Below the pieces are notes generated by a model. It was given only the letters and a program-made list of their open reading frames with translations, made no database searches and was not told the DNA's origin. A stretch of 64,000 nt of DNA from Mugil cephalus. Its lineage: Eukaryota > Chordata > Actinopteri > Mugiliformes > Mugilidae. The DNA is taken from contig NC_061781.1 of assembly GCF_022458985.1 (NCBI RefSeq), positions 23,354,001-23,418,000 on the forward strand, read 5' to 3'. Shown here in pieces: positions 1-64,000 of the stretch. A program made the position numbers and the translations under genes. Within the stretch, counting starts at the first letter, position 1. Every line of letters starts with the position of its first letter.

Positions 1-448
1 AATAAAACAGATTCTTGAACACAATTACTGTTGGATGTGTTGTTAGTGCATTTCTGTTGTTGAACACCCACTAAACATGTTCTACACTTAACACAGGTGG
101 ATTTTGTAAATCAGGAGGTTTTTATCCATCAAGAGTTGTATATTTATTATAGTTATGTCGGTATCTTACATACTGTACTACACACTTATATACCTAGATA
201 ACCAGCTTTCATATTGTGTTTTGAAATATCTTGTGAATTAACTATAAACTGTTTTCATACACATAAAAACCTAAATGCATTTTAGAGTCACAACATGCAC
301 CAGAACTATTTATAACCTAAAACTAGCGACCTGCGTTTTCTGGTTCTGAGCAGACGAGACTGAAATTAAACGTGCACATAAATTAGATTTCTTAAAAGAC
401 TCAGTGTTTTCCTGAATCCGGGTGAGATTATTGTCGGTCTCACAACCT

Positions 449-3400
449 TTAGTTGTGCGTGACGAGTTTGTACACGGACGTGTTTCTGACTCCGCCCACC
501 TGCTTCAGCCTCTGGAGCTCAGTCAGACACAGGATGTAAACGGGGGCTTTGGCGCCGACGCTGATGATGCTCTTCAGCTGCTCCATCTGGAAGTCTGCAG
601 CTTGTCCTGCAGGGGGCGCCACACAACAGCAGAGAAATCAGACAACTTCTAACTCAGAGACATTAATGGAAGGTAGCAGCTCTAAATAGTTTATAATTGA
701 GGTTGTTGGTTAAATATTATTCGACAAATTCTAAGAAATTTGTTAGAATCGTGATGTTTAAGTTGAGAGTAGATCCTGGTAAAGAATCTTAGAGCTACTA
801 AAGGTGAGATCTGTTAAGAGCAGGGACGAGGACTTGGTGGAAAAATGGTGGAAAGATGAGGCAGGAGAGATATTCTCCAAACACTGGATGACTTAAAGTG
901 AATGAATTTGATGTGACAGACTGGATGGTGCAGGAATCCAACCAGAAACTGATGAAATCTGAGATATTTTACCATTTTAGTGTAAAAAAAATAAAATAAC
1001 CAGCACGGTAAATGAATGAATGGATGCTGTTTTATTAAATGTTAGACTTACTGTCTGTTTGTCAATGCTTGAATGTTGCTTATTATATGTTTCTTGTATT
1101 TGGATGTTTGAATGTCGTTTTATTTTTATGTGTCCATTGATGTTTTTATCTGTTGTTCTATTCGTCTGTTCCTTTCTGTAAAGTGTCCTTGTGTGACTTG
1201 AAAGGCGCTTCTTAAATAAAATTAACTATTATTAAGTAAATACTGAGTTCTCACACATTTTGTAGGATCATTCTAAAGTATTGTTTACTATTTATTTACC
1301 AGATTTGATTCTCTTTTTATGTAAAATCTTATTTCTAATTGCACATTCTTCATAGAGATTAGATTATATAATTAAATCCATTGATTTGATGCTCATTTGA
1401 TGCATTTTTATCGAGCTTTTAGGATCAAAACATCTGAGAGTTGAGAGTAAAGTTAATATAAGTGTTTGCATTTACCTTTAACCAACTGAAAATAAATGGA
1501 TATAAAGAAGAAAGTGTTTGGTCCTTTGAGTGGAATCTAGTTTAACTCTGCAGAGACTCATCTTTCTCCTTTCAAGTGGAGAAATCAAGGCAAAACTTGA
1601 CAAAAATAATCCTTTAATTTATCCCACAGCAGGTGGAAAAATATGGAAACATTTAGAAAGATTAATCTGAAACTACAGCTCTACTTTGGACCAGACGTTC
1701 AGCTGAGATGCTCAGTGTCCTGCACAACCAACCGTGCTGCTCTATGAAGCTGTTGATGTTGAGAACGGCCTTGTTCAGGTTACTGAGAGTCATCTGCCTC
1801 AAGTATCCGGGTAAACTCTGGAACTCTGTCTCCGACACGGTGGATAAGATCTGTGGGGAAGGACTGAAGGGAAGAAGACGTGTTACGCTTCTATTAGGAG
1901 GAAAAGAAGCACAAACCCAAGCAGACAGCAAAAGCATTAAGGCATTTACATACTTATTTTATAAAAAAAAAATCCTTTAAGTTTACCTGCGTCTGTCTTT
2001 TTCTGCCCTGATGTTTGGCTGAACAACAGCTACTTCTGTCCTCTTCATCTGAGCCTGAGACAAAAGCTACAGAGTAAAAGAGACGAGTGAGACACATTTA
2101 ATGAATTTAGTTCTGGATTTAATGACAATAGTGAACTTTTTAAATGATGCAGAAGAAGAAAAATGTGAATTATCGGTTTTTCCATCAGCTTATTTAAAGG
2201 GAATTAAGCAGTAATCTGATAATCAGAAGAGGTGTAGGAGGAGAAAATGAAGAACGATGAAGGACAAAGACTTTATATTAGAGACAAAATGGAAATGATG
2301 TTTCCAGGGCTCTATTAGTAAACAGTTTGTGTAGTTTAGAGTGTGTTCTGTTTATGGGAATAAACTAAACTTACTTTACAGATGTCCTGTGTCACAGAGC
2401 TGAGGTCCGGCATCTCCGGGGTCCTGGGTTCGTCGTAGCTCGTCCGGATGCGAGGTGTCCCCAAAGTGAACTCCTGGGTGGGTCCGTCCAGCTCCAGACT
2501 GCTGATAACAGGGTCCCCGGCTAATTTTTCATGCTCACTCATCTTCAGGATTTTAGCATTTTTCTGCACACGGGAAAACAAAGTCTTTTAACAGCTAATC
2601 TTTGATTAGAACATAACAGCTAAACTGAAGCGATTCGGATTCAGATCTTACGCTTTGTAAAGAATTTCCTAAAACAGACTCCAGGTTTGGCATCTCGGGC
2701 ATTTTCCTGTCGTCCGCACCCAGGATGGAAATCTCCGGCACGTCGTACTCCCAGCTACACTTGGAGCCGGTCGTCCCGTTACGAGGTGGCGTCGGAAGTT
2801 CGAAGTTGTGGCTTTCATCAAAGGTTTGTATAGTGACGGGCTCGAGCTGCCGCTGTAAAACACGGGAGACTGAAGAGTTTATACCCGTAGATATTTAAAA
2901 ATAAATCTACTTAACGCTCCACACACACACTCCTCCTTTCTACCTTCTTGCTGCTGACCAGTCGTTTCATGTACGGCGTCTGAAACACGGGGACCTCGGG
3001 GGACGTAGGCAGGTTGCCGGGGCGATGGGGGGATTCTGGGACGCCACCGGCTTGTGCAGGTGGGGAGCATTGACCGTTGGACTTTTTTATTTTGAAACCC
3101 AGGGTAGAAAGCACAGGCATCTCCGGGGACTCTAAGATATTAGCTGCAGACAAAAAAAAACATAGCATGTGAAGTTTACAGCCTCAATGATCACAGAGGA
3201 AACTTCTCATCCCCTCCAGGGTTCAGGTACCGATACTCAGTATCATAACGACATCGGTGCTGATGCAAACGGGAGAAACCAGAGCAAATAGCAACACAGG
3301 TTCTAGTGCTTTATATTGATGCAATTAGTGTCACCTTAGATCTGTTACTGTGCATCACATCAGTTTTTCACCTGCATGGATGGAAGTGAACCTAAGGTCA

Positions 3401-4653
3401 AACATTTGTCTGAACTTCACCTCAAAAATAGGAAATGTAACATCTGGAATTTGATTAAACATCTGACGACGCATAGAATGAAATCTGAGAAATGTAGCAT
3501 CTTCGACCCCACGCCATCGGTTTTATTATGTTAATTATGACAGACTGTTGTGAATGTTATTTTATACGGGTTAATTTATTTGTTAGTCTTCGTTGTATTT
3601 ATATTATTTAGATCATAGGTCTTCAACAGGGGGTCTGAGACCCCTGTGGGGTCTGTGGTGAGACTGCAGGGGGGTGACAAAATCTTTGCTTAATTACACA
3701 TTTTTATATCTATATATCTACATATATATATATACAAATTTTACTTTCTTTACATACAGATTAATATAAATCCAACATATTTTAGTAAAGGGATCAGAGG
3801 AGGCAGAAGACTTTCAGTCAACACTTCTACAGGAGCTACCTCAACAGTGCACAAACACTAGACCTGTCAATCTACGCCTCCTGTACACACTAGGCCCCGC
3901 CCCTATCTCTGCTGAGCCAATCACAAGGCCGCAAATTATACACCGACTCCGCCTGGTTCCCCACAAGAGAACGTCTTCAATCTCCAAGTGAAATCCCAGA
4001 CACATGCTGAAATATTAGAGGAGGAGAAGCAGCAACTCGCTCCCATCAACCAACTACTGAGGCCAGAATGACTAGTGATGATTCTCTGTTATTACTACAT
4101 GTAACTATGTTTAACGTTAAAACTTGACACTTTACAATTAATTATACATAAACCAGCTTGGTTTGTTATGTTTATAGCAGTTCCACAGTCATGCTACTGT
4201 TGCACATACTTGAAATAAAATATATATTTGAACCTGTGTATTATTTGAATAACTTAATATTGAATGCAAAATAATAATAATAATGTATATTTATAAACAG
4301 CACTAGGCTAAGTTTAATACAGAACCTCCAATTTAAATTACTATTTAAATTACTATTCTGTTCAACTTGCACATCACAAAACGCCTCAAAAATAAAAAAC
4401 AGGACTCGTTTTTGGACAAACTTTGTATGTTTTCCATTAATTAATGGCACCGCTTCAAAAGTACCAGCTGGGCACCAGTGTTGGATAAAACCTTAACGAT
4501 ACCCATCGCTTTACTCCTTCCAGTTACTGGCATCAGACAAGAAGCACAAAGCTCCACTGGTCCAGAAAAACATCTACAAAAAAAAAGCCTTCATTCCATC
4601 TGCAAAAAGCCATCATGATCAGCCCGAGATAGACACTTTTAACACTCCTTTTA

Positions 4654-4698
<45 letters not shown>

Positions 4699-6716
4699 CT
4701 AAATGCCACTATCTGACCCAGCATCCACAAAAAAAGATCATTAATTATAATTACAAGCCATAATAAGAACACTGACAAAAGCTGGAGAAAAGATCATAAT
4801 ATCTACTGGATGAAAATGCATCAAGTTTTAAATATAAATTTTGTCAGAAGTCAAGGAAATGCATTTCAGACCTTTGTTGTCTGCATCGCTGCAATGTGTA
4901 GTGATTGTTTCAGGCTATAGTCTGGGCTACAGAGACGCCGTAGCCAACGTTATAGATCTGAATATATGTGTTACCTTTTGTCTGCAAATTCTCCATAATA
5001 GAATTCACTGGTGTAGGAATGTCTTGTGTTTCTCTGTAGAAGAAGAGACACTCATGAAGCAACAAAAACATGCCCCTGCAACTCCATGTGTTGCCAGTAG
5101 AGGTCGATATAGACAAACATGTGCATTGTTTACATTACGTGGGGGTTTATTTGCTCTACCTTTTGGGCTTATCAACGTTCTTCTGGAACAAAGCCATAGT
5201 GAAGTCGTTGTTCAGACACATTGTGTTCTCCGCGATGCCAAAGTCGTGCATCTGAGGCGTCTGCAGCTCGTCGTCGTCCATGCGCAGGGCCCATTTGGGC
5301 GTCATGGCCATGGGCGGCACCGGCGTGTTGAGCGCAGGGTGCGGGAGGCTCATCTCAGGCATGGGGGGCGCCTCGGGACACCAGTCAGCCCCACCGGCCA
5401 GCGCCCGCTTCAGCTGGATGTCCGACAGGCCGAAGTCGGAGGGCTGCGGGGTTTGCAGGACATCACCGACGGGCTGCTCTGGTTTTGGAGGTGATGAGAA
5501 GTGTCCATCCTGGTCCTCGTCCTCCTCCTGGCATCCGTCTTCGTCTTCCTCCGAGTTAGTTTCACCGTCAGCGTCCGTCTCCTGACCGTTCGTCTCTGTA
5601 TACGTCAGTAGATGATGTTGGTGAGACAATCTGCAGCCGTAAACATCGTTATGATAATAACGGCTACTTACTGTTTGGCCGCTGGGTGTTGCCAGGAGCT
5701 TGGTAGCCATATTTCTCCCAGTGTCTCCTCACTGTCTGGATGTCCTTAGAGACCTTCATCTCCATCGCTCTACAGGACTTAATGAAATCGCTCGCCTCGT
5801 TCACCCGAGTTTTCTGCTGAGACAACTGATCCTGGATCTGCCCCTGAATATTTACAGACCATAGTTCATCAGTATTCTGCTTTCAGACCTATGGATTTAT
5901 AGTGTACGTGGTTCTTCATATTGCTTAATAAAAGACTTATTAAGGTATCACATGTCATAACTGTTACACTTTAATATCTATTTAATTGTTGATGATTAAT
6001 TGTCAATGATTTGTAGTTGAGGCCACATGTCATGTTCCATATCTTTGAGTTGTAAACAACATTAATTTATGTTTCAACTCACCGCATGTTGTTTATTAAG
6101 AAGATAACTAGTGATATTTCAGTAAAACTGCCGTGTATGAGCATTTTAATGTTGATAAAACCTTTTAAAATCTCATATTTGTAGTTATAGTTTTAATGAA
6201 GCAGGATTTTTTTATGCAGAACTCCTACTTGTATTTTAGTACTTTTAATTTGGTACTTCTGCTAAAGTAACGCATTTTCTGTCAGAAACCTAATGACTCG
6301 CGTAACTTGAACATACAGAGTACTGTAATATTTACCGTATTCAAGATAAATTATAGATGGGAATGTGATAAATAAAGCTGTAACGTTTCATAATGTCGCT
6401 GCCTTAAAATGACAGATAAATGAATGGAGTCTGGTGTACCTTCAGGTTCCCGATGTCCGCGTTCAGTTCATGATATCCTCTCATTGCTCTCGCTGTGGTT
6501 TCTGAAATAAGAAGAAACACATTAATACAAGCTGACTAGACTACTTTGAAGAATGAGGGCTACAGGTGTGTGTTTGTCGGTGTGTTTCTCACCGCTGTCA
6601 GCTTCTTTGTGGCGGTTTTCAAAGGTGTGTTGAAGTTTGGCAGTTTCTGACTCAAGAGTCGCTGCCAGTTTTCTCAGTTTGGAGAAGAACTGTGTTGTTG
6701 GGTGACTCGGGTCCAT
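449..6716 (-). CDS. ska3: Spindle and kinetochore-associated protein 3 (Ska3), 11 coding exons, complete
   Basis: Subunit of the Ska complex, which binds microtubules and Ndc80 and stabilises kinetochore-microtubule attachment in mitosis. Coding exons in transcript order: 6593-6716, 6440-6501, 5672-5843, 5160-5595, 4975-5033, 2944-3143, 2652-2852, 2375-2563, 1987-2054, 1733-1890, 449-606. They sum to 1827 nt, 608 aa plus stop, with phase preserved throughout. Residues 1 to about 115 form the helical core that pairs with Ska1/Ska2; the start MDPSHPTTQFFSKLRKLAA resembles vertebrate Ska3. Exon 4 carries the family motifs LQTPQPSDFGL, PKWALRMDDDELQTPQ and HDFGIAENTMCLN. The middle is acidic and rich in TP/SP sites suited to Cdk1. 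The last two exons encode a conserved-looking C-terminal segment of about 100 aa (SLPGYLRQMTL, APVYILCLTELQRLK). Human SKA3 is about 412 aa, so this protein is longer. The 59-nt exon at 4975-5033 is required by phase. The last acceptor could also lie 18 nt inside, at 588. Confidence 0.93.
1040..1240 (+). mobile_element. LINE-like 3' end fragment in the last ska3 intron
   Basis: GTGACTTGAAAGGCGCTTCT followed by TAAATAAAATTAACTATTATT matches the usual fish LINE tail (GAAAGGCGCTTTATAAATAAA type). The rest of the 607-1732 intron shows no other feature. Confidence 0.5.
3618..4470. mobile_element. hAT-like non-autonomous element in ska3 intron 5
   Basis: Starts TCTTCAACAGGGGGTCTGAG followed by GTGGGGTCTGTGG, a typical fish hAT-like terminus. 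Internal blocks recur at 19490-19620 (reverse) and 27345-27560 (internally deleted). No transposase frame. Confidence 0.55.
4658..4695. repeat. (TA)n microsatellite
   Basis: About 18 TA units in ska3 intron 5. Confidence 0.95.
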
Positions 6717-6815
6717 TTTCAGGTAAGCGCTTCAAGTTAGTAAAATCCCTAAAGTTTAACTCTCGGAGAAGTGTTTAGCTTTCTCTCTGCTAGCAGGAAA
6801 AAAAACACTTTTCGA

Positions 6816-6866
6816 TTTTGGCGCCTTCTTCCGCATCTGCTTCTTCTTCTACGATTTAATTTTGAA
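6816..6866 (-). promoter_or_regulatory. Likely ska3 promoter: E2F-type site and CHR-like element
   Basis: About 100 nt upstream of the ska3 start codon lies TTTTGGCGCC (6816-6825), a good match to the E2F consensus. TTTGAA (6861-6866), the core of the cell-cycle homology region used by DREAM/MuvB, lies about 35 nt further upstream. Ska3 is a mitotic gene, so such sites are expected. The matches are seen in the sequence; their use is inferred. Confidence 0.4.
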
Positions 6867-6869
6867 ACT

Positions 6870-8330
6870 GTCTCACTGGCGCCCCCTACGGTGATAGTTG
6901 GGACTTGTCAATGACTATGCTCAGTTATTTTTGAAGATCATTGTTGTCTGCTCCTAAAATGTTGTGTTTTAAGTGGGAAAATCCCCAAAGTGACTGGAAT
7001 TAATTTGAGCGTCCAGTATTTAACATTCAGTGAAACTTTATTTATTAAATGTTTCAACTCTTGGAAGATTTGAAATTAAATTGGCATCGCTTTCATTTTA
7101 CTTCTTAACTTTTCTTTCATAAACCAGCACAATACACCTGTCACTGCCTCTTCTTTTTTATTTTTTAAATGGTGTTGTGCATAAAATATTTTCTCTTTTT
7201 CTGGCCACACAGTCTTTTCCTAAGAAAACCTAATATGCTTTAAATTGTCCACACATTTACATGAACCTTTTGCAGCAACTGTCATTTTCACTATTCTGCA
7301 AACGTTTGTTTCTGCACTTAAAATTAGTGTTTAATTAACGGCAGCGATCTGTCGGATGTTTCTAAACATACATGGCCCTGAAATGATGGAGTTAAATAAT
7401 CTTCAGGATTTTGTTCTGTCGCTTCATTTCAATAATCCGTGTGTCCTCCAAACAGTTTACTGAGATTTAGATGAAATAACTTGAATACTCTGCGTGGTTC
7501 ACTTGTGATTATAATTCATATGACAGAAAATAAATAAATTACTACCATCTCTAAGGTTTGTGCAGCTTTTTGTGTTCAGATTAAAGTTTATTTAAACTGA
7601 AACACAGGTTTGTTTGCTTTTTTTCTGCAGGCAAACAGGAAATCAGTTATGGTAATGATTTATAATGGTTGAGAAATTAGGAATTGTGTGGTGGTTTTAA
7701 ATAAGGCAGGTAAAGCATGAAATAGATCAATAGAATACGTTTCAACTTTTAAATGTGACACCCAGAAACCTTAATATCATTTCTATAAAACTTTCAGTCA
7801 GTTCACTTTGTAACATCATGATTAAGACAGATTAGAGTTTTATCTCTGCAGTTTAATTCATAGAATAGTCGCACAATGGGGAAATTGCAGTTTACAGTAT
7901 ATATAGGGCAGAAAAGTAACAAGAATAAAGAGTGAACTGTTTAAAAGTTAAATAGAATAGAATAAATAATATAAAAGTATTGGCTTATATAGAAAAAGTA
8001 GTTGGATTGTAGCAGAAGTATTGAATGTGATACTATGTAGCACTAATAAACACTCACTGAGGCTCACGTTAATGGTTTTAATTTTTATTTATTTATTATG
8101 TTTATTGGGGTGGAAATGTCTGTGACGATTGTCAGTGACCAAGATCACGGTGCTTGAACAAAACTGGACTCGTTTCCCCCCTCATCTGGTTCATACAGAC
8201 AGAGGACAGAGGACATCTGGGGAAGAATATTTTAAAAAGTATCTTGTGCACACGAGACTCATTCATTTGTATCGTTGTCGTCTCCACTGCTGCTGGAGTG
8301 GAGCTGTTATCAGACAGACTGGCTGTTAGG
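6870..8330. other. Intergenic DNA between ska3 and the rapunzel-like gene
   Basis: AT-rich DNA separating two divergently transcribed genes. No coding exon, RNA gene or clear repeat unit was recognised. Confidence 0.6.
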
Positions 8331-8337
8331 GAGAGTG

Positions 8338-8345
8338 TATAAATA
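8338..8345 (+). promoter_or_regulatory. TATA box of the rapunzel-like gene
   Basis: TATAAATA about 95 nt upstream of the start codon at 8437, followed by a purine-rich leader. Spacing puts transcription start near 8370. Confidence 0.6.
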
Positions 8346-8436
8346 GGGGAGGAACCGTGAAGGTCGGTGCAAACCTGAGGTGAGGTGTAGAAGAAGCAGC
8401 CGGTTTCAGTTGTGCTCAGAAGACGGTTCAGTAACC

Positions 8437-11400
8437 ATGGCGATGTTTGGAAAAGTTTTGGAGCCGGTCGGCTACATGCAGACTGTGAGGTAAGACCCGA
8501 ACACGTCGATCACATTAAAGGTGTGAGAATAAAGGAGTGAAGTGTAAGAGTGTCTCCGTGTGGTGTTCAGGGTCCTGGTCCAGGGGATCTGCTCGTACCT
8601 GGGAGGCAGCGCCTCCGAGGAGGAGACCGAGTTGTCCAAGAAGAACCTGGACGGCATCGATCAGGAGCTGGGAGCGTCGGGACACGGCCTCCTGGACGAC
8701 CAGGAGGTCCACCGGCTGGAGGACGACCTGGCCGTGGTCTACTACCAGCTGGGCACCGCGGTGAGAAAACTGCACATGGACGATAACTAGAGGCTCAACT
8801 AATGTCAACTTAGCTGAACCAAAGGAGAATATTACAAATCATGTGCAGGCATTCGATGTCCATGAGCAGGTGTGCTGAAGAAATAAATTCTATGAGCCTG
8901 AAGAGACAGAAAACAATAGTGACACAAAGGGAAAGCAATAAAAACAAACATAAAGAGTCACAAAATGCTAAAAATTACTATAAAACAACAACAAAGAGAA
9001 ACAACATTATTATAGATGCATAATGTGATTTATTCAGTTACAATTTAGTTCAGTCATTTTATTTAATTAACAGACATTAAATTTTGTAAAATAAGCTAAA
9101 CTGGAAGATCACGGCTCATGTTCTGGGACCAAATTAAGACTTTTCTGACAACAAATTACAACAAAAGAGAGTTTAAAATCTTTACGTCACCTTTTCTCCT
9201 GTAAGTAATAGTGTTTGTTTTAAAGCATTAAGCTGCTATAGATGTAGTTCTCTTATTAACTCTCAAGATGACAAGAACTCAACAAAAACTAATCCCTTTC
9301 ATGACCTTCCATCATTATCTAGAGCAGAGGTGTCAAACATAAGGCCCGGGGGCCAGAACTGGGCCGTGGGATAAATTTGCAAAAATTACACTGAAGATAT
9401 CAGCTGAAAGTATTTGATAAAATAAGAAATTGCACTTGCACCTTGCACTTCTTAAGAAATTTCATGGTTGTTCATTATATGCAGCTGTATTTTTTTGCAC
9501 TAAAGCAAAGGGAAACATTTGGAGTTGCCGCTATTTACCAGATAATAAGCTATTGTGTTAAAAAGTAACTTGTGGTATGAATGATCATAATTCAGGTGTA
9601 ATTTTGGCTTAGTTCATTCATTTCACTGCATTCATTATTCTAACATTACATTAATTGTGTATGAATATAGCTCTAACATAAATTTTCAGTTATCTTTCTT
9701 TCAAAATTTCGTTTTTTTTAACTATTGAGATTCCTCTCAAGTCGTGACGGACCCGTGTGCGCGTGGAGGAAAATATCAGATGAAAGTTATCAAAGTGTGA
9801 TTGCTCGGTTCACCTTTACTTGCCTGAGGTGAAACTGTCTTTGACCGGCGTCCTCTTATCAAGCCGTGTGAGGGCGAAGGATTTTCTAAAGCGTTGCGTG
9901 TCTGTGACTGAGCTCGTCGCGCTGAGTGCGTTACATAAATGTTGATGCGTGAGCAGATGTATAATCGAAGCATCTGTTTGTTTCTACCAGACTTAGCATC
10001 GACAGGCTTATGTCGTCTATTTTTGGTCGGCGGCTGATTAAATGTCATTTCATTTGTCTGAATTTGGAAAAAAGGCAAAAAAAAAAGAGAAAGAAAAGAA
10101 ATGCAAACCCGGATTATTTTATCTGAATTAAGAGCGTTGACGTCGTCTCTCTTGATTCATGAATTCAAGGACAAACTAAAATTGTCAGTTTCTGCTTCTA
10201 TTGTTTCTTCATCAGAAATAAAGTGATTAAATATGAGTTCAAACTATCCGATACGGACGAGGGTTTGTTATTTCATAGGAAGGAAACGTAGACTGTAACT
10301 CTAAACAAGAAAGAGGACAGAGAGTCAAACCAATCAGCAGCAACATCGTTCTCATGTGTCATGTGTTCTCCCACTGTAACATAAAGAGATTTTTAGAAAC
10401 CGTGTGGGAAAAGAAACAAATGAAAAGAATGTAGAAAATGTAAAGACATAGAAAATAACCATAAGGAGGCAAAAAAAAAATGACTGTAAAGAGGTGAGAT
10501 AAGCACAGATAATAATAAAACAAAGCAGACAATGACCATACAGAACAAATTAGAGGCAATTACCACAAAGTGAAGACAAATATGCAAAAAAAACATGAAA
10601 AAAGATACAAAATGACTAAAAGTACCACAGAGAGACAGACAAAAATCACAAATTGATGCAAAATGAGCAAAAAGAGAGAAATTTATTTCAAGTAGGTGCC
10701 AGTTATCACAAAATGATGGAAAAGTGAGACAGGGAGAAAGAGAATGAGCCTGAAGAGACAGGAAATAAAAATAAAGTGGGAGAAAATTAAAACAAAATGA
10801 CCTCAAGACGACAGATGCAAAATGACCAAAGAGACACAATGTGAGGTGCAAGTAATCGCAAAAAGATGCAAAATGAGAAAGTGACAGAAAATGAGCCTAA
10901 AGAGACAGAAAACAATAGTGAGACGAAGGACAGTGAAATGACTTCAATAAAAACAAACATAAAGAGTCACAAAATGCTAAAAATTACTATAAAACAACAA
11001 CAGAGAGAGACAACATTATTATAGATGCAGATGTTTCAGTTATTTGATTGTTAAGGACCATTTAAGCCTTCTGTTTAATAACTATGTGCAATACCCCATA
11101 TTCAATGCTTCAATGCTATCACAGAGAAATAACTCATGTTCACTTATATTTGTAGATATTTTTTTATGTATATATATTTTTACATGTGTGCATTCTTATT
11201 CTAATTTCCTACTTATTCTCACATATTCTTATTCCCTACATTGCTCTTTGTTCTGAGCACTGATACACTCTGAGTAGGAGCTGCTGTAATGAAAAGTTAC
11301 TCCTTTGCAATTAAGTAATTCTGATTCTGATTATGGGGCAAGGAACCATATTTGGTAACTTACTCTCATTTTAAATTACAACTGGTTCAATTCATCATCA

Positions 11401-14400
11401 TCATCATTAGCCTTCATGCTTATCGATACTTTTTGTGCCAGATCTTTACATCCCAGTCCAGTAGGGGAAAGTAATGCACCTAAAAGTTGTTTAAACAATC
11501 GCCATAAACCCAAAGAAGAAGGAGAATCACACATCATTCACATCACATGATGACGACAAAGACACAATGGCAGAGAGACTGAAACAATCCAAAGTGGCTT
11601 CACTTCTGGTTTCACCAGGAGGGACTGTAACAGCGCAACATGCAACTTACGCAGCGACATGATGAAGTGTTTGTCGATGATGCACGTATTAAATACATAC
11701 GAGTGCAGCCACGAGTCGCTAAGTCTCAGTAGAACAGAACTAGTGAGGATCCAGTGACCAGTTTCCTATGTTTCTTACACAAACTCTTATGTCCTGTTTA
11801 GAAACTCAATAAAATGTTGTTTAAACAAAACCACAAACTTTTCCTAGATTAAAAATTCATAGGAGGAATCAATCAAATCTGATCGATGCAGATTTCCTAG
11901 CCTTCATTAGCTGTTTGGGACATTTTGTGCTAACATGCTACGTTCGCTCACATCCTGTGCATCTCCCGGGGGGGGGGGGGCTAAACCCCCCTGTCTTTAA
12001 AACCTAGTGACGCCCCTGGTTCAAATTTAGACTTTCCAACTATTTTAATGAGTAGTGCCCTATAGTTTTCTTGGTCTTTTTTTTATACTAAACAAATTGC
12101 ATGAAGTTCATTAAGCTGTAAATGTGCCACCTCTCCACCTGTTTCAGGTGAGGGCCCAGTCAGACTTCACCAAGAAGGAGACGGAGGTTTTCCTGCAGTA
12201 CGTGCACGACTACCGCCTGGAGAGGCAGCTGACGGCGCTGTACAACCGTCTGATGGGCGTGTCGGCCCTGACGGACCAGCCCACGCTGCTGGAGGAGGTC
12301 ATCCTGAACCGCAAGCCCAAACGCTGGGAGCTCAGGGAGTTCTGCGTCAAGGTTGGTGAGGAGGGGAGGATTAACTCGTCTCCCCCCCCGCGGGCAGTCA
12401 TTAAAGTTTCATCTTCGATTATTTTACAAGTCATTATACGGACGCACGCGAGCCTGAGGTGACACAACAATCTAACAACCTCTTGTTAACAGATGCACAC
12501 ACACACACTCATTAATATAACCTTATTCTAACCTTAACTCTAAAGCTGGAATAAACCTCAAACAGCCCTTTGAATTATTTCTGTCTGATAATGAGGAGGA
12601 AACGTCCTCCATCCAAGGTCTGAAACTCACACAGACACATATATACGAGCTCAGAGGAACAAAAACTATTAAAACTTCATTACATCCAATCCGAGAATTA
12701 AGAATAAGCCTCGTAAGAATAATTAAAGGTTTATCAGACGAATGCGTGGAGGAGCTCGGATGTGCGCAGTATTAAACATTCTCTTTCCGGACCAAAAAGA
12801 TGAATGGGAGAAAAAACACATCCAGGTCCCGTGAGGGAGGGATGGAGCGAGCTGCATCCATCTTCCCGGTATGAAAATAAACTGAATATTTAATTCGGCA
12901 GAGCTGCGACCTTCTGTTGTCTTTCTTCCAGAGCTGAGTCGGCAAAAGAGGGATTTGCCGACTCTGTCGGCTCAGGAACACACTTTCTTTGTTGTTTGCT
13001 TTTTCTTTTTTTTTTTACCGCTACAACGAGCAACAGCAGCGGTTTAAAGCTAAAATTAAGTCAGAGACTCAGAGCTGCTGCGTGTAGTGTTCCCTGTGAA
13101 ACAACAGCTGCCTCAAACGCACATGCAAATTAACCACAAAGTGACCATGAAGTGACACAATATAATGGAAACGATGAACAAAATGAGCACAAAGATGCAA
13201 AATGACCTCAGAGAGATACAAAAAAAAACTCAAAGAAACACAAATTGACAAAAAGACACACAAAATTGCCATATACTGACCACAAAGAGACAGAAAAATA
13301 ACCAGTGACACAAAAATAACAGTGATGACACACAAGATATGATGAAAACGTGCACAAAATGACCACAAAGAAATACAAAATAATTGAATGTGACCACAGA
13401 GACAGACACAATTACCACAACATGACAGATAATGAGTACAAAGACACAAATAAAACACAAAGCTGCATAAAATAACCACAAAGAGACACAAAACTAGCAC
13501 AAACACACAGAATGATGGCACAAAAGGGACATGGATACAAAATAAACAAAAAAGCTGCATTAAATAACCACAACCTGACCTCAGAGAGATACAAAGAAAC
13601 CCAAGGGAACAAAAAGACACACAAAATAGCCACACACTGACCACAAAGCGACAGAAAAACAACAAGTGACACAAACTAACCACAAAGAGACACAAAATAT
13701 AACGCAGAGATGCAAGCGATGACCACATAGAAATACAAAATAAATTCCAAGAAAGACAAAACGACCACAAAGAGACACAAACTTAGTACAACGACACAAA
13801 ATAAAAAACTAAATAACCACAAAGGCTTAAAATAACCACAGAGAGACACAAAATATGACGCAAAGATGCAAACGATGACCACAGACAGACAGGTAATGAC
13901 ACAAAATGAGTACGAAGACACAGAATAACACACAAAGCTGCACTAAATGACAACAGAGAGATACAAAAAAAACTCACAGAAACACAAATTGTCTTCAAAG
14001 ACGCACAAAATAAAACACTAAATAACCACAAAGACATAAAATGACCACAAAGAAACACAAGATAACTTTGGAAACCAAGACACAAAATAATGATTCAGTG
14101 ACGACAATGACCGAAAATAACCACAAAGTAGCAGAAAATGACCCCAGTGACACAAAGTAACTTAACACAACAGCTTTAACCATGAGTAGACACCCCCTCT
14201 TTTTCTAACAGTGTCCATCTGTCCTTGTGTACTTCCCTTCGGCCATTGTGAATGCATGTCCACTCTTAGAGGAAAAGACACACACAGCAGTGACCCCTGG
14301 CCTGTGTGTTACGTAAAAACAATTATATAATTAATTAGAATAGGGGGCGTGACCTGTGTAGGGGCAACACACAAACTCAAATCAGAGTCCGGTTACTGGG

Positions 14401-17148
14401 GGGGGGGACGTGTTCATGCAGAGCTTCATTTAAGGACTAATTTGCATAAAAACTCTTATATAAAAGCCTTATGGTTTCACTGAGGCGCAAAGAACGGCTA
14501 AATTTGCCCCCGCGGCGCGTTCAAAGTAAGTGGAATAAAGCACTAAACGTGATAAATGTTACATTAATCTGAGCACGTCAGGAGGTTTTAGAGTCTGACC
14601 TCGTTAAAGTGAAGCCGCCGCACCTTCGTTTCCTTCAACCTTGAAGAACTTATCATGTGTAAACACGTCCGAGGTGATAAGTTGACGTATGATGACATTG
14701 TTCCTGCTCCTGCTGCAGAAAGAACATGTGAGCGACTTCTTTTTATATTTATATGTGAATGTCACCAGAGGAGCTTTGGATTCTTGGTCTGTGTCCATCT
14801 GCTGGGACTCTCCTCAGATTAAGAGCCTCGCGTCACGATGGGCCTCAGCACTTTTAGGATTTTTAAGGTCAACATGCACCAAAAGAAATAAATAAATAAT
14901 AAATAAATCCCTTCCTCCTAAGGTCAAGTCAATAAATGTGTGAAAAAGTGTCATTTTAACATGAACTGCATCTGTTTTATTAGATGAAATCAGCAATCGA
15001 GGCTCGATCGTGCATTAAATACATAATATAAATATTATTCCTAACTTTTTATTCATTTATTATTATTGTTTTTATGTCTTTTAGATGTTGTTTTCTTCAT
15101 TTTATTTTTATTTTTCTTGTTTCTTATTATTATACTGACAGGATAAGAAGGACAAGAATATTATTATATATTATTGATCTTTTAAGAAGGGATAAAATAA
15201 ATCTAAACTTCCTCCCTCTCCTGTTCAGACATGTGGAGGATGGAATATTTAGTTTATGTTTATTTTATTTGTGATTATTTTGTTTGCTTTCTTACATATT
15301 CAAACTAAACTGAACTAATCAGAGAAGCTGAGTTTTGAATATCTTAAAATAAATGGGAGGTTCATTTATGTCATTGACCGTTTGCTCCTAAAAAGTCTCT
15401 TTTCATCTCTTTGAAATGCAAATTGTGTTGAATTAATCCCAAATTTGAGGCAGTTTTATTTACGTTACTTTTATGTTGTGCTTGTTTCACTCTGAATATT
15501 TGAGAAGGAAAACAAACAAGAAGTTTAACTACCAGATCCTATAACATAGACTATTAAGAGTCATCAGTAAAACAAGTCATCTTTAACCTCCTGAGACCCA
15601 ACGTCCTCATGTGTGGACGACGTTAAGTTTAAGGTTTTAGTCCATTTAGTCCTGTTGTCCTCATATGGGGACACTTTTGTCTGCCATGTACTGGTAGCGA
15701 AGGGTCAAAACACTTGTTTATTCATTCTTAGTGACTTTTCTAGTTTTATATGACATGAAAATTTAACAAATTCACAAATACTCATTCGAGGACGTTGGGA
15801 TTTCATCGTATCCAATTCTAGGTTTTGCATTAAAATAAACTGTTGCACATTGGTGACTTAAAGTGCAATAATCCCTGTGTCCCTATAATATTTTTCAGAA
15901 ACAAAGATGATGCTTATTTTGTTTATACTTCTTAGATCCAATTAATCCCAAATACCGAAAGATCTTAATCTTACTTTTAAGACATTAATTAATTAATATT
16001 CCAAACAAATGTTTAGGTCTCAGTAGGTTACAGTGAGGAGCGGTCGCTGACTGTTTATACTACTGACAAACCCAACGTGACGTCACCCGTTGGATTTTGA
16101 ACCTCAAAAATGAAGCCTAAAGTGGGCGGAGCCTGCGGTCGCCATGTTGGATCTTTACTCCGCCCACACACAGATATTCCAAGTCTTAATTCCCGCCCAA
16201 CCAACTCTCCGCTACCCGTTAGCTCAGGCTAACCTTTGTACCAATAAGTTGTCCTTTTACATTTCCACAAAATGTCCACAATGAGTAAATTTTGCTGTTT
16301 CGTTACTTCTATTACTATCATTATTGTTATTATAGGGATTTTAAGGTAGAACTACTGTTTTACCATAGTTTTAGAGCTCACACTTCCTCTCACTCTCTCA
16401 TCAGGTGAACTTCGTCCTGGGCACCGGCCTCCTTTGCCTCTTCACTCAGGCTTCTCTGACCGGCAGAGACCAGGCTCTGCTGATGAAGAGCTGGTCCGAC
16501 CGCATGGGCGCCCTCTACAGGAAGATGAAGAACACCGGCGGACGCTGCTTGGGATACTTCCTGGAGCAGGCGGAAGAGGACGTACGCAAAGAGCTGCACG
16601 ACGCCGTGCAGAACCGCGCACCTCCAGAGGAGGCGGCGTCGAGCATCCTGAAGACCCTGGAGAAGAACTACGACTGGCTGCGCTGGGCGGTGATGCTCCA
16701 TCCTGCTGTGGGAGTCATGGAGGAGGAGAAGGAGGAGAAGGAGGAGGAGACGCAGGACGAAAAGGAAGCTCCGCCGACAGAACAGCAGCCCAACAATTTC
16801 CTCTCCGTGGTGTCTGAAGCTCCGATCCCCCACGTGGTGGTTTGCTACCGCGAGACGCCGACGTCACTGGACAAAAGCCGCATCCACCAGCTCATCGTGG
16901 ACCTGGAGTGGAAGATCCCGAATCCGCCGCCTGAAGTGTACGCCTCCATCGAGGAGGACCCGGGCAGGGCGCGCCGGTACCTGGCCTCCCGCATGCTGAG
17001 GAAGCTGCAGGAGGGGCTGGGAGCCGGCGTGGCCATTCACGTGGTGCCGGGCAGGATGGAGATGAAGTGCAACTTCCCTCCGGCCTCCTACTACCTCTAC
17101 GAGTACACGCACCGTCTGGCCTCGGGCACCGTGTGTGTGTTCGGATGA
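8437..17148 (+). CDS. Rapunzel-like family protein, 4 exons, 396 aa
   Basis: Coding exons 8437-8489, 8571-8760, 12148-12351, 16405-17148; phases 2, 0, 0 join cleanly to 396 aa. The start AACCATGG is a good Kozak context and sits downstream of a TATA box. The order of conserved blocks resembles teleost rapunzel (rpz) proteins: a helical N-terminal half; LTALYNRLMGVSAL followed by REFCVKVNFVLGTGLLCLF (around residues 144-162), matching the family's cysteine-containing hydrophobic segment; then LEKNYDWLRWAV (around 235-246). A Glu/Lys-rich stretch (about 255-270) precedes a C-terminal domain ending at Gly396. Zebrafish rapunzel is linked to bone and fin overgrowth when mutant; the biochemical role is unknown. 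Family assignment is from memory of the pattern and is less certain than for the other genes. The exon 3 donor is the unusual GTTGGT. Introns 2 and 3 carry degenerate tandem repeats. Confidence 0.75.
8877..9023 (+). repeat. Copy 1 of an intronic duplication (about 147 bp)
   Basis: Shares a long near-identical stretch (AAACAAACATAAAGAGTCAC onward) with 10881-11028 in the same intron of the rapunzel-like gene. The second copy has an extra block of about 15 nt. It belongs to the GACCACAAAGAGACACAAAA low-complexity family nearby. Confidence 0.75.
9325..9560. mobile_element. hAT-type element end fragment
   Basis: Contains GAGGTGTCAAACATAAGGCCC followed by a GGGGGCCAG block, a terminal pattern common to vertebrate hAT-derived non-autonomous elements. 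No transposase reading frame. Confidence 0.5.
10380..11030. repeat. Degenerate tandem-repeat tract (ACAAAGAGACACAAAATGA-like) in intron 2
   Basis: Purine-rich variants of ACAAAATGACCACAAAGAGA recur through the interval with many substitutions. Its complement gives long Phe/Leu/Cys-rich open frames that are artefacts of composition. The tract ends with the second copy of the 8877-9023 duplication. Confidence 0.8.
11140..11335 (+). mobile_element. Non-LTR retrotransposon 3' end fragment
   Basis: Ends GAGTAGGAGCTGCTGTAATG ... AAGTAATTCTGATTCTGATT, a tail typical of fish LINE 3' ends, and closely matches 31190-31350. No coding region remains. Confidence 0.55.
11955..12022. mobile_element. DNA transposon end fragment beside a G run
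   Basis: A run of about 13 G is followed by CTTTAAAACCTAGTGACGCC and CCTGG, a terminus commonly seen in fish hAT-like elements. It lies about 125 nt upstream of exon 3 of the rapunzel-like gene. Confidence 0.4.
13130..14165. repeat. Degenerate tandem-repeat tract in intron 3 of the rapunzel-like gene
   Basis: About 1 kb of imperfect units resembling ACCACAAAGAGACACAAAAT, the same family as the intron 2 tract. Overlapping antisense open frames are a by-product. Confidence 0.85.
15583..16030 (+). mobile_element. MITE with TAACCTCCTGAGACC inverted ends (family A), full copy
   Basis: Begins TTAACCTCCTGAGACCC and ends GGTCTCAGTAGGTTA, which is an imperfect inverted repeat of the start. The interior holds GTCCTCATATGGGGAC. 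Related copies lie at 36331-36720 and 63235-63561, with a fragment at 58870-58955. No coding capacity. Confidence 0.75.
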
Positions 17149-17228
17149 AAAATTAAACAGGGATAAAACTATCTGCTGATCCCACACAGATGTGTAAAAA
17201 TCTTTCTCGTGTTGTTGCATTACCTCCA

Positions 17229-17234
17229 AATAAA
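17229..17234 (+). terminator. Polyadenylation signal of the rapunzel-like gene
   Basis: AATAAA 80 nt after the stop codon. A candidate hcnl1 signal on the opposite strand (TTTATT, 17295-17300) would bring the two convergent 3' ends within about 60 nt. Confidence 0.65.
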
Positions 17235-17952
17235 CACAGAAAAAAAAAAGACATACGTGATTTTTTTTAACCTTCTTTTAAAGCAAAGTTCCATTTTATT
17301 GCAGGGTGGGTCTTATCTACAATGAGTCGATGAGATTAAAAGAATAATAATTTGATGGTCTCGCAACAATGGCAAGTGGCAAAGTCGGAGATACATTTAA
17401 CATAAGTAAACTGTTGGTTCTCACAGCCGATGCTTTGTACTTCGGTCTGCAGCGTTGACGAGGAAAAGGATCTGCTACTACTTTACCAGGTCTTCTGTGG
17501 CCACGTTTTAGCAGCCTGAGGTATTTGGAAGACTCTCAAAGCATAACAGGTGGTCGTAATGTTTTGGCTCACCATTGTAAGTCATCATTAGGGACTTAAT
17601 TACTAAATCCTTGGATTTCCAACTTTGGTTCAGACTCAAAAATCTCAAGAAATAACAGATGAAATTGCATGAAATGTTGTGCAGACCCATTATGAAGTTT
17701 AAAAAAAAAAAACATAATTAATCCAGTACTTTGGTTTAAGACCAAACACCCACATATCTTAGCATTCCCATAATCCTTTGCCTTGAAGTTAGCTGCTAGC
17801 ATCCTGTAGCATCCTGTAGGATGTATCACTACACAGTCCATAGAAGGAAGAAACACATGAAGTCAGACAATCAGAATCAACTGTTTACATCTAAATGTTA
17901 AATGCAACTGAAGTACAATAAATAATCTTTCGTGTACTGAGGTTGGTCTAAA

Positions 17953-18026
17953 CCAGTGGTTCCCAATCTGGGTCCAAGAGATCAGAGGGAATAAACCTCG
18001 GAAAAAAGGTCGGGAACCACTGGTCC
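17953..18026. mobile_element. Very short palindromic MITE
   Basis: CCAGTGGTTCCCAATCTGGG at the left and GGTCGGGAACCACTGG at the right form inverted termini around about 40 nt, as in hAT-derived miniature elements. Confidence 0.5.
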
Positions 18027-18414
18027 AAACTATGACGGATGCTCCAACAATCAAATTTAGTTAAGATAGGTTCAAATGAGCAGTTTTTAAAAAACGTACG
18101 ATGTTCTGACTGCTTGTGTTTCTTGTGAATTCCTGCTTAGTCGCAAATATGCATCGACTTTTTTTTTTTTTTTTGAACATTGAGGCTTAAATGCAGCTTT
18201 CGAGGAGGCTGAGGTTAAATGTTTCACTTGGTTTATGGCTGATAATTGATCGATCTTAAGAAGACGAATAAAATAAAATAAAAACTCTCTAATATTGTCC
18301 ATCTCTGTCCAACTTACGAAGAAGTCGTCATCCCCAAAAATGCCCTGGAAATGCATAGCTTCTGTGCGTTTAATACAGTACCAAGTCCAAATACTGTTGG
18401 TTTTTTTTTTGGTC

Positions 18415-21400
18415 TTACACGAGTTCAGCGTCAGAGTTGAGCTGGACCATTTTCTCAAAGTCCTTCTTGACATCTGGGAAGCCCCGGAGCGCCTCCTGAA
18501 AGTCCTTGTAGGAAAGAGAGAAGCACTGGCAGTCGGTCAGCGCCTTCACCGTGGCCAGATGTTTGCCTTTGGTCAGGACACACGTCTCTGCGCGCACAGA
18601 AGGAACCACAAGGCCGCGGTTAATGAGCGACTGAACCCTAATGACGACGGGATGAGATCTGACAATTAATCCTAAATTAAACAACCAGACTTTTTTTTTT
18701 TATTTGGTGGAAGCCTGCTTAGCTCTAAACGCTGCAGAGCTCTGCTGCCAAAAAAAGATTAGGACCTGTTCCCACTTAACGAAGAATTAAATAAATCAAA
18801 CTGGAAACTGTGCTCTTTTATAAATCCTTCTTGTTCACATATAAACAGGAACTTGCAGCTGTATCCTAGGACTGTTTATATGATTAGAAAGGTTTATAGC
18901 ACGACTAAATATTCCTCTTAAGCCAACAGAATGGTGGGGAAGTCAGTAATGATATAAAAGTTCATTCTTCATTCCTTTACTACTTCTAGCTTTGCAAAAA
19001 CTTCCCTCATACACACAAATAGCAATGTCATTTCCTTGAAAACACTATCAGAGCGCGTCATCTGCTGAGCGAGCCGTCGCTCACTTTCACAGAGAAAGTG
19101 GCTCCAATGATGCAACTGCTTTTAGGGAAACAGAGAATTGACAGGTTTCTAAATTGACCTTGGCAAGGAAAGAGAACGTGGCACCTAATGGACTCTACTC
19201 CATGCAATATGCAACCTTTGGCCTCAGCGCTGTCTTTCTCTGAACAGGTTTGATCAGAACTTCCACCAAAACATAATAATTGCCGTGAAAACTGAAACAA
19301 CTGTAAGAGAAATTATGTCTGGAAGCAAAAATAAAGGTGGACAAAAACATTTGCAGGGTAAGAAAACTGTTTTTGAGAGAGTGCATCCATTTATCATTAG
19401 GTACGAGAAAGCAAATGCATTCTTGTAAAGGTTATAAATTATGTTTATGCTGCTAATATTGCAGGATTTCACCTGAGGACTGATGAGGCTCTCGGCCAAT
19501 AGCACGGAAACTGACCGAGTCAGCATCTAATATGCAGCCTTGTGATTGGCTCAGCAGCCATAGGGGCGGGGCTTACTGTGTAGAGGAGGCTTAGATTGAC
19601 AGGTCTAGTGTGGCGCTATTATTTTTGGTAGTTTAGTTTCATCTATTTATTGGCCATTTAATTCTACTTTTATCTGTTCCTATCGTATGTGTGTGTTGTG
19701 TAATAACGTACAAGCTGTGCAAACCAGTTTCCTCTGGTGGGATTAATAAAGTTGTCTGAATCTTCATGCAAACAAAAGTTTAACAGAACAGTTATATTCA
19801 AATATTTTAACTAGTATAACTAATAAACTGTGATTTAATTTGATGTAATTTGAGTGAACTGGCTGTTTAATAATAAAATTTCCCATCTGATTCTAGTTAA
19901 AGGAATTAAGTTATTAAAGACTGACACAAACTAAAAACAGGAAGTGAACAGACTTTTCATAAACATTATATATTTCCCACATTCGTCGTAAATCCCAACC
20001 CACCTCCAAAGAAGTCTCCGTCACACAGCTCCCTGTCGTAGGACTCTGTCTCCAGCAGAACTTGTCCGTGGTCGATGAAGAACATGCGGTTTCCCGGGAC
20101 GTTTTGTCGGATTATGGCGTCTCCTTCCTGGAAAACCTCGTACTCCAGTTTGGGGAGGATGGCGTTGATGAAGTTCTCGTCTCTGTTCTGAAACATCGGT
20201 ACCTTCCTCAGCAGGCGGCTGCACATCACCATCAGGATTTGCTGTGAAAAAGTAAAAACAAAGGCAGAAAATATGTCGTCTGCTTTGGATTATGGACCGT
20301 TCAACAAAACGATAGCACGCATCGGAAAAAAATCTGATACGAGGGATTAAAAAACGTTTCCCAGTTGTACCTCTTTGAGTGCTGAAGACACTGTGTCCAT
20401 GACGTCCTTCTCGTCAAACCACTTCCCTCCGTAGCGAGCCTGATAATAGCTGTTGATGCGAAGGCACAGCTCTGGAGGGAGCTTCATGAAGGCCATGTAG
20501 TGCTCCAAACGGCTCATCTGCGGAGATATTTTTAAGGCACGGCTCACTAGCCCCCACACATAATTCATGACGGATAGCTTTACGCCGCGAGTGTCTTCCT
20601 GCAGGTGCATATTTAATCGTGTTGCATGAATGCATATTTTCACAGCTTTACTCTGTGGACAAGAAAGGTGGAAAATAGTGAAGCAGGGAACTAATACGGG
20701 GTGAATTAATGTGCTTCTCAAAACTATTTACACGTTATTAAAATGTGATTTTTTTTGTAAACGAATATGTGTGATGGTCATGAAATAAAAAATAACATTA
20801 TGTTCAGAAAAGGTTTTCAAGTTGAAACTCCAAAAATGTGTCGATATTCAGCGTATAAACTGAAAACACACAAAAATACATCTTTCACCGGTGAGATATT
20901 TACATTTCTTAAACCTGTAGAGTTTCTTGAAGACGTTTCGCCGCTCATGGAGGACAATGGTCCTACGTAAGTTACGTTAACTTTTAAGGCCACTTCCCCT
21001 TATGGGGTGAAAACATTGTGTATCGTTCTTCATACGATTTAAAAGACAAAACACTGAGATTTTACCTTCTCCCATCAAGGTATAAAAAACTAAGACATGT
21101 TTGGCTTCAGGCCATAAAGGTCTGGACACAGATGTAAAAGCTGTGGGACCCTGATGTTAGTCGATATGTGAACGTGTGCAGCAAACACTTAATCACTTTA
21201 AGTTATGATGCTAACGTTGATCCTGAACTTAAATGACAGTAATAAAAAACTAAGACATGTTTGGCTTCAGGCCATTAAAGGGCTATAATGTTTAAAATTC
21301 AAATTTCATTTTAAAAAGTCAAAGTAAATGTTGATGCTGAACTTAAATGACAGTAATAAAAAAGTAAGAAATTGTTTGTTTGGCTTCAGGCCATAAAAGG

Positions 21401-24400
21401 TCTGAACACAGATGTAAAAGCTGTGGGACCCTGATCTTAGTCGATATGTGAACGTGTGCAGCAAACACTTAATCACAGTTATTAGTTATAATGTTTAAAA
21501 TTCAAATTTCATTTTAAAAAGTCAAATAAGTGAATGTTGATGCTGAACTTAAATGACAGTACGTTACGTTCTGTGAAGCATTTTTTTTTAATAAAACGTT
21601 TGGCTAAGCTTCATGTTGTATTTATACCATGATTAATTATTTTAACATTATAGAAAGATTATGAATTAATGACAGTTGTCACACGTTACCCGGAGATTCA
21701 GTGAGGGAAGAGTAAATGTCTCGTATGACACATATTTTTTTAGTTTTTCTACTTAACGTCCCCGTTCGTCACTCGGCAACGACATTATTTATGTGTCTCC
21801 CTGACCAGCTTTCCAGTCGACAAATGCTAGCAACACAGAATAAACACTGAATACGGGTGATATTTGGGTTTACCACCATTAACGGTCACTAACGGCGACG
21901 CCACTAGAGACGCAATGCATGATGGGATATCTACCACCCATTGAGAGATCGGATTTTCACTACATTTTGCAACGCTTTATGGGAAATTTTGAGTTCCCTA
22001 TGTAGGGTATAGAATTTGATCACAAAGGTTTCTGACACCGCTACAGAATGGTGTAACCCCCGTATAAGGCCTTATGTAGGTGTTGGGGGGGCAAGTGTCA
22101 CCCCCGACGTCTCACCTTGCTCTTGTACTCCTTGGCCGCTGGGTCCACGTTGGCGATCATGGTCGTAGCGTTGGCCACAAGGACGGTGTACATGAGGCAG
22201 CCGGACACCATGCTGACCATGACAATCCACATTTCAACATAATCTACAGGAAGAAAATCAAACAAAAAGTGTGTTTAGTGCGAAATAAACTGGGAGTTTA
22301 TATTAGACACTTTTTTTTTTTAAAAAGCTGCCTCACTTGTTGGAGCGTCCATGGAGCCGTAAGAGAGAGCGATCATCTGGGACAGGGCCCGGAAAACTCC
22401 CCAGGAGTATTTCACAATGACTGTGGAGTTCTGGAAGAAAAGGTTTGGGACCATCTATAGGTGACAACTTTCTACACTTTAACCCTCCTATTATTTATCT
22501 ATGGGGTCAATTTATCTATTTTTATTACCACATAAGTAAAAAAGAGAATAATGAACAGATCAATAAAATAACTGAAAGCATACAGTACATAAAGAAGAGA
22601 AACAAATGTTACTTTGAAGTAGGAATGTGCAGGAGGAACCAAAAAAACCCTTCTAACCCTAAATGACAAAGATTCATCATAAACAAGAAATGAACTGACT
22701 CAAACTAATTCAAAGAAAAGCTGAGGAAGAAAAATAAGTCATATTTATAAACGATGAATGAAGGGATTTAGAGATATTAGAGATGATAAAATTAAATATG
22801 AAGTGTAGGAACATACCTAAAAGATAGTGTCTCCTGTCTCCATTTATCTCCATTTTACTAAAATATGTTAGATTCATGTTATTGTGTATTTAAAGAAATT
22901 TACATTTGTGTAGGAAAATTGTGGGAGGAAATTTGAAAAATTTCTCTTTCCTATTTAAGGTCTATCAGTGAGATTTTATGGTGATCTGCATATTTGTCCA
23001 GAGTTGTGTAACAGGTTTTCTGGATGGAAATGTGAGGTGGGGTGGAGGGATTTTATTTTATTTAAAGAGTTATTTAGTTAGTCAACAAATACACATAAAG
23101 TACCAGACACATAAAGTTGCTGTTTATGATTGAATTACTGTGGTCAAATTGACACCAAGGATTAAAAGTGATAGAAAATGTCAAGGTAATAGGAGATTTA
23201 AGACAAAGTGCATTCTTCATTTAGAAAACGTCGTCTTTACCATGAGGTTTTCCTTGCGGACCCAGCAGTCGGTGGGAAACTCCTCCAGCATCGGGACGAA
23301 GTACTGGATGCAGCCGTTCCAGTGACACAGCAAAAAAATCATCATGAACAGAGACAAGACGCGGAAGAACAGCCGGACGACCTCCAGGTTTGCATTTGAC
23401 ACCTGTCAGGAACACACGACATGTAAATGTAGACGAGTCCGATAATAATAGAGCGGCACGCTGGTGTTAACCCCGGTCTGATCCCAGCCCTTAAACAATT
23501 CACAAAAGCTCCCCATGAATCTGAATAGTTTATTTATTGTGCCCCTAACACGAGGCATCGAATGACCACATCACTACAAGAAGGACACCTCAAGAAGAAA
23601 CCAAGAAACAGGAGCAGTCAGATGATCTCACAGGGTGGAAGCGAGCCAACCGTTTAGTCAGATTATCTAAAACTGAAAGTGAGTGAATCTCAGACTGCAG
23701 AGAAATAACGTCTGCACACAGCTGATGTACAGCTGGAGCAGGACACGGATCGGTAAACTGTGACGGACGTACGTGATAGTTCATTTCAGCTCGTCCTTGT
23801 TTCTAGATCTCGATTTAATTTGTGAGTACAAGTTAGAAAGGTAGACCCAGGTTGTAGCAAAGCAAACAATGTTCCCGATCTAATGCTAAATAACACAATA
23901 AAACAGAAATAAAACATCAAACGTCTTCCGAGCTCCAGTGATGCACATTAATACTCATTCAAGCTCAATAAATACAGTTATTTGCTCAAAAATCTGCATT
24001 AACTCTGAATCTGGATATTTTTAAGAAATATAGATGAATAAAGTCTAAGTATTTGCAGTACATGACAGCAACATCCAGTCAATCCAGTGTCATTCTTTCT
24101 TAGCCTGGTCCCTGTACAAACCACTCCAAAAAAAAATAAATAAAAGGTTTCCAGGTTTTCCAGGAAGCACCACTTCACCTAAAATCATTTATTTTAGCCT
24201 CGAGTAAACACCAGTTCCAGAAAGCATACATCATGCACTATCAAGGTCAGAGCTGAGATATCATATTTCATAATAACATCTACTGTTGCATAAGAAAAAA
24301 AATTAATAATAATCGAGCTACGACCAGCTCTTATTTTACAAATGACATTGACCAAAGTCAGATTTGTCACTGGAGCCGGCGGCGTGGTAAAAAGGTTTCA

Positions 24401-27400
24401 GGGTGAAGGCTGATGGAAAATTCACTGCTTACTTTTTCCACTTCGTTGAAGAACCTGACCAGCCTGGACACTCGAGCGAGACGGATCAAGCTGAGGATCC
24501 GCACGAACATCAGTATCCTCATCATCTTGTTGGTCTTGGAGGGGTTGTCTTCGTTGTGGTAGTGTAAGCCCTGGGATTGTAAATTAAACACATTATCCCC
24601 ATTATTTTACTGGTTTATCGTTATTATCTTACATTTATTGCTCAATTAATTGCTTTTTTTCTTAACCTATTATTAGTACATCAAAACCAGGTGGCACAAA
24701 AACAGTTTCTTCCCCCGGGCTGTTGCTGAAGAACATCCTCACAATTTATATCTGATTCTGCTCTTTATTCTTTCTCTAAATTCTGGAAATCTAATTTATG
24801 TTGTACAGCTTTGTATAGTTTGCACTTTTATTTTCAAGCTAATTGAAACGCTTTGTACGGTTTCCTATTTTTTATTTTTTTAACGATTTTATTTTTCATG
24901 TTTATTTAAGTGCTTTGTCTTGTACCATCGAGCAAAGTGGCCGCGGTATCCAAGTGACGTCACAGTTAGCTTAAGTCTCCATGGTTACGGCCACTGAGTG
25001 GCGAAAAAGTGACAGTTGAACGTGGAGATTAGCAGCATTATCTTTAATCATAGGCTTTAATAGCGTCTAAACTGTAAAATTAATTTACATTATAATTCTT
25101 AACATTATTTCTAAGCTATTGTAAGCACAGAAACAGCGTTTGGTAATTTTAATTTGAGCTGCGATTTTTGATGACGTCACCTTAAGTTACTTATGAAGTT
25201 ACGTCCTGGAGGCTGTCAGATAAGTTTGTAGATGTGTGTAGTTACGGCCGACTGTAACTACTTCAGTCTCAACAATAAATAACAATAAAAAAATAAACTT
25301 AATATTTGTGATCACTCCTCGTCTTCCTTTTAACGCTACAGGATTGTATGGCTACCGCTACTTCTAAAGCTCTTAGCGTTAGCATCTTTTATTTAGCTAC
25401 GTTTATCATACCGGAAATGACCTAAAACTAACTTAAACTAACTGAAAATCCGCTTTTCCAAATCCTTACTAGTTTGTTCGGATCATTGTCGAGTCCAGTG
25501 GTCTTTAATTTCATCTGATAATCCACATTTTCCCCGGTCTTGCTGTATTTACTGCTACATTCAGCTAAATTTGGGCCACTCCGGGGGGCGTGGCTCCAGG
25601 CGGAAGTGACGTCATTGATACCCTGTACGAAGCTGATTCTGATTATAGTCAATAAAACAACAAAAACAAAACGCCTATTTATGAAATATCCAAAGTAAAC
25701 TGAAAGCTGTTTATGACCATTTTGGATCTCATTCATGGTCTCGGTCAAATTTCCATCATAAAAGTCAGAATCACTCAAGTTGCCTCAATATCAAATTATA
25801 TTGTTCTTGCTTAATCAAAGTTGGCACACGGTTAAAACACAACTCCTGTGCAGAGCTCTGCTTGGTTCAAAAAGCCGCTGCTGTCCCATATACGACTCAA
25901 CAGAATGTTAAAGGGTTAATAAATTATATTGGCTCTAAAGTTGCCTCAAAGCTTAAAGTGATGTGTGACTGATTGTTTTCTACAGAGCAGCGCACACTGC
26001 TTGTGTTTTATTGTGTTTTATTACGGTCTGTTCATTATTACCGCAAACAGCAGAATGTAGCCGATTGGGAAAGCTGCTATAACGTCCGGTATGAACCATG
26101 TCCTCAGGTAACTGACTCGGATCCGCTTGATATCCAGAATAGCTTCCTGCAAAAGAGAGGAGCGCAGCAGATTGAGCAGATGGATGAATAGGCTGCGCAG
26201 CATGTGCCATGATCAGATGTATAATTTAATACTTGAACTCAACCAATAGTTTGGGGAGTTAGTCCAAAATTAAAGCAGACGGTAATGTCGGAGAGGATGA
26301 GCGGGGGGGGCGTGCAGAGAAACGTTCAGCTGACAGTGAGACTGAAATGTTGCCGCAGCATGAATATTTAAAAAACAGGCACAAACGTACTGAGAGTGGA
26401 TGAGAGAAAAACCAGATGTTGGCTGAGAGAAAACTCTGCACATGGGCCATTTGTGATTGGTAAGATAAGAGCATGAGCCGATAAAAACAAACAGGATATA
26501 GTTTTCATTATACATAATTGGAAATGTTACACTACCTATCCGCGCTATCGTAATCCCTGTTACAGAATCAAACAGTAGGTGCCAATTTAGTCTGTGCCCA
26601 GAGGCCGAGGGGGGGGAGGCTGTTAATCTAGTCTTCCATGTACTGAGATTACAGATGGGGCAGAGATGGATTGTGTGTGCTTGTTTGGGATTATAGTCGT
26701 CCAGATTGCGTCTGAAAATAGAGTCGAGAGTAGAGCCACTTTCACCTCTGCGTCCTCCGTTATGATGCCCATGCGGAAATTCAGAGCCACGTCGATCAGG
26801 AACAGCGTGTCTGAAAACACGTTGAAGCCTTCCCACGCCAGACCGCTGTTCCCGTCCAGGAACGCGATCTCCATGGGAATCCCGATCAGGTTCAGGAAGG
26901 TGATGGCCATCATGCACATGATGTAGTAACTCCTAGAGGGGAAAACAGACCCAAAAAATATAAATAAACACATGTGACTTTTGAGCACATACTCAGATCT
27001 CGTAGTGGAAAGCGTCGGCTTATCTGCCAGCCCGGTAAGGCAAGCTGATTTATGCACACTAAATACTCTGATATTGTTAACTGCACATCTCCTCAGTCAG
27101 GGTTCAATTGCCAGGCTCAAATAACTCTGCTCTCTGATCCCAATTGTTTCATTCCCTCTCTGTTTTCAGCCCATCTGATCACCTTACAGACCAATAATAA
27201 GAAACGCCCATTCCTCAAATAAGTCATTTGATCCGTCTGTTTTTTATCCTTGGAGTCCTAACGACCCCAAATCACTTCTAATTGGGCTTTTAAATGCGCT
27301 TTGGATTAATTATGCTAAATATCAATTATCATCTGAATAAATTAGAGGGTACTGCAGGGGCGGTCGCAAAATCTTTGGTTGATTAGACATTTTGTATATA

Positions 27401-28192
27401 TTTTTTAATTTTCTCCCACAAATTTAAATTTCTTCAACTACATATTAACACGAATCCAACATATTTTAGAAAAGGGACTGTTTAAAATTGAATGAAAATT
27501 TATGATAATAATGTACATTTTTATATAAGCCGAGTATAATATAGAACAAATGTAGTTGGGGGTCGTTCGCTGGAAAAACATTGAAGACATAAAAGGACTG
27601 GATAAAGAAAACTTCTTCAAGTGGAAACAAAAAACAAAACAAAACACGAGGAAGAGATTTTCTTTTACTTCCATATTACAAAAACATATGAATTAATAAT
27701 TTTAAATAATTAATTAGTTTAAAGTGATTTATAGAGCAAGTTTACACACAAGGTGACTTCACTTCCTCATTTTCCCTAAATCACCTAAAAAAATAATCAG
27801 CAAATCTGTGAATTATTTCGGGCACAATTTACCTCACTGATTATTTTTCCACTTGCAGACAAATCAAACCACTTTACTGACTGTGACAACGAAAACTAAA
27901 GCAACAGCCGCGATCCTACGAGAAACAGTCACGGAAGCAGCCCAGAGAAACAAACGGTGTGAGTGATGTGCGGGACTGGCCTGAATCTATCAGCTGTTAT
28001 TAAATACCTCATGGGGCTGAAAGGGTGAATGACAAAGACTCCGCTCTGCAGCTGCCGGATGCATTCCTTCTCCACGGCCACCTCGCTGCCGTACACGTAC
28101 AGGGACTGTCTGTTCAGCTGCGGGAGGAGCAGGGCTCTCCATCCACAGGTGGCTGTGGTGCATCCCACCGTGGGACCTTTTAGTTTCTCCAT
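18415..28192 (-). CDS. hcnl1: HCN-like channel HCNL1 (probable hyperpolarisation-activated proton channel), 10 exons, 518 aa
   Basis: Exons in transcript order: 28008-28192, 26746-26932, 26042-26146, 24433-24570, 23241-23402, 22337-22430, 22116-22243, 20371-20517, 20004-20241, 18415-18587; 1557 nt, all phases agree. The fold is that of an HCN channel: HCN N-domain (RALLLPQLNRQSLYVYGSEV), six membrane segments with S1 from about 62 (YYIMCMMAITFLNLIGIP), S4 at 177-198, S5 with LLCHWNGCIQYF, pore near 260-290, C-linker with HYMAFMKLPPEL, and a CNBD (383-518). It departs from pacemaker HCNs in three places. Met180 breaks the S4 arginine series, the filter is SYG (282-284) not GYG, and the CNBD phosphate arginine is His471 with a short C-helix. 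Published zebrafish HCNL1 conducts protons through the voltage sensor in sperm, has a silent pore and ignores cyclic nucleotides. Function here is inferred from those shared traits. Start ATG (GCCATGG) is preceded in frame by 48 open codons. Confidence 0.9.
19490..19620. mobile_element. Reverse-oriented fragment of the hAT-like element at 3618
   Basis: GGGGCGGGGCTTACTGTGTA and AGATTGACAGGTCTAGTGTG are the reverse complement, with a few changes, of sequence at 3850-3910. It lies in the intron before the last hcnl1 exon. Confidence 0.6.
21080..21565. repeat. Tandem duplications in hcnl1 intron 7
   Basis: ACATGTTTGGCTTCAGGCCA recurs at about 21098 and 21258, with a diverged third copy near 21380. 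The linked blocks GATGTAAAAGCTGTGGGACC and AACTTAAATGACAGTA also recur, in two or three mosaic copies. Open frames here are short and not conserved-looking. Confidence 0.8.
24660..24935 (+). mobile_element. LINE 3' region fragment
   Basis: AGGTGGCACAAAAACAGTTTC, then TTCCCCCGGGCTGTTGCTGA and a TTTATTT-rich tail resemble the end of a fish non-LTR retrotransposon. No intact frame. It directly precedes the family C MITE. Confidence 0.45.
24944..25623 (+). mobile_element. MITE family C, copy 1 (inverted ends contain TGACGTCA)
   Basis: Left end GGTATCCAAGTGACGTCAC and right end GTGACGTCATTGATACCC are imperfect inverted repeats. The body (GGTTACGGCCACTGAGTGG, GGAGATTAGCAGCATTA) matches copy 2 at 52173-52820 over nearly its whole length. 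It lies in the hcnl1 intron between exons 3 and 4. Confidence 0.8.
25700..25925 (-). repeat. Dispersed repeat family D, copy 1
   Basis: Reverse complement of 33360-33570: CTTGGTTCAAAAAGCCGCTG and AAAAGTCAGAATCACTCAAG match the other copy. One edge ends TTAAAGGGTTAAT. Class unknown. Confidence 0.6.
27345..27560. mobile_element. Internally deleted copy of the 3618 hAT-like element
   Basis: AAAATCTTTGGTTGATTAGA, ATCCAACATATTTTAGAAAA and the AATAATGTACATTT block align in order with 3680-4310, with the middle missing. It lies in hcnl1 intron 1. Confidence 0.6.
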
Positions 28193-28336
28193 GGCCAACC
28201 TCGGTCCCTTCTCATCGGCCAAATGCACATCCTCCCTATGCAAACGCTGCTCCTTCCTCTCCTCCTCCTCCTCCTCCTCCTCCTCGTTCTCCTCAGGACG
28301 AGTCCGACTCCACCAGCCCTGACCTCCCCCTTTTCA
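28193..28336 (-). other. Open in-frame stretch upstream of the hcnl1 start, with a Glu repeat
   Basis: Reading frame is open for 48 codons from an in-frame TGA up to the ATG at 28192. The GAG trinucleotide run (complement at 28258-28285) would encode a polyglutamate tract followed by RKEQRLHRED. No in-frame ATG lies inside. It would be coding only if an upstream exon splices in; otherwise it is 5' UTR. A 15-codon upstream ORF in another frame occupies 28293-28337. Confidence 0.5.
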
Positions 28337-28625
28337 TCACAAGGTAATTTTCCATCAGGTCTCCCAACCTCCGGGCTTTGGCGAAGCTTTAGTGGAGCTT
28401 TAGTGGAGCGAGGAGAGCGACTACCCGCCTTTCTGCTCGATCCCTCCCTCCCTGTAAGTCCTGCCTCTCTCTATTTCTGCCCCCCCCCCCCCCCCATCCC
28501 TCCTGCGCTTCTTTTCTTTTTCTCGCAGCTCATCAACTATTCAGTATCTGTGTCTCATCCCCGCATGAATCAAGCCATGTCAAGAGGGCAAGGTCCAGCT
28601 CACATTAATACTAAAGACATTGATA

Positions 28626-28680
28626 TGTGTGCAGTGTGTGTGCAGTGTGTGTGCGTGCATGTGTGTGTGTGTGTGCGCGG
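28626..28680. repeat. (GT)n-rich microsatellite
   Basis: Alternating GTGTGCA/GTGTGTG tract upstream of hcnl1, next to a C run at about 28481-28495. Confidence 0.85.
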
Positions 28681-28830
28681 TGGATGACAATAATCGTCAC
28701 GTGAACTCGACATCTGTGCAGGGACAAGTTGGGTCTGGGCCAATGTCGAACAAACGGGGATGTAATTAAACCCTGTACTGTGTTACCTGATGCTGTACAT
28801 ATGCTTTGCAGCTTTGACCCGGCTCATATG

Positions 28831-28854
28831 TTTGTTTGTTTGTTTGTTTGTTTG
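28831..28854. repeat. (TTTG)n microsatellite
   Basis: Six TTTG units. Confidence 0.95.
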
Positions 28855-29534
28855 CACATTGAACCATCGGCTGCAGGAGATAAAGACACAGGCAGAAATT
28901 TTACCTGAAATAGAAAATAATATAAGTCTATGTTTTGCTTGTTCTGGAGGCGGAAGATGAAAAAACAAAATAACATGAGAGCATGAGAGAGTGCAGCAGG
29001 ATTAACTGTGGGGGTCACGGCAGAGAGCAAGGTGAATTAGTGGCAGCTTAGTGCATGAGATGTGTTTGGTAATGTTTCCTCCTGTTTTTTTGTTTTTTTT
29101 TGTTGTTGTTGTTTTTTTTCTATCAGTGGAAAAGTGCAGGAAACACTACATGTGGCTGAATGGAGGGCGGCTCATTCCTGCATTATTTTATCAGTCGGAC
29201 GCACTGTATTTCTTTTAGCTGCAGCTTTGTGACTGAACGCTGCTGGAAACGCTGCTCGTACGCCCTGTAATAGACTGCCAACCTGTCCAGGTGCACGCTG
29301 CCTCTCCCTCAGCGTGAGTCCTGAAATAGCCTTCATCTCATTCTGACCTCGAACACAATAAAGTGGTTCAGAAAATTAATTACTACGGTTGGTTCGGTCT
29401 GTTAACACTTCATACTCGTCATTTAAACATTTTGTGCTACTTCTACCACCACACACTGTTTCTATTTATTTATTCTCATACTTACTACGTTCATCTTTTA
29501 CCTTTGATTGTATATATAAGATGGTACATACATA

Positions 29535-29886
29535 GATCAGGCATAACATTATGACCATTCCTAATATTGTTAGTATTCCTGAAACAGTAGTGACTCATCA
29601 GATAATAGACATGAGCCTTCTGAGGGTGTGGAAATATGATGTTGTTGGTCTTTGAGGGGAGGGGCTTCTGTTTGTGGATCATCCCACAGATACTTGATCA
29701 GTTTAGGATCTAGTGAATTTGGAGGCCAGGTCAACACCTTGTTCTAGCTGGGTGCTACATGTCTAAGTAACATCCACACAAATTAATACCAGGTCTTAAA
29801 GTTTCCCAGCAGAACACTGAATTGTCACAAGATGGGTTAAATGTTATTTCCTTCTCCTGTCAGTGGTTTTAATGTTGTGGCTGATG
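29535..29886 (+). mobile_element. MITE family B, complete copy
   Basis: Begins GATCAGGCATAACATTATGA and ends GTGGTTTTAATGTTGTGGCT, imperfect inverted termini. The interior contains TGGATCATCCCACAGATACT. Other copies lie at 38005-38528 and 47074-47435, with fragments at 34868-34976 and 37466-37860. Too short and broken to encode a transposase. Confidence 0.8.
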
Positions 29887-31149
29887 CATCTGTTTGTACA
29901 CACAGAGAAGATTTGTAGTGGTGGGCAGCCATGCAAAGCCTCACTCAATTCCCCCACCAGCTCCACTTATCCTCTTTGTGGTTAAAGTTAAATGCACAAA
30001 ACTAAAAGTATCTATACATATTATATATGTATATATTATTATATATACATATATAATTCTTCTAAACGTTATTCATATGTACAGTATTTGCTAATACTTG
30101 TAACGTTAATTGGAGACAGGATGCATCCAGAACTCCTGCTCCAAATGTTTTGTGTGCCTCACCATCGACCCCAACCTCCTCCCCAGGAGAACAACGACTG
30201 TGTTGGCATCTGTCCGTATGTCAGAGAAAAGAGAACACAGGTTTATTTTAAGTGTCTGGAAAAAAAAGAGCAAGCTATAAGCAACTTCATAAGAGTAAAG
30301 TGTTTATAGGTCAGATTCAACACTGGGTCTCTGGATCATCTCTGGACCTATTTTCCTAAAGATTCACTTCCTCCTTCACTGGGTTAGATAGAAAATAAGT
30401 AAATAAATAAACAAAAAACATTTAATGGGTAAAAACAAAAAAAATGCATTCCAATGTTTTGTGTGTTTTCCAATTTAAATCAAGGTTTGTTGGATTATAC
30501 AACGTACTGGGGAATGTTTGTGTGGCAGGTGTCTCTACACCTTTCATCCTTCAGGGGGCAGATTTCTACAGGACGTAGACAGAACTGGGAGAAAACTAAA
30601 ACATGAACTGAGGTACACTTTCCATTTCATTTTCAGTCTTTAATTGCCTCCCTAACCCCGTGGAAAGAAAGCCCAAAAAATGCAGCAGAGTGTGTTTTTA
30701 GGTAGATATCTATCACCCAGTACAGTGCAAATGAACAATGTGCTTACTAGCTCATTTATCTAGCACACAGCTGGTCCTCAAACTAGAATAAGTGACTTAG
30801 TGCTACTGCTTACGCGCTGCTTTTCCTGTGGTGACGCACCGTCGACCCAGCGGACATGTGGAAACACACACATACCTTCAGCACTGCACGACAGAATAAG
30901 AACATTTTTCATTTCCCAAAACTCTCATGCCACCGTTGTTTATATTGAGCCAAACACCAGCAGCAGCAGCGATGTAATAAAGAACAAAATGTCTACCATA
31001 AAATAGCTGTGTGGGGGAAAAATCCATAACTGTAAGCTCACACACAGTTTAAATGAAGTTGTTTTTCATAATGAATTAATTGTTTGAGTAGTTTCTAAAA
31101 GTAGTAATAAGGGACAGTTTGAAATTGAATTTCTTCCCCATATTCAGTG

Positions 31150-31360
31150 TCACTGTAGAGAAACAACTGGGAACACAGGTTCACTTACACTTAAATTGTT
31201 ATATATATATATTTTTTACATTCTCTTACTTATTTTTATTGCTTAAATTGCTCTTTGTTCTTTACACTGGTGCACTTTGAGTAGGAGCTGCTGTAGTGAA
31301 AAGTAATTTCCCCCCCGGGATCAATAAATTAATTCTAATTCTGATTCTGATTCTAATCAG
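31150..31360 (+). mobile_element. Non-LTR retrotransposon 3' end fragment
   Basis: CACTTTGAGTAGGAGCTGCT, then CCCCCCGGGATCAATAAATT and a repeated TTCTGATTCTGATTC tail, as in 11140-11335. Confidence 0.6.
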
Positions 31361-32104
31361 CAGTGATGTTGTGGTTCCTTTACATGATCACGACTGTCAT
31401 GTTTCAAATGAGGATGATGTTGATTTAAGTAGGAACAACATTATTTTTTTGCTTTTTTAGTAAGATGGATAGATAGAATGATTCATGGTGAATGCATTGA
31501 GTCTTAACCTAAGATCCACGCATTGTCCAGATGCTCATGCAGGACATCTGGTCAGTTCAGTCTAGATTATTCTGTCAGAACCTTTTTCACTTTGCAAAAC
31601 TATCAACTATCAATGTATTGTTCCATTAATTGCAGAAAAAATAATAATAATAAATATATATATTTACTAAAGTACATTTCAGAGCCTGTACTTTCTTATT
31701 TTTTCTTGGGAAAAAGCGTTGCATCAGTACTTTGAATGCAGAATGTGAATTCTTCCACTACCTCTGTATGTTTGACGCCGAGCTAGAAACGATTACAAAT
31801 AAAGAGCCGCTCGAGAGCCGAAAGAGTCGACTCTTCTTTAGGAGCCGTGTTAAAAAAAAAAGTCGACTCTCACAAAAAAAACGAACTTCCCGTCACTAGT
31901 GTTGCCGTCTTTCTAAAATAATGGCATGGCAAGTAATTAAGTCATTTTTATTTTATTTATTTATTTTTTTGACAAAATGATTTTCAGTGATAAATATTAT
32001 GTATTAAACATTTGGCTCAGTTTTTTTGTATTTTCTGAAAAACAAAATGGGGAAAAAAACAGTTTGGGTCATTATTTTAAGAGGTTGTCGTTTTGTAATG
32101 AAGT

Positions 32105-32123
32105 CCTACATTTCCCAGAAGCC
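32105..32123 (+). promoter_or_regulatory. ZNF143/THAP11-type site in the cox17 promoter
   Basis: CCTACATTTCCCAGAAGCC closely resembles the ACTACAATTCCCAGAATGC motif common in promoters of mitochondrial housekeeping genes. It is followed by TATAAA at 32155-32160. Confidence 0.55.
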
Positions 32124-33359
32124 TCTGCTGGACGCTTGTGATGACGTAGGCGCGTATAAAGAGCGAACGCGTGAGCTTGTATTCCGCGTGGTGCCGCTTT
32201 CATTTTGAAGGTGAACTGTTTTCTATCCACCGGTCTCACTCCATCCAGGTAAGTCCGCATTTACACGGACAACATTTAGCCACGTTACGACTCGGGACGT
32301 GGTTTAAATAACACGTCTTCTGTTGACACACAAACTAACGTGTATCTGTGTACATGTAGTTTTATATGCTATATCTGTTAGCCACTGTTAGCTAAGCCTG
32401 CGTTATCCAACGTCACTGTTACGCAATGTCTCCACAGATGCTTATATATTATTTACTTTATATTTTATATCGTCCCCTGTGTTAATGGTCTGTTGTTTGC
32501 ACCCTGTGTGTGTGTGTGTACTATTAAAAATAATGATTTTGTGTCGTTACAATTATCGTTACACAAGCTCTGAGCATTGGAATAAGGAAGTGGAACTGTT
32601 GTTACTCAACATCTAGTTATGTATCAAACTCAGAAATTAATTTATGGGCGAAATCTAGTTTCTCCTCCACTTGACATGACGTTTTTGTTTGTTTTATCTC
32701 CTTTTCCACATAGATGATTACATCAGATATAAATGTCACATGTCATTTATTGTTGTTTTTATTTATTTATTTGTTTGTCTGGAAAAGGTTATTTTGATCT
32801 AGTTAAGTAATAACATTTGCAGAATATTATAAAAATGAGAAGCTGGGAACCTTGTAGGTCCAGCATTTATTTATTAATCTCGTTCTTTAAGCATCTTACT
32901 TAAGTTCAGCTGTACATGAACAAGATTATGAAACGCTGGCAGAACATTTACAGGTTTAATTGTCTGCATATAATTCACCGTGCAGGAAGAGGAACACAAC
33001 ATGTGTATTATCTATTTTATCTGTTGCAAAACGTCCCGTTCTACCACATTGTTGTGATCCTGTCGGTTCCAGGTTTGTTCTAAAATCTCCCCCCAGATCT
33101 TTCTCACTACAGACATTATTTCGTGCATGTACTCATGTTAATGACGGCTCTGTTCTGATCAAACTGCTCCAGTTGTAACTTGAGAGACAGTGGTTAAGTT
33201 TACAGAAAACTTTTGCCGTTCAGTGGAAAGATCAGTTAAAAATGTGACCATGGCTGCGAGGAAACTGTGTCACAAAGGTGGTAAATCTGCAGCCTTGAAA
33301 GCGCTAAATACAGTAACTTTCATGAAGCTGGGACTGATGCATCGTCACTCGTGAACCTA

Positions 33360-33570
33360 ATTAACCCTTTAACATCCTGCTGGGTCGTACATGGGGCAGC
33401 AGCAGCTTTTTGAACCAGTCACAGCTCTGTGCATGATGCAATACTTATTTTTTGATTATGTACCAGCTTTGATTACTCAAGAACAGTAACACTTAGAGTG
33501 ATTCTGACTTTTGTGATAGAAACTTGAGAGTCTTCTCTTTAAAACGAGACCAAGAACGTGCATGAGCTGC
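33360..33570 (+). repeat. Dispersed repeat family D, copy 2
   Basis: TTAACCCTTTAACATCCTGC start and GAGTGATTCTGACTTTTGTG match the complement of 25700-25925. It lies in cox17 intron 1. Confidence 0.6.
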
Positions 33571-34024
33571 AAAATGTTCTTGAACAGCATTCACTTAACG
33601 TTTGTTATGTCCTAAATATGTGTTTTTTTGCAAAAAGGCAAGTGAGTGCAGAAGCCTGATGCTAAAAGTTTAGCGTGGTACCGATGGGGGAGCTTGATGC
33701 ACTGAATCTGTTGGGAATATCCACATTTTCCTGACATGTTTCTGAAACTATAAAGGGAACTACGCAGCTAAATTATAAATTACAATTTCTGAAAATGTCA
33801 CGCTCCTTGACTTTCCACTTCCACAAAGTTTTAAAACCATAACAAACTGCTTTTATGGGCTTTTTAAAACAACCATTTGAAGAAGTGTCACAGATGCTGC
33901 AAAACCATTTACACAGACACGTCTTTACATCTCAAACAGGTTAATCAGGTGAATTAAGAATTGGGTGCAAAACAGAATCCGCTCTTCTAATTTCTTTCTG
34001 TTTTTTTTTGTTTCTAGCTTGAAG

Positions 34025-34312
34025 ATGTCGACTGTGTCTGCTGCCAGCGTGGAACCTGCTGCTCAGGGAACCGAGCAGAAGAAGCCGCTGAAGCCGTGCT
34101 GCGCTTGTCCGGAAACAAAGAAAGTCCGGGACGCTTGGTGAGAACCTGGCGAGAGAGAGAGACTGAAAATTGTTTCCTTGATTAAAGTGGAAATATTTAC
34201 TCTTCCCTCCATGTTTGTTTCCACCAGCATCATTGAAAAAGGAGAGGAAAACTGCTCGCAGCTGATCGAGGCGCACAAAGACTGCATGAGGGCACTCGGA
34301 TTCAAGATTTAG
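34025..34312 (+). CDS. cox17: Cytochrome c oxidase copper chaperone Cox17, 65 aa
   Basis: Soluble protein of the mitochondrial intermembrane space that carries Cu(I) to Sco1/Sco2 and Cox11 for cytochrome c oxidase assembly. It is imported and oxidised through Mia40. Coding parts are 34025-34137 and 34228-34312, split inside Cys38 (phase 2). The sequence shows [19 protein letters not shown] and ends in CMRALGFKI. Cys25-Cys26 with Cys28 form the copper-binding CCxC, and the twin CX9C pairs are Cys28/Cys38 and Cys47/Cys57. Human COX17 is 63 aa and nearly identical after the first 18 residues. The N-terminal tail is the variable part. The neighbour popdc2 is the same as in human 3q13.33. Confidence 0.97.
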
Positions 34313-34867
34313 CTTTTTTTTTTGTGTGTGTATGTGGTAAGTGTGAAAAGAACTCGATGTGACGTGAACTTAAAAATATTCTTTTTAGTGTCCTATTGGT
34401 TTATTTGCCACTCGTCTAGTTATGCAGCGTAATTCATACCCTTGAGCTCTGAATCTACCAGACGAGGACACGAATGCACGCGTTCCTAATTACTAAGGGT
34501 AATGTAGGACTCGCTAATAAATGCAAATGAAGCACAATTATTCCTTTCTATGATGCATGAAACAGTTTCCTGGAGGCTGTGCTTGTTGACTTCAGTCTGA
34601 CCTTCCACTTTGGGGCAAAAAAATCACCAGACACCTGCAAAAATCCCAGACAAACAAGTAAATTGTCGAGCAAACCTGTGTAATTAGCTTTAGTTGGGAT
34701 CCTGTTAACTCAAGTGACCCGAAAATTATTTTGTGATATAAATTTCACGAGATTCTAACTTGCATTGCAGATTTTGGTCACTTGTGGAGCCTCAAATTTC
34801 CAAAATTAGCCAGAGGATGCTCTGAAACTTCTGTCCTGGTAGTGTAAATAAATAAAAACAATTGGGT

Positions 34868-34976
34868 TGGGGTGTCTGGTCCGGTCTGGTCTAGGTAACA
34901 TCCACGTGAATGAATGGCAGGTCTAAGTTTCCCAGCAGAACATTGAATTGTCACAAGATGGTTTAAATTATCTTAA
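34868..34976 (+). mobile_element. MITE family B fragment in the cox17 3' UTR intron
   Basis: GGTAACATCCACGTGAATGA and GTTTCCCAGCAGAACATTGA match the interior of the 29535 copy. Confidence 0.7.
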
Positions 34977-36330
34977 AATCTGGTTTTGTTTTCCAATTTC
35001 CATCTCATATTTTCCATTTGAATTGTTGAGCAAACTTGTATAATTTGCTTAAATTGTGATCCTATAAACTCAAGTGACTCCATTTACATGGAATATTATG
35101 TCTTAATATAAATTTGATGAGATTCCAACGTGCATTGCCTCAGATTTACAGGAAAATATCTTTGCTACGTTTCCAAAACATGAAAAATGAACATGTTCAA
35201 CACGGCTGCACTCATTGGTTCCAGCTTCGTTCATCTTTTCACCTGGTGGCTTTGCTGCCGTTATGTTTCCATCCCTCCTGGAAACTTCCCCATGATGTTT
35301 ACCCCCACGTGGTAAACAAGCATGTAAACAAAGAATTGATTTATTCCAGAGAAGCTTGGACCCCATCCAGTTTATTTGATTGAAAATGACACAGATTAGA
35401 GGGCGGTTATTAGCAGAATACTAGCGTCGGTCTAAATGCAGCCACTGAATTGACAAGGCGTGGACAAATGTGCCCCGACAGCCTAAATCCGTCTTGACTG
35501 GAGTCAGCGTGGTGGGTTAATTTGGGTCCTCTTACCCTTTCTGTGAACCACGAGCTTTTATCTCATTTTTGCCAGCGATGGAGGTTTTTGGTTTGTTGGG
35601 ATAAAAGCTCCAGTTTGTGTCTTTGCTGGTTTATCTGCTGTACGATAACTGCAGTGTCGGACTAGAAGGTCACGTAACGAGGAGCAGGGGGGAGGGTTTT
35701 TATGGGGAGGGGGGTTACACATGAAACATGCCTGCAGCCATGTGTGCTCGGTTCACGTTTCAGCCGTTCCAGTGTCCCGGCTGGTGAAATATCAGCGCAC
35801 AAACGTAGGAAAACGGATTAGTTTTACATTTAAATGTGCAGCCTGTAACGGTGTCGGATGCTCATTGTGTTAATTTTTTCTCTCCTGCAGTGTGTTGCTG
35901 TGAGTGGAAGATGGCGCCTGTTGTTCCTTTTCTTCCTTCTCCCCCTCTTATTTATATCTCCACTGGAAGGGAAACGTGATAAACACTTAACCTCTAACGG
36001 ATCCACTGTCTCACTCTGTGTAGAAATATTTTTTTTTAAAAAGTCTGACAAAATTTGAGAAAATGTGTGAATATCTAAAAAATGCTGTTTGGAAATTGAA
36101 TAAAAGTTCTATGCAATAAGTCTCTTTTCTGGCCTATTTATTTAAAAGTGGAGAGTTTGAGGGGCTGCTCTGGCAGCGAAAACGCTTCCTTGCTGCAGTT
36201 GTCGTTCCTGGTATGCACTTGTGATTTAAAAATAGCCCTTCAAAGTCAATACTCGACATATCTGCATTCTTTCTCTACGGTGTGTCGGCGTAGCTGAAGT
36301 GTGCCTGGCTGTGGACATCCATTTTCACAC

Positions 36331-36720
36331 TTAACCTCCCGAGACCCTGCGTCCTCATATGGGGACGTTAAGTTTTAGGTTTGTGACCGATTATTCTGCT
36401 TCATTTAGACCTGAAATCTAGTTGCAGCGGGTCAATACGTTAACTCAAGGTTACAAAACCCCATGTTTTACATGTTGACACTTGTTTTTATGCTTTTTAA
36501 CTTCTAGTTTCATATGATGTTCAAGTTAAACAGATTATTAATGGTAACGAGCTACAATGTTGCTAATTAGCAAGGACTCGTTTGAGGACATTGGGACTTT
36601 GTTTTTGCACAGCAATGTTCAGGGATTGAAATAGTTTTAAACATTTGATGCACAATAAAATAACTTGTGTCCACATGACTACTTCTAATTCAAAGATCAG
36701 TTCAAACACTCAAGAGGTTA
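36331..36720 (+). mobile_element. MITE family A, copy 2
   Basis: Starts TTAACCTCCCGAGACCCTGC and ends CACTCAAGAGGTTA. Interior GTCCTCATATGGGGACGTTA as in the 15583 copy. Confidence 0.7.
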
Positions 36721-37465
36721 AAGAAAACTTGCTAGTCATGCGTCACATGGGGGGAAGAACTGGTAAAAAGCCAGAAAAGTGACAATGTTTTAGAGAAAAA
36801 TTAACATCTGAAATAATTAGATAGTAACAACAGCTGCAAATACTAGATAAAGTCTTTTTAGTCTCGACACAGTTGAGTTTCTCCTGCAAGTTCCAAAGAT
36901 GCTATAATTAAAATACAAATGCTTTATATTTTAGGGTGCGTTAGGTTATAAGTGGTTCTATGTAATAAAACAGTTTTTGTTTATGGTCTATTCATGGTGC
37001 AGTTTCTTATTTCGAGCCATAAACAAAACTGAGAATTGCAAAAGCTGGAACAAATGTGGGATCTAGTTTGTTTTATTGTTATTATTGAGGTCAAATTATT
37101 TTTACCCAAACTGCAATTTATACAAATATGAATATAACTAAACCTGTGAAGACAACAGCTTTTCAGGTAAACTGGATGCAGTTTAACAGGACGGTAGTTT
37201 TCAAGTCAATACTGGTAAATACTGCATTTATGAAGGACGTGTTTTGCACATTTCTGCACTAACGTGTCATATTTTGATAGAACAGATTGAACCTGATATA
37301 AGGAAGGTGGATGGATGCAATAATAAAAATTATAAAATATTTCTCCCTTTCTAAAGAACAGATGAAGCAACTTGAATGAGCGACGAAACGTCTTCAAGAA
37401 AACTGACTTTATATATTTTATCTCCTGTACAGCAGATCATTTTTGTTCTATGGTTTATGTGCACC

Positions 37466-37860
37466 GATCAGTCATAACATTACGACCGGTTGGAATCAGT
37501 GTCGCTGGCTGAGATATTCAGTATTAGGCAGAAAGTGAACAACTTCCTCAAAGTTTATATCAGAAGCAGCAAAAATCTGTTATCCAAAAACCATTTACCA
37601 GTCTACCTGCCTTTTAGAAGATGTTTCATCCAAGTAGCTTCTTCTGTTCTAAGGGACTAATAATGTCCATTGACTGTCCTCTTTCCCTATGGATGGATCA
37701 GTATCTATTAAAAGTGGTTCAAAGAAGGAGAAGCTGTTGTTCTATGTTCAGGTGATGTCAAAGTAACTTCTACATAAATGTCCAGACCCAGTTTTCCCAG
37801 AAGAACGTTGCATATTAAAGTTGGCACCTTTCATGTGGCTGAGATTTGTAAAATTATGAC
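37466..37860 (+). mobile_element. MITE family B, degenerate copy
   Basis: Left end GATCAGTCATAACATTACGACC is clear. The interior is diverged, with traces such as TTTTCCCAGAAGAACGTTGC. Confidence 0.45.
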
Positions 37861-38004
37861 TAAGTCAGTATTTTGTATTGTTGTGTTGACGAGTTAACAT
37901 GAGCCTGAAAGACACTTCAAATATTCAAAGTCCCAAATAATAATTCACTTAAAGTTGTAGGACCTTCAACTCTGCAACAAAACTTATACACTACAAATAA
38001 AACT

Positions 38005-38528
38005 GATCAGGCGTAACATTATGACCACCTTCCTAATATAGTGTAGGTCTCCCTTGGTGCATCCAAAACAGTTGTGTCTCATCAGAGAATGGACATGGTT
38101 CTTCTGAGGGGGGGTCCCTGTGGTGTCTGGAAACAGGATGTTGTTAGTGGGGGGTCTTTGGGTCCTATGGGTTGAGGGGAGGGGCCTCTCTCTGTGGATC
38201 ATCCCACAGACACTTGATCAGTTTGGGATCCAGTGAATTTTGAGGCCGGGGCTCCGTTGGGAGGTTAATCAACCCAGAGAGAGCGGGTTAACTCCAGAAA
38301 GAGAGGTCATTTAAACTGGGAGACGGTTACCATGGTAACTGAGACTGGTCATTATTGCCATGTGGTCGGGGTACCAGACCAGGACCTGGTCTAGGTACAC
38401 GTCTAAGTAACATCCACATGATTAAATACCAGGTCCTAAAGTTTCCCAGAAGAACATTAAATTGTCACAAGATGGTTTTTAAATGTTATTTTCTTCTCCT
38501 GTCGGTGGTTTTAATGTTGTGGCTGATC
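38005..38528 (+). mobile_element. MITE family B, longest copy (524 bp)
   Basis: GATCAGGCGTAACATTATGA to GTGGTTTTAATGTTGTGGCT, then GATC. It retains an internal block (38240-38400) absent from the 29535 copy. Confidence 0.8.
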
Positions 38529-39425
38529 TGCATAACCCTTTTTTTTAAGTCATTATGGAATCTCAATCTGTTTCTGTTTAATTTCCCTCTCATAGTTTCC
38601 ATTCGTCTGATTCCATCGTATTCTATCTATGTATTTATTGAATGGCTCTGTATAAATAAAGAATAAAAGCATATACATTTCAGATGTGTCCCACGTGTCC
38701 CCGTGAGCCGCGAGCGCTGGACATGTGTGCGGGTGTTTATACCTGAAATCCGACCTACGCTGCCATCCCACTTATTTCAGTGTCTCTAAATATGCACCCG
38801 AGGAAACGAGGACTCCCGCTAGTATACGTGACTCATTGACAAGTTTTTAGCGAAAGCTCTGGAGGAAGTTTTCTCTTCTTTCTTTAAAAAAATAAAATAA
38901 AAAATGAAATAAAAACGACACTCTGTGGGGTTCTCACTGAGATATTTGTTACTGTCCCCGTCCTCCCTTCTGTTTCCTGTCCCCCCCTCTCTTTCTCTTT
39001 CTGTTATGTTAAGTAGCAGGCCTGCTTTCTATCTGCCACTCTCTCCTCCTTGGGTTTCAATTCCAAACATGGTTATCCTTCTAGGGCTCTATCAACGCCC
39101 CCCCTCCCTCCCCGTCCTCAGCCACTCGTCCCCCTCCCTCCCTTATCCCCTCTCTTCCAGCTGTTGGCTCTTACAGTGCAGGGCCGGCGGCTCGGAGACA
39201 TAGACGGAAGAGAAAGACGCAGCGAGAAGGACGACAGACAGGAAGAAGGGGAAAGACGGGGCGAAAAGCCAGAAGAAGGAGGAAAGGAAAGGGACGCATG
39301 ATGAGAGGAGAAGGAGGAGAAGACCCCCATTCCAGCTGTGTTTCTATTACAAATAGAGCCGTGAGAACTTTTTCACATTGAAGAATTTTCCACTGCTCGC
39401 CAAGGGAACAAACATTTACCTCTGA

Positions 39426-39461
<36 letters not shown>

Positions 39462-39521
39462 GAGTATCACATGTTTATTTTTGATCAGGCTGCAGCAGCT
39501 CCGACCGTCTAGTTGTAAGCT

Positions 39522-39531
39522 CCAAAAATAG
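39522..39531 (+). promoter_or_regulatory. CArG/MEF2-like A/T core upstream of popdc2
   Basis: CCAAAAATAG, one mismatch from a MEF2 or CArG consensus, lies 68 nt before the popdc2 start codon. popdc2 is expressed in heart and skeletal muscle, which makes the match plausible; it may be chance. Confidence 0.25.
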
Positions 39532-39598
39532 CACCAAAAGTTTTTTTTCGAGCCGGATAAGAAAAGCCTCGCTTTAAAGCTCGGGAGTTTTAAAAAAC

Positions 39599-42500
39599 AT
39601 GAGCGCGGAAAACACGACTCTGTTGGACAGTTTGTTCTTCCCCCCTCTCTGCGATGGCTGGACCAACAACACAGAAGGAGCAATCTACCACTTGGGCCAC
39701 ACCTTCCTGTTCCTGGGCTACATGGGGGGCAGCGGGGCCTACGGGTGCCTCTTCATCTTCGGCTTCCTGTCGCCGGCCTTCCTCTGCCTCACGCTGTGGG
39801 GCTGGCTGACCATGTGCGGCCTGGACGTCTTCACCTGGAACCTGCTCCTGCTGCTGGCCTGCCTGCTCCAGATCTGCCACCTGCTCTACCGGCTGCACCA
39901 GGAGGGCATTCGCAGCGAGGAGCTGACCTCGCTGTACCAGGCCGTCTACCTGCCGCTGGGCGTGCCCGTCCACGTGTTCAAGGAGATCGCCAGGGCCTTC
40001 GAGAACAAGGTGGTGGAGCTGAAGGCGGGACAGACGTACGCCGTGGAGGGCAAGACGCCCATCGACCAGCTCTCCTTTCTGCTGTCTGGAAGGTGGGAAG
40101 TGTGTGTGCACGTCTAGAAACCTACCACCAACCGTCTCTAGAGCCACAAACTACAGTAAAAGAAGTAGTAGGAAAGCTTTGAATGCGTTTCTTAAACATG
40201 CAATAACTAGCAACAAGCTATAAACACAATCACATGAAAGTACTTGTAATATTCACTCTTCTTTAAGCTCTGTTTTTGGTCTCCTCCGCTCCCGGATCAC
40301 ATGCGTTTGGACCTCAAGTCACATTCAGCTGTTTGGTGCAGCTGTTGCAGCAGAAAGGGCACCAATGAGAGTCTCACGAGAAAGAAACAAACCGCTAAAT
40401 TTGTGGCGTTAAGAACCAAAACAGTTAGCTTAAAGATGCCACAACGTTTGGTGGAGGGCAAGACGCCCATCGACCAGCTCTCCTTTCTGCTGTCTGGAAG
40501 GTGGGAAGTGTGTGTGCACGTCTAGAAACCTACCACCAACCGTCTCTAGAGCCACAAACTACAGTAAAAGAAGTAGCAGTAGTAGGAAATCAAAGCTTTG
40601 AACACGTTTCTTAAACGTGCAATAACTAGCAACAAGCTATAAACACAATCACATGAAAGTACTTGTAATATTCACCCTTCTTTAAGCTCTGTTTTTGGTC
40701 TCCTCCGCTCCCGGATCACATGCATTTGGACTTGAAGTCACATTCAGCTGTTTGGTGCAGCTGTTGCAGCCGAAAGGGCACCAATGAGAGTCTCACGAGA
40801 ATGAAGCAAACCGCTAAATTTGTGGCGTTAAGAACCAAAACATTTAGCTTAAAGATGCTGCGACGTTCGGTTGAGTTGAGGGCAAGACGCCCATGGACCA
40901 GCTCTCCTTTCTGAAACATACCCCCACCAGCTGTCTCTACAACCAACACACTACAGTAAAAGGAGCAGCAGGAAAAGTTTGAAAATGTTTCTTAAACATG
41001 CAGTAACTAGCAACAAGCTATAAATACGGCGTCTCATATTACAACACGCTCGGCACGATCACTCAGTGCGTTTACGTGCACAGATTAATGGAGCTATGCT
41101 CTGAATTCAACTTTCTGAATGTGGTTCTCGTCCCAGTTTACGTATGACGGAAAAAAACATGTCCTCCTCCTCCTCCTCCACACTAGGTGGTGATATGTGT
41201 CTTGTCAGCGGGTTAATACGGCCCCCGGTCAGGTTGACCTATTACGTCATATGGTAAACTAGAGTCGTTCATGCAGCAGACCGGGCATTTCAAACAACAA
41301 CCAGATGGATAATACTTCAGTTTTTTAAATATTGTACTTAATGTGTCGCTACTTATGGTGCAGATAAGATGGCGCTATCCCTCAGGTGGTTCTTCTACTG
41401 GCTCTGTTTACCTTCTTCTTCTGTGACTGACTTTCTTGGATGTTTTTGTTCCAGTTAAAACTCTGATTAAGGCACATACATGGCGAAGAGAATTTATTAG
41501 TCAGATAAGGAGAACTCTGATTTTAGTCGGAGTAACGTGTTTACATGCGCTTAACTTGTCCAGTTAAAGTCGGATTAAGACAATAATTTGTTTTTTTTCA
41601 CATACACGAAACGAACTGATTTACTGTTGAAAGTATCTCTAATAGTCACTCTTTTTTAAGCTCTGTTTTTGGTCTCCTCCGCTCCTGGATCACATGCATT
41701 TGTATCTTTAACTGCAGATTTGTCTTTCAGATAATCATATTTGGTCGTTTGGTGCAGCTGTTGCAGCAGAAAGGGCAAAACCCAAAACAATTAGCTTAAA
41801 GATGCTACGACGGTCAGTTGAGGTCAATCTGGGAACCCATTGGCTATCTTTTGATGATTTAGCTTCTGCTAATGTTGCAGGGCTTCCAGTGTAGTCTTAT
41901 TGTTCAGAGTCTGCTTAGCAACTTGAGACAGGAGAACAGATTTACAGGACGTTGCTCGCGGCATTTACTTGATGTTTTGACCTCAAAAGGTGATTTGCGT
42001 GGAAGCAACTCAGACTACACACAGAAACTAAAAAAAGGCTTTGGCGCTCGGTTTTATTTATTCCCGACAATATCTGAAGATGTGTGTTTATACAGATTAA
42101 ACCGAGAGAGACCGTTGTCAGGGAGTTTGTTTCTATAAGGACACGCTTCTCACTAACATAATCATTGGATTCATTGTTAACATAAATAAGCTGATTGCAC
42201 TTGCTTTGATGACAAGTAGAAAATGTAAAAAGTGCAGAAGTATCATCAACAAAAGTTCTCAGTATCTTGACAGAAACTTCGAGTTTAAGATGTTGCATTT
42301 TTTGCACTTAAGTGTTGAAAGCAGACGTACTTATTTTGCAATGTGCCACCTTTCAACACATGCAATCAGGTCAAGGCTTTGTAGGCTTTGTTTTCTGTGT
42401 GAGATCCTCATCCACAACGTCTAAAAGCTACTTCAGTAGTTTGTGTTACAGTATAGGGGCTTGTAGATACTATTTTCTCTGCTTTCTTTATCTGCGAGGA

Positions 42501-45500
42501 ACAGATATTCACTATTTGGAAGTGAGACCGATTCTTGTCCCTCTCAGGCTGTTGGCAGCATGTCGCCGTCACAGGAAATGTATTCTCTTCGTCCAAACAT
42601 CCTCAAAGCATTGGAGTTGCATTAGATCTCACAGTCCTGGAACCCGGCGCGGTGAGAAATGTTGTAAACAGAGTATTTTTGTGACTGTGACTCACCAGCG
42701 TGCCGTCCGCTCGCACTCGTCTGCCAGCTGGTTGAATGATGTGTTCGTACTCGCGGTGGGACGGTTTGAGCCGATGCCGATTGTCTTACGTTAAATGAAA
42801 CGTCGGCCACGGTGCCGACAGGGGGACGACTTTAGAACGACAATTTTAGTGGTGACACGACCAAATGGTGTTACATGACTGAAAGTATGCGGATACTGAA
42901 ACGTGACACCATGAGTGTAAAGTATAAATCTGTAGCTCAGATTTAAGAACCTGCTCAGATTCAGCTGCAAACCAGAACCTCAGAATACAGGATGTGATGT
43001 GTCCACACACTTTTATTCATATACTACAAGTACAAATGAGCACAGTCCAAGCTGTGTGGTGACATTTTTACTACGTGGCTCCCTGGTGGAAACACATTCA
43101 TCGCTACCTTAGAAGGTAATTAACACAATAACTGCTAATTAAAACACATTGTTTTTTAGAGTCTAGATAAAACTACTCTTAAACCTGCCACAATAACATA
43201 TTCTGTATTGAACTGACTCACAAATAGTTCTTAACTTCATATTCCCTCTAACACTTATACAGATTTAATTTATGTTCTTCTTCATTCTTATTCTTAATTG
43301 TCAGAAACTGTTTTAATGTGCTACAACTCGGACGTAAGTGCAATACATGACCAAAAGTATGTGGACACCTAAACTTGCATTATCTTTTAGTTTTTTGGGG
43401 ACATGTCTAAACTATTCTAAGAAGATTTTTATTTATTTATTTATCGCTAGACTAAGATCCTAGTTTTGTAGATCTATTTCCAATCCATGAACATGGCTGT
43501 AAAAAGGATACGTCCTTTATTTGTTTAGTTCATGCACCGAAAAGCTCCCATACCAGAAATGCTGTGACATTTTATGCACAGGGCTCTCCAGTGGAAGTCC
43601 CTCTGGGCTGGTGTAATTAATACAACCACGCAGAAAAATAGCTTCCAATGAACATCCATTGATTTAACTTGTCTAAATAAAGGATGCTAGTAGCTCTAAC
43701 CTGTCACAACATCTCAGCACTGAACAGACTTTTTAAAAGCTTTGAGTCAAATGTCCAGTGTCAGTTTATACTGACTTTAGTCCAATGTTTTGCACAAATT
43801 CATGCTGCTGTTGCTTTGTTTATTTATATTTCCACTTAATTTATCCTTTATTTTATTTACCTTTATTCTTATCTATATTGTTTTATTTAATATCTATATA
43901 TTATAGTTACTATGGGAAATAATCTGGGACCCGAGTGCATAATTTCGTTCCATCTCATGCTTCTGTATGGTTGCGATTGACAAATAAAAAAACCTTGAAT
44001 CCTTTATTAAATCCTCAGAATGTGTTACTTTAAACTTTAGTTATCTGATGCAGAGAGTCTGGAGATTTTTTAAGAGACTTCCTTGTTTTCTGTGCACGTC
44101 AGGTGACTGAAACAAAGCAGAACGTCTGCAGCACTTACACGACAACATTTATCTTTCACCGAAAGAAGAATAAAATAGAAATGTTTGATCTAACCCAATG
44201 AAGACGTCATGTTTAGTGCACTGGATTATCTCACTCTGCACCACTTTCAAATAAAGCTTCCGTCTGGAGGAGGAATGTCCTTAGAGTTTAAAATTAAGCT
44301 CCCAGCGTATAGAAATAATTTTGGCAGAAGAGAGGAAACCTCAAGGTACTTTGCAGTCGTTCTCTAGTTTGCTTTGCAGAGACACTGGCCCTTCAAAGTG
44401 ACCTCCAGCTCTCTCTGCTCACATTAACACATCTTAATCCCCCGTCTCCCTTTTTAACCCTGCATATCTGCCTTTCTCTCAGGATCAGCGTGTGTTTGGA
44501 GGGTCAGTTCCTGCACTACATCCACCGCCACCAGTTCCTCGACTCTCCTGAGTGGGAGTCTCTCAGACCAAACGAAGAGGGAAAGTTCCAGGTACGAATC
44601 CTCAGCTTGCACCTCACTCCAGGAGACACTGATGTAGTTTCAGCTTGCAGTTTAGGTAAAGTGGATGTGGGGTTCAAAGTCCAAAATGAAGTGCCGACAG
44701 GTTGTCTTTTGTCGCATGCGATCGGACTCAACATCTGACATATAAGCCGAACAGGGAAAGTAGTTGTCCTCTTGTCTTTCACATATCTGGTTACTTTTAG
44801 TTCCGTAAGAATGGAAACAAAAGGTTTAGGTTCGGTCAAGTTCTGGCTGGATGTTCAGATCCTAAGAAGGTTTCAAAAAGGACTGGTGTGGTGAACAAAC
44901 AGAAGCAGCGATGCAGAAAGCAATAATTTATCACCAGAACGTCATTAAAGAACTACCAGCAACAAAAGGCCAACTGCGATGTTGCATTAGATTGTGTCTG
45001 ACCCACTTGAACACACTTCAAAGACGATGGCTAGGACTAGCTAGGAAACTAGCTGGGTGCATTACAGACAGAAGAGCTACAGACAAAGTCACTTTGGTGT
45101 TGGTTTATATTAGTTTCAGAGTGTGTTTGGCTAAATTTCTTCGATGTGAAAGGGTCGACCTGGCAATCAATCTAGGATTTTATCGATGTGAACAGTAATG
45201 CCGCATCAACCCGCTAATGTACACAATGACGTTAACGCACCTGCCTGACTCATTCTGATTTTGTGTCTGGACGTCCTGTCAGACTGTGTCACTGTAGAAG
45301 CTCCAGGGCTGCGAGCAGCTCAAAAACAGAGCAAAGTTTTGGTCTACTCCCATAAGAGACTGCTCTTTATTTATTTATTTATTCATTCCTTACATGAAAG
45401 TGGACAACAGAATTTGTACATAACTGAACACTATATCTTGAAACCAACACCTCCATGATTGGAAAGGAGCAGCAAGAAGTAAATGTTTCTCTGAAGGGCA

Positions 45501-48500
45501 GAGATTTTTGTCCACTTTGTCAATCAAACAATCAAATGTGTTGTTACAGGATCACTGGTGGAATAGGTTAACTAGCCCTACGTCATGTTCGGGAAATCGC
45601 ACTGAGGAATCTTGATGTGAACTGCGCATGTGTTTATATACAGCTTCTATAGCGACATGGCACTTTTGTATCGATTATGGCAGCGCACTGGTAAAACCGT
45701 GAGATCTGTGAGCTGCTCTGCATCTGTGGAGAAGAAGAGATTCACTGCACTTAAATGTGTAATGTTGACATTGTCAACACAATGACATATGAGAGGGCGG
45801 AAAAATACAGGCATGCAGCTCTCACAGCGGGAGGTCAGATCTGGAAAATCCCGGGTCAACCCAGTATTTTTGATGTGAAAGGGATGAACAGCCAGTCTAG
45901 TCTAAAAAGCTGCCATCAGACCTCCAGCTAGTTGCAAAAGCACAAAAACTAGGGTCACAGACACTGACGGTCCAACAGCAAATAACCGACTCTCAGCTTG
46001 ACTGTCAAGGCCCATTTCAGTTCTTCTTCTTAAACTCCCTTTTAGATTACCATGACCTGGATGACCGAGAACCTTCATAGCCACCAAAGATTCCTAAGAC
46101 CCAATTATACTATATAACTATCATTAATAACAAAGAAGAGCATCCATTCTTACACATGAGGCACTTTCTACAAAATTCTACCTCAATCAGACTCTTATCC
46201 TGAGTCTGTGTTGACCTGATCTCTCAAACAAACTCATAAATGCTTGGCTATACACTGCTACTAGAGGTCAAAGACTCCTAAGATCTCATTTAATGCACTG
46301 ATTAAAGTTTTTCGTTCACGCTCCACAGGTGACCCTGACAGCAGAAGAAGACTCCCGCTACGTCTCATGGCGTCGCCGCCGCCTCTACATGCTGATCTCT
46401 AAGGAACGCTACATCGCACGCATCTTCTCCGTCATGCTGGGATACGACATCGCCGAGAAGCTCTACAACCTCAACAACAAGCTCTACGTGAAGAGCGGCG
46501 TGCTGCTGGACATCCGCCTGCCGAGCCTCTACCACGTGCTGGCCCCCTCCTCGCAGAGCAGCGAGGGCGGCAGCGGTAGCGATGGCGGCATGCCCAGGGA
46601 GCAACAAACTGAACCGGTGCCGGCCTACCAGTCGTCTGACCCAGCTCAATCTCAACAGGGACCAAGGAAGACCGCGCTGGACGAACCCCACGCCCCCCAG
46701 CATGACCGTTCCCACCCTTGGGCATCAGACCCGGAGCTGCCCTCTGGTGAGGACTCCACCAGCCTGGTCCTGGAGGACTTTACTGATGTGGCGGGCTCCT
46801 TAATGGATTATGGCAGTGAGAGGGATTATTTGAGGTAGAGGGGCAGGGTTCTGGAGCTAACACACTGGGTCACCACTTAAGCTACATGTAAGTACCTCAC
46901 CCGGGTGGAGAGTCGCATGGGGGTGGTGTGTATGCATGTGCAAGGATTGCGGTGCACAGATCTTACTAACCTTGGCCTTGTGGTGCAATGAAGGGCTGAA
47001 TTAATATTTTTCCAACATTCATTTACAGATTTATGACAATATTGCAAATGTATGAGTAGAACATTACTACAGCGACCAGGCATAACATTATGACCACCTT
47101 CCTAAGGGAGCGTGCAGGTCTCTCTTGTGCCTCCAGAACAGCTGTGATTCATCAGAGAATGGCTTTGAATTTGAATTTGGGCTTTGGAGATGGAGTTTCC
47201 TCATCCCACAGATACTTGATCAGTTTGGGATCTAGTGAATTTGGAGGCGAGGTCAACACCTTGTCCTGTTCTTCATGTTTTTTTTATTTTTTTGTGTCTG
47301 TGTCAGGCTGCATCCTGCTTGGGATGGCTGTTGCCATCAAGGAGTGTCATTTTTATGGGGTGGGGGTGTTTGATCTGGTCTTTGTGGATGGTAACAAGTA
47401 ACATCCACACGAATGATTGCCAGGTCCAAAATATGTTTGGTGTATGTACAGTCCTTAGTAACTTTTCTGTTCTACCTTAATTTTAGTATCCCTTGTCACC
47501 CTTTCAGAGGAATTTCTGTTATTTTTAGGTATGATTTTTAATGCATGGTGTTTAACTTGGCTCCATCACTACATGAAAGAACACATGACTACACAGCTAG
47601 TTTGCAATAGTCAAATTCAAGATGGTCAAAGTTCTTTCTTGCAATTAGAAATAGGACAAACTATCTCAGCATTATCTGCTTGTTCTGAAACTTCAAACTA
47701 AGAATTGCTCTTTATTATTATTTGTGTAAACCTCTACAATCCAGCGACAAATAGGCAAGTTTTTACCTTTATTTATACATGCCAAATGGACTTTGTTCTT
47801 AAATAACTGTGGATTGTCTTACGTGTAATTAATTGGACCAAGGTTTTTGTAGACTTTTGTAGATGTGGTCAAATTTTATGTACCTTTTCTGTTTTTGGCT
47901 CTTATTTATCTTCTCACGGTGTAGCTGCTTGCTTTTTAAAAAATAAAAACACGTTTCATTGGGAGAATGACTTCAGGCTGCAAAAACTGTTTTTTTAGCG
48001 CAGATATTGACATTGAATGACCTTTTCATCTTTATCTGGATTATTATCCTGATTTCCAACCATACTTTAAATTAGAATTCCCTCGTTGCCAGCTGCTCAG
48101 CATTAGTGTTTGTTTTGTCTCCACAGCTCTCCAGCTTACAGTCGTATTTGGTACAGTAGCAGTAAAAGTTAAATTTGTCCTCATTAAAAAAAAAACAAAA
48201 AACAGCTTATCTGTAAATTAACAGAGTGTTGGCTTATATTTGTTTCAGACTGTTTTTGGCTAAATTTTCCCCCATGTTCAGCGAATTGTGTCGTTTCTGT
48301 ATTGCAACTGATAGAAGAGCAGTGGTGATGTCAGCCGGGGCAGCAGCTGTGTTCTTATCTGAGGAGGATTAGAGCTTGTAAATTTAGGGAATGTCGAAAA
48401 AACTCAGTGCCATGCTAATCCAGTGTGACCACTGTTTGGGTTTCTGTGAACTCATCTGATCCCACCCGACCTCGTCCCTGGTTCCTGGTCCCTTCGTGCC

Positions 48501-51053
48501 CATCTCAAAAAAAAAAAATAAATAATAATAAAAAAAAAACTCGTCCAATCACAGGTGGAGAGTCACATGTCAAAGCTGGACAGGGGGGTCGGTATCGGCT
48601 TTGGGTTGCAGGGCAGCTGTGGAGTAGCGGGTCAAATCTGCCCCGCGCCAGTAACGCAGCTTCATACCACACAGGCCAACGACTCCAAACCCAGCGTGTA
48701 CAGCTTTTCACAAAATTCTGCACAATTCTGTTCTGTACTGAGCCACAACTTCATCTCAGTTTTGGGCATGAGAATAAAAGCTCTCTCTCTTTCTCTCATG
48801 CATGTGATATTCTTTGCATTTCTGGGTGTAAGCGTGTGGGTCGCCAACAAAATGTCAGAATTGCAAAAGGGATTTGCAGCAGGACATATTTCAAAAATTA
48901 GAAACACGTGAAACAGCTGTCTGGTTTTAACCTCCGCCATTTACAATTAAGCTGGATTTATTGTTGTGACTCCCTCTATGCTGTAGGTGTGCTGCAAGGT
49001 AGCTGATACGTCCAAAAACTAGTTCCTTTTTAGGTTTACATCAGGTTACGGCCTAGGGCACGTAGCTATTCAAAGACATTACTTCCAGAGTGCCTGCTGC
49101 TATATTTCTGCCCGATTAGTTTTTCTACATTGACCGTCATGACGGTGCAACCGCATCAATTGTTGGTTGTGATCCATATTTATTGCCTTTAACTTTATAT
49201 TGCCCCTTAAAATCTGCAAAGCGTCGGCCCCAAATTAACCCGAAGCCTTCAAAAGTACAGCTTTCTTATATATATCTTATATATGTATGTTAGCTCAGGG
49301 CTCTCAAGTTTTTGAATTTACCTTAGAGTGCACAGTCCTGCACAGTTTCTAGACTGTAATAAGCAACTATTTTAAACAACAACAATAATAATAATAACAA
49401 TAATAATAAATTAAGTGATTACCAGATCGCGGACTTCCGCTTGCTGTTCTTCTTCGACGACTGCAGATATTCGCGCATTTCCGGAAGGCGTGGTTAGGGC
49501 GCTCCTATTTCACCTGACAACGACACGTACTATTTTCTGATTGGCTGATTGGTCGCTAATATTTTCTGATTGAAGCGGATCAGTCTTGCCTTCGCTTCGT
49601 CAATTAATAGATTAGTAATCTCTTTTAAAGTCTGAGTGCGGTGAGTTTTATCATTTTTTAAACTTATTGCCCTGGTTAGCTTGTTTTGTATGGTAGCCCG
49701 TTGCTAATCTTTGAAACGGACGCACCGTTATGTGTAATTTTGTTCATAGTTGCAATTTTAGGCAGTTAAATCTTCTGTATCCCGTTCTCTAATAATGAAA
49801 ATAACGCAGCCTTTATTTGAAGTTCTGTTTATGTTTTTAGTGGCAGGTCTTAATTCACCCCTTCTTCTCTGTTTACACTTTCGGACACAAAGATGGCGGC
49901 GCTTAAACAGCAGTGACGTCACACTGTCTCCATGACTACCCTGCCCCGTCGCGTACCTACAGCACAGATTTAACACAGAACCATAAATCTAGCTTAACAA
50001 CAACATAAGGCCACTCTCCGAGAGCCGCTGCAGTTGTGTAAACCAAGCTTCTAAAGATGAAGTGCCACTTTCCAGAGCTGCCATTTGCAGCGGCGTTCAA
50101 CAGCTGATATTTAGCATGTATTAGTAGTCCTGTGCACTGCAAAACATACATTCAACAGCTGATATTTAGCATGCAGAAGTATTCCTGTGCACTGCAAAAC
50201 ATACATTCAACAGAGCAGGCAGCACCTGTGGACACTCATAGACCAGAGACATCCTTTATGTACGTGCAGATACATTGCACACTGAATTTCATCTGAAATT
50301 ATGCTTGTATTTGAAGTTCATTCATGCACTCACCTTGTGGTGATGCAGAAAACTTCCATTACACAGAAAACAATGCACATTAGTGACCTACTATAAGGAC
50401 TGATTGAAGAAAACACCGCCACCTACAGGAACCCCAGTGAAAAACATTAGTTCTGGAAAATTCCTGCTGCAGAATGAGATTTTTTTCCGGTGTCCTCCAG
50501 CACCAATGCAAGTTGGTTTGTTGTGTGTGCGTCGCATCTTTGCTTCTGATCTTTTGTTTTTGTGATGTGCCTTGTTTTGAATCTGAGTTTTTGCTCAGTT
50601 TTTGCACCGCCTGTTTGCGCCACTGTTTGTCCTGTAAACGCACGGAAGCTGTGCAAACAGATATTTTGATTTGTGGCATATTTGTATCAGGAAATGAGGA
50701 AACAAAGGTGAATAAACTCGCCGGCGCTTGCCTGGTGAAAACTAGAGGACACAAGGAGGTTTCCAGATACAAGGCGATTTATTAAACAAGGAGGATGATG
50801 GTAGGTAAAAAAACAATCAAACATGAGGACAGGAAGTAAAACTAACTGAAAGACATGGAGGCAACGGATTAAAAAACAGTGAGGATGGTCCTGTCGTCCG
50901 TGCATCGTGTTATCAGGATGTCGGTTTACGGTCACACCTCTAACCGAAGCTCTGCTGTCATGTCCTGCAGGAGACGACAGTGACGAGAATCTACCGCCTC
51001 GATTCAAGAGGGGCAGAGCTCCACTGGCTCCCACCGACACCCCCAAACTGTGA
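39599..51053 (+). CDS. popdc2: Popeye domain-containing protein 2, 4 coding exons, 367 aa
   Basis: Membrane protein of heart and skeletal muscle that binds cAMP through its cytosolic Popeye domain and influences TREK-1 and cardiac pacemaking. Exons: 39599-40092, 44483-44591, 46329-46746, 50971-51053; 1104 nt, 367 aa (human 364). N-terminal sequons NTT (residue 5) and NNT (residue 23) precede three membrane segments within about 34-96. The Popeye domain spans about 110-270, with QTYAVEGKTPIDQLSFLLSG, the phosphate-binding-cassette equivalent DSPEWESL (185-192) and LLDIRLPSLYHVL. The tail ends RGRAPLAPTDTPKL, matching the human C-terminus, which fixes exon 4. If the donor at 46747 is not used, exon 3 reads on to a TAG at 46836-46838 (370 aa). 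Neighbours cox17 and pla1a reproduce the human gene order. The 3' end of exon 1 is tandemly duplicated in intron 1. Confidence 0.95.
40043..41830 (+). repeat. Tandem duplication of the popdc2 exon 1 3' end with its splice donor
   Basis: Unit 1 starts at 40043 inside exon 1, unit 2 at 40451, unit 3 near 40875. Units are about 408-425 bp. Units 1 and 2 share the coding block GTGGAGGGCAAGACGCCCAT through the donor GGAAG|GTGGGAAG without change for over 100 nt. Unit 3 lacks the donor; its right part appears displaced to 41645-41830 by roughly 600 bp of other DNA (41035-41640). Confidence 0.9.
43840..44000 (+). mobile_element. LINE-like 3' end fragment in popdc2 intron 1
   Basis: TTGCGATTGACAAATAAAAA followed by ACCTTGAATCC resembles fish LINE tails of the GACAATAAAGAACCTTGAATC type. 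It is preceded by T/A-rich sequence and has no frame. Confidence 0.45.
47074..47435 (+). mobile_element. MITE family B, copy lacking its right end
   Basis: Starts GACCAGGCATAACATTATGA and carries TGATCAGTTTGGGATCTAGT. It ends near GTAACATCCACACGAATGAT without the right inverted terminus. It lies in popdc2 intron 3. Confidence 0.7.
49435..49910. promoter_or_regulatory. Promoter-like segment inside popdc2 intron 3
   Basis: Relatively CpG-rich DNA in an AT-rich intron. It has two inverted CCAAT boxes (ATTGG at 49540-49544 and 49548-49552), a donor-like GCGGTGAGTTTT near 49637, and AAGATGGCGGC (49890-49900), a YY1-type motif usually found near transcription starts. No associated coding exon was found. 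Confidence 0.35.
50096..50214. repeat. Two tandem copies of a 60-nt unit
   Basis: TTCAACAGCTGATATTTAGC and CCTGTGCACTGCAAAACATA recur about 60 nt apart. Confidence 0.9.
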
Positions 51054-53490
51054 GAACACGTCTGTCCTGGAAACGCCACGTTATCGACAGTATAGCAGCA
51101 TGAAAAGTGTCAGATGTCACGTTCTACGACCCCGTCTCTCCTCTCTCCTCTTCACAGCTCAGAATTAAGAATATGAACTCCTCCTCCTCCTCATTTAAGT
51201 GACAGTTTGATTCATAAGACAAACAGTATTAATATATATTCTATATTTTAAAGCCAAATTTTATTTAGGTATTTATGCCATAACTGACATTTAATTTAAT
51301 GAGTTAACAACAAAGAGCTCTGTCCAGTTAATTAAAGGTGGCATATTAACATCAAATCCTAATTTAAATCCCTGTTACATTAACGTATTATCCCCCATTA
51401 GAGAACTGAGGAACGAGACAAACTTCACTGTGTTACTTACCAGCACATTCAACGTCTGAAATGTTAAGATTTTAAAACTAATTTTTATGTCACTGAAACT
51501 AATGAATTTGCTCTAATTCATCTCGCTTGTATTTGATGTTTTCAAACTGCCATCGACTTGATTTTCATGTGTTACATTTTTTTTTTGTTGTTGTTTGTGT
51601 CACAGACGCCCGTCGTGCTCACGTTAGAGAGAGTGTTTATTTAAGGATATGACACCTTTTTTTTGTTTTTTTTTTTGAGGATCAGACTGAATTTATAAAA
51701 TGATGTGGAAGTGCTTTAAATGAACACATTGGTATCACTTAATTATTTATCCTTTTAAGATAGGGAAATTATTTAATTTTTCATTCTTTAGGAAATTACT
51801 TTACAATTTTTTTTTTGAACTAATAGATAAATAAATAAATAAATAAAATAAAATAAAAGCCATTGTGGATTTTTTTTCCCTTTTCTCTCAATGCACCATA
51901 ACAAAGAATAATAATAATAATAAATCCTCTTTATGCTCACTTGCCAAAACATAAGGTAAACTAGCGAAAACAACCACAGTCCTGCACTAAATCGCCCTTT
52001 GTTGACTATTAATAATATTCAGCTGGTGTAGAAAAAAAAATGCCAAAAAGGTTATAACGAACTTGTGTGCTCATTTTGATGGATGTAGTTTGTGCTGCTG
52101 TTAAACCTGATTAAATTAAACACCAAAGCGTTTCCTGTTATTTAGCCTGTAGCCCACTGATTATTATTAATAGAGGGCATGTGTGTGACGTCACAGCGAG
52201 CTGAGGTCTCCATGGTTACGGTCACTGAGCGGTAAAAAAGTGACGGTTGAACATGGAGATTAGCAGCATTAGCTTGAATCATAGGATTTAATAGCGTCTA
52301 AATTTTAATATTACAAAAAAAAAGGGTGAAGAGCTGTTGTGACTGAACCAACAGATGTGAAAAGCAGTCAGAGATATATTTTTACAGATATCTACCAAAG
52401 AAAAGAAGTAAATTTTCATACCTTAAGTTACGTTCTGGAGGTCTGTCAGATAAGTTTGCTGATGAAAAACAATAAACTGAATATTTGTGCTCAGTCCTCA
52501 TTATCCTTTTAACGCTACAGTATTATATAGCTAACGTTACTTCTCAGTGAAGCTCTTAGCGTTAGCATCTTTTATTTAGCTACATTTATCATAACTGAAA
52601 TTACCTAAAAACCAACTTAAACTAACTGAAACTGAGGCTAATCCACTTTTCCAAATCCACACTAGTTCGTTTGGATCATTGTCGAGTCCTATTGTCCTTA
52701 ATTTGATCTGATTATCCACATTTTTCCCGGTGTCTCTGTACTTAATGATACGTTTCACCGTGTTTTTATCGCTCAGGGGGGCGTGTCCCTGGACGGAAGT
52801 GACGTCACTGTATACCCTCTATAGAAACGCGTGTCTGTGAAACTAATATTTTGTGCACACATGGACACTGTGAAATGTGTTATCGGGCTGTTGTTGATTT
52901 AGAGCAATGAGATTAAAAATAAGGGATAAATGTTGTCTTTAGCCTCTAGAACTATACTTTAAATGATTTACGCATTAACCAAAAAAATAATAATTAACAT
53001 AATAATAGTAGTAAAATAATAAGAGCCAGGGAGAAGCCATTTGCTTTAGCTCCCCCTACTCCTCCCCTATTTCCATGAGGAAATAAAAAAAAAAAACTTC
53101 ACCTCAGCTGCCAAGTTTGCATACCGCTACATCTTCTTTTCACAACCACAGCAACAAAAAAAATCTCTTCAATGCTCAAACTATGAGAACATACAAAACA
53201 AAACCAGATGAGAATGGGAATAGGTTTGACTTTATAACCACTTCTGAGAGGTAGCAGTGAGCTAAGAGGCAAAACTAAATGACAGAGTCTGACAAAAACA
53301 AATAAAAAAAATAATATATTTCTTCACAGTTCACTCACAAAGTTGAAAAATGAGCATGTTATCTAATCGACAATGGTTCTCTGTCTCTGCACACTGATGT
53401 TTAGCTGATTATTGTTCCCTAATGTAAAGTGAGATGGAAAAAATGTGAAACCTACTCCATGCAACGGATTTTTTTTTTTTTTTTTTGTCT
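51054..53490. other. Convergent intergenic DNA between popdc2 and pla1a
   Basis: popdc2 3' UTR at the left, a family C MITE in the middle (52173-52820), and AT-rich DNA with A/T runs elsewhere. The pla1a 3' UTR occupies the right edge. No other gene seen. Confidence 0.65.
52173..52820 (+). mobile_element. MITE family C, copy 2, with inverted termini and probable TA target duplication
   Basis: Left end GAGGGCATGTGTGTGACGTC and right end GTGACGTCACTGTATACCCTC are inverted repeats flanked by TA on both sides. The body matches 24944-25623 (GGTCTCCATGGTTACGGTCA, GGAGATTAGCAGCATTA). TA duplication would fit Tc1/mariner-like mobilisation. Confidence 0.8.
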
Positions 53491-56223
53491 TCAGAAGCCG
53501 CAAACGTTCACAAAGTCATGTGACCACGCAGTTCGTCGTCTGACGTAAAAGTGGTTCACACAAATCGGCTCTTCGTGCCTGGAATACAAAAACACAAGAA
53601 GTAAATTTAAACTTTAAAAAAAGAAGAAGAAGAAAATAAAGAATGAATATTGGTCAGAGGACGTAAAAACAATGGAACAGGTCCACAGGGTTTCATGTAG
53701 AGCGTCTCGTTGTTGTTTAAAGGATTATTTTTGTGTATTTTCATGTTAACTAATCAGAAAGTTTAAAGAACCTAGAAACGAGACCAACATCCAAACCCAC
53801 AATTTCTTTTTTGATCTGGAGTCGCTCCACTGAGAACTGATTATGCCTTGAATAATATCTGGACGTAATCATACACGTCAGCTGTGGAGTTGAATTTTCT
53901 TTTACAACAAAATGGCTCTGATTGGTTGTAGGATCATCCAGTTGTGTGCAGAGGTACATACAGGTATTTCCCTGTATCAGCTAAAACACATAATTAAACC
54001 CAAAAGGAGAATTACCAGGTTCATGTTCTGATAAGAGTTAAGTCTATGAGGCTATGGTGAAATATATCAATATATAATTAGGGACTTTTGAAGTTCATGG
54101 TGTATATCCTGCATATTTATTATAAGTAAAGAAATATATGATTTTTATATTCATTATGATCATGTCTTTATAAAATCCATCATTTTTATTTATGGAAACA
54201 ATCACTTATTAATAAAAACAATTAGATATCACTAAAATGTCAACTAAATGAACAGTAACCACCTTCTAATTAGCTAAACAGTAATGAAATTAGCTTTTTT
54301 TTTATTTGAGGCAGCCATGTTGGTTTTAACTCTCAACCATGTTAAACTCAAAAAGTCACGTAACTATATATTGACCCAGATGAGATGTTTGAGTCTTAGT
54401 GTAGAAACAGAACAACGTTTATCCGCTCTGTAAACTGGGTAAACTCTACCTGGCTGAGGGGAACTCGGAGACACAAACAGACTTGACGTGGATCTCTCCC
54501 TGTCTGTAGAACGCTCCCGTGTTCTTCAGGCTGATGGTGTTGATCTTACACAAAGCCACGTGGTGAATCATCACCTTCCTGTATACGGTCGTACCCGTGT
54601 GACTGCAACACACGCACACACACACGCAGTGAAGACACGACGGATAATCAACGTACATCACAGCGGACAGTTGCTACATTCAGAGTTTATTACCTGGATT
54701 TAACAGAACTGCAGCAGATCTGTTTGCTTTACCTCTTTAAATCTCAAACCAGAACGTACAGCATGTATACGCTGATACGCAGGCATTTTCCTCTCTCAGT
54801 GTTTCCTTTTGCACCTGGCTGGAAACATACACATCTCCTTCTAAAATAGAATCTGCCTACTCACCTTTTCTGGGAAGAATATGCGCAGAAAATTACATAC
54901 AAGCTGCGTTGGAGCCTGTTACACAGGGCTGAATATAGGGAGCAGAAAAAAAATTCTGACTTTTGCTCTACTTAAACTTCTGGTTGGATGCAAGAGTTTA
55001 GATTTTGCTGTAATTGATTGAAATTGAAGTTTTACAAGGACTAAATAAAGCCTTAACTGGAATGTGTTTGCAGAACTGCTGTTATCAGTGTTTCCATTAG
55101 TATCATCACTGTCACTTCATCCTCCCTTTGTTTTTCTTATTTTAACTTGTGCATTCACTCTGTCAGTAACTCCTGCCTGCTTATCTATGCAACCATCCAA
55201 TCACAGAGTCATGCCGCAGCAACGCAGTGCAGGGTTTAATCTTCGCTCCAGACATCAGGATAGAGGGAAAAATACGACATCTGTGGTGCAACGCAAATTA
55301 TAATACGACTTTGGTTCTGCAGAGAGCGGTTGGACCTCACAGAAAGGCGACTCAATACGAACCAACCAAGAGGCTAGTAGACTACAACAGCAGAAGAACG
55401 TTTAATCTGAGGCTGCATTGGGCTCAGATTCAGTGAAAAGAAACAAAAAAAAACCTTCATTAAACTTTCATTCGTATCCGTTCATGCAGCCTCGCTTGTG
55501 TCAAAACATCCTGGCCTCAGACGAGGTTGTAATGGTGCGAGGAAATGCTTTCCTGACACACTTCTGGACCCTTAGTAGCTAATAAATCACAGTTTAAGCT
55601 GAGTATTATTGCTGACCGTGTGCACCCCCTTTATGGGTTATTATTCTGCTTCCTGCCGGATAATGCACCAGGTCACAAACGCAGCAGTGGGTTCCGTGGA
55701 ATTTAGTCACCAGATATGAATCAAGAACAAGAGATTTACAACATGCGCAAGGGACGAATCTGCAGAAATCGTGCAAAGTGGCCACGAACTAAATGAGGCC
55801 ACGAATACGCTTTATCCTGCATGCACATATTTTCAGGGGATGATTTTGTGCAGGACAGTGGGTCGGGCCTCCACATGCTCCACATTAAACAGAGGGATCT
55901 GTGGATGTGCAGCACTTACAGCCTGAGCGTCTGCTTTGTTTCCTGGTCCTCGGTCCTCAGTGTCACCTCCAGCTCGGCGCTCTTATCCAGGGGAAAAACC
56001 TCCAGCATCAGCAGGATGTGATGAGCTGAGCAGAGGAACGTCAGAGCAGTTATGAAAAAGGGAAAGTTATTGGGTTTAAAAAAAAAAAGGATACAATTGC
56101 GTATAATTTCTAAATAAGAGAGGAGCTCACCGCAAAAAGGTGGTGAAGACGTTGTGAGGAGGAAAAGTCTTTTCTCTCTTGGGATCGGAGAAACGGTTAT
56201 GCCACTGTTTTTTGATAAACCTG

Positions 56224-56261
<38 letters not shown>

Positions 56262-59200
56262 ACGTCACAGGTCATGTGCACTAAGTGTGTGGCCTGTATC
56301 GGCCTGTGTTGGAGAATCACGGGGTCGTAACGATAAGAAGCTGCCAAAAGCAGCCGTGTGACGAGTCCAGTGTCAGATCTACAGGCGACACTGAGGCTCA
56401 GCAGAAAACAAGTTTAACACTTATTAACTATTTTTACTCTTTTCCTCTCTCCCTCTTCGGTCTGATGGATGGAAAGGTCCATTACAGTGACTTCAAAGCT
56501 TCCAGACTAAAGAACTATCAGGAACAACGGTCTGAGCCTTTAATCTGAGCGTCATGACCGACTGGATCCACAGGAAAACCTTAAAAAACCGAATGAAATG
56601 AGAACCGTGACTGCTTTTCGCTGTTCGACTAAATTAAATAAATATATCTATTCATGGCGCAGGTTTTAAAAGCATCTTCTCTTCACAGTTAACGCCTAAA
56701 CTCTTTCCTATCTAAGCTTTAAGTGTAAATTAGCTGCTTTCCTGCACTTTTATCTTAATTATCTGGAGTATTTTCCAGGGACTTTATTACTATTTGAAGA
56801 TGCTGATTTGGACGGATATTCGTTGTCTTCAATGCAAAGCAAATTAAAGTCTCAGAGGTTAAATGGTGAGAATTTGCTTTTTACATGCTGTTCCAATGGT
56901 TTTGACTCCCTTACAGTGTTCTGAACTTTTAGTACCTAAACCTTGTGCAGAGTTTCTAAGCAAACATGCAAACGTTAAAAATGTTGTTCCCAGTTTAAAC
57001 TGTTTTTTTTGTTGTTGTTGTTGTTTGTAAGTATTATCCCCTGCTTTAAAAATGTGAACATTTGCAGCTATTTAATGGTGCCGTGTAGATGATAGGATTG
57101 GAAAAATACTCACCAACTACAAAATACATTCTTCAATGCTTTTTGCTCAGAGTTAATTGGTAAATTAATCTTTTAACCATTAGCCCCAATGAAGCTTGTG
57201 TCATATAAAATTATTTATAGTTACAATAAATTAAAATAAAGCTGAGGATGAAGAATGTTCAGTCACCAGTTAAATTAAATTATTGAGATGTTTACTTTAG
57301 AAGTGCTTCATTATAAATATTGTTGGATTAGTATATGGTGCATAAGTATTAGTATTAATAGTCTTTGTCTCCTTCAGGTCCATGTTAATATATATTTTTT
57401 TAATTGTAAGCACCAGAGTATTAGTTGATGCTTCAGTTACTCAGTATTAAGCCACACAGACACCAGCAGGTTACTACCTATCACTGGACACGTCCCTTGA
57501 AACACGTCACAGCTCATGCACTGTCCCTCCAGGAAGTCGTCGTACGTGGGGCACGGGATCCCCACCAACGGGCACGAGCCGTTCAGCGCGCTCATGTAGA
57601 CGTGCAGCGCCCTCATGTGGTCGCAGATCACGTAGCCATACACTGGGAAGTACACAAGAACTGACAGCACACGAGAGCCACATGTGTGGGGAGCGTCACA
57701 GCCGGAGAGGATTCAGGAATCTGCGCGTGTGCAGGTTTCAGCCGGGGCAGCACTTACTTGAGGCAAACCTGGAGCGGGTGCATCCGGTCTGGTCCTTCCC
57801 TCCGTTCAGAAAGAAGTCCACGTGACCCACGGGGATGGAGATGCCAAAGTCTGATGATGCACAAAGAAAAACCTCATTAATAGAGTTTGTAAAAATGTAA
57901 AAAAAAGCAAGAGGGGAAAACACACGACCACAGTGCTTCCTTTTTTACAGTATTTATAGGTACAATCTGCTTGTTCATGCAAAGTTGTTCATGCAACCTA
58001 CAACAAAAGAGCCCTAAGTATAACCTTACTTTGTGCATGGATACATACATGCACTATATGCACCTACCTGCCAGTTTATTAGGTACACTAGTGTAAATGA
58101 ATGCTGCACTAAATCTTACCCTCCTGTAATGTTATAATGAAAATAATAATTCAGTACTAGGGTCAGTATATAACTGAGTCCATGGGATACACCTTGCATG
58201 CATTTTTATTAAAAGTAAAAAAATAATGTTTTTTATGTTCCCTATGATCATGTCTTTACAAAATCTATGATTATTTATTACGGAAACAATCACTTATTAA
58301 TAAAAGAAGTGACCAGATATCACTAAAATGTCAACTAAATCAAATGACCTGCTCCAAGGTTTGTTCTTGCTCCTCTTTATTAGAGATTTAATATAAAGAA
58401 GTGTGGATTTATCACATGTCAACAGTTACTACAATATATTTATAAATAACTTCCAATCAACTCAATTGTATATATAATATTTAGAAGAATCTTAACGTAA
58501 AAATGCTATGTGGTGATTGGTTATAGAGGTGGCAGTTATAAACTGACCCACTACTAGAAACCACAAACACAGCACAGCTCTCTGTTACTTTAAATACATG
58601 CAGAAGTTGATGCAAGGACAGTCAGGTGGGTGTCCTCGCTGTTTGCTACATGTCTGCCTCAGCTCCACTCAAACTGCACCGTCTGAGCTTTTGTTTGCTT
58701 TGCATTTTTAATTTCTAAAAGGTATGTGGGATCAGTAGGACCTAAGACGTATAACAAACCAAGCACCATCTTTGAACGGGAAGTGGTAGTTTAAAAACTG
58801 TACTTGATAATTAACGGCGTTGTAGCTCGTTGCTGTTGATAACCCTTCGCTAGGTGGCAGCCTAAAACATCCACTACTGAGGACAACGGGTTTAAATGAA
58901 GCAGAATAAGCTCCAATAAAACCTAAAACTTAACGTCCTCATATGAGGACGAAGTTGTCTCACAGTCAGAGTCCGTGTGGATGGCGTCCACAAACATGGC
59001 GTCAGAGGGGTCCAGCCGGTCGTAGGTGTCCGCTCCTTTAAACATGGGTCCTGCAGGATCAAGGGCTGGACGACAAAGAGGAGAACTTATTAAAAAACTG
59101 TGGCCGTGTAGAAAAGCACAGACAAGTGAGTAGTTTACAGTGTTTAAACTTCATAAGCAGTTTTATTTGAGGAGTTCTGTTTTTCTTAGGTTTTTTATGT

Positions 59201-62200
59201 TGCAGCTACACTCGGTCCCATAAATAAAGTCTCTCTGTGGCTGGATATTTTTATACAGTGTGGATTTGTAAGACACGTAAAGAATCCAAAAATAATTATT
59301 AAATGACTTCACCATCCTCACTGTAGCTTTCTTGACTCTTATTTCCTGTCACCTCTTTTTAATTTGACCGACTGTCAGCACATTTCGAGGGGAAATAGAC
59401 TCTAGCGTTACTTGTCATGGAAATAAAACGTCTGTGAAGGTTCTCAGTCATCCAGGTCATGGCGTATTTGTGCATCCTGCATCTCAGGTATGAAAGCGTG
59501 CGTGGTGGTGCTATCTGAAAGATTAATCTGAAGAATTCCTTCCAGTGTGCACCACCCACAGAAAAGCCGAGCAGTGATGAGTTGCCTTAGTTTTCGGTCA
59601 GTTTTTAATCGTCTAAAAGAAAAAAGTCAGTGAACTTTCTCCTTTTTAAATCTTGAAGATGTAAATTTATCAGCACTTTGGAGACACACGCTGTTGTTTT
59701 TCTAAATCTACTCCTGTTGTTCCAGTCTGTGAAGCGTCCACGTCCACACCGAACCCACACGAGCCGCCCCACTCAGACAGAACAGACCCGATATAAACAA
59801 GCGAACAGTGGCGTGTTGTGTTGAGGGTGGTGCGTTGCGGGATGAGGGGGGGCTCAGCCTCTCCACACAGCTTCACACTGTCTCTTATCAAAGTGCCGTT
59901 GTCCTTTAAAGAGCCTCTCCAATCACCGACGGTCACACTGAGGCTCTGTTAGAGACTCCACGGAGACGCCCAGACCTCCGACGTCTGCGCCGCTGCCAAC
60001 GCTGCTTCACAATCCACCAACAATACTGCACAGCTCAGCTTTATTCCTTCAACCAGTGAATGAACGGGGGCTTTATACGACAAATTCAACCTTTTGCAGC
60101 AGCTGCCTCCTCCGTCGTTGATAATATATCGTATGTGTAGATATATATAGAAAATATTTTTCTGGAAAAAGTTTTTCTGCCAGAAAATGTTCAAGAGCCT
60201 CTGCTTAGAGGTACAGCAACACCACATTTTTCCAAAATGTCATCTCTTATTGCTTTTGCAAACTGAATAAGGGTGAATATAATGTGGTGGAACCCTTTAC
60301 ATCTGGAGGGGTGCACAGATTCTTCCCAGTGGAGGGTTAAAGCTGAATCCAGGGGGAGGGTCGTGGGCTAAAATGTTAATTTTGCAGTAGATTAATTTAG
60401 ATGTGGATATATATGTAGCATGCATGTGCAAAATAAACACTATCACATATTTTTTTTTTTTTTTTTAAATTAACAAAACTGGTTATTGTGTTTCGCATTT
60501 ATGTTCAACAAACTAGTGACTATCTATCTGGCTTCTTTAAATAAGAAAAATAATTGAAGCACTCTGAAATATTTGAATACAGACATGGATCATTACTAGG
60601 CCTTGAGCTTATATCTTCAAATACAAAGACATTTAGTGGAATAAACAAAGTAAAACGGGACAAAACTTGCCCCCGTTAATCACACAGACTTCAATCATAC
60701 AACATACAGCGGTGGAATCGACCTTGCTAAAAAAGATAATCGTTTTCACAACTTCTTTTAAAACTTTTGTCTGTGTGTCACTGACTAACACGCTCCACCT
60801 GCTTCGTCTCACTCGCTGCTGGTCTTCTTCACCTCACAGGATTTGAGCTCGCAGGAGCTCAACAGCGCCCCCTCTACCATTAATGCATCACAACGTTATT
60901 ATCTGGTCAGGAGTGGAACTGCAGGCCTTATCAGTGATAGAGCATTATTCTGTGATAGAGAAAAATATTTGAGCCCTTCGACTTTTCTGCGATCTTTCTG
61001 CGATATATTGGAACATATCAAAGGCATCAAAGTCAGTAACTAGTAGATACAACTTTGGTTGCAGTTTGAGTCTCAGTTAGACTTCCTCTGTAACCTTACT
61101 AGATGCTGTTATTTGAATTTTAGAAAACTAGTTCGCTTGGTTGGTCACTTTAAAAGGGAAGAACACGTATCCAGTCACTTATTTAATATATTTTTAATGT
61201 AGATCTGACTCCAGGGCTGCAACATAAACTACAAAAAGTATATATATATTTTTTTCATTAAAAAGAAGGTGATTAAGCACAAACCAAAGACACTTGCAGC
61301 CATTACCAGCAGAGGTACAGAAGGCTGTAGCATTGACAGTGCTGGTGTTTATTTTAGTATATTTTTGTTGCTGTATGATGATGTGGAGACGATGGGGACT
61401 CACCTGTGATTCTCCCAATCCTTCCTTCGAACAGAGTCCCAACAAACCCAGCGACGTGAGCCCCCAGACTGACCCCGATGAAGTGGAAAGACTCAAGTTC
61501 GCATCCATGTGTCTGTCAGATAAGTTGGATAAGATTATTTTTAACGTTTTCCATATTTGTTCGTTTTACCATGAAGACTGTTATTCACATTTATCTCTCT
61601 CTTCCTGTTTCTACAGTCGCTTGGTATTTCCAGTTCATCCTATTATCAGATTTGGCAATAATCTCCTTCAGCCAATCATCGCTGTTAAACTTTAAATATA
61701 ATCTCCCTGGTTCCCATCGTCTGATTTCACTTCAGAACTGCTGCAGAACTCCTTCGAGTCCACCCCATATAGTTCTAATCTGGTCTAATAGCCAAATAAT
61801 CACATTTCCATTATTGTGCATGTCATTAAACTAAATATTCATTTAAATAAACTCTCCTAATCACTGCCCTTCACACTTTACTAATCTTTACTATTAAGTA
61901 GCTGTAGCAGCTTGAAACTCAAACTCATAGCGATAGGAAGAACAACAATAGGATATCACACAACAAATCAATTTTGAATTCATGCTGCAAACTTCCCAAA
62001 TTCAAAGGTTCTTGGTTTGGTATAACCACAGCAAATTCCTTTAAAACACAATTATCAGGTTGAACTCATCATTCCCTGTACTAACAGAAATACATTCATT
62101 AATTATTCATCTAAGCTGTAAATAAAGCTGTTGCATAAATGCTGAAACTGAAACCTTAAAATTTTATGAATTACATCATGATGGCCTTTCCCACAGTTTA

Positions 62201-64000
62201 GATGAATAATTAATCATAAATTAATAATAATGATTTAATATTAAGGGATAACAGTTTGTTCTATTCTTATTCCCTAATACATTTAAAATTTAGATATTTC
62301 TAAGTTCTAAGAAGTTTTTTATTTACTTACCCTTTACTTCTTTTAGCATTTTAATATTTTAACTGAGACTTATTTATCATATTTAAGTCTGTAACAGATC
62401 AGAGCGTATGTCAAAATGAAAATTAACTTTTCTTTGTCACAGATCTCTTTACGCAAAGAGTTTTCGATCACACTGAGGTTGTAAATCCTCAGTTCACAGT
62501 GAAATCAGGTGTCACTTCGGCCGTTCTGTGAGGTTTCCCTCACCTGCAGCTGATTGATGAGGACCGAGATCTGCAGAGCCACCTCTTTGTAATTCTCCAC
62601 CACCAGGTTGTATGCGAAGGAGGCGCCGTAGACCCAGTCCACCACCACCACGTTCACATCCTGAGCCCTGAGGAGGGCCTCGGCCAGCTTCGTCACCCAG
62701 GACGGTTTACTGCCCACGGCCCTGAGGGGCGGGGGGGCAGGGGGTGGGATCATGGAGGGGTTGAAGGAAACAAGAAGGAACAGAGAAAGACGTGACTCTT
62801 TAAAGATGGTCGACAGTGTGAGGATGGACCAACATGCAGGAGTAAATTTAAAAAATAGTAAAAAGCACTTTGCACGTCTCTGTAATTAGTGTCATTATAG
62901 CCTCAATTAAAGGCAATTACTGGTGCTCAAGTCTCCTTCTGCAGAACTGAATTACAAAACCACACACAATAACTATTTAAAGGGGGAAAAGCACAGTATA
63001 GGTATTAAAGTCATTAAAAACCTGTGTGAATGGAAACACTAAACAACCGAACAAGTTATTTCCAGACAAACGTGGTTCGTAAAATGGGATCAGGGAATGA
63101 AGGCTCTTTGAAAACCTTTCATTTCTGCAGAAGAACATGATAACGCGTTCATTTCAGCAAATTCATTCCGCAGGGACAAAAATGGACAAGGTGCAAAACC
63201 TCATCAAATCTTACGGTTGTAACTTCTTTATTTATGCTTAAAAACTTTTCTAGTTTGATGTGATGCACAGATTTAACAAATTCTATCAATTACAACATAA
63301 AATACTCATTTGACGACATTGGGATTTCATTGTTTGCAATTCTGCTTTTGCTCAGCCACGTGTCATATGTTCTTACACATTTGTGACTTTCTTTAACATA
63401 TAGTGAATAATCCCCATGTCCACATATGAGGACATTTTCTTCTTTCCACAAACTACCTCCTTCTACTACTACCTTTTTATTCTTTTTAGGTTCTAATACT
63501 GACAAATACCTTGGATAAATTAAAAATGCATAACAAACAAAAGCTTAGATCTCAGGAGGATAAAAGTTTTTATTGTCACGGACCTCTTGCAATTACACCA
63601 CAGACCATTAGGGGTCTGTGGTCCTAATATATTAGACATTTCTTGAGAAATGTTTTCAATAAAATGCATCTTGTAGATTTAAATCTTGGGCTTAAAGCAA
63701 AGACTGTTTCACTCCTTTATCTTTGATTTGTGGCTTCATCCTTGCTGGTGCATGAAGTTACATCTGAGCGTCACCCGCACCAAACTGATGAGAAGATATA
63801 AATAGAGTTTATAGATTGTGTGAGTGATTCCGGGTCCTTTAAAGCGTCCACCCCTCACCTGTACCCGTGAATGACGACCTTCGTGGGACGGGACTCGTTG
63901 AAGAAGGATTTCCTCTTGGCGAGAGACTCCTGGTTGAACCTCTGCGCACAGTCCGGGTTCTGCCTGGTCAGCAGCAGGTACTGGACCTGCAGCTTGGTTC
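53491..64000 (-). CDS. pla1a: Phospholipase A1 member A, 5'-truncated by the window edge, 10 exons, last 407 codons
   Basis: Secreted lipase of the pancreatic-lipase family that removes the sn-1 acyl chain of phosphatidylserine, yielding lysophosphatidylserine. Exons in transcript order: 63859-64000 (start outside), 62544-62721, 61404-61512, 58964-59065, 57758-57850, 57478-57642, 56131-56220, 55920-56025, 54450-54602, 53491-53578; all phases agree. The nucleophile is Ser in [15 protein letters not shown], the acid is Asp in ALDPAGP (human GLDPAGP), and the base is His in [13 protein letters not shown]. The short lid between GCTRSRF and MYGYV, and a reduced beta-9 loop, are typical of phosphatidylserine-type PLA1. 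A beta-sandwich C-terminal domain follows from [14 protein letters not shown]. The last exon ends [13 protein letters not shown]; exon 9 would instead stop at once (TAG) if its donor were not used. Signal peptide and first exon(s) lie beyond 64000. Confidence 0.93.
56223..56261 (-). repeat. (TG)n microsatellite at the acceptor of a pla1a exon
   Basis: On the coding strand about 18 TG units run straight into TTTCAG|GT at the exon starting 56220. The tract therefore occupies the place of the polypyrimidine tract. Confidence 0.95.
58870..58955 (-). mobile_element. Reverse fragment of MITE family A touching a pla1a intron start
   Basis: CTAAAACTTAACGTCCTCAT and ATGAGGACG are the complement of family A sequence. 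It begins only about 9 nt inside the intron after the exon ending at 58964. Confidence 0.65.
59066..61403 (-). other. Long pla1a intron
   Basis: No gene or clear repeat apart from A/T runs (about 60450-60466). Confidence 0.6.
63235..63561 (+). mobile_element. MITE family A, copy 3, left end missing
   Basis: CATTTGACGACATTGGGATTTC and GTCCACATATGAGGACATT match the family interior. It ends TTAGATCTCAGGAGGA. It lies in a pla1a intron. Confidence 0.65.

Follow-up and report, generated by a model that had tools for sequence, protein, structure and literature searches.

A probable HCNL1-type gene in Mugil cephalus that has the S4 methionine of the proton channel

Does the HCN-like gene in this stretch of Mugil cephalus DNA (the window, 64,000 nucleotides in all) encode a pacemaker channel that conducts cations, or a channel of the HCNL1 type, which would carry protons through its voltage sensor, as the earlier note had proposed from a methionine in S4? 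The original report of zebrafish HCNL1 is said to be that of Wobig et al. 2020. According to a passage of PMC11700363, two voltage-gated proton channels have been described and HCNL1 is one; it is also treated in part of PMC9603624. The observation behind the proposal is true and its reading appears correct in outline: the sequence points to a gene of the HCNL1 type that has the proton-channel methionine, and proton conduction would be expected by extension from zebrafish.

Gene structure and family placement

The predicted gene occupies 28192..18415 of the minus strand and is composed of ten exons, which form an intact frame of 518 amino acids with nine GT-AG introns and a TAA end. The model is built from the DNA, where gene structure, residues and alignment are read directly, and translation is taken to start at the first ATG in the open part of exon 1. 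Exon 1 (28008..28192, aa 1-62) contains the start codon and the HCN domain, exon 2 (26746..26932, aa 62-124) encodes S1 and S2, and exon 3 (26042..26146, aa 125-159) encodes S3. The S3-S4 loop and S4 belong to exon 4 (24433..24570, aa 160-205), while exon 5 (23241..23402, aa 206-259) encodes the S4-S5 linker, S5 and the start of the turret. The pore helix and the filter are in exon 6 (22337..22430, aa 260-291), S6 and the start of the C-linker in exon 7 (22116..22243, aa 291-333), and more of the C-linker in exon 8 (20371..20517, aa 334-382). Exon 9 (20004..20241, aa 383-462) has the end of the C-linker and the start of the cyclic nucleotide-binding domain (CNBD), which is completed in exon 10 (18415..18587, aa 462-518 and the stop).

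Three PFAM models match above their cut-offs, namely Ion_trans_N (PF08412, aa 18-61), Ion_trans (PF00520, aa 64-323) and cNMP_binding (PF00027, aa 418-495), and the layout of the HCN superfamily is complete in the predicted protein, with a full-length HCN domain, S1 to S6, C-linker and CNBD. The intact frame and the nine GT-AG introns speak against a pseudogene, and this reading is rejected. Searches of the 64-kb window by tblastn, with the protein itself at E <= 0.01 and with HCN1, HCN3 and HCN4 at E <= 0.001, matched only exons of this gene and found no second HCN-like copy. Vertebrate HCN genes have exons of 424, 162, 219, 147 and 241 nucleotides, and the corresponding lengths here are 430 (exons 2, 3 and 4 together), 162 (exon 5), 222 (exons 6 and 7), 147 (exon 8) and 238 (exon 9), the gaps being alignment differences of 2, 0, 1, 0 and 1 residues. 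These lengths suggest intron sites in common with vertebrate HCN genes and three additional introns.

Imperfect direct repeats, recognized by eye at 21080-21560 (TTTGGCTTCAGGCCAT and its neighbours), lie in the intron that separates exon 7 from exon 8. An Rfam scan of the 64-kb window gave no matches at the gathering score. Outside this gene, the plus strand carries two exons of a POPDC gene with a Popeye domain (Pfam PF04831), at 39599-40117 (E 7.1e-38) and at 46329 to about 46480 (E 1.5e-5, just under the family cut-off); POPDC proteins bind cAMP. A palindrome resembling the RFX X-box, GTTACCATGGTAAC, is located at 38326-38339, which is 1.3 kb ahead of the POPDC exon and far from the HCNL1-like gene, and is the only window match to the consensus used, a count made without a chance control. 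Two other reading frames have no Pfam match at 0.01: one of 184 aa on the minus strand (5156-5710), which presumably resembles SKA3, and one of 247 aa on the plus strand (16405-17148), likely a gene's main exon.

A search of PDB sequences gave 114 matches at 1e-10, of which the best 60 were listed. The closest are HCN4 (6gyn, E = 6.6e-135) and HCN1 (5u6o, E = 2.4e-131), matched from residue 18 or 19 to 508, and zebrafish HCNL1 is not among these 60 of the 114. Among the matches listed, CNG channels reach 6.9e-36 at best and KCNH channels 3.2e-25, against 6.6e-135 for HCN, and both families are rejected; a CNG placement, which the earlier note had named among the outcomes contrary to its reading, is not what was found. 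Over aa 18-508 the identity is 195/488 to HCN1, 190/477 to HCN3 and 201/487 to HCN4, or about 40%. HCN1 and HCN4 are identical at 426 of 488 positions, so the protein is far outside the range of mutual similarity of HCN1-4. It shares with the pacemaker channels HCN1-4 the HCN domain, the six segments, the S4 pattern with serine at S264 and the CNBD, and differs from them by M180 in place of R258, K174 in place of R252, ALSYG and one further residue in place of CIGYG, histidine in place of R591, a diverged S4-S5 region and a short C-terminus.

A CNBD tree of seven rows (HCN1-4, sea urchin Ih, CNGA1 and the protein itself, with zebrafish hcnl1 outside the set) has long branches and none of its four inner branches is starred. 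The protein is therefore placed outside HCN1-4 from its divergence and from traits shared with HCNL1, not from a supported tree, and this placement is best taken as probable. The HCNL1-type assignment stands as regards the HCN family, the S4 methionine at the published position, the filter and the cAMP-binding arginine, and its phylogenetic side is left without support by that tree.

The S4 ladder and the register with zebrafish HCNL1

Exon 4 has the stop-free translation GLHYHNEDNPSKTNKMMRILMFVRILSLIRLARVSRLVRFFNEVEK on the minus strand, with AG and GT directly at the two ends of 24433..24570. Its S4 ladder reads K174, R177, M180, R183, S186, R189, R192, R195 and R198, and the series from R177 to R198 described earlier is confirmed by the translation and the splice sites. 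In the alignment these positions correspond to R252, R255, R258, K261, S264, R267, R270, R273 and R276 of human HCN1. HCN1 S4 positions are named R-2, R-1, R0, K1 and R3 to R6 in a figure legend, which gives R258 as R0. M180 is in the column of R258, which is arginine in the three HCNs compared (HCN1, HCN3 and HCN4). The alignment with these three confirms membership of the HCN family and a methionine in place of a classic HCN arginine, but this arginine is the third and not the second, as the earlier note had it, since R252 and R255 of HCN1 precede R258; M180 is at the second arginine position only when the count begins at R177.

The importance of this residue is known from zebrafish. One of two reviews (PMC10651576 or PMC13095418) describes the methionine at the third S4 position as essential and its change to arginine as abolishing the proton current, and both reviews report that M169 changed to arginine suppresses this current. 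M169 is called “evolutionarily conserved” in one of them (PMC10651576 or PMC13095418), so the conserved methionine is already known and is no news. The review that names M169 gives R248 as its HCN1 counterpart (PMC10651576 or PMC13095418), which is at odds with human HCN1 numbering; the alignment made here gives R258, and the “third position” of the other review agrees with R258.

The comparison with zebrafish HCNL1 was made through its published residues H43, H50, H78, H82, K163, M169 and C240, without the zebrafish sequence itself; all of these except M169 are named in the zinc work of Kuwabara et al. 2024 (PMC11700363), and M169 is named in a review. Only one of 380 offsets tried, +11, puts K163, M169 and C240 on K174, M180 and C251 (the last encoded by exon 5). 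Lysine and methionine are the informative residues of this register: K174 is arginine in HCN1, HCN3 and HCN4, and C251 is also cysteine in them. The protein thus resembles zebrafish HCNL1 in a methionine at R0 with a lysine six residues upstream and a cysteine 71 residues downstream. It also resembles it, as far as passages of the reviews describe the zebrafish traits, in an altered filter and in the loss of the cAMP-binding arginine. Four traits of HCNL1 are consequently present: methionine for the third S4 arginine (R0), M180 at HCN1 R258; a non-HCN filter, which could be compared with that of zebrafish by description only; loss of the essential cyclic-nucleotide-binding arginine, HCN2 R591 being H471; and agreement with K163, M169 and C240, of which the cysteine is common to HCNs.

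Pore, coupling region and cyclic nucleotide-binding domain

The filter encoded by exon 6 reads ALSYGSM, in which ALSYG takes the place of CIGYG of HCN channels and is followed by one residue more than in HCN1, HCN3 and HCN4. HCN W281, invariant in these three, is also changed. In the CNBD, R591, T592, R632, R635, I636 and K638 of HCN2 are replaced by H, L, N, A, E and V (H471, N512, A515 and E516 among these, with H471 and N512 in exon 10), and E582 is kept as E462. The protein ends six residues beyond the position of R632, and its C-helix is short. R635, I636 and K638 are presumably C-helix contacts with a cAMP-related role. E582, R591 and R632 are counted among the cAMP-binding residues of HCN2 in a single source passage. 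Two canonical traits of HCN1-4 are thus absent, the CIGYG filter and the cAMP-contact residues R591 and R632. The pore of zebrafish HCNL1 is reported to be non-conducting in passages of PMC11700363 and of a review (PMC10651576 or PMC13095418), and its cAMP-binding arginine to be missing in a passage of a review (PMC10651576 or PMC13095418). The ALSYG filter and the losses at R591, R632, R635 and I636 match these reports.

An ordinary HCN pacemaker, cAMP-gated and conducting Na and K, in which the S4 methionine arose by chance, would agree with HCN4 and HCN1 as the top database matches and with the full-length HCN domain, but CIGYG, the cAMP-binding R591, W281 and the S4-S5 linker are all changed although they are invariant in HCN1, HCN3 and HCN4, and this reading is scarcely credible.

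Conservation was counted over invariant residues, meaning those that are the same in HCN1, HCN3 and HCN4, a set that does not extend to full-length HCN2 or invertebrate HCNs. In the sensor, 7/18 are kept in S1, 14/18 in S2, 10/17 in S3 and 15/29 in S4. The S4-S5 linker with the start of S5 keeps only 2 of 19 and is the least conserved region, followed along the protein by S5 (12/22), turret (8/18), pore helix and filter (8/17), S6 (10/28), C-linker (26/63) and CNBD (41/81). Erosion of the region that couples sensor and pore is as expected if the sensor need no longer open the pore.

GIRK2 G156 is, we assume, the first glycine of its GYG. The weaver filter mutant G156S of GIRK2 is described in part of a source as losing K+ selectivity yet conducting, and the first glycine of the filter triplet here is a serine, S282. 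The channel could accordingly be a dual-path one, with protons through the sensor and a poorly selective cation leak through an SYG pore. Against this reading, which is unlikely, are the extra residue after SYG, the change of C-I to A-L, the divergence of the S4-S5 region and S6 counted above, and the non-conducting pore reported in the passages on zebrafish.

In the voltage sensor, charge transfer in HCN1 involves F186, D189 and D225, and the predicted protein retains them as F106 and D109 (exon 2) and D145 (exon 3). HCN1 D146 in S1 and D233 in S3 are lost, the latter being G153 in exon 3, and an acidic residue, E83, is gained at the outer S1 where HCN1 has G163; E83 is a candidate proton-path residue. 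The identity of only about 40% and the short C-helix would also suit a divergent HCNL paralogue that no longer conducts and either works as a sensor of voltage or as a partner subunit, or is used in another tissue, but the frame is intact, the S4 ladder is ordered and F106, D109 and D145 are kept, so voltage sensing is apparently maintained and such a paralogue is improbable.

Zinc histidines and a possible proton path

The predicted protein has histidines only at positions 56, 162, 164, 232, 339, 440 and 471, and inspection of the whole of it found none in aa 57-161. The extracellular H78 and H82 of zebrafish HCNL1 are without counterpart here, and H56 can match just one of H43 and H50, the spacing favouring H43. 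If H56 corresponds to H43, the H50 zinc position, seven residues further on, falls on Ser63, where S1 ends on the inner side, and the span from S1 to S4 is about two residues shorter than in zebrafish. H50 is then probably without counterpart, and with H78 and H82 missing as well the zinc sensitivity may differ from that of zebrafish. In place of the zebrafish zinc-site histidines, the S3-S4 loop has H162 and H164, which form a His-Tyr-His sequence at 24550-24570 (aa 160-166). Hv1 has a zinc-binding histidine between S3 and S4, according to a passage of PMC11700363, and by analogy an extracellular zinc site of a different kind, formed by H162 and H164, is possible. The histidines H50, H78 and H82 are known as a zinc site in zebrafish only and are not known to define the family; they are taken as a species-level trait and were not used against membership. 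A proton channel that lacks the intracellular zinc brake of zebrafish and has a weaver-like SYG filter would open two leaks on hyperpolarization, one for protons in the four sensors and one for cations in the central pore, and this combination is very unlikely.

The gene is quite probably an orthologue or close co-orthologue of HCNL1, whose product would conduct protons inward through the voltage sensor on hyperpolarization, with a silent pore and no cAMP binding as probable traits; tetrameric assembly, like this gating, would be carried over from zebrafish work. Upon hyperpolarization S4 would slide inward along F106, D109 and D145 of the charge-transfer centre, and methionine in place of arginine at R0 would leave the voltage-sensing domain unsealed, so that protons could enter each subunit by a path of its own. 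Its changed filter and weakened coupling would probably leave the central pore silent, as zebrafish work suggests, and the CNBD would probably not bind cAMP. A point against this HCNL1 reading is that conservation of the CNBD is not low. In HCN1 the displacement of S4 amounts to about two turns, after which the constriction of the hyperpolarized state is found below K261 and S264, according to a passage of a review (PMC10651576 or PMC13095418); R258, and thus M180, would then be above it. Either S4 might cover a longer distance here than in HCN1, so that M180 lines the constriction, or a leak might form because the methionine underfills the outer pathway. Hv1 (HVCN1) resembles this scheme in passing protons through the voltage-sensing domain, a likeness drawn by analogy, and differs from it as a voltage-sensor-only dimer opened by depolarization, as described in a passage of PMC11700363.

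In zebrafish, proton inflow through HCNL1 makes the sperm more acidic and, it is believed, shuts CNGK and restrains the hyperpolarization, according to a passage of a review (PMC10651576 or PMC13095418), and by analogy the same step may take place in sperm of Mugil cephalus. What is new here is that zinc histidines are missing, that the filter has SYG, that contacts of the C-helix are lost and that the S4-S5 region is eroded; otherwise the finding is an extension of a known family. The HCNL1 recordings described in the parts of the literature consulted concern the zebrafish protein, and a second natural sequence that has this methionine but differs in the points just named offers a ready comparison, in which what all active relatives share would be needed for proton flow and what differs among them would not. 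If Mugil cephalus spawns outside fresh water, the idea of HCNL1 as a fresh-water adaptation would become testable.
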